Shown in pieces: positions 1 through 35,063 of a stretch of 35,063 nt of DNA (the first letter of the stretch is position 1; the number at the start of each line of letters is the position of its first letter). The stretch spans positions 1 through 35,063 of the forward strand of contig MGKV01000001.1 of the NCBI GenBank assembly GCA_001795795.1. Direction: 5' to 3'. The translations under genes and the position numbers were made by a program. Source of the stretch: Candidatus Yanofskybacteria bacterium RIFCSPLOWO2_02_FULL_45_18 (GTDB lineage Bacteria; Patescibacteriota; Minisyncoccia; 2-02-FULL-40-12; GWA2-44-9). The notes beneath the pieces were generated by a model, which saw only the letters and a program-made list of their open reading frames with translations, did not search any database and had not been told where the DNA came from.

Positions 1-1
1 A

Positions 2-1546
2 GCCCAATTTTCCGCTCCCGATCTGAATTCTTTTAAGGCGGTCAGATTGACAAACCGGTCGCTGGAAAAGTTGATTTACAATTACTCTTTCCGCATATTT
101 GACGCCAAGCAGTTGATGCTTATGTCAACGGAAGAAGTGTCAAGTTTTTATCATTTCCCCATTACTTCTACCGCGGCAACTAAAGTTGAATTTTTGAAAG
201 CAAAACTGGCCGAACCGCCGACCGGATTGCCTCAAGAAGGCATTATTATCGGAGAAAATACTTACCGCGGGCAAAAAACAACCGTGCACATGACCGATGC
301 CGACCGCCAGCGCCATATGTATGTTGTCGGACAGACCGGCACCGGCAAGACGACGCTTCTTAAGGCGATGATGCGCCAGGACATTGAGCGGGGCAAGGGG
401 GTTTGTGTTATTGATCCGCATGGTGAGTTTGCCGACTTCATCTTATCGGTGGTTCCTAAGGAGCGGGCGGAGGATGTCATTTATTTCTCACCCGGTGATG
501 TTGAACGGCCGCTGGGGCTGAATATGCTGGAAATTGACCCAACCAAACCGGAACAAAAAACTTTTATTGCCAATGAGCTGTTGCAGGTAATCAAGTCGGT
601 GTATAAAGACTTGCCGGAGGCGTTCGGGCCAATGTTTGAACAATATTTCAAAAACGCCGTGCTGTTGCTTTTGGACGACTATGAACACGAGATACCCACA
701 ATCGCTGAAATTCCGCGGATTTTAGCAGATGAGAATTACCGCCGCGATAAGCTTAGCCGCGAAGCCAATCCGCTGGTTAAAAATTTCTGGGAAATGGAAG
801 CGGAAAAGGCCGGCGGCGAGGCCTCGCTGGCCAACATGGTGCCCTATATCACTTCTAAGCTTAATCCTTTTTTGGCTAACGATTACGTGCGTCCCATTAT
901 CGGCCAGCGCAAGAGCGCTTTCAGCTTCAGAGATGTGATGGATAACCAAAAGATATTGATAGTTAATTTATCCAAGGGCAAGATTGGCGATGCCAACGCG
1001 AATCTCTTGGGTATGCTTGTCGTGGGCAAGCTTTTGATGGCCGCTTTTTCACGGGTGGATATTGTTGACGAAAAACAGCGCAAGGATTTTTATCTTTACA
1101 TAGACGAGTTCCAGAATTTCACGACTGAAAGCATCGCTTCCATATTATCCGAAGCCCGCAAATATCGTTTGGACCTGATAATTGCCCACCAGTTCATCAA
1201 ACAGCTGATTGACAAGATCCGCGACGCCGTTTTCGGAAATGTCGGTTCAATGGCGGTATTCCGTATCAGCGCCGACGACGCCGAAACGGATATTATGAAA
1301 AACAGCTTTGCGCCGGTTTTCACTCCGCAGGACCTAACCAATATTGAAAATTTAAATGCTTATATTAAACTGCTCATCAACGGAACACCGGCGCGGCCAT
1401 TCAATATCCGCATCCCCACCGAGTTGGTTTTCGGCGCCGGCGCGCCGGAGATGATTCAGACCATCAAGGAAATCTCCAAACTAAAATACGGGCAACCGAG
1501 GGAAGAAGTTGAAGCCGAAATACGCGCGCGCTATCAAAGCAAATGA
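2..1546 (+). CDS. Type IV secretion/conjugative coupling-type ATPase (DUF87 / VirD4-TraM-like), 5' truncated by window edge
   Basis: Walker A GQTGTGKTTL, Walker B-like FYLYIDEFQNF, C-terminal RxSADDAETD...FTPQDLTNIENLNAYIKLLINGTPARPFNI. Frame is open upstream of the track start (TTG at 47) to base 2 (AQFSAPDLNSFKAVRLTNRS...), so the true start is probably outside the window. Confidence 0.85.
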   Translation, partial: AQFSAPDLNSFKAVRLTNRSLEKLIYNYSFRIFDAKQLMLMSTEEVSSFYHFPITSTAATKVEFLKAKLAEPPTGLPQEGIIIGENTYRGQKTTVHMTDADRQRHMYVVGQTGTGKTTLLKAMMRQDIERGKGVCVIDPHGEFADFILSVVPKERAEDVIYFSPGDVERPLGLNMLEIDPTKPEQKTFIANELLQVIKSVYKDLPEAFGPMFEQYFKNAVLLLLDDYEHEIPTIAEIPRILADENYRRDKLSREANPLVKNFWEMEAEKAGGEASLANMVPYITSKLNPFLANDYVRPIIGQRKSAFSFRDVMDNQKILIVNLSKGKIGDANANLLGMLVVGKLLMAAFSRVDIVDEKQRKDFYLYIDEFQNFTTESIASILSEARKYRLDLIIAHQFIKQLIDKIRDAVFGNVGSMAVFRISADDAETDIMKNSFAPVFTPQDLTNIENLNAYIKLLINGTPARPFNIRIPTELVFGAGAPEMIQTIKEISKLKYGQPREEVEAEIRARYQSK

Positions 1547-2166
1547 ATATGAGCAAAAAAGACATAATCTTTTCGGCCGTGACCGGTGTTATCACCGGTC
1601 TAATTATTTGGCGGCTTGCCGTATATTTAAACCTGCCGCGTGTTTTTGGTTTGCCTTACGGATTAGCTCCGTTAATCGTTCCAAACTTGTGGCTGGCGGG
1701 AATCTGGTTTGGGCATTTCTTGGGACGCTGGCTTAAGTTTTTCACACAATTCGGCAAATATGCGGCTATCGGATTTACCAATGCGGCAATTGATTTTGGA
1801 ATTTTAAACTTAATGCTTGCCTATTCGGGCATTAACAGCGGCTGGGCCTACCCGGTATTTCGAGGATTGCCAGCAACGTTCGCTGTCGCTCACAGTTATT
1901 GTTGGAATAAATATTGGGTTTTTGGAGCGGGCAAAAGCAATGGGGGCAAAAAAGAATTGGCAAAATTTGTTATAGTTAATGCCGTAGCAGTTTCTGTTAA
2001 TATCAGCGTTGCTTCTGTGATTGTCAATTATATGAGTTTGCCAAATATTAATCCCCAAATATGGGCAAACATAGGCGCTGTGGCTGGTTCCGCCGCCGCA
2101 TTGCTATTTAGCTTCATTGGTTTTAAAATAATCGTGTTCAAAAAATATCATCCCGATGTTATATAG
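1543..2166 (+). CDS. GtrA-like family membrane protein
   Basis: FGKYAAIGFTNAAIDFGILNLML...HSYCWNKYWVFG typical of GtrA; several TM segments; overlaps the neighbouring genes. Confidence 0.75.
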   Translation: MNMSKKDIIFSAVTGVITGLIIWRLAVYLNLPRVFGLPYGLAPLIVPNLWLAGIWFGHFLGRWLKFFTQFGKYAAIGFTNAAIDFGILNLMLAYSGINSGWAYPVFRGLPATFAVAHSYCWNKYWVFGAGKSNGGKKELAKFVIVNAVAVSVNISVASVIVNYMSLPNINPQIWANIGAVAGSAAALLFSFIGFKIIVFKKYHPDVI

Positions 2167-3220
2167 AAAATACCGTCCTAAATTATTCTCTGAAGTTGTC
2201 GGACAGGGACATGTTGTCCAAACACTCCAAGGCGCTTTGACAAGCGGCCGTATCGGACATGCCTATCTTTTCAGCGGCCCGCGCGGCACCGGCAAAACTA
2301 CTTTAGCCCGGATATTTGCTAAAGCACTCAACTGCGCAGAACAGTGTAAAGACGGTAATCCCGATAATAACTGCGAGTCCTGCGTTTCTTTCAACAACGG
2401 CAGTTCTATGGACCTCATTGAGATTGACGCCGCGTCCAATCGCGGTATTGAAGATATCCGCGGCATTAAGGACTCGGCTCTAGTTTCGGCGCCCAGCGGC
2501 AAATACAAGATTTTTATAATTGATGAGGTCCACATGCTTTCCAAAGACGCTTTTAACGCTCTTTTAAAAGTTTTGGAAGAGCCGCCGGCGCATGTTGTTT
2601 TTGTTCTCGCCACGACCGAACCGCACAAAATTCTGGCAACAGTGCTTTCGCGCGTTCAAAGGTTTGATTTCAAACGGATTACGCCAAAACAAATCTTTAC
2701 CACGCTAAAGTCGATTGCCGCGGCTGAAGAAATGAAAATTGAAGACGAGGGACTTTGGGCGATTGCCTTTTCTTCTGACGGCGCCTTGCGCGATGCCGAG
2801 GTCGCTTTGTCTAAATTAAGAGCGGTTTATCAAAAAAGGCAGATAATCAGCGCGGATTATATCAATGACATGCTCGGCATTGTTCCGCGCAAATATCACG
2901 CCGAGTTGCTGAACACGCTTGTAAAAGGAGATAAATCTACGGCCATCGGTTTTATTCATAAAATTCATGATTCCGGCGTTGATCTGGAGAATTTTACCAA
3001 AGGTTTTCTTGAATTTTCCCGCGAAGCTCTGCTTGCCAAAGTAAGTCCGGCAACTTTAACCGCGATGGGCCGCGAAAATACGCTTCAGGACGAAATCTCC
3101 GGCGCCGACCCTAAGTTATTAATAAAGATAATCACGCTCTTCACCGTAGCCCGCAGTGAAATGAAACATTCGCCCATTCAGCAATTGCCGTTGGAGTTGG
3201 CAATATTAGAGATAACATAA
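2156..3220 (+). CDS. dnaX: DNA polymerase III gamma/tau subunit (short form)
   Basis: MLYRKYRPKLFSEVVGQ...HAYLFSGPRGTGKTTLARIFAKALNC, zinc-binding Cys, IIDEVHMLSKDAFNALLKVLEEPP, VLATTEPHKILATVLSRVQRFDF. Lacks the long tau C-terminus. Confidence 0.95.
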   Translation: MLYRKYRPKLFSEVVGQGHVVQTLQGALTSGRIGHAYLFSGPRGTGKTTLARIFAKALNCAEQCKDGNPDNNCESCVSFNNGSSMDLIEIDAASNRGIEDIRGIKDSALVSAPSGKYKIFIIDEVHMLSKDAFNALLKVLEEPPAHVVFVLATTEPHKILATVLSRVQRFDFKRITPKQIFTTLKSIAAAEEMKIEDEGLWAIAFSSDGALRDAEVALSKLRAVYQKRQIISADYINDMLGIVPRKYHAELLNTLVKGDKSTAIGFIHKIHDSGVDLENFTKGFLEFSREALLAKVSPATLTAMGRENTLQDEISGADPKLLIKIITLFTVARSEMKHSPIQQLPLELAILEIT

Positions 3221-3239
3221 AACATTTGACCCGTGACAT

Positions 3240-4475
3240 TTGACAGAAATTGTCAATTGCCAATTGCCAATTGCCGACTATGTTTTGTTAAACATTATAC
3301 TACTTGGTTTGACATCGCTTCTGACGGATTTTTCCAGCGAAATGGTTGTGCCGATTTTGCCGTTTTTCATTAAAACGCTGGGCGGCGGCGGAATTGCCAT
3401 CGGACTTATCTTTGGTTTCGGAGACGCAGTGGCGGCAATTCTGAAAGTTGTTTCGGGGCATTGGGCCGACAAGACGCGCCGTTATAAGTTGTTCGTTTTT
3501 ATCGGCTATCTTTTTTCAGCGGTAGCCAAGTTTTTTTACCCGCTGGCTAAAAGCTGGCAAAATATCGGCATTATCCGACCCATTGAGCGTGTCGGCAAGG
3601 GTTTTCGGGACGCGCCGCGCGACGCCATCGTTTCAGAGTCGCTCAAAGAAGGCCAGCGCGGCCGCGGTTTCGGAGTTCAGCGCGCCATGGACAGCGTCGG
3701 CGCGATTCTCGGTTCGGTTGTAGTTTTGGTTTTATTCGTCTATTTAGGCAAGGATTTCACTTATATTTTCTGGCTCTCCGCATTCATTGGTTTAATAGCA
3801 GTCATTCCGATATTTTTTGTCCGCGTGCCGGCCAATTTAAAACTTAATCACCGGCGGGTTTCGCTCAAAGCGCTGCCTTGGCCGGCCAAAAAATTTATTA
3901 TCATCGCTACCATTTTTGCGTTGGCCAATTTCAGCGTGGCTTTTTTCATTTTAAGCGCCCAGTCGTCTTTTACCGGCCTCGGCCAAACGGAAGCTTTGGC
4001 TCTGACACTCTTGCTTTATATCTTTTTCAATATTTTTGACGCGTCTTTTTCGGAGCCGGCGGGAGCGTTATCCGACCGCGTCGGACGGCGCAAAGTCATT
4101 TTTTCCGGCTACCTGCTGTTCAGTGTTGTCAGCATCGGATTTTTATTCAGTCACACTTTGCAGGTTTCTAATACGGCGCGATTTCTCATTTTGCTTGGTC
4201 TTTTCGCCCTGTATGGCATTTTCAAAGCCCTCATTGACGCATCCCAGCGAGCTTATATTTCAGACCTTTCACCAACAGATATCAGAGGTACCGCTCTGGG
4301 CACATTTGAGACTTTAACCGGATTAGCGGCCATTCCTTCCGGTCTGATTGCGGGTATCTTTTGGAATATCAATATCCTCTACACTTTTGCTTTCGGCGCC
4401 GGCATGTCGCTTGTGGCGTCTGTCTTGCTTTTGCGATTAAGAAGCCCCTTCACAGTGCCCCTTGGCAAGGATTAA
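3240..4475 (+). CDS. Major facilitator superfamily transporter
   Basis: About 12 TM segments; GxxADKTRRYKL and ALSDRVGRRKVIFSGY loops. Track start (TTG 3240) lies in a heptad repeat; TTG 3285 is an alternative start. Confidence 0.85.
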   Translation: MTEIVNCQLPIADYVLLNIILLGLTSLLTDFSSEMVVPILPFFIKTLGGGGIAIGLIFGFGDAVAAILKVVSGHWADKTRRYKLFVFIGYLFSAVAKFFYPLAKSWQNIGIIRPIERVGKGFRDAPRDAIVSESLKEGQRGRGFGVQRAMDSVGAILGSVVVLVLFVYLGKDFTYIFWLSAFIGLIAVIPIFFVRVPANLKLNHRRVSLKALPWPAKKFIIIATIFALANFSVAFFILSAQSSFTGLGQTEALALTLLLYIFFNIFDASFSEPAGALSDRVGRRKVIFSGYLLFSVVSIGFLFSHTLQVSNTARFLILLGLFALYGIFKALIDASQRAYISDLSPTDIRGTALGTFETLTGLAAIPSGLIAGIFWNINILYTFAFGAGMSLVASVLLLRLRSPFTVPLGKD

Positions 4476-4521
4476 TTTATTGGTTAATATATAAGCGTTC
4501 ATTAATTTAGGAGGTGGCAAG

Positions 4522-4614
4522 ATGCCAGACGCGGAGATGCTTAAAGATGTGGACTCCATAAAGAGCGAGGCGTTGTTTGAAGACCTTAAAATTCTGAATG
4601 GCAGCAGAGAATAA
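4522..4614 (+). CDS. Putative 30-aa small protein MPDAEMLKDVDSIKSEALFEDLKILNGSRE
   Basis: Shine-Dalgarno-like TAGGAGGTGG just upstream of ATG 4522, TAA at 4612-4614, then a hairpin with T-tract. Below the length cutoff of the ORF track. Confidence 0.5.
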   Translation: MPDAEMLKDVDSIKSEALFEDLKILNGSRE

Positions 4615-4615
4615 C

Positions 4616-4639
4616 AAGCGTTGAATAAACGTTTTTTTT
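4616..4639 (+). terminator. Probable Rho-independent terminator
   Basis: AAGCGTT-gaata-AACGTTT (one G.T wobble) followed by a T-run. Confidence 0.45.
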
Positions 4640-4658
4640 GTTATAAAATAATAAAAAT

Positions 4659-4732
4659 TGCGGGGTCGTCTAACGGCAGGACAGCGGCCTTTGAAGCCGT
4701 TTATAAACGTTCGAATCGTTTCCCCGCAGCCA
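4659..4732 (+). tRNA. tRNA-Gln (anticodon TTG)
   Basis: Acceptor TGCGGGG/CCCCGCA, discriminator G plus encoded CCA, anticodon arm GCGGC-CTTTGAA-GCCGT, T arm with GTTCGAATC. Confidence 0.93.
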
Positions 4733-4890
4733 CATTGTATGAATCGGAAAGGTTGCCTCGCTTCGCTCGCTCATTACGGGCCTTATTGTAAATAAAATTT
4801 GCGTTGGAGTTATCCGCAGCTCTATTGTAACGGCTCGGGCGAGTAATATAATGGAATTAGCAGATTGAAAATCGGGGATGGTGAAGAGCA

Positions 4891-5517
4891 ATGAGCAGAA
4901 CGAGCAAGTTGAGCGCGTTATTTTTAGTACTTTTTCTTCTTTTTGCAGGATATCAGAGTAGCGACACGGCAGAAATTCCGGACATTGTCTATTTTATCTA
5001 CGCTGCCAATGGCAATTTCGGAACCGGCGTAATGACAAAAGACGGCTATGTGCTTACCGTCAGCCATATTGACCACGAAAAAGAATTATATGTTTCCAAA
5101 GAAGTGACCTTGGCAACGACGGCGGACAAGAAAGCGGTTATTGTCAAACAGGACAAGGAAAAAGACCTGATGCTTCTTCAGATATCATCCGGAAGGGGAA
5201 CAGTGGAACTGGCTGATCCGAAGCTGGATGAAGAAGTTATCGTGATAGGATATCCGTTAGGAACCAGAATGATAAGCCACGGCAGAATAATGGCAATCAA
5301 GAGCGATATGTTGTTTCTTGACACGCACTGTCTGGCCGGAGCTTCCGGTTCGCCTGTTTTTAATAAAGACGGCAAGCTCGTCGGATTGATCCAGGTTGAG
5401 ATTGCGGATGGCAACGGAATGATAAACGGAGCCAGAAGTTCAAAAACAATACGGAAATTTCTTGAAAAAATAAATGAGGACGAGAATAAGGAAAAAAAAG
5501 AAAAAGACAAGAATTAA
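4891..5517 (+). CDS. Exported trypsin-like (HtrA-type) serine protease without PDZ domain
   Basis: Signal peptide; H in LTVSHIDHEK, D in KDLMLLQI, S in CLAGASGSPVFNKDGKLVGL. Confidence 0.8.
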   Translation: MSRTSKLSALFLVLFLLFAGYQSSDTAEIPDIVYFIYAANGNFGTGVMTKDGYVLTVSHIDHEKELYVSKEVTLATTADKKAVIVKQDKEKDLMLLQISSGRGTVELADPKLDEEVIVIGYPLGTRMISHGRIMAIKSDMLFLDTHCLAGASGSPVFNKDGKLVGLIQVEIADGNGMINGARSSKTIRKFLEKINEDENKEKKEKDKN

Positions 5518-5521
5518 AACA

Positions 5522-5550
5522 ACCCCGCTTGCGCGGGTTTTTGCTTTTTA
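5522..5550 (+). terminator. Rho-independent terminator
   Basis: CCCGC-TTGC-GCGGG followed by TTTTTGCTTTTT. Confidence 0.8.
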
Positions 5551-5578
5551 TTTTTTAAGTTGGTATTATTAAAATATT

Positions 5579-6313
5579 ATGGAACAAAATAACATACCCG
5601 CATCGGAGAATAATTATCCGACAAGTAAGGCCTCTGATTTAAACAGGTTTTTTCTCCCCGGAACAATCCTAATTGCGGCAATCATTATTTCCGGCAGTAT
5701 TCTTTACGCCAACCGCGACAAAAGCGGCGTCGGCAATGATAATCAGGCGCCTCAAGGCCAGCAACGAAACAAGGTTGACATATCAATAGACAATGCTCCA
5801 GTTTTAGGCAACCCCAAAGCCAGGGTGACCATTGTTGAATTCGCCGACTTCCGATGTCCATTCTGTGAAAGATTTTCTAATCAAACCGGATCCCAGATCA
5901 TCAAGAACTATGTGGACACCGGCAAAGCGCGATTTGTTTTCAAGCATTTCGCTTTTTTGGGACAGCAGTCCGTCTGGGCGGCGGAAGCGTCTGAATGCGC
6001 TAAAGAACAGGGGAAATTCTGGGAATACCATAACTGGCTTTACCAAAATCAGGCGCCAGAATCCGATCTGGCTTATTATTCCAAAACTAATTTAACTAAA
6101 TACGCCGGCAATATCGCGGGCATTGATACCGTTAGGTTCGCCTCATGCCTTAACAAAGGCGCCTACTCTAAAAATGTGGCGAAGGATCTTTCCCAAGGGC
6201 AAAGTGCGGGTGTAACAGGCACGCCCACAGTATTTATTAACGGCGTGGCGATAGTAGGCGCCCAGCCATACGCGGTCTTTAAGTCGGCCATTGAAGAAGC
6301 GCTTAAAAATTAA
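5579..6313 (+). CDS. Membrane-anchored DsbA-family thiol:disulfide oxidoreductase
   Basis: N-terminal TM; VEFADFRCPFCERFSNQ (CPFC active site); GVTGTPTVFINGVAIVGAQPY (cis-Pro loop). Confidence 0.92.
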   Translation: MEQNNIPASENNYPTSKASDLNRFFLPGTILIAAIIISGSILYANRDKSGVGNDNQAPQGQQRNKVDISIDNAPVLGNPKARVTIVEFADFRCPFCERFSNQTGSQIIKNYVDTGKARFVFKHFAFLGQQSVWAAEASECAKEQGKFWEYHNWLYQNQAPESDLAYYSKTNLTKYAGNIAGIDTVRFASCLNKGAYSKNVAKDLSQGQSAGVTGTPTVFINGVAIVGAQPYAVFKSAIEEALKN

Positions 6314-6315
6314 TT

Positions 6316-6903
6316 ATGTTGAACGCATCTCAATTTTTAGCACAGTTCCTTGCTCAATATCCTTGGGTGCTTGTTATACTGGGAGTATGGGTTATTCCTT
6401 GGAAAGCTTGGGCGCTTTGGCGTTCGGCGCGCGCCAAAGACATCTGGTGGTTTATAGCTTTAATGGTTATAAACACGCTGGGTATTCTTGAAATTGTATA
6501 TCTTTTTGTAATTCGCAAAGTACCCAAAATCTCGCCAGCCAGTCCTGAAAGTTATCACGAACCGCTCAAACACGACGAGGGGACAATGATGAAATTCAAT
6601 GACTTTCAGAAAGTCCATCTGCGGGTAGCCAAAATTTTGTCGGCTGAAAAAATTGAGGACTCGGACAAGCTCATCAGACTGCAAGTTGACCTGGGAGACG
6701 AAAAAAGACAGATCGTTGCCGGCATCGGCAAGGCCTACCAAACCGGAGATTTGGAGGGCAGAGAGATTGTCATTGTCGCCAATCTTGAGCCCCGCAAATT
6801 GATGGGTTACGAAAGCCAAGGCATGCTTTTGGCGGCCGGCGATAAAGAACCGGTAGTTTTGATGCCGGAAAAAGAAGTCCCCGCCGGTTCCAAAGTCAGT
6901 TGA
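6316..6903 (+). CDS. DUF5652-like two-TM segment in one ORF with a tRNA-binding (EMAPII / MetRS C-terminal-like OB-fold) domain
   Basis: N-terminal WVLVILGVWVIPWKAWALWRSARAKDIWWFIALMVINTLGILEIVYLFVIRK; C-terminal FQKVHLRVAKILSAEKIEDSDKLIRLQVDLG...VVANLEPRKLMGYESQGMLLAA. Confidence 0.8.
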   Translation: MLNASQFLAQFLAQYPWVLVILGVWVIPWKAWALWRSARAKDIWWFIALMVINTLGILEIVYLFVIRKVPKISPASPESYHEPLKHDEGTMMKFNDFQKVHLRVAKILSAEKIEDSDKLIRLQVDLGDEKRQIVAGIGKAYQTGDLEGREIVIVANLEPRKLMGYESQGMLLAAGDKEPVVLMPEKEVPAGSKVS

Positions 6904-6927
6904 CAAATATTGTATATTCGTGTATAA
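6899..6927 (+). promoter_or_regulatory. Sigma70-type promoter
   Basis: TTGACA-N17-TATAAG upstream of the GTG 6968 gene. Confidence 0.6.
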
Positions 6928-6967
6928 GTTAGGAAGCAGACTTTACAAAACAAAGGAGAGGGAAAAA

Positions 6968-7357
6968 GTGTCTATCGTAAAAACGGCTGAAGTACTCAAA
7001 AAATCCAGCCAAGCAATCTGCCATTTTTATGAAAACTCGCTTAGGCGGATAATTGAGGTAAAAACCTGCGCCGACAAATGTATTGAAGGCCTAAAAGACC
7101 AGCACCGCAACCTTCAAGAGTTGAATGCCAAGGTCGTCAAAATGAACGCGACCCTGGCGCAAAGTACGGCAAAACTGAAAAAAATAAACGAAAAGCTTTC
7201 GCAGGGAAACAAAAAAGCCGAAACATGTCTGGCCAACTTGAAAAAAGAACAGGCCAAGCCCGAAAAACCATATCCGCCGGAAATAGATCTCGCTGATGAA
7301 ATGCTGGGCATTTCACTGCAAAATCTCCCCGAAAACAAATTGATTAAAGCAAATTAA
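6968..7357 (+). CDS. Coiled-coil hypothetical protein (revised GTG start; track start 6920)
   Basis: AAGGAGAGG SD about 5 nt before GTG 6968; promoter at 6899-6927 would leave no room for the 6920 start; helical Lys/Glu-rich sequence. Confidence 0.65.
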   Translation: MSIVKTAEVLKKSSQAICHFYENSLRRIIEVKTCADKCIEGLKDQHRNLQELNAKVVKMNATLAQSTAKLKKINEKLSQGNKKAETCLANLKKEQAKPEKPYPPEIDLADEMLGISLQNLPENKLIKAN

Positions 7358-7362
7358 TACCT

Positions 7363-7389
7363 GCCGTCAAAGACGGCCTTTTTATTTTA
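7363..7389 (+). terminator. Rho-independent terminator
   Basis: GCCGTC-AAA-GACGGC then CTTTTTATTTT. Confidence 0.8.
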
Positions 7390-7416
7390 AAAAAGGATAT
7401 GTTAAACTAACATTTC

Positions 7417-8172
7417 ATGTCCAAATACTATAACCCCCAGCGAGTTAAAAATGTGTTTGACCCAAGTTCCGAAGAACCGTTCAGAATTAGCCGCAGTAAA
7501 ATTGACCTTTTCTTAAATTGCCCGAGGTGTTTTTACCTTGACCGCCGTTTGGGCGTGGCCCAGCCGCCGGGATATCCTTTCAGTTTGAACAGCGCCGTTG
7601 ACGCGCTTTTGAAGAAAGAATTTGACATCCACCGCGCCAAAGGCGAGCCCCATCCCCTAATGAAAGCATACGGCATTGACGCGGTGCCAATGCATCATGA
7701 GCAATTGAACGTATGGCGCGATTCTCTGCGCGGCGGCATTGCTTACCATCATCAGCCGACCAATTTGCTTGTTACCGGCGGAATAGACGACCTGTGGCTC
7801 AACTCAAAAGGAGAGGTCATCATCGTTGACTACAAAGCAACCTCCAAAACCGGCGAAGTAAGTTTGGATGCCGATTGGCAGATCGGCTATAAACGCCAGA
7901 TGGAAGTTTATCAATGGCTTTTCCGCCAGAACGGTTTTAAGGTTTCTCCGGTGGGATATTTTGTTTATTGCAACGGCATCACCGACAAAAAGGCCTTTGA
8001 CGCCAAACTGGAATTTGATATTAAATTAATTCCGTATGAAGGAAACGGCTCCTGGGTGGAGGGAACCTTGCGCGATATCAAAAATTGTTTAGTATCGGAT
8101 AAGATGCCGCCGAGCGGCGAGGACTGCGACTTTTGCCGCTATCGCGAAGCCGTCAGAACAACTGAACATTAA
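7417..8172 (+). CDS. PD-(D/E)XK nuclease family protein (RecB/Cas4-like) with Cys pairs at both ends
   Basis: ISRSKIDLFLNCPRCFYLDRRLGV; GGIDDLW...VIIVDYKATSK; DWQIGYKRQMEVYQWLFR; terminal DCDFCRYRE. Confidence 0.82.
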   Translation: MSKYYNPQRVKNVFDPSSEEPFRISRSKIDLFLNCPRCFYLDRRLGVAQPPGYPFSLNSAVDALLKKEFDIHRAKGEPHPLMKAYGIDAVPMHHEQLNVWRDSLRGGIAYHHQPTNLLVTGGIDDLWLNSKGEVIIVDYKATSKTGEVSLDADWQIGYKRQMEVYQWLFRQNGFKVSPVGYFVYCNGITDKKAFDAKLEFDIKLIPYEGNGSWVEGTLRDIKNCLVSDKMPPSGEDCDFCRYREAVRTTEH

Positions 8173-8180
8173 GGAGGATC

Positions 8181-8642
8181 ATGTTTCATAAATTTTTTAG
8201 CCGGTTAGTTCGTTCAAAACTCCCCATCGTTATATTGGCGCTAATTGCCGCAATTTTGATTTATCAGTTCCACGACACCATTTATGTGGGAGATGCGCCC
8301 TTGGAAATAACCCGCGCTGTCAGCAACGAAGAAAGGCAGGTGGGGCTTCTGGGTTATAATGCTCTGGCTGAAAATCACGGAATATTGTTTGTCTTTGACA
8401 ATGAAGGCCGATATCCATTCCATATGGTTGGAATGAAATTTGCGATTGATTTCATTTGGATTTCCGGCGATGGAACGATTGTTGACATTACGCCCGACGC
8501 CCAGCCGCAACTTGCCAATGTGCCGAATGATAAAGTTAAATTCTACTGGTCAGCACTGCCGGCAAAATATGTCATTGAAGTTAACGCCGGCTGGGCCCGC
8601 CGCCACAATGTCCGCGTCGGCACGCATGTCTCCCGTTTATAA
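8181..8642 (+). CDS. DUF192 family protein
   Basis: AAGGAGG SD; one N-terminal TM; V.RAVSNEERQVGLLGYNALAENHGILFVFDNEGRYPFHMVGMKFAIDFIWISGDGTIVDI typical of DUF192. Confidence 0.88.
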   Translation: MFHKFFSRLVRSKLPIVILALIAAILIYQFHDTIYVGDAPLEITRAVSNEERQVGLLGYNALAENHGILFVFDNEGRYPFHMVGMKFAIDFIWISGDGTIVDITPDAQPQLANVPNDKVKFYWSALPAKYVIEVNAGWARRHNVRVGTHVSRL

Positions 8643-8645
8643 TTT

Positions 8646-8666
8646 TCCGCCCTCCGGCGGATTTTT
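8646..8666 (+). terminator. Rho-independent terminator
   Basis: TCCGCC-CTCC-GGCGGA then TTTTT. Confidence 0.75.
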
Positions 8667-8725
8667 AGTTTGTTCTGCCTTATATGCTCTCGCTCATCAT
8701 ACCCTAAACCAAACATCAGCAAGGT

Positions 8726-8763
8726 TGTCCCATACAATTAGCATATGTTAATTGTATGGGACA
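8726..8763. repeat. Perfect 15-bp inverted repeat with central CATATG
   Basis: TGTCCCATACAATTA-gcatatgt-TAATTGTATGGGACA. Confidence 0.95.
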
Positions 8764-8905
8764 GGTCAAAAGGGTCGAGGGGTGAATGGATAACTCAAAT
8801 TTTTCTTAAAAACCCGCAGGCGCTGATAGCAGAATTTCTTTGAGAGAACGCACCGGACGAGAAAGGAATGGGAGGAGCGGTATTATCTTTACAGGAAATA
8901 AAATG

Positions 8906-8926
8906 CCCCGGACGTTGCGTCCGGGG
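8906..8926 (-). terminator. Hairpin, likely terminator of the ankyrin-repeat gene
   Basis: CCCCGGACG-TTG-CGTCCGGGG; T-rich CATTTTATTT follows on the minus strand. Confidence 0.6.
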
Positions 8927-8944
8927 ACTTGAAATGACTAGGAG

Positions 8945-9559
8945 TTAAATTTCAACTGTCTCGGGCGGCCGCCCGAGATTGGAAATAAGAGGAATGACCA
9001 TGTCCTGGTCATCCTCTAGTTTAAATGGCGTGGCCTCGTGTGAGGTCTCACCGCTATCGTTGGGAAGCCGTGGAGGCTCTCCAACGACATATCGTCGGAG
9101 AAGCTCTTTCATCTCCAGCGTTTCCGCGAGATGCCATGGAGTGACACCTCTCCAATCGGGCGCCGCGACATCCGCGCCCTTGCGAAGCAGAAGCTTCGCA
9201 AACCGCCCCTGGTTGCTCATGACGGCGTAATGCAGGGGGGTCCACCCTCCCGCATCGTCGGAATTGACCGGCGCCCCAGCGATGACCAACATGACCGCCG
9301 CGTTAAAGTTTCCACCCCGCACCGCCTCAATAAGCGGAGTGGAGCGGGAAGATTCATTCAAGCGGTAAACCGCCAAGGAATCCTTCTCTAAAATCTGGCG
9401 GAGAAGTTCGTTATCTCCGCGAGAAATTGCGAAGAAAATATCTCCTTCGCTTGGCGGATTTGCCGCCGAAAAAATTCCTACGAAGCCGAGGAGACCAAAG
9501 GCCACCACGGCTAAAAAAACAACGATTGCGGGCATCCGCCGATCTGTCTTCCTATTCAT
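8945..9559 (-). CDS. Membrane-anchored ankyrin-repeat protein (revised start; track start 9628)
   Basis: TM segment after MNRKTDRRMPAIVVFLAVVAFGLLGFVGIF; repeats STPLIEAVRGGNFNAAVMLVIAGAPVN and GWTPLHYAVMSNQGRFAKLLLRKGADVAAPD; AAAGGAGGGG SD before the ATG at 9559. Confidence 0.85.
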   Translation of the reverse strand: MNRKTDRRMPAIVVFLAVVAFGLLGFVGIFSAANPPSEGDIFFAISRGDNELLRQILEKDSLAVYRLNESSRSTPLIEAVRGGNFNAAVMLVIAGAPVNSDDAGGWTPLHYAVMSNQGRFAKLLLRKGADVAAPDWRGVTPWHLAETLEMKELLRRYVVGEPPRLPNDSGETSHEATPFKLEDDQDMVIPLISNLGRPPETVEI

Positions 9560-9605
9560 TTCATGGCCCCTCCTTTGGGCCTTCCGAGTTGTTAAGCTAT
9601 CTATA

Positions 9606-9635
9606 ATTATAGCACAAAAGATGAGCATTTGTCAA
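9606..9635 (-). promoter_or_regulatory. Sigma70-type promoter for the ankyrin gene
   Basis: Minus strand TTGACA-N18-TATAAT. Confidence 0.7.
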
Positions 9636-9736
9636 CCTCAATTTTGTGTGCTAAAATAGCCGAAAACCAAAGCTTTTGTTAGTGTTTCCGCCAGCACTCT
9701 CGTCCATCATTCCTGAAAGTACTTATAGAAAATCTT

Positions 9737-10876
9737 ATGCTTGAATTCAAAGTTTTAAAACAATCCGAAAAATCAAAAGCGCGGCTGGGTCTTTTGAAGA
9801 CGGCCAACGGCATTGTTGAAACGCCGACTTTAGTGCCGGTAGCGACGCAAGCGGTAGTTAAAACCCTTACCTCCGAAGAAGCCGCCGCCGCGGGTAGCCA
9901 GATGTTGATTTGCAATACTTTCCATTTGCGCTTAAAACCCGGGGAGAAGTTTGTTAAATCAGCCGGCGGTTTGCATAAGTTTATGAATTGGCCGCGGCCA
10001 CTAATGACTGATTCGGGCGGTTTTCAGGTTTTCAGTTTGGGCTTCGGCAAAGATTTGGGCGTTGGCAAGATAATTAAAGAAAAAACAGGCGAGATCGTCC
10101 GGCTTGGTCAGCAACCCAAGTTGCTTAAAATAACCGATGAGGGCGTTCATTTCACATCCTTTTTAGATGGCTCGCGCCTTTTTCTGGGTCCCGAAGAGTC
10201 AATGAAAATCCAGCAAGCTTTGGGCGCTGATATTATATTTGCTTTTGATGAATGTCCTCCGCCGGCCGCAGAACACGCTTACATTAAAAAATCCCTTGAA
10301 CGCACTCATCGCTGGGCTAAAGTTTGTCTTAAAGCTAAACGCAACAAGCACCAAGCCCTCTTTGGCATCGTGCAAGGAGGACGGTATAAGGACTTACGGC
10401 AAGAAAGCGCGCGATTTATAAACTCTCAGCCCTTTGACGGCTTTGGCATCGGTGGCGAATTTGGAGAAGATAAAAAATCTATGATGCAGATGCTTGGCTG
10501 GGTTACCGAAGAACTTGACCCCAAAAAGCCACGCCACCTTTTGGGTGTCGGCTATCTTGAAGATATTCCCAAAATTATTAAACAGGGCATAGACACATTT
10601 GACTGCATTGTTCCCACCCACTATGCCCGCCACGGAATTGCTTTTATCTCCAGCGGCACGCTGGACTTATTGAAATCCGTGTTTTTAAAAGACAAGAAAC
10701 CTCTTGACCCGAAGTGTTCCTGCGCAGTTTGCGCCAATTATTCAAGAAGTTATATCAGCCACCTTTTTCGCGCCAAGGAGATAACCGCTCTGAAACTTTT
10801 GACTTTCCACAATCTTTTCTTTTTCAACCAATATGTCTCAAAAATCCGAGAAGATATTAGAAACAACAAAGTATAG
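9737..10876 (+). CDS. tgt: Queuine/tRNA-guanine transglycosylase
   Basis: ARLGLLKTANGIVETPTLVPVATQA...MTDSGGFQVFSLG...GADIIFAFDECPPP...ALFGIVQGG...FGIGGEFGE...LLGVGYLEDI...FDCIVPTHYARHG; C-terminal CSCAVC zinc motif. Confidence 0.95.
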   Translation: MLEFKVLKQSEKSKARLGLLKTANGIVETPTLVPVATQAVVKTLTSEEAAAAGSQMLICNTFHLRLKPGEKFVKSAGGLHKFMNWPRPLMTDSGGFQVFSLGFGKDLGVGKIIKEKTGEIVRLGQQPKLLKITDEGVHFTSFLDGSRLFLGPEESMKIQQALGADIIFAFDECPPPAAEHAYIKKSLERTHRWAKVCLKAKRNKHQALFGIVQGGRYKDLRQESARFINSQPFDGFGIGGEFGEDKKSMMQMLGWVTEELDPKKPRHLLGVGYLEDIPKIIKQGIDTFDCIVPTHYARHGIAFISSGTLDLLKSVFLKDKKPLDPKCSCAVCANYSRSYISHLFRAKEITALKLLTFHNLFFFNQYVSKIREDIRNNKV

Positions 10877-10916
10877 AAAATTTGAATTTATCTTCGGTTT
10901 ATATTAGTATCACACC

Positions 10917-12065
10917 ATGTCTAAAATACTCATCCTGATTTTGGTTGCCGTTGTTGCTGTTGTCGGTTTTCGCTTGTCAAAGATTAAAACCGCAGAGCCG
11001 GAATCGGGCGACCAAGCCAGCTATCAGCTTACGGTGGTGGAGCCGGAAGTTTATGTTAAAAAAACAGGGGATACGGAATTTCAGAAAATAAGCGGGACTG
11101 CTGAAATCGGAGTTGGTTTTGAAGTGAAAACTTCCGCCGCCGGACAAGCCGAAATCACATACCCCAACGGCACAACCGTCAGCATTGAAGAAAACAGTCG
11201 AATAAAAATCGCCGCTTTAGCCAAAGACGGCAGCCAGTCGCATATTGAACTTATCGGGGGCAGTGTCTGGTCAAGAATTAAGAAAATTTTGGGGGCGGAT
11301 GATTATTACGAAGTTGAAACGGAAAATACCGTTGCTTCGGTTCGCGGGACAATTTTTGCAATGAGTTATTCAAACGGCGTCTCGGACCTCTATGTTCTGG
11401 AGAATAAAGTAAAAGCCAAAGCAAAAGACCCTCAAACCAAAAAAATACTAGAGGAAACAGTCGTAGAAATAGCCAGCGAGGAAAAAATCGCTTTTGACAA
11501 TAAGGCGTTGGCCGCCGGCATCAGGAAATTCGCGAAAGAAAAGATGAAAGACGACGATTTCAAAAAGAAGTTCGTTGAACGGCACTTGAAAAAATTACAG
11601 GATAAGGACTTTGACAGCGACGATATGCTCCGCATCCGTGAGCGCATCAAAATACTTTACCTTGAATTGATGTCATCTGCCAGCCCGACCGCATCGCCGA
11701 CCAAATCTTTTTTCCCCTCGCCAAGCCCGACAGCTGAAAAATCAGCTACGCCGCTTCCAACTCCGACTCCAACGCTTAAAGAAATTGCGCCCACGGTCAG
11801 CCCCGAACCCGTCATTGAATCCGTCATCCCGCGAACCGTTGACGTCTCCTCTACCGGAAGAGCTGAATTTCTGATTAACGGCCGTAATTTAACCGGCATC
11901 AAACAGATTCTTATAGGCGACGCAAATGTCAGTTTCTTTGTGTCTGATTCGCTGACAATTTTTGTTACCGCCACCAGTTCCATCCGGCCGGGGATATATG
12001 ATATTTCAATTATCGGCTCAAATGGCAAAAAACTGACCTCGCCCCAAGCCGTAGAAATTAAGTAA
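10917..12065 (+). CDS. FecR-domain protein with Pro/Thr/Ser linker and C-terminal IPT/TIG-like domain
   Basis: N-terminal TM; EVKTSAAGQAEITYPNGTTVSIEENSRIKI...GGSVWSRIKKILGADDYYEVETENTVASVRGTIF (FecR); PTASPTKSFFPSPSPT linker; VIPRTVDVSSTGRAEFLINGRNLTGIKQILIGD. Confidence 0.8.
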   Translation: MSKILILILVAVVAVVGFRLSKIKTAEPESGDQASYQLTVVEPEVYVKKTGDTEFQKISGTAEIGVGFEVKTSAAGQAEITYPNGTTVSIEENSRIKIAALAKDGSQSHIELIGGSVWSRIKKILGADDYYEVETENTVASVRGTIFAMSYSNGVSDLYVLENKVKAKAKDPQTKKILEETVVEIASEEKIAFDNKALAAGIRKFAKEKMKDDDFKKKFVERHLKKLQDKDFDSDDMLRIRERIKILYLELMSSASPTASPTKSFFPSPSPTAEKSATPLPTPTPTLKEIAPTVSPEPVIESVIPRTVDVSSTGRAEFLINGRNLTGIKQILIGDANVSFFVSDSLTIFVTATSSIRPGIYDISIIGSNGKKLTSPQAVEIK

Positions 12066-12073
12066 CCGCCAAA

Positions 12074-14023
12074 ATGTTTTCTCCCAAAAGATATTACCTA
12101 TTAAGCGCTATCGCGATAGCCGCCGCTTTGTCCGCTCTCATGGTCAGTGGGGCTTTTAAGATGTCGCGAGAGAAACTGACGGATTTTTTGTTCACCGCCA
12201 AAAACGCGCCGGACAACATTGTAATTGTTGAAATAGATGACGAAAGCATCCGGACATTGGGCCAATGGCCTTGGCCGCGGTCTTTGTTCGGTTCCCTTGT
12301 CGACAAACTGCAAGCCGCCAAAGTCATCGGAATTGATGTGAATTTTAAAGAGCGCTCCCGCCTCGGAGAAGCGGATGATCTGGCGCTAGCGGCCGTTCTT
12401 AAAAGATCGGCGATTCCAGTAATCTTGTCGGCTGAATTGCTACCCAATGGCGGCTTAATTCAGCCAGCCAGCGTATTTTCCGAAAGCATCAACGCATATA
12501 CCAACATCGTAATCTCGGCCGATGGGACGGCCAGAAAAATAAACTACAGCAATCAGGGACGGTTGAACTTCGCCGCAACCGTCGCCCAAAAATATCTGGG
12601 CGACGGCAAAATATCTATCCCTTCACAGATAAGCCGTATTTTTTACGGCGGTCCCAACCGGACATATTCTCACACTAAAGCCCTCGATGTTCTGAAAAAC
12701 GGTTTCAAGACGAAGGTTGTAAAAGATAAAATAGTCTTATTGGGCGCCACGGCCCGCGACTTGCAGGATTATCACCAGACGGCCTTTAACTTAACCAGCG
12801 GTGTGGAAATACAAGCCAACGCCGTCAGCACTCTTTTGGAACAAAGGTTCTTTAGGGAGAGTTCTTTTACAAACATCCTCCTCGTTATTTTGTTGTCGCT
12901 TTACGGCGCTTGGCTAAGCCATAAAATTAAAAATTTTCTTGGTTTATTCGCCGCAATCGGCGTATCGCTAGCAACTTACAATATAACAGCTTTCGCGTTG
13001 TTTGACCGTTTGATTCTTGTTGACCTTTTTTATCCCAATCTTGCTTTCGCGTTAGGCAGTATCACATCGCTGGGAATTGAATACTTTGCCACCTCCAAAG
13101 AAAAGAAATTTATACAGGAATCCTTCGGGCGCTACCTTTCTCCTGATGTTATACGGGCAATCCTTAAAAATCCCGCCACCTTATCGTTAGGCGGCAAGAA
13201 GGAAAACCTTACCGTCTTGTTTTCCGATATCCGTTCTTTTACCACTATTTCCGAAACTATGCCTCCGGAAAAATTAACTCATTTCCTAAACAGCTATCTC
13301 GGCCGGATGACCGATATTATTCTGAATTCCGGCGGCGTTATAGACAAATACATCGGCGACGCAATAATGTCTTTTTGGGGCGCACCGTTGCCCAAGCCGG
13401 ATCATGCATTAGCCGGTGTGCTGGCAGCTATTAAGATGGTGGCTGAACTGCAGAAATTTAATGAGGAGCATACAAGGCATAACGACAGCTATCCTGCCGT
13501 AAATATCGGGGTTGGCATTAACTCCGGCGAAGTTACCGTCGGAAACATGGGCTCGGAAAAAAGATTTGATTATACGGTCATCGGCGATAATGTCAATTTG
13601 GCGTCCCGTCTTGAAAGTTTGACCAAAACATACGGCGTAAATATCCTCATCAGCGAAATGACAAAACAAATGTTACCTGTTCCGAGCAAAGCCGAGGAAG
13701 GGGAAAATGATGCGACTGCGCGTAAAATTATGACTCGCGAGCTGGACAGGGTCTTGGTGAAAGGCAAAAAACATCCTGTGCGGATATATGAAGTTGTCCC
13801 GCAGGGAAAAGAGAATGGGATTGTTCCCATATTGGATATATTTGACGGTGGCCGTGAGCATTATTACAAAGGGGAGTGGGATAAAGCTATAGAGAAATTT
13901 GAGACGGTGTTGACGGCCAACCCACAAGACGGTCCGTCGCAGACCTTGCGCGACCGCTGTGAAGGCCTCAAGCACCGCCAGGATTTCAAGTGGGAAGGGG
14001 TATTTGAATATAAAGAAAAGTAA
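12074..14023 (+). CDS. CHASE2-domain class III adenylate/guanylate cyclase
   Basis: CHASE2: IVIVEIDDESIRTLGQWPWPRSLFGSLVDKL; TM helices; cyclase LTVLFSDIRSFTTISE...GGVIDKYIGDAIMSFWGAP...KRFDYTVIGDNVNLASRLES. Confidence 0.93.
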   Translation: MFSPKRYYLLSAIAIAAALSALMVSGAFKMSREKLTDFLFTAKNAPDNIVIVEIDDESIRTLGQWPWPRSLFGSLVDKLQAAKVIGIDVNFKERSRLGEADDLALAAVLKRSAIPVILSAELLPNGGLIQPASVFSESINAYTNIVISADGTARKINYSNQGRLNFAATVAQKYLGDGKISIPSQISRIFYGGPNRTYSHTKALDVLKNGFKTKVVKDKIVLLGATARDLQDYHQTAFNLTSGVEIQANAVSTLLEQRFFRESSFTNILLVILLSLYGAWLSHKIKNFLGLFAAIGVSLATYNITAFALFDRLILVDLFYPNLAFALGSITSLGIEYFATSKEKKFIQESFGRYLSPDVIRAILKNPATLSLGGKKENLTVLFSDIRSFTTISETMPPEKLTHFLNSYLGRMTDIILNSGGVIDKYIGDAIMSFWGAPLPKPDHALAGVLAAIKMVAELQKFNEEHTRHNDSYPAVNIGVGINSGEVTVGNMGSEKRFDYTVIGDNVNLASRLESLTKTYGVNILISEMTKQMLPVPSKAEEGENDATARKIMTRELDRVLVKGKKHPVRIYEVVPQGKENGIVPILDIFDGGREHYYKGEWDKAIEKFETVLTANPQDGPSQTLRDRCEGLKHRQDFKWEGVFEYKEK

Positions 14024-14153
14024 GCAAGTTGAAAAACCTCGCTCTCGCCCATCATCCCCAAAGTCAAACCCCAACGGAAAAGGATTAACCTCCAGACGGG
14101 TCGCGTTGGTCAGGTGAGCTGGACGGGGCGGCGAAAGCGATGGCAGGCTTAAC

Positions 14154-14178
14154 AAAAAGCCCCGGTTGGTTACGGGGC
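14154..14178 (-). terminator. Terminator of the minus-strand gene at 14170-15492
   Basis: Minus strand GCCCCG-TAACCAAC-CGGGGC-TTTTTGTT. Confidence 0.6.
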
Positions 14179-15492
14179 AGGGTCAAACAGATGAAGTTCG
14201 CGAATTTTCTTGAATTTGGCGATGAAGTCGTTTGTTTCATTTATGTGTGTACTGATGGCGGCTTTTTGGGCTGAATACTTGCTTGGACCACCATTATAAA
14301 TCCCGGCTCTGATTTCATCTATTTCATCCAGCGTCAGTTTGGCAAAAAGTTCGCGATAAGACTTTTTTTTGTTAGCTTTCGCGATAACAGCCGAAAAGTG
14401 GTCATCAAAAACTAACACGGACGCCTTAATGCCGTTAACCACATCCGCCCGCCCGATATTACGGTCGGGTATTAATTTAGCTTCGGGATATATTTGAGCT
14501 ACGCCGGTTCTTCTTGAGGCAAACCGACTCGGATTACTGTATGTGTTGGGCATTATTTGCCCCAACCCCAAAGCGCCGGTTTTGGAAAAAGTATAACGGA
14601 AAGTCTTATCGCCATTTGAACCAAGTCTGACCAAAACCCTTTCCGCCACCATCTTGCCTCCATCTTCTGAATTCAGCAGGAGTTTGGGGTCCGATTGTTC
14701 AGTCAGGAAAATATTCTTCACAAAAGTTGGCGTGATGGTATCAACCGCCAATTTGTCGAGATAAGCATGCGATTTAACCCCCAGCTCGCGTAACGACTGA
14801 AAAGCTGTATCCGTATTTTCATTAAGAAACTTTAGGCCGGCCGCAACCAGTTCAGCCGTATGGATAAGCGGCGAGTAGGGGACATAAATTATGCCGGAAA
14901 GCTTTTTGCCTGTTTTGTCTTCAGGATAAACCAAAGCATCATTGTCTTTGAGATATTTGTTGGCAATTACAACATAGCGGTCTTGGACAATGTCGCCCTT
15001 TTTCTGAATACGCAAGTCCGAATTGTGGCTGTTCCACCAATTTACGATGACCTCATATTCTTCGCCGGAATCATTCGGGACAAAATTAGGCAGGCCTTTT
15101 GAGTCCAGATATTTCTTGCGAAGCTTGTCGGCTTCATCCATCTCACTTTCACTTAACCAGTAGCGCTTTTCAAACACTTCACCGCTATCGCGGTTCAATA
15201 TCACCAAAGCTATCTCGCGATATCTGCGCGTAACTTTAACAACGCCTTTTTTAGTTTTTATTTTCGCAGTTTCTTCGCGATAACCCAGTTCCGGTGAAAG
15301 AGACAAAATTTGCATCGCCTGACCAATTTTTTCAAGCAAGCTGAATGTGTACGGAGCATACGGATTAGGCGTAGAAGTCGGTTCGTTGACAACAAAAATA
15401 TTCCAATTTGAAAAAATGGCGTCGGTTTGCGCGGGATAAATCAGAGCCGCGGCCGCAATTAAGCGCAGAGCGATAATTGTTTTTTTAATCAT
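14170..15492 (-). CDS. Exported lytic transglycosylase-like protein (SLT-type domain at C-terminus)
   Basis: Signal peptide; FSKTGALGLGQIMPNTYSN, NIGRADVVNGIKASVLVFDDHF, IRAGIYNGGPSKY. Confidence 0.7.
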   Translation of the reverse strand: MIKKTIIALRLIAAAALIYPAQTDAIFSNWNIFVVNEPTSTPNPYAPYTFSLLEKIGQAMQILSLSPELGYREETAKIKTKKGVVKVTRRYREIALVILNRDSGEVFEKRYWLSESEMDEADKLRKKYLDSKGLPNFVPNDSGEEYEVIVNWWNSHNSDLRIQKKGDIVQDRYVVIANKYLKDNDALVYPEDKTGKKLSGIIYVPYSPLIHTAELVAAGLKFLNENTDTAFQSLRELGVKSHAYLDKLAVDTITPTFVKNIFLTEQSDPKLLLNSEDGGKMVAERVLVRLGSNGDKTFRYTFSKTGALGLGQIMPNTYSNPSRFASRRTGVAQIYPEAKLIPDRNIGRADVVNGIKASVLVFDDHFSAVIAKANKKKSYRELFAKLTLDEIDEIRAGIYNGGPSKYSAQKAAISTHINETNDFIAKFKKIRELHLFDPAP

Positions 15493-15562
15493 GTGCGTAC
15501 TCCACTTAATAATTTCAAAGACCAGAGAACAGGATAGCAGAAAGCTCTGTAGCGGGGAAGTC

Positions 15563-16873
15563 CTAGAGATTTGGCTCGATCTGGTCAGCTTTGTTTAAAA
15601 CCGCGCTGGCATAATAATTGCAAATGCGCGAAGTGCAGGTGGGTTTGCCGCTGATATAGGCCTTGGCGGCGCGGGTTTCACCGGTACGATCTTTACTGGT
15701 CGCTCCACCATTAGCAAGTTTGATGGCTGAAGCCATAAACGCGTCCTCTATGCTCCAAGGATTGGGCGGATTATGTCCGGTTAAGCGGGCAACTTCATTC
15801 TCATAAGCCAGCCATGTAGAGGGCAGAAATTGCGCCGGCCCCAAAGCTCCGCCACAACCATAGTTCGGCTCGCGCGAGACCTTAACCGTATCAGGATTAA
15901 GCCCAAGCTTGTTAACAATTGCCAGAAAGGCGTTTTTCTCCGTTTCCGCCCTTTGCGGTTTGCCAAGCCGCAGGTAGCAAGTGTACATATCCTGCATCCA
16001 GTTGCCGGTGCCGACATTTCGGCCCAATCCGGACTCAATTTCCAGTATGGCGATTAAAAACGCGGGGCGTATATTGGCGGCTATGGCCGCGAGCTGGCCG
16101 TATTTAACCGCATCTTCTGCCGAAACTCCGTATTGCTGAAGGTAGGTGACCTGCGCCCTGATTTTCCCAATGTCGCTTTGGGACTTTTTAACCAATTCCT
16201 GAAACTTGGACTCCTGACCCTTGGTAATCGTTAACAATCTGCTTTTGTCGTTTTTGTTGCCGCCGAGATTTTTTTTCTGCAATTCCTGCAAAGATTTAAG
16301 TTCTTTCAGCTCTTGCCGCTTATCTTCCAACTCCTGCTGACGCTGTTCCAGTTCGCCTTTGAGTTTCTTAATGTTGTCTATGGTCAGGCGCAAATTATCC
16401 TGCGTTGCGTTGAGATTGTTCAAATTATTAAAAAAGTCCGACAATGTATGGTTTTGAAGCAGTATTTCCGTAAGAGTTTTCTGGTCAATTTGATAAGCTA
16501 GTTTTAAGTATTGGGCCAGCGCCTGCCGATGCAGGATAATCTTGCTTTGGGCTTCATTTATTTTGCCTTCAGTGTCGTTTATTTCAATGCCGGTCTGGTC
16601 AATGGAAATAGCCAGAATTTTTATCTCCAGCGTAAGCTGGTTTATCTTGGCATTCAGCTTGGCAATCTCGTTCTCCAGCGTCCGCGACTGGCCGCGGGCG
16701 GAATCAACCTGCTGTTGGTATTGTTCAATTTGCCGCTGGAGTTCTTCAATCTGCTGGTTCCGTTTGTCAATTTCATCCTGCACGGCAGCGGAAGCGATGC
16801 CAGCCAATAACCAATAGCCGATAGCCAATAGAAAAATCGCTGATAAAATTCCGGATTTCTTACTTAGAATCAT
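15563..16873 (-). CDS. Coiled-coil exported lytic transglycosylase (MltB / SLT_2-like)
   Basis: Signal peptide; long coiled coil (DEIDKRNQQIEELQRQIEQYQQQVDSARG...); FLIAILEIESGLGRNVGTGNW...CGGALGPAQFLPSTWLAYENEV...NPWSIEDAFMASAIKLANGGA. Confidence 0.85.
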   Translation of the reverse strand: MILSKKSGILSAIFLLAIGYWLLAGIASAAVQDEIDKRNQQIEELQRQIEQYQQQVDSARGQSRTLENEIAKLNAKINQLTLEIKILAISIDQTGIEINDTEGKINEAQSKIILHRQALAQYLKLAYQIDQKTLTEILLQNHTLSDFFNNLNNLNATQDNLRLTIDNIKKLKGELEQRQQELEDKRQELKELKSLQELQKKNLGGNKNDKSRLLTITKGQESKFQELVKKSQSDIGKIRAQVTYLQQYGVSAEDAVKYGQLAAIAANIRPAFLIAILEIESGLGRNVGTGNWMQDMYTCYLRLGKPQRAETEKNAFLAIVNKLGLNPDTVKVSREPNYGCGGALGPAQFLPSTWLAYENEVARLTGHNPPNPWSIEDAFMASAIKLANGGATSKDRTGETRAAKAYISGKPTCTSRICNYYASAVLNKADQIEPNL

Positions 16874-17009
16874 AATATTTTATTCTAACAAAAAAAATTC
16901 TTTTATTCTAGATTTTAGATTCTGGTTTCTAAATGCCGATTGCCATTGTGATATGAAGGTGGATATCTCCTAATGACGGCGAGTAAGATATTAATTATAA
17001 TTAAATTAA

Positions 17010-19400
17010 ATGAATCAAACAGCAAATCTTAAGGTGAAAATCTTTCTTTTGCCATTTTTGGTTTTGCTGTTGTTCTTCGGATTCGCTGCCGAAGGCCGTG
17101 CCGCCAACGGCATAATGGGACGCAGTTTTATGTTGGGCGTGAGCTACTTTGACGGCATGAGCGCCGACAGCGGCGACCTGAACGCTGATTTAGTAAAGTT
17201 AAAGAACGAAGGATTTGAAGCCATAAGAGTGTGGGCTACATGGGTGCATTTTACCGGCAGTCAATTTGTGGATGTATTTGACGCGAATGGCGGTATCAAC
17301 GATGCGGGATTAGCTAACTTGAAGCAGGTTATAACTGCGGCCAAGAATAACGGCATGATCGTGGATGTGACATTTTGTTACTGCGATGAGACACCGTTGA
17401 GGGCAGACAACGCGTATATAGATGGCGTGATAGCGACCGCCGACGCTCTAAAAAATTACAATAACATCTTCTTTGACATAAACAACGAAGGGAACCATGC
17501 CAATGTCAGAAGTGGAAATAATAGTGTGCCAAATTTGACCGCTATTCAACTTAAGAAGATTAGAGACGGAATTGAAACAGTTAACCCAACGCTTCCGGTT
17601 ACTGTTTCATGGGATGAAGATGCAGCCGATGCTTATAGAGCCGTTAACACAGATTTTATAACTACTCATGCGCCTAGTAGGACTGGCGATTCTCAATGGG
17701 CTAATGAAACAGACGATACCTTCAATGCGATAAGCGCGGACGCGGGCCCTGGAGCGGCAGTATTATTTGACGAGCCGAATAGGTGCGGAGGGGAGCCGCC
17801 CTCCTTTCCCCGAGCCGGAAAAATGGAATGTCAGAATTTGTCGGAAGCAAATATATTCATCGATGCCGCCAAGAATGCCAAGTCCGCCGGCGCCGCCGGC
17901 TGGTTTTTGCACAATTGGGCCAGTTATGATTTAAGAGGACAATCTATGTTTGATAATTTTAATAACGTTGAAGAAAAAATCATAGAAGATGCTGAAGAAG
18001 AGCTGAATAATGTTCAATGGGGCGGAAACGAGGAGGATGAAGAAGAGCCGCCGCCTGATGAGAGCGGGGGGGGAGATAATTTCTGCGGTGCGGGGTGGCG
18101 GACGTTAGGCGACAGTTTGACTCCAGGATCGGCCGGTCCTTGTGAGGTTGGGCCATCGCGCGAAGACTGCGTGAATATGCCGACTATGGATGAACGACAA
18201 CGTTGTATGTCCCGGCAGGTAGGCGAGCTTGAATTTAGATGCGGAGAGCAAGCATTGGAATGCTGGATTTTCCCCTTTGGCGTGGGCGATTCAAAGATTA
18301 GCGGAATAGAACGGGAATGCAACGGCTCTCAATATGCCACTACTACGCTAGACGGCGGGGAAAGCCAAAGTTTGGGAGACGTACCCGGCACAATCGGGGT
18401 GAGAGGTCCGGCTAATAAAGCGCGGGCTACTCTATGCGAAAAATGTCCCGATGATGATCCGGATTGCGGAACGACCGAGGAACCGGCTCAAACTTATAAG
18501 GTTTGCAAACAAAATACTTGCACCGTTCAATTGGAGGCGCCGGCGGAGGGGGAAGCAACCTGCGATGATATTCCGGAAAATGCTCCCTGCGAAGCCCAAC
18601 AGGCCCATAATTACTGCGATAGTACCGGCCAATGCCGCGTCGGCTTCAGTAATGAAGCGCAAGAAAGCGACTGCAACGCTTGCCTTAGTTCTGTCAGCGA
18701 TGACTGCAAAGCGCTAGACACTGATACTAACAACGAGTGGAGCGCTGACGAGTGCGCCGCCGAAGGAGCAAAAGACCAATGCCCGACATTGTGTTCCGGT
18801 TATGGCACCGATTCGCCACAGATCGGGCCCGGAAGCGGCCCCGACTTTACGGAAAGCCCGCCCTTGCCGGCCTTACCTCCGGCGGCCAACATCGGGCAAC
18901 TGATTTCCCGCTTATTTACTTGGTCTCTAAGCATTGTCGGCGCCGCCGTATTTTTAATGATATTTTTTGCCGGAGTTTTGCGCATTACCGCCGCCGGAAA
19001 TCCCCAAAAAATAAAACAATCCACGGAATATATTAAAAACGCCATTTCGGGCGCGATACTTCTTTTCTCGGCATACATAATTCTTAATACCATTAATCCC
19101 GATCTAGTAAAGCAAGAGGGTACGCTATTTCCCGGTCTGCAAAATCCAGACGGGACAACAACTACGACGACCACAACACTATCTGGTTTGGGCAAAAAAT
19201 GCGGACCCAACGGAGAATGTCCTAATCCGGAGCAGATGGTTTGCGGCAGTAACGAAATTTGCATTCGTAATGACAGCAATTTAGAAAACGAACCGTGCCT
19301 AGATCCAAGCGATTGCGCTGAAGATCTGGAGTGCTCATCAAGCGGCACAACTCCGGGGAAATGCCAGCCAATCAGCATCGCCCCGCCCGGCCAAGAATAA
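17010..19400 (+). CDS. Exported multidomain protein: GH5-like glycosidase domain, Cys-rich segments, VirB2/TrbC-like two-TM segment, Cys-rich tail
   Basis: Signal peptide; GFEAIRVWATWVHF, NIFFDINNEGNH and AVLFDEPNRCGG (candidate acid/base and nucleophile Glu); two-TM block IGQLISRLFTWSLSIVGAAVFLMIFFAGVLRITAAGNPQKIKQSTEYIKNAISGAILLFSAYIILNTINPDL; Thr8 linker; C-rich tail. Confidence 0.75.
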   Translation: MNQTANLKVKIFLLPFLVLLLFFGFAAEGRAANGIMGRSFMLGVSYFDGMSADSGDLNADLVKLKNEGFEAIRVWATWVHFTGSQFVDVFDANGGINDAGLANLKQVITAAKNNGMIVDVTFCYCDETPLRADNAYIDGVIATADALKNYNNIFFDINNEGNHANVRSGNNSVPNLTAIQLKKIRDGIETVNPTLPVTVSWDEDAADAYRAVNTDFITTHAPSRTGDSQWANETDDTFNAISADAGPGAAVLFDEPNRCGGEPPSFPRAGKMECQNLSEANIFIDAAKNAKSAGAAGWFLHNWASYDLRGQSMFDNFNNVEEKIIEDAEEELNNVQWGGNEEDEEEPPPDESGGGDNFCGAGWRTLGDSLTPGSAGPCEVGPSREDCVNMPTMDERQRCMSRQVGELEFRCGEQALECWIFPFGVGDSKISGIERECNGSQYATTTLDGGESQSLGDVPGTIGVRGPANKARATLCEKCPDDDPDCGTTEEPAQTYKVCKQNTCTVQLEAPAEGEATCDDIPENAPCEAQQAHNYCDSTGQCRVGFSNEAQESDCNACLSSVSDDCKALDTDTNNEWSADECAAEGAKDQCPTLCSGYGTDSPQIGPGSGPDFTESPPLPALPPAANIGQLISRLFTWSLSIVGAAVFLMIFFAGVLRITAAGNPQKIKQSTEYIKNAISGAILLFSAYIILNTINPDLVKQEGTLFPGLQNPDGTTTTTTTTLSGLGKKCGPNGECPNPEQMVCGSNEICIRNDSNLENEPCLDPSDCAEDLECSSSGTTPGKCQPISIAPPGQE

Positions 19401-19637
19401 TTATGCGCGAGAGAAATCACCCAGCCACCGCAACTGCCCCAAATCAAATGCATTGCCGGCAGTGAAAATGATATTTTATGCACCGCGACTCTTGAATGTT
19501 TATCATTGCCCGCAAACTCTCAATGCGAACGGGTTAATATAAGCGAATGTTCTCCGTGATTTACTATTTGACAAAACAACATAATATGTTACCATATTGC
19601 CAACTTAGTTCCTGAACAATCAGAATGCGGAGGCAAT

Positions 19638-20153
19638 ATGGTTTTTTCTTTTTGGCTTAAGTTCGGACTGGCGGGACTGGTTTTGACGTTACTTCTGACC
19701 CTCCTGACCAAAAACGAAGCGGTTCTTGTGTTGGGGCTGTTTGTTTCGGCCATTTGCGGCTGGCTGGCTCTCTGGTTTGACGGTATGGGCGAACCGCTAA
19801 AATTTGCCGAAAGTTTTGACGGATATTGGCCTAATCTTCCTGTAGCAATGGGTTTGTCCTGCCTGGCGGCCGGTTCGCTATTGTTGGTTTCCGTTTGCAG
19901 AATAAGGTCACTAGCGCCGCAAACAAAACAGTTGCTGGCCAAATACAACAGCCCGAACTCCGGCAGTTACCGTCCCAATTGGCGTTTCTCATCCAAGCAT
20001 AGCTGGCTAAAAGCGCGGCTAAAAGAATTTCTTAAGCATCTTTTCTACGATGGCTTCAGTTTTCTTTTTTACGGTTTGCTGTTCTTCTTTGCCAGCAAAA
20101 CCATCGGCCGTCTTGGGCCGGTTAAAAGACTCATCGCAAAATTAAGGAGATAG
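19638..20153 (+). CDS. Hypothetical membrane protein, first gene of a three-gene operon
   Basis: Multiple hydrophobic helices; 2-nt gap to the next gene. Confidence 0.7.
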   Translation: MVFSFWLKFGLAGLVLTLLLTLLTKNEAVLVLGLFVSAICGWLALWFDGMGEPLKFAESFDGYWPNLPVAMGLSCLAAGSLLLVSVCRIRSLAPQTKQLLAKYNSPNSGSYRPNWRFSSKHSWLKARLKEFLKHLFYDGFSFLFYGLLFFFASKTIGRLGPVKRLIAKLRR

Positions 20154-20155
20154 TT

Positions 20156-21226
20156 ATGCAAGCTATCAGAAACACTGTCCGGCTTTTGTGCGCCGCGGTA
20201 TTCCTTTTTGGAATCGTGGCGGTTGGTTTCCGCTATACGACTTTCCCTAACATTTTCCTGATTTGGAGCGGGTCGGCAATTGTATTGATTTGCGACGCGG
20301 CGCGGACTTTCTTCCCCAAATCCCTAATCTCCAAATTCACTTACTTCATGGCCATAGTCGGGCTGATTTATTCAGCCGGACGGTGGAGCTGGGAATTCCT
20401 GCAGGAATACCGGCCTTACACGGCGCAACTGCTGGAAGAAAAAAGCAAAGCCAGCGATATTGACTTCTACCGGAAAAACAAACCGGCAATGGATCCGGCT
20501 TTTTCAGAAATATTTGAAAAACATCAGCAACGGATGACGCCAATCCAAACAAACGAAATCAATAAAAAATTACTGGACATGGAGAAGAAAAAAGCGGCCG
20601 GAATGACTGAAGAAGAATTTCGAAAAGAACGGGAACAGATCGCGCTCACCGCGCATCAGATGAATGAGGACAACAAAGTCGCAAACAACTTATTGCATAA
20701 CGGTAAAAAACTAGTGGAACCGCCGCCGCAACCGCGAAAACAACTCACAAAGATACTCCTCGAATCACCATCCCTCAAGAACGCGCCTTCACCGCCCGTT
20801 AACAAATCCGAACCGACGCCAATCTTTAATCCCAAGCCAGTGGAAAAAACGGAAGCCGTCATCTATCTTCCGGACAGCTACGGCGGGAACTCAACTTCCT
20901 TTGAAATATCCGGAGGCAAAGAATATGTTTTTTGCGCCGACGGAACGTTTCACTGGTCTGACAGTTCACTTGAACCGCAAAGAAACGCGGGGCCTATCGG
21001 GTCAAACCGGCCGGCCGGAGAAGGATATCCTTTCCCCGAAGCAAACTTTCTCGCTCTGGTAGCAATTATTGAAGGCCGGCCGGAAGTTGTCGGCAAATGC
21101 CTTCACCACTATTTTGCCGGCGACGATAGCGTGCAATTTGTTCTGAATTTCCCTGAAAATTCGACTAGAAAACTGCAAGGTAAATTCCGGATTACAATCC
21201 GGTCAAAAACAGAAAAGGAGGAATAA
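20156..21226 (+). CDS. Membrane-anchored protein with C-terminal LecA/PA-IL-like beta domain (tentative)
   Basis: N-terminal TM helices; Glu/Lys-rich middle; C-terminal FCADGTFHWSDSSLEPQRNAGPIGSN...YPFPEANFLALVAIIEGRPEVVGKCLHHYFAGDDSVQFVLNFPENSTRKLQGKFRITI resembles the LecA layout. Confidence 0.65.
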   Translation: MQAIRNTVRLLCAAVFLFGIVAVGFRYTTFPNIFLIWSGSAIVLICDAARTFFPKSLISKFTYFMAIVGLIYSAGRWSWEFLQEYRPYTAQLLEEKSKASDIDFYRKNKPAMDPAFSEIFEKHQQRMTPIQTNEINKKLLDMEKKKAAGMTEEEFRKEREQIALTAHQMNEDNKVANNLLHNGKKLVEPPPQPRKQLTKILLESPSLKNAPSPPVNKSEPTPIFNPKPVEKTEAVIYLPDSYGGNSTSFEISGGKEYVFCADGTFHWSDSSLEPQRNAGPIGSNRPAGEGYPFPEANFLALVAIIEGRPEVVGKCLHHYFAGDDSVQFVLNFPENSTRKLQGKFRITIRSKTEKEE

Positions 21227-21906
21227 TGTTAAAAAAAATAATTCTGATAGTCGTGGCGGTTATCCTACCGATATCAGCTGTTGCCTATGACCTTACCAAA
21301 TTAGACGGAATAGATTTTTTAAAGAAAACAAGAAACGACATCAATAAGTACACGGTTGAGATTGTAACGCCTCAAAATATCAACCAAAAAAGTGCGTACG
21401 GGCAAAGTTATCGTAGTTACGGGCAAATTGCCGGCACCTCACCGTCCAAGACCGAAATTCTGAACGAGGAACTGATTCAGGCAATTTCGCAAAGCAACTG
21501 CTGTCTCGTGTTGATTGAAAAGAAGCACGAACCGGATATGCGGCTCATTGCAATCATTGACATTGAGACCGACATCAACAAAAAAACATCCAGCGGAGAT
21601 AACATATTCTCGCTTTTGGGCGAAGAAATCTCCCGTAAAAAAAAGTTTTATATGGGTTACCGCATTGCCCGCGGAATACGGAACATCAGGCAGGAAAAAA
21701 CCACGGTTGATATTACGATAACAATAACTTTAAAACTCGTGGATTCCGGAAGCGGGGCAATGGTAAAAAGCTCCGCAGGAAAGAGTATTGCCAGTATAAC
21801 TTTACAAAGCAGGAACAACTGGCTCGGCAAGTCCTCTTCCGCAACAGACGGAAACTTAAGACCAATTATCGTCGCCGCCACTCAAGACGCGCTTAACAAT
21901 TTCTAA
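21226..21906 (+). CDS. Exported protein with possible CsgG-like fold
   Basis: Signal peptide; LIQAISQSNCCLVLIEKKHEPDMRLIAIIDIE...YRIARGIRNIRQEKTTVDITITITLKLVDSGSGAMVKSSAGKSIAS; start overlaps the previous stop (TAATG). Confidence 0.65.
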   Translation: MLKKIILIVVAVILPISAVAYDLTKLDGIDFLKKTRNDINKYTVEIVTPQNINQKSAYGQSYRSYGQIAGTSPSKTEILNEELIQAISQSNCCLVLIEKKHEPDMRLIAIIDIETDINKKTSSGDNIFSLLGEEISRKKKFYMGYRIARGIRNIRQEKTTVDITITITLKLVDSGSGAMVKSSAGKSIASITLQSRNNWLGKSSSATDGNLRPIIVAATQDALNNF

Positions 21907-21908
21907 CC

Positions 21909-21932
21909 CCCTCCCCCAAGGAGGGTTTTTTC
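21909..21932 (+). terminator. Rho-independent terminator
   Basis: CCCTCC-CCCAA-GGAGGG followed by TTTTTTCTT. Confidence 0.8.
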
Positions 21933-21938
21933 TTGCTC

Positions 21939-21964
21939 CCAGCACCAAAAGATATTGGTGCTGG
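21939..21964. repeat. 10-bp perfect hairpin upstream of mnmA
   Basis: CCAGCACCAA-aagata-TTGGTGCTGG; overlaps the track TTG start of the downstream ORF. Confidence 0.9.
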
Positions 21965-22056
21965 ACTGCGAAAATCAGCGCAATGTTGAAACTGTCGTTT
22001 CTATCATTGCGGCGATTTTCTTGCAAAATTCATTTATTGATGCAAAATATCACACT

Positions 22057-23256
22057 ATGCGGGCTAAAATTCTAAAAAAAGTTTATGTGGCTTTAAGCGG
22101 CGGCGTTGACTCTTCCGTTGCCGCAGCGCTTTTGGAAAAGCGCGGATTTAATGTTACAGGGGTTTATATGAAACAATGGACTCCTGAAATTTTAGGACGC
22201 GAATGCCTTTGGAAACGCGACAGAGAAGACGCCTTGCGGGTGGCCGTAAAACTGAACATCCCGCTTCTGACGTGGGATTTTTCAAAAGAATACGAAAAGG
22301 AGGTCGGGAAATATATGATTGACGCTTATCGGCGCGGCATCACCCCCAATCCGGATGTAATGTGCAATAAGGTTATCAAATTCGGGTTGTTTTTTAAGAA
22401 AGCAATGAAAGAAGGCGCGGATTTTATCGCTACTGGGCATTATGCAAGATTGTGGAAGGAACCAGTCCCAAGACTACCGCTCGATTCCCCAGCGAGGAAT
22501 CTCGCTGCTTTTCGTCGGTCGCTCTCTCGCTCTGCTCGAACCATGTCCGCTTCCCTCCTCGAAGCGCGCTTTGTGACCAGTTCCTTCCGCAATAAGTTGA
22601 CCGCCGCGCGAGATAAAAACAAAGACCAGACATATTTTCTGTGGACGCTAAACCAAAAAATTCTCGCAAAAACGCTATTTCCAATAGGGGATTATACCAA
22701 ACTGGAGGTGCGGAAAATGGCTAAAAAATTCGGTCTGCCGACAGCTGATAAAAAAGATAGTCAGGGCGTTTGTTTCATCGGGCCATTGAATATCAAACAA
22801 TTCCTTAAAGAATATATAAAGCCCAAAAAGGGCAAGATAATTCTTATAGATAGCCTCTCGCTTCGCTCGGGACGTTCTAATAACAAAGTTATTGGAACGC
22901 ACGACGGTGTTTATTATTATACTATCGGCCAGAGACACGGATTGGACATCAAACTGGGTGGCGGACCATATTATATCGTAAAAAAAGATGTTAAAAAAAA
23001 TATAATTTATGTCGGCTCGGAAAGCGACCTTCGGGCCTCGCAAGTCCGAATTAAGGATTTGCATTGGCTCAATAAGCCGAAAAAATTCCCCGCATTACTG
23101 GACGTAAAGATCCGCTATCGCACGCCGTCGGATAAAGCCACACTATCAGCCGGCGGCAATCTAAGATTCAAAAAACCCCAGCGCGCCATCACCTCCGGCC
23201 AATCCGCTGTTTTTTACCGTGGCCAAGAATTAATCGGAGGGGGAATTATAAAATAA
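22057..23256 (+). CDS. mnmA: tRNA-specific 2-thiouridylase with two in-frame insertions (track start 21955)
   Basis: KVYVALSGGVDSSVAAALLEKRGFNVTGVYMKQW, NPDVMCNKVIKFG, ATGHYARL, DKNKDQTYFLW, KKDSQGVCFIGP, YTIGQRHGL, VTxGQSAVFY-type C-terminus. Confidence 0.93.
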   Translation: MRAKILKKVYVALSGGVDSSVAAALLEKRGFNVTGVYMKQWTPEILGRECLWKRDREDALRVAVKLNIPLLTWDFSKEYEKEVGKYMIDAYRRGITPNPDVMCNKVIKFGLFFKKAMKEGADFIATGHYARLWKEPVPRLPLDSPARNLAAFRRSLSRSARTMSASLLEARFVTSSFRNKLTAARDKNKDQTYFLWTLNQKILAKTLFPIGDYTKLEVRKMAKKFGLPTADKKDSQGVCFIGPLNIKQFLKEYIKPKKGKIILIDSLSLRSGRSNNKVIGTHDGVYYYTIGQRHGLDIKLGGGPYYIVKKDVKKNIIYVGSESDLRASQVRIKDLHWLNKPKKFPALLDVKIRYRTPSDKATLSAGGNLRFKKPQRAITSGQSAVFYRGQELIGGGIIK

Positions 23257-23279
23257 TAAAAGCCGCTCTGTGGCGGCGA

Positions 23280-23630
23280 CTAGTGGGGAATGGATTCTTT
23301 CACAGCGTGCTTTTTTAAAAGACATCTTTGGGCAATAAGTCCTAATGACATGAAAAACCATTCAGGAAGGTCTTCTGCCAGAATAAAGTCTGATTCAACA
23401 GAAAGCGCAACAAGCTCGTTGACAGTAATTGGCATTCTTTTTTTAAAATCTAATGCCATTGCCCAAACACCATCTCCGTCAATATATGCTTGGGGTTGAT
23501 ATGTGGGACTTGTGAAAACGACGGATTCTCGCTCCTTCTTCAGTATTGTTAAGGCGGTCTTTCCAATATCGCTTTTTAAAAAAACACTTAGTTGATTAGC
23601 AACCTTATCCTCACATTTTTCTTGATACAT
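23280..23630 (-). CDS. Hypothetical protein (revised start; track start 23663)
   Basis: AGGAGAAAATTTA SD before ATG at 23630: MYQEKCEDKVANQLSVFLKSDIGKTALTILKKERESVVF... Confidence 0.55.
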   Translation of the reverse strand: MYQEKCEDKVANQLSVFLKSDIGKTALTILKKERESVVFTSPTYQPQAYIDGDGVWAMALDFKKRMPITVNELVALSVESDFILAEDLPEWFFMSLGLIAQRCLLKKHAVKESIPH

Positions 23631-23684
23631 TAAATTTTCTCCTGATAGAATCTGCGGACACATTATAACCTAAAATCAATTGTG

Positions 23685-25235
23685 TCAATTGCCGAACAGT
23701 CGCAACAAACTTTCACCGGTCATTTCAGGCGGTTTTTTAATACCAAGCAGTTCCAGTATTGTTGGCGCGACATCGGCTAAAAGGGCGCTGGCGTTTTCAG
23801 TGTTGCGGTTTATTTCATCAAAAGTTCTCGGCCGCTCGTAATCTTTGGCAATAAGATAAAGCGGGACCGGATTTTGGTTGTGCTTTGTCTCAATTTCACC
23901 TGATACTTTGTAAATAATGGATTCGGCGTTGCCGTGGTCGGCAGTTATTAAAAGTGCCCCGCCTTTTTCAAGAACTTTATTTTTAATCTCGCCAATAACC
24001 CCATCAATAACCTCCACGCCCTTTTTGACGCTTTCCGCCTTGCCGGCATGGGCAAGCACATCGGCGTTAGCAAAATTAATAACAATAAAATCGTAAAATC
24101 CACGATTCAGTTCCTCAACCACATTTTGTCCTATTTCTACGGTTTTCATCTCCGGATTTTCACTTAGATTTTTAAACGATTGGATAAGCACATTATCCTC
24201 GCCCTCAAAAGGGCCGTTGCGCAGACCATTAAAGAAGTAGGTAACATGGGCGTATTTTTCCGTTTCAGCGATGTGTAACTGTTTTTTGCCGTTTTTGCTA
24301 AGCACTTCCGCAAGACCGTTTATGACTTCGGGCGGAGAAAAAGCAACATGCAGGTTGGCGTTCTCAAGATATTCGGTCATAGAGGCGACAAACAGGCCAT
24401 TCAATTTGGTCCGCTCAAATCCGTTAAAATCTTCTTCAACAAAGGCCCGCGTGATTTGCCGCATACTATCCTCGCGGAAGTTAAAAAAGACAAGCGCGTC
24501 GTTGTCGCGGATAACACCGTCTTTACTTAGCAAAATTGGAGGGACTTTTTTGTCGTCCAGCCCTTGGCCGTAAAATTCGGTTAATTTGGCAAACATATCG
24601 GTTGCAGGTTCACCGGCGCCATTTACAAACAAGCCATACGCTTTAGCGGTAAGACCCCAATTGTTATCACGGTCCATTGCATAATCACGGCCCACTAGTG
24701 TTGAGAGCGTGCCGGTATTTTGAGAAATCTCCAACTGTAATTTCCGCAAAAGGTTAGGCGCTTCTTTAAGGCCAGAGTCCTTGCCGTCAGTAAACAGGTG
24801 CAAACTTACCTTTGGCACATCCTGTGTTTTTGCCATCTTCAAAAGCGCGGTAAGGTGGCCAAAATAGGCGTGGACAGAATTGGAAGTTAACAGGCCGAGT
24901 ATGTGGAGCGCAGAATTATTTTTCTTGGCATGCTCCATAGCGCCAAGCAATGCGGAATTCTGATAAAATTCACCGCTTCCAACGGCTTTATTGATGCGCG
25001 AAAGATATTGGAAAATAACCCGTCCGGCGCCAATAGTCAGATGCCCTACTTCGCTATTGCCAGTTTCGCCCCAATCTAATCCAGCACCCTTGCCGGAAGC
25101 CTGCAATAAAATAAAAGGGTACTGCGTTTGGATAGAATCCAGGTTGGGTGTATTGGCCTCGGCAATGGCATTGCCCAAAGTTTGCCTTGAAAAACCCCAA
25201 CCGTCCAAAATGGCGAGAACGACCGGCTTCATCAT
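23685..25235 (-). CDS. gpmI: 2,3-bisphosphoglycerate-independent phosphoglycerate mutase
   Basis: VVLAILDGWG, GNSEVGHLTIGAGRVIFQ, HLFTDGKDS, GRDYAMDRDNNW, VFFNFREDSMRQITRAF, DHGNAE. Confidence 0.96.
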   Translation of the reverse strand: MMKPVVLAILDGWGFSRQTLGNAIAEANTPNLDSIQTQYPFILLQASGKGAGLDWGETGNSEVGHLTIGAGRVIFQYLSRINKAVGSGEFYQNSALLGAMEHAKKNNSALHILGLLTSNSVHAYFGHLTALLKMAKTQDVPKVSLHLFTDGKDSGLKEAPNLLRKLQLEISQNTGTLSTLVGRDYAMDRDNNWGLTAKAYGLFVNGAGEPATDMFAKLTEFYGQGLDDKKVPPILLSKDGVIRDNDALVFFNFREDSMRQITRAFVEEDFNGFERTKLNGLFVASMTEYLENANLHVAFSPPEVINGLAEVLSKNGKKQLHIAETEKYAHVTYFFNGLRNGPFEGEDNVLIQSFKNLSENPEMKTVEIGQNVVEELNRGFYDFIVINFANADVLAHAGKAESVKKGVEVIDGVIGEIKNKVLEKGGALLITADHGNAESIIYKVSGEIETKHNQNPVPLYLIAKDYERPRTFDEINRNTENASALLADVAPTILELLGIKKPPEMTGESLLRLFGN

Positions 25236-25323
25236 TCTTACATTTTAGCAGTTGCCGAGCGGGATTAAAACTGGACAACTTTTCCATAATATTATAATTT
25301 GCTGACGAGGTCTTTGAAATCAA

Positions 25324-26106
25324 GTGGCCGATAGTCAGAACTCTTCTTTAAAAAAAATAAGGAAGTACTTTGTTCTTGAGAAAAAGTGGGGACTGAAACA
25401 TTTTGTTTTTGGCATTACTAGCTGGCGTGTCTTGCGCTGGCTTGTCTTCATTTTGGTTGTAGCGCCGCTAATTTATTTTTTCAATCAGCGGGTCAACTCA
25501 AGCGTGGACAATTTTATCCACGGAATCACTTTCTCCGCTTCTAATCCAAAAAGAATCCAGTTTCCCTTGATGACCATGAGCATTGAACTGGACAATGCGG
25601 CGGCTGTGGATTTCCGTTATGCCGACCGGGGACACACCACCTACACGCTTATTCTCACAATTGCCGAAAGGGAGTATTGCGATGGCGTTTTTATTTACCG
25701 TAGTGAAACATCTTATTTTCAGAGGATTAAGTTGCTCGTTCTGCCTCACTCGGAAACGGAACGGTTGCTCTTTGGCGGAAAACTTTATTACTTTAGGATA
25801 TACGCGCAAGCACAAATCCCTAAAGGCAAGCTCGTCACAGCCGCCAAACTGCTCAACGAATATCCGCCTGACCTTAAAAGTTTCTGCAATCTCGGCTTAT
25901 CCCACCCGCAAAAAGCAATGCTCCTGCTTCGTTATGTGCCGGGAACAAAATTGCGCGTGAGCATCATGCCCGATATTAAGCCGACTACCGCAAACCATAT
26001 TACCGGACGCGATAAAAACGGAAAAATCGTATTCGTGGTCTATAACAAAATCGAAAGTATTTATAATAAGAACCTTGAGATTATCTTTCCAAAAACCTGT
26101 GAATAG
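25324..26106 (+). CDS. Hypothetical single-TM membrane protein
   Basis: GTG start; hydrophobic helix WRVLRWLVFILVVAPLIYFF; extracytoplasmic beta-rich remainder. Confidence 0.6.
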   Translation: MADSQNSSLKKIRKYFVLEKKWGLKHFVFGITSWRVLRWLVFILVVAPLIYFFNQRVNSSVDNFIHGITFSASNPKRIQFPLMTMSIELDNAAAVDFRYADRGHTTYTLILTIAEREYCDGVFIYRSETSYFQRIKLLVLPHSETERLLFGGKLYYFRIYAQAQIPKGKLVTAAKLLNEYPPDLKSFCNLGLSHPQKAMLLLRYVPGTKLRVSIMPDIKPTTANHITGRDKNGKIVFVVYNKIESIYNKNLEIIFPKTCE

Positions 26107-26116
26107 CAGGTTTTTT
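26092..26116 (+). terminator. Rho-independent terminator overlapping the stop codon
   Basis: AACCTG-TGAATAG-CAGGTT then TTTT. Confidence 0.7.
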
Positions 26117-26260
26117 CATATCAAACTTGCATTTACCGCTTATTTTGTTAGAATACTATTAACAACTTTAATAATTAAAAATGTTTAGTAATCTATCGCT
26201 GTTTTTAACATTTTAAATGTCTCAAAACAGCTTTCAAGATGTACTCAACTATCAAAAATC

Positions 26261-27793
26261 ATGGTTTTAGGATTAAACCCGTTTTTAGCGGCGGTTTTGG
26301 CTTTGGCATTTGGCGTTTTGGTTGGTTATGTAATCCGTCAGCTTCTCGCCGGACACAGAATCAACCAGGCCGAAACAAGAGCGCAAGCAATCCTTGCGGA
26401 ATCTAAATCAAAGTCCCAGGATATCCTTTTAGAAGCTAAAAATAAATCTCTCAAGCTTCTTGAGGACACCAAGAGAGAAGAAAGGGAAAGAAGGGAACAA
26501 TTGAATAAAATCGAAAACTTGCTTGCCAAAAGAGAGGAAGATTTGGATTCAAAATCAAGAGATATATCCAGCGAGAAAAAGTCGCTTGAGGCCAAGACCG
26601 GCGAACTGAACGAACTTAAAACAGCCGTAGAAAAAACCCGCATTCAGCAGATCTCCGAGTTGGAAAGAATTTCCAGTTTGAGCCGCGAGCAGGCCCTATC
26701 AGAAATAATGAAAAAACTTGAAGTGGAATATCAGGACGACCTTTATCAGCAGCTACGGAAGCTTGAATCGGAGAATAAGGAAACAATTGACAAAAAGGCA
26801 AGGGAGATACTGACCATGTCCATCCAGCGCTACGCATCTTCGCATATTGCCGATGCCACCACCACCATCGTAAACCTGCCATCAGACGAGTTGAAGGGCA
26901 AAATAATCGGTAAGGAGGGGCGCAACATCAAGACGATAGAACGATTAACCGGAGTGGATATTATAATTGACGATACGCCAGAAACGTTAGTTATCTCTGG
27001 TTTTGATCCCGTAAGGCGCCAGATAGCCAAATTAGCCCTTGATAAACTGATTGCCGACGGCCGCATTCATCCGGCCAAAATAGAGGAAACGGTAGAAAAG
27101 GCCCGCGATGAAATAAACGAAAAAATCAAAGAGGCCGGCGAAGCGGCTCTGTTTGAAACCGGCACCGGCACCGTTGATTCACGCTTAGTATATCTTTTGG
27201 GCCGGTTGGCTTTTCGCACCAGCTTTGGTCAAAATGTTCTCCTGCACTCCATTGAAATGGCCCATGTTTCCGGCATGCTCGCCGCAGAAATCGGCGCCGA
27301 TGTTCAGATAGCCAAAAAGGGAGCTCTGTTTCATGATATCGGCAAGGCGGTAGATCATGAAGTTCAGGGAACCCATGTTGAGATCGGCCGAAAGATACTT
27401 CAAAAATTCAATGTGGACGAACGGGTTATCCGCGCCATGGAATCACACCACGAAGAATATCCCTACTCAACGCTTGAGTCCCGAATTGTTCAAGCGGCTG
27501 ACGCGATTTCGGCGGCTCGGCCGGGCGCGCGCCGCGATACTGTTGAAATATATCTTAAACGGCTTGAGGATTTGGAAAGAATCGCCGGTTCCTTTGAGGG
27601 AGTTGAGAAATCCTACGCCATTCAGGCTGGCCGTGAATTAAGAATTTTCGTTACTCCTTCCAAAATTGACGACCTTACGGCCTTAAAACTTGCTCGTGAT
27701 ATTGCCAAGAAAATAGAAGCCGAGATGAGATATCCGGGAGAAATTAAGGTTAATGTCATAAGAGAAACCCGGGCAATAGAGTACGCTAGATGA
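26261..27793 (+). CDS. rny: Ribonuclease Y
   Basis: N-terminal TM and coiled coil; KH domain [33 protein letters not shown] domain [52 protein letters not shown]. Confidence 0.97.
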
Positions 27794-27904
27794 TAAATTA
27801 TCCACAAAGGGCTTGATTTTCCTTGCAAAAACGCGCAGAATTAAGAAGTTAAATAAAATCCTCCTTCGCGCAAAGCTTTGGAGGGCAAAGAAGGAGGTGT
27901 TAAT

Positions 27905-28183
27905 ATGCCAGTAAAAAAGAACCAATTCATAGCCAAAATAGCCGAAAAAGCTAATCTGCCCAAAAAGCAAACTGCCGAGTTGCTTGAAATGATACTTGAA
28001 GAAATAACCAGAATAATGAAAAGCGGCGACAAGCTTAATTTGAGCGGTTTTGGTATTTTCAAAGTCCAGAATAGAGCCGCGCGGGAAGGCCGCAATCCGC
28101 GAACCGGTGAAAGTATTCATATCGCCGCTTCAAAGAAAGCCAAATTTGTCCCCGCCAAGGCGCTTAAGGAAGCAGTTCTGTAA
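27905..28183 (+). CDS. HU-family DNA-binding protein (track start 27878)
   Basis: AAGGAGG SD before ATG 27905; LSGFGIFKVQNRAAREGRNPRTGESIHIAASKKAKFVPAKALKEAV. Confidence 0.95.
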   Translation: MPVKKNQFIAKIAEKANLPKKQTAELLEMILEEITRIMKSGDKLNLSGFGIFKVQNRAAREGRNPRTGESIHIAASKKAKFVPAKALKEAVL

Positions 28184-28188
28184 TTTCT

Positions 28189-28213
28189 GTTGTTTTTGGG
28201 GCCCAAAAACAAC
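28189..28213. repeat. 12-bp inverted repeat after the HU gene
   Basis: GTTGTTTTTGGG-g-CCCAAAAACAAC. Confidence 0.9.
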
Positions 28214-28221
28214 TTCAGTTT

Positions 28222-28269
28222 AACACTAAAACTAAAACCCGATTTAAATCGGGTTTTAGTTTTAGTGTT
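28222..28269. repeat. Perfect 48-bp palindrome (possible bidirectional terminator)
   Basis: AACACTAAAACTAAAACCCGATTT|AAATCGGGTTTTAGTTTTAGTGTT; two exactly complementary 24-nt arms, no spacer. Confidence 0.95.
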
Positions 28270-28339
28270 GCCAAACAGGTTAGGTTTTTATATAGTTACT
28301 CCGTAACTGATATTTGACAACTTTAACAATGAGGTTTCT

Positions 28340-29569
28340 ATGGCAAAGCCGAAAATTGGATGTATAATGCGCGGCGGTTTCCCCGAAATAGCAGCGATGC
28401 AATCTCTGTATATTCTTCTCAAGTGGCTTAAAGGTGAGGGTTTGCCGTATCCTCATCATTTTGGCGGCCTTTCAATGGGTTCCTATATCGCCACCATCGG
28501 AGCAATGGGAACATTATCCCATGTTGCAAGGGGGGTAGAAGTAATGTTCAACTTAAGCCCGGGAAAGATATCAAAATATTCTCCTTGGCTAAAAATTTTT
28601 TTGGGAGCTTTGGGTATGTCATTTTTAACGCCCCTTCTGCCAACGCACACGCGTACAGGCAAGGGTTTAGCGACTGCCGGAGCTTTGACTTTGGGCGTGG
28701 CCGCGCTCTATGGCGCTTATAAAGCCCCCTCCCTGCGGTCAAACAAACCCCTTCTTCAACTTCTTGAGGATACCATGGACACGGAGGCAATTCTAATCGG
28801 AAAGTACCGCAAGGAATTGGATATTGCCGTTTTTGACAAAAACCGCAATGAAACGATGCTTTGCGTAAATTACGATCCGCCTGAAGAAACCGGCCATTGT
28901 TTTGGCGAACCATATGAATTTTTCAGGATGCGGACAAATAATGATGTCCTCGTGTCGTTGCTTGGATCCGGCGCCGTGCCGGGTTTTATAAAATCTGTTA
29001 CCGTTAATGACAAAAAGACCGGCGACGGAGGCATTGATCCTCTTGCTACTCTGATACTTTTTACCAACGCCATCCGTCGGGGATGCAATATCCTATTGGT
29101 TTTTCTTGAAACATCGGAAATTAAAAGCGAAGAGGGCAACGCTGACACCGCGTTAAAAAATACTGTCCGCTATTTTGAGATAATGGCTACGCTAGCCATG
29201 TATAGTTCTATTGACCGCGGCATCTGCGCCGTTAAAGACGCCGGTATCAGCAATGAAATAACCCAAGCGTTGATAAAGATGTCCTCCGTTCTGACCAACC
29301 AAAAACTTAAAAAAAAATTTCCTCACACTCACGATGCCGTGGAAACAGGCATTGACACCATCTATCGTCTTCTGCAGACATATTCTTTCGGCGAATTGCC
29401 GCCGGTTGAAGTGGTAATGGTGGACTCCGGGATTACAGATTATCCGCCCTGCAGTTTCAAAAGTTTCACACAGGAAGACCTCAATGAATTTAAAAATATG
29501 GGCAGTCTGGCGGCTCGTCGCGCCATTCCTAAATTAGCCGAAGCAGTAAAAAAAGTTGCTCTTCTCTAA
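28340..29569 (+). CDS. Patatin-like phospholipase
   Basis: MRGGFPEIAA (oxyanion-like), GGLSMGSYIA (GxSxG), TGDGGIDPLATL (catalytic D-G dyad). Confidence 0.8.
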   Translation: MAKPKIGCIMRGGFPEIAAMQSLYILLKWLKGEGLPYPHHFGGLSMGSYIATIGAMGTLSHVARGVEVMFNLSPGKISKYSPWLKIFLGALGMSFLTPLLPTHTRTGKGLATAGALTLGVAALYGAYKAPSLRSNKPLLQLLEDTMDTEAILIGKYRKELDIAVFDKNRNETMLCVNYDPPEETGHCFGEPYEFFRMRTNNDVLVSLLGSGAVPGFIKSVTVNDKKTGDGGIDPLATLILFTNAIRRGCNILLVFLETSEIKSEEGNADTALKNTVRYFEIMATLAMYSSIDRGICAVKDAGISNEITQALIKMSSVLTNQKLKKKFPHTHDAVETGIDTIYRLLQTYSFGELPPVEVVMVDSGITDYPPCSFKSFTQEDLNEFKNMGSLAARRAIPKLAEAVKKVALL

Positions 29570-29595
29570 TCCGACCATGGGGGTCGGATTTTTGA
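29568..29595 (+). terminator. Rho-independent terminator
   Basis: AATCCGACC-atggg-GGTCGGATT then TTTTGATTT. Confidence 0.85.
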
Positions 29596-29658
29596 TTTGA
29601 CTTTTGGTAAATATTCTGTACAAAATTGCTCTAGTTACTAAACAATGGAAGGTGACTT

Positions 29659-31026
29659 ATGCCATTTGCCCGCGATCTCTACGATATCGTCGTAATCGGC
29701 GGCGGGACTGCCGGAGTAGCCACCGGGCTTGAGTTAAGACAGCGGGGCTATGATGTCGCGATAATTGAACAGTTTGAAAATTGCGGATTGGGCACCAATA
29801 ACCAAGCCCTGGGGATTCTGCCGCGAAGATTGACTTACTTTGCCTTTGACCGCCCGGGGTCCTTCGCCGCGGCTTATGATGTGAGTTTTTTGCACCACCT
29901 TTTCCCCAAAATAGTAGCCAAAAGACCTTTCGCCATGCCCTTTTTTCCTCAAATGAAGCGGCATCTAAAAAGCCACCCTGTAATTCTGGAAGGACTTATG
30001 GCCAGTTATGCGCGGGCTACCGCCGATAAAGCCGGCCTAAGCGGTTATCGCTACCTGAATCAGAAGCAAATCCTTGAAGAAATCCCTGTTTTGAAAGAAA
30101 ATGTTATGGGTGGCATTCTCTTTGAGGAATATGTTACCGATCCGGTTGAGCTTTGCCGGGCAATATTGGCCAAAGAAAAGAAACTTACTGTACACGGAAC
30201 GCTCTCTGTGTTTTCCGGCCAGCAAGTAAAAAGTTTCCTCATTAAACACGGCAAATTAAGGGCGGCAATCTGCATTAACAACCAGTTGGAAAGAGAAGTA
30301 TTCTATGGCAAGTATTTCGTCAACGCCACCGGCCCGTGGAGTGCGGAAATGGCCCGCATGGCTGGCGTAGATATCAAGTTAAACTTATCTCAAGGCACCA
30401 CAGCCGTTATTGACCGCAAATTCACCAAGTACGCCATAATCACTTTTGACGAAACCGGTAAATACATAACTCTTCTGCCGCTTCCTGACCGCCATCAAAC
30501 GCTTATCGGACCAACCGATATCCCAATTGAAAAAATAAGCGATGCCGCTATCCACGAATATGAATTAGAAAATCTGGCTGAGGTTGCGTCTAAAACAATA
30601 CGAAACAGCATAGAAAAGTTTGATTTTAACAGGCCTCTGACCCGCTGCGGGGTCAGGCCACTTCTATCCGGCGCGCACAAGACGCGTGCTTACGCCATTG
30701 TCCGCCATACTACCCGCCCGAATTTCTTCTCGTTGACTGGCTCTATCAAGATAATTGACCAGATCCGCGCCGGCAAAGAGATGGCTGATATTCTAGACGA
30801 GATCAACGGAAAGCCAAAATGTGACTGGCCAAATCCAGAATTACTTGAACTCAAATATGCCGAGGGGGAGCTCGATGCTATCCGTAATAGTTATCAGAAG
30901 AAATATGCCCGCAATTCGGCTGAATTGGGGTTAATGATAAAACTAGTCAGCGCCTATTCCACTCTGACGCTGGCGCCGGACATTATCTGGTCTTTTATTA
31001 AAAATCTAGGAAGAAAAATCGTTTAA
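29659..31026 (+). CDS. FAD-dependent oxidoreductase (DAO / glycerol-3-phosphate dehydrogenase-like)
   Basis: DIVVIGGGTAGVATGLELRQRGYDVAIIEQ dinucleotide fold; KYFVNATGPWSAEMARMAGVDIKLNLSQGTTAVI; LLPLPDRHQTLIGPTDIP; CGVRPLL. Confidence 0.85.
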   Translation: MPFARDLYDIVVIGGGTAGVATGLELRQRGYDVAIIEQFENCGLGTNNQALGILPRRLTYFAFDRPGSFAAAYDVSFLHHLFPKIVAKRPFAMPFFPQMKRHLKSHPVILEGLMASYARATADKAGLSGYRYLNQKQILEEIPVLKENVMGGILFEEYVTDPVELCRAILAKEKKLTVHGTLSVFSGQQVKSFLIKHGKLRAAICINNQLEREVFYGKYFVNATGPWSAEMARMAGVDIKLNLSQGTTAVIDRKFTKYAIITFDETGKYITLLPLPDRHQTLIGPTDIPIEKISDAAIHEYELENLAEVASKTIRNSIEKFDFNRPLTRCGVRPLLSGAHKTRAYAIVRHTTRPNFFSLTGSIKIIDQIRAGKEMADILDEINGKPKCDWPNPELLELKYAEGELDAIRNSYQKKYARNSAELGLMIKLVSAYSTLTLAPDIIWSFIKNLGRKIV

Positions 31027-31028
31027 TT

Positions 31029-31053
31029 TCCTGCGCTTTGCAGGATTTTTTTT
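31029..31053 (+). terminator. Rho-independent terminator
   Basis: TCCTGC-GCTTT-GCAGGA followed by an 8-T tract. Confidence 0.85.
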
Positions 31054-31103
31054 ATAGTATATATTAATAGCCGGCCCGTTCATTTACAAAAGCAGGAGAA
31101 ACA

Positions 31104-32672
31104 ATGGAAGAAAGCAAGCTTTTTCCGGAATTAAGAAGAATTTTCGGCGAAGAGAATGTTATAACCAACACGGAAACTTTGCGCCAAAAATCATACGATT
31201 CCTGCCCGCTCAATCTTTTTGACCAAAACAAGGATGTGCCGACGGCATCAGCCATAGTAATGCCGAACAAGGGTTCTTTAGGCAATAGTTGTAATAAACA
31301 ACTTGAAAATCTTGTAAAACTGGCCAATGCGGAGGGCCTTAAAATCATCCCTATCGGCGGCCTGACCGGCGTTCGGGGAGCCGTGGCTTCTCAAGGAGGA
31401 GAGATAGTTGTTGACAGTTCTAAGTTGCGTCATATGGTGGGTATCAGGGAGCCGGAAGACGACGCACCCGGCGAGGTCTCCGTCCAAGCCGGCGTAACCG
31501 GTTTAGAACTGGAACAATGGTTAAAAATTGGGCCCCGGCCCGATACAACATTTTTCTATCCCGCTTCTTACAAAACTTCCACTCCAGCCGGATGGGTCAG
31601 TACGGGAGCCAGCGGCCACAATTCCGCCGGATTTGGCGATATAACGCATTGCGTGAATGCCGTTTCCGGCGTTGACGGCAAGGGGGAAACCTTTTATTTC
31701 ACCGGCGATAACTTAAAAAAGATATTCCGCATGGAAGGCACAACCGGCATAATCACTCGCGTCTGGATGAAAACGCATAAACTGCCAATCTATTCTTCGC
31801 CTCAAAGCTTCCGTTTTTATTGTCTTGAAAGCGTAGCCGAGTTCCTAAGAAATCTGGCCGCCCACAGAGAAGAATTCCGCCGGAGCGAAGTTGTATTGTG
31901 CTCTGCCAGAGCCTACGATTTTCTTGACTTTAATTTCATTTCCAAGCCGCACAAAGAAGAATCGAAGAAATCGGCAATCCAAAAAAGGATTCGGCATTTT
32001 CTGGAAAAAATTCTTTGCCACAATCACAAATTAGTCCGCAAAATGTTCGTTCATAATATCGTAGGCCACTATTGGACCGTCATTGTTCATACTGTGGGAA
32101 ATAACCATCAGAAACTCACAGACGCGTCTGATAAAATAAACCGGCTCTGCCGGTTCGCTGACGGCCGGAATCTTGGTCCGGAAATTGCCTCCGCGTGGTT
32201 AAGCCATCCTTTCAAGCAGTCCCACGAGAAACTGGTGTCTTATTTTAACTCGGGAATTACCGTTGACACTTTTGACTGCACACCCGAATGGAACACCGTA
32301 ATCGGGACATACGCGGCCACGGATACGTTAATTTTTGAAAATTATGGCATTGCCGGCGCCCACCTTTGCTTAGATTTAGACCAGCCATATCTTTATACCA
32401 CCCTGGCCATATCCGGAAGAAGCCGCGAGAAATATCTGCGGTTATGGGACAATTTGGCATATACTTGTCATGTTGTTGGCACTAAACCAAACCATCACCA
32501 CAATGTCGGCCGGCTTGGGAGAAAATTTGCCCATCCTCGATACGCCATCGGCGAAGAGTGGTATCAGAATATCGCAATACCGGCCAAAAAGGAGCATGAC
32601 CCCAACAATATTCTCAACCCGGGGAACTTAAGATTTAAGGAGGCGCTCTTTGCACAAAATCAGCCACGGTAA
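31104..32672 (+). CDS. FAD-binding oxidase (FAD_binding_4/PCMH; GlcD / AGPS-like)
   Basis: IIPIGGLTGVRGAVASQGGEIVVDSSKLRHMV...VSVQAGVTGLELEQWL...GWVSTGASGHNSAGFGDI...FRMEGTTGIITRVWMKTH; C-terminal PNHHHNVGRLGRK...DPNNILNPGNLRF. Confidence 0.85.
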   Translation: MEESKLFPELRRIFGEENVITNTETLRQKSYDSCPLNLFDQNKDVPTASAIVMPNKGSLGNSCNKQLENLVKLANAEGLKIIPIGGLTGVRGAVASQGGEIVVDSSKLRHMVGIREPEDDAPGEVSVQAGVTGLELEQWLKIGPRPDTTFFYPASYKTSTPAGWVSTGASGHNSAGFGDITHCVNAVSGVDGKGETFYFTGDNLKKIFRMEGTTGIITRVWMKTHKLPIYSSPQSFRFYCLESVAEFLRNLAAHREEFRRSEVVLCSARAYDFLDFNFISKPHKEESKKSAIQKRIRHFLEKILCHNHKLVRKMFVHNIVGHYWTVIVHTVGNNHQKLTDASDKINRLCRFADGRNLGPEIASAWLSHPFKQSHEKLVSYFNSGITVDTFDCTPEWNTVIGTYAATDTLIFENYGIAGAHLCLDLDQPYLYTTLAISGRSREKYLRLWDNLAYTCHVVGTKPNHHHNVGRLGRKFAHPRYAIGEEWYQNIAIPAKKEHDPNNILNPGNLRFKEALFAQNQPR

Positions 32673-33303
32673 AATTCCTGAAGTGATCTACCGAAGCTTG
32701 GGAACAATTTTTCACAATTACAGGATTGACCGCACTTCAATACAGCGGGAACTTCATGAATTTAGGATTCGTTATCCTTTTTGGCGAGGCAAGATAAAAG
32801 AAATGCCGTTAGCCGTAATCAGGCCAGCCAGCACTGGCGGACTTCGGGATCTTGTTTCCAAAGCCCGCGAAAAGCATGTTTGCCTTCTTGCCTACGGCAG
32901 CGGACCGGGAATATATCGCAAACTCCCCATCCGCAAAAGCATAATTATTGATATCCGCCGCCTTGTTAAACTTATTCCGCTGGATAAGCATGCCTTTGTC
33001 GCACCGGCAGGAGCAACACTATATAATATCAGGCGGGAAATAGAGGTTGATAATCACAATCCCGAAGAATCAAAATTTTTGGAAGTTACTGTCGGCGATC
33101 ACGCAATTGACGCAATCTTTGACAGGCACACCCACCGCAGTTTTAATTCTGAATTTCGCATCTCTGATATAATAGTCGTCGGCCCTGACGGCGAAGAATC
33201 AGTATTCAAACCGGAAGATTTAAAAGCCCCTCTTCTGAAGGGAGAGGGGATTGGCATCATTACTGACATTGTTCTTGTCAAAATAACCCGTCACTTTCTT
33301 TGA
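32650..33303 (+). CDS. Stand-alone PCMH-type FAD-binding domain protein
   Basis: TTG start with AAGGAGG SD; AVIRPASTGGLRDLVSKAREKHVCLLAYGSGPG...SIIIDIRRLVKLIPLDKHAFVAPAGATLYNIRREIE...SDIIVVGPDGEESVF...EGIGIITDIVLVKI; no C-terminal substrate domain. Confidence 0.75.
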   Translation: MHKISHGKIPEVIYRSLGTIFHNYRIDRTSIQRELHEFRIRYPFWRGKIKEMPLAVIRPASTGGLRDLVSKAREKHVCLLAYGSGPGIYRKLPIRKSIIIDIRRLVKLIPLDKHAFVAPAGATLYNIRREIEVDNHNPEESKFLEVTVGDHAIDAIFDRHTHRSFNSEFRISDIIVVGPDGEESVFKPEDLKAPLLKGEGIGIITDIVLVKITRHFL

Positions 33304-33327
33304 AACCATAGAAAGCGCCGGGTTTTA
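33285..33327 (+). terminator. Probable terminator overlapping the CDS end
   Basis: Nested stems AACCCG/CGGGTT and CTTTCT/AGAAAG then TT. Confidence 0.5.
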
Positions 33328-33370
33328 TAATTGAAAAAAACGCTATTGAGTGCTAACATGTACTTAAAAT

Positions 33371-33445
33371 GCGGGTGTAGCACAGCGGTTAGTGCGCTTG
33401 CCTTCCAAGCAAGATACGGCGGTTCGATTCCGCTCACCCGCTCCA
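33371..33445 (+). tRNA. tRNA-Gly (anticodon TCC)
   Basis: Acceptor GCGGGTG/CACCCGC, anticodon arm CTTGC-CTTCCAA-GCAAG, T arm GGTTCGATTCC, discriminator T plus encoded CCA. Confidence 0.95.
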
Positions 33446-33481
33446 AGATTTGATTTTTCGATTTTTGACCAACCATTCGGA

Positions 33482-33529
33482 GGGCGGCACGAAGTGCCGC
33501 CCATTGGTTTTGCGGCGCAACTGCGCCGC
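33482..33529. repeat. Two tandem GC-rich perfect hairpins
   Basis: GGGCGGCAC-GAA-GTGCCGCCC (33482-33502) and GCGGCGCA-AC-TGCGCCGC (33512-33529). Confidence 0.9.
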
Positions 33530-33549
33530 TTTCTGAAGCCCGCTTGCCC

Positions 33550-33570
33550 GCCCGCCAAGACGAGGTTCGA
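33550..33570. repeat. Left arm of a 21-bp exact inverted repeat (right arm 35043-35063)
   Basis: GCCCGCCAAGACGAGGTTCGA is the exact reverse complement of the last 21 nt of the window. Confidence 0.95.
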
Positions 33571-33596
33571 AATCCCTTGCAGTTTTAGTATTTGCT

Positions 33597-33626
33597 TTGC
33601 CTAATAAAAATAATTTTTGCTATAAT
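33597..33626 (+). promoter_or_regulatory. Sigma70-type promoter for the serine recombinase
   Basis: TTGCCT-N18-TATAAT, with the -10 only 9 nt before ATG 33636. Confidence 0.6.
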
Positions 33627-33635
33627 AGCTTTACT

Positions 33636-35063
33636 ATGGAAAACAACACCTCGTTTTCGCAAAAATTCTTTTTGTACACCCGCAAATCCACCGATGTTGA
33701 GGACAAGCAAGTTTTATCTATCGAAGCACAAATTACAGAATTGCGTGCTTTTGCGAAACAGGAAAAGTTAGAAATAGTTGATGAGCTGGTAGAAAAACAA
33801 TCGGCCAAAATTCCTGGCAGACCAATTTTTAACGATATGCTTAACCGAATAGAAGCCGGAGAAGCAAACGGAATTTTGGCTTGGCATCCTGATAGATTAG
33901 CGCGCAATTCTGTTGACGGTGGAAAAATAATTTATCTTGTGGACACAGGTGGACTTGTGGCATTGAAATTTGTGCAGTTCTGGTTTGAACCGACACCACA
34001 AGGAAAATTTATGTTGAACATCGCTTTTGGGCAAAGCAAATACTATGTAGATTCTCTTTCCGAAAATACTAAAAGAGGATTGCGCCAAAAAGTGAGACGG
34101 GGCGAATATCCGTCTCTGGCTCCAGTTGGATATATCAATGACTCGCGTAATAAATCTGTCGTCGTAGATAAAAAGCGTGCGCCTATCATTCGCCAAGCAT
34201 TTGAGCTTTACGCCGAGGGCAATCATCGGCTAGAAGATGTTTCCGACTTTTTGGCGCAAAACAAAATCGTTTCAAGAAGTGGAAAGAGAATCCATATTAC
34301 AAGAACGACTTTTATTCTACAAAATCCATTTTACACTGGGTTATTTCGCTATGCGGGCGAAATATATGAAGGCAAGCACGAGCCAATCATCGCAAAGAAA
34401 CTTTTTGATAAAGTCCAAGAAGTAATGAAGCAGAGAGGACGGCCGAGGCACAAAGCCAAACCGGAGCCACAAGTTTTTTGTGGACTGTTAAGGTGCGGCA
34501 CTTGCGATATGATGATTACTGCCGAGTTGAAAGTGAAGCGTCAGAAAAATGGCAATGTCCACTATTACACATATTATCGCTGTACCCGCAAATCAAAATC
34601 AATAAAGTGCGCCGCACCATTTATCCGCCAAGAGAAATTAGACGGACAAATTTCCTCTCTGCTTCAAAAAGTTTCTTTGCCTACGGATTGGGCGGAAAAA
34701 CTTAATACAAGATTAGAAAAAGACAAAACAAAATCCGCCCAATCCGTTTCTGCTTTTGTTCAAACAAACCAAGAGAGAATCAAAGTCATTGCCACCAAGC
34801 TCCAGCGACTTCTTGACGGGTACTTGGAGCAGGACATTGACCGAGAAATTTACCGAACTGAAAAAGCAAAGTTGTTGAGCGAAAAGAAGTCGCTTGAAGA
34901 ACAAACAACTCGTTTTGAACAAAAGCAAAATGATTGGCTCGAACCGATGAGAGAATGGATAAAAGTCGCTTCAACTCTTGATAAAACCGCAAGGGATAGC
35001 AACCTTTTTGCTAAAAAGGTTGCTGCCGAACAAGTGTTCGGCTCGAACCTCGTCTTGGCGGGC
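33636..35063 (+). CDS. Large serine recombinase / integrase, truncated at window end
   Basis: 476 uninterrupted codons to the last base, absent from the ORF track. FLYTRKSTDVEDKQVLSIEAQ (catalytic Ser), ILAWHPDRLARN, TKRGLRQKVRRGEYPSLAPVGYIND, zinc-ribbon LRCGTCDMMIT...YYRCTRKSKSIKC, coiled coil. Confidence 0.95.
   Translation, partial: MENNTSFSQKFFLYTRKSTDVEDKQVLSIEAQITELRAFAKQEKLEIVDELVEKQSAKIPGRPIFNDMLNRIEAGEANGILAWHPDRLARNSVDGGKIIYLVDTGGLVALKFVQFWFEPTPQGKFMLNIAFGQSKYYVDSLSENTKRGLRQKVRRGEYPSLAPVGYINDSRNKSVVVDKKRAPIIRQAFELYAEGNHRLEDVSDFLAQNKIVSRSGKRIHITRTTFILQNPFYTGLFRYAGEIYEGKHEPIIAKKLFDKVQEVMKQRGRPRHKAKPEPQVFCGLLRCGTCDMMITAELKVKRQKNGNVHYYTYYRCTRKSKSIKCAAPFIRQEKLDGQISSLLQKVSLPTDWAEKLNTRLEKDKTKSAQSVSAFVQTNQERIKVIATKLQRLLDGYLEQDIDREIYRTEKAKLLSEKKSLEEQTTRFEQKQNDWLEPMREWIKVASTLDKTARDSNLFAKKVAAEQVFGSNLVLAG
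35043..35063. repeat. Right arm of the 21-bp inverted repeat, at the window edge
   Basis: TCGAACCTCGTCTTGGCGGGC, reverse complement of 33550-33570; encodes SNLVLAG of the recombinase. Confidence 0.95.

Follow-up and report, generated by a model that had tools for sequence, protein, structure and literature searches.

The window analysed here, a stretch of 35,063 nucleotides that forms contig C1 of a 627-kb assembly (98% complete), carries a gene whose product we read as an exported glycosidase that a VirB2-type hairpin keeps at the cell surface. In this reading, which we consider fairly likely, the domains borne by the hairpin (its passengers) are swapped at the locus. The initial annotation had described a GH5-like glycosidase fused to a pilin segment, and what is added here is a conserved passenger-swapping hairpin locus beside lytic transglycosylases, together with a hairpin clade that stands apart from array pilins. 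How CPR bacteria make contact with hosts or matrices, attack them and draw nutrients from them is an open question, and in the one case tested an epibiont needs T4SS components in order to grow (PMC12102498, PMC11665869). If our reading is correct, a conserved hydrolase-display locus built on a pilin-type hairpin would provide concrete, testable candidates for contact machinery, and VirB2-type pilins would have been reused as modular scaffolds. It is possible, though doubtful, that the hairpin has become a display platform of general use in this CPR family, with a fixed locus and interchangeable passengers swapped via pilin recombination, perhaps forming enzyme-tipped T4SS pili directed against hosts. 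No description of enzyme-pilin fusions or of such a locus was found in the literature searched, with most subscription journals lying outside that search.

Architecture of the fusion protein

The gene is an uninterrupted frame with an ATG start, and its product contains 34 cysteines in total. The features are as follows.

17010-19400, plus strand: fusion ORF, GH5-like domain and T4SS_pilin domain, 796 residues, exported (ORF call and Pfam)
17034-17108, plus strand: signal peptide (hydropathy; hydrophobic residues 9-27; cleavage site by eye)
17106-18044, plus strand: clan GH-A (beta/alpha)8 barrel, residues 33-345 (Pfam, model, Foldseek and alignment)
18045-18857, plus strand: Cys-rich spacer, 22 Cys, residues 359-595, matching no Pfam family
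18888-19094, plus strand: T4SS_pilin (VirB2-like) two-helix hairpin, residues 627-695 (Pfam and model)
19155-19178, plus strand: Thr8 linker, residues 716-723, mixed Thr codons
19200-19364, plus strand: C-terminal Cys-rich tail, 8 Cys, residues 731-785

The signal peptide, Cys-rich regions, two-TM block and tail had been proposed from the initial inspection of the DNA, and hydropathy and residue counts locate all of them in this ORF. RAAN follows the hydrophobic signal segment, and cleavage is likely near RAA/N, at residues about 30-33. The barrel includes NNIFFDINNEGNH (residues 151-163) and AVLFDEPNR (residues 250-258), and further hydrophobic segments at about 639-657 and 677-695 have a basic loop, NPQKIKQSTEYIK, between them. 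The Thr8 tract, which had been said to use mixed codons, indeed reads ACA ACA ACT ACG ACG ACC ACA ACA, with four different Thr codons.

A conserved locus with variable passengers

The fusion gene lies within a set of neighbours that can be followed in related genomes.

14170-15492, minus strand: SLT1, a second SLT-like protein (weak SLT match, 12 bits, below cut-off)
15563-16873, minus strand: SLTcc, with signal segment, coiled coil and SLT_2 lytic transglycosylase domain; divergent neighbour and conserved partner
21955-23256, plus strand: putative MnmA-like gene, so named from sequence features; a syntenic marker of the locus by homology to the relatives' genes
23685-25235, minus strand: phosphoglycerate mutase (iPGM), a syntenic marker

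Relatives were found by an alignment-based contig search, a single-sequence contig search having given no matches. The same architecture, sought in CPR genomes as had been suggested at the outset, was found in loci of the window's family, named Candidatus Yanofskybacteria, and of a second family, named Candidatus Doudnabacteria, with seven complete or near-complete GH5-pilin genes between them. The fusion is present in G011, G018, G024 and G027 (Yanofskybacteria) and in G180 and G108 (Doudnabacteria), the two Doudnabacteria proteins being 1000 and 1250 residues long; the barrel copy of G017 (Yanofskybacteria) runs off its contig before reaching a pilin. Within the window's family, 6 of 28 genomes matched the barrel search, the window's own genome included. 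The barrel also occurs in relatives outside the CPR, where no pilin was found attached. The Doudnabacteria genes (L031, L032) lie near MraZ-, RsmH- and penicillin-binding-protein-like genes, as read by eye. Separate capture of the window's barrel was also considered, since it grouped with a barrel from Sedimentisphaerales (96/92; in the tree that includes this row, AU p 0.026 against one clade of pilin-bearing barrels), but long branches lead to both and the grouping lost its support without that row, so separate capture is not claimed.

The locus itself is conserved within the family. A hairpin protein is encoded divergently from SLTcc in all 20 window-family genomes in which the contig continues, the weakest case being the partial hairpin of G003 (E 8.7e-6); in four further genomes the contig ends at the locus. 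These divergent proteins range from 106 to 1668 residues, and four are bare pilins, those of G001, G003 and G022 having been located by a six-frame search. SLT1 is likewise conserved beside SLTcc in relatives. An SLTcc homologue is widespread in the class, and among the 20 genomes sampled outside the family none had a divergent hairpin detected beside it (one side of SLTcc, with two flanks short).

Elsewhere in the window, three ORFs with no Pfam match above cut-off lie directly downstream of the fusion (19638-21906), a place taken in relatives by a second fusion or a small membrane protein. A FecR-domain protein is encoded beside a CHASE2-adenylate/guanylate cyclase gene (10917-14023), signalling genes of a kind that is unusual where a CPR genome is reduced, and an ankyrin-repeat protein is encoded at 8945-9628.

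The passengers on the locus hairpins differ even within genera and may be GH5, subtilase, TIG, a second unannotated domain, or none. Genus g12 has GH5 in G011 and G027, with the passenger family not detected in G020 and G025; genus g9 has GH5 in G018 and G024 vs TIG in G008; and genus g6 has GH5 in G017 vs subtilase plus TIG in G005. In G018, G024 and G027 the GH5 fusion is followed by a second hairpin protein with a different, unannotated N-terminal domain, and the DNA match between these neighbouring fusion genes is limited to 248-302 bp spanning the pilin, at 92.4-94.5% identity. Sequence comparison thus suggests that passengers have been exchanged around a conserved hairpin, for which recombination through the pilin segment is a likely but unproven route; the near-identical segments could alternatively be the product of a recent tandem duplication after which the passengers were replaced, instead of gene conversion. 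One module (48% identity) lies on the N-terminal side in L078 and on the C-terminal side in L068, which is consistent with both ends of the protein lying outside the cell.

Several of the alternative passengers deserve separate mention. The N-terminal domain of the second hairpin fusions (L026:9072-11222, L027:9712-12042, L028:1896-6152) has an invariant ADEP and no Pfam match, and the L028 protein adds a weak, below-cut-off reprolysin-like match after its hairpin. Subtilase domains (PF00082) lie C-terminal of the same kind of hairpin in L049:2016-6989, L051:656-4321 and L052:2979-7508. A peptidase reading made by eye for some C-terminal passengers found no Pfam support and was dropped.

The hairpin and its relation to type IV secretion pilins

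The two-TM block had been likened to VirB2/TrbC proteins, and it proves to be a PF18895 pilin hairpin. This family (T4SS_pilin) matches residues 627-695 with 41.7 bits (cut-off 26.6), and while PF04956 (TrbC/VirB2) has no match in the 796-residue protein, a related hairpin (L050:5445-7787) scores above cut-off with both families on the same segment, which links the fusion hairpin to VirB2. Its structure model consists of two long helices (12-46 and 51-81), and hydropathy and model agree on two TM helices around the basic loop. A Foldseek search with this model returned nothing significant, and the pilin profile found no solved relative among PDB sequences.

In a hairpin tree, a clade of 30 rows (100/98) unites all locus hairpins, those of Doudnabacteria and a single additional subtilase fusion; 57 other pilins, mostly from arrays, fall outside it. 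The tree rests on only 81 columns, so the branching order within this clade is uncertain; strict monophyly of the locus and Doudnabacteria hairpins without L052, itself a subtilase-pilin fusion, is not rejected (AU p 0.16).

The genome does encode T4SS components. A VirB4 ATPase (NF045971 above cut-off) and PrgI lie beside a DnaA-like gene on contig C14 (L048:2635-15643), together with a large polytopic membrane protein that is possibly VirB6, though it has no Pfam match. A pilin array of two Cys-rich large and three small pilins is found on contig C17 (L007:16903-18024, L007:19292-L008:1739), with no T4SS ATPase evident beside it. Array-type pilins with Ig-like (He_PIG) and SLT transglycosylase domains (L062:5378-7363, L064:2106-3563) represent a second, separate kind of enzyme-pilin fusion. 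The fusion gene is on contig C1, apart from both virB4 and the pilin array, so that any T4SS role for it is at most putative.

These observations bear on whether the hairpin forms a polymer, either by itself or as a minor component with the small array pilins, in which case a T4SS-type pilus would bear the glycosidase along its length or at its tip. The PF18895 match, the VirB2-like two-helix model and the presence of a pilin array, VirB4 and PrgI in the genome would all fit such an arrangement, as would the first Foldseek match to the hairpin, an archaeal conjugation pilus (8dfu), although at E 0.98 it is not significant. VirB2-like pilins and pilin arrays, as well as VirB4/PrgI beside dnaA, have been described for Patescibacteria (PMC12102498), and one such VirB2 array is essential for epibiont growth (PMC12102498, PMC12857230). 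However, small pilins sit in the array or by virB4, and the fusion gene does neither; the locus hairpins form their own clade, and one-sided passengers of up to about 890 residues would crowd a pilus. The separate clade and the large passengers therefore lead us to lean towards an anchor over a minor pilin, and we regard the pilus as somewhat unlikely.

A clan GH-A barrel with a conserved glutamate pair

The barrel had been proposed to have a clan GH-A fold, which is borne out. Cellulase (PF00150) matches residues 56-186 with 31.8 bits (cut-off 23.5), and an AlphaFold2 model (mean pLDDT 80.5, pTM 0.86), for which eight related barrels served as input, shows the eight strands expected of the beta/alpha order. 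When this model was compared with the PDB by Foldseek, GH5 and GH140 enzymes ranked first (E 1.5e-9), the top GH5-type matches having TM-scores by query of about 0.6-0.67 at 11-17% identity. The barrel sequence alone had no significant match in the PDB, while its profile gave weak GH5 matches (E 5.5e-4). Model and sequence together make assignment to clan GH-A well supported. The GH5-like label stands at this level, but family GH5 is not secure: among relatives, L031 and L032 score above the PF00150 cut-off, L027, L028 and L029 fall below it and L026 has no match, so the GH5 name is safe only at clan level.

A catalytic pair of Glu residues had also been predicted, and strand positions and conservation place E160 and E255 in the active site of the modelled barrel. 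N159-E160 follows beta-4 (strand 121-127) and E255 follows beta-7 (strand 219-221; model numbering is full length minus 32 for both strands). Around them, the model has R73 in beta-2, H220 after beta-6, and W298 and H301 in and after beta-8. In an alignment of 13 barrels, including five non-CPR rows labelled Acidobacteria, Acidimicrobiia and Sedimentisphaerales, R73, D119, N159, E160, H220, E255 and H301 are the same in every row, and position 298 is Trp except for Phe in both Doudnabacteria. Canonical GH5 enzymes usually have a His after beta-3 and a Tyr on beta-6; neither a beta-3 His nor a Tyr near H220 on beta-6 is evident here.

In our view the barrel probably functions as a retaining glycosidase, with E160 as the predicted acid/base and E255 as the predicted nucleophile. 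It might instead be a non-catalytic binding domain, an adhesin that retains the GH-A fold. The low identity to solved enzymes among the top GH5-type matches would allow this, and TIG domains, whose role is often structural or adhesive, are among the other passengers. Against this, E160, E255 and their neighbours are invariant over barrels from within and outside the CPR that share about 30% identity, which argues for retained catalysis and makes a purely binding role unlikely.

Proposed membrane anchoring and display

The signal peptide, and the two TM helices around a basic loop, lead us to infer that the barrel and Cys-rich tail face outward; the surface anchoring proposed in the initial annotation thus follows from the predicted topology. 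The signal peptide would direct Sec export of the GH-A barrel and Cys-rich spacer, and the hairpin would sit in the cytoplasmic membrane with its loop inside. The hairpin would be the constant part of the system, and the products of the two transglycosylase-type genes of the locus may serve to open up or reshape the peptidoglycan around it. The passengers that flank the hairpin appear, from their sequences, to be exchanged between genomes by recombination over the conserved pilin segment, so that the enzyme or binding domain on display would be particular to each strain and plausibly directed at the surface of a host or a matrix.

VirB2-type pilins are processed proteins, and the fusion could in principle be a precursor cut between barrel and hairpin, releasing the enzyme and leaving an ordinary small pilin. 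A Pro/Ala-rich segment ahead of TM1, PPLPALPPAAN, might accommodate such a cut. Relatives, however, also bear passengers C-terminal of the hairpin (for example the subtilase at 1095-1365 in L049), and the fused state of hairpin and passenger is kept across them, and so we give this possibility little credence. A chance fusion, or one made from two genes by an assembly or frameshift artefact, is ruled out, because the same architecture recurs in uninterrupted frames in several independent genomes.

Comparison with known systems

An anchored glycosidase at a passenger-swapping locus, the reading that we favour, shares features with three known systems. With clan GH-A glycosidases such as PbGH5A (3vdh/5d9n) and the GH140 apiosidases (8t9w, 5msy), the barrel shares the (beta/alpha)8 fold, the Asn-Glu after beta-4 and the Glu after beta-7. 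Unlike these enzymes, it has low identity to them, no assignable subfamily or substrate, and a predicted membrane anchor in the form of the pilin hairpin. The VirB1-type lytic transglycosylases of T4SS offer a likeness to SLTcc in that an exported transglycosylase-domain protein is coupled to a T4SS-type pilin gene, whereas SLTcc has a coiled coil and an MltB-like SLT_2 domain and is encoded far from virB4.

The third system is that of the Patescibacteria pilin arrays described in PMC12102498, the available sections of which make no mention of enzyme fusions of pilins. Like the genomes covered there, the window's genome has VirB4 and PrgI next to a dnaA-like gene as well as an array of small pilins, and the fusion shares PF18895, the two-helix hairpin and the phylum with those arrays. 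As described there, those pilins are small and lie in arrays or near virB4, whereas the hairpin of the fusion bears a glycosidase, is encoded singly beside transglycosylases and belongs to a separate clade.
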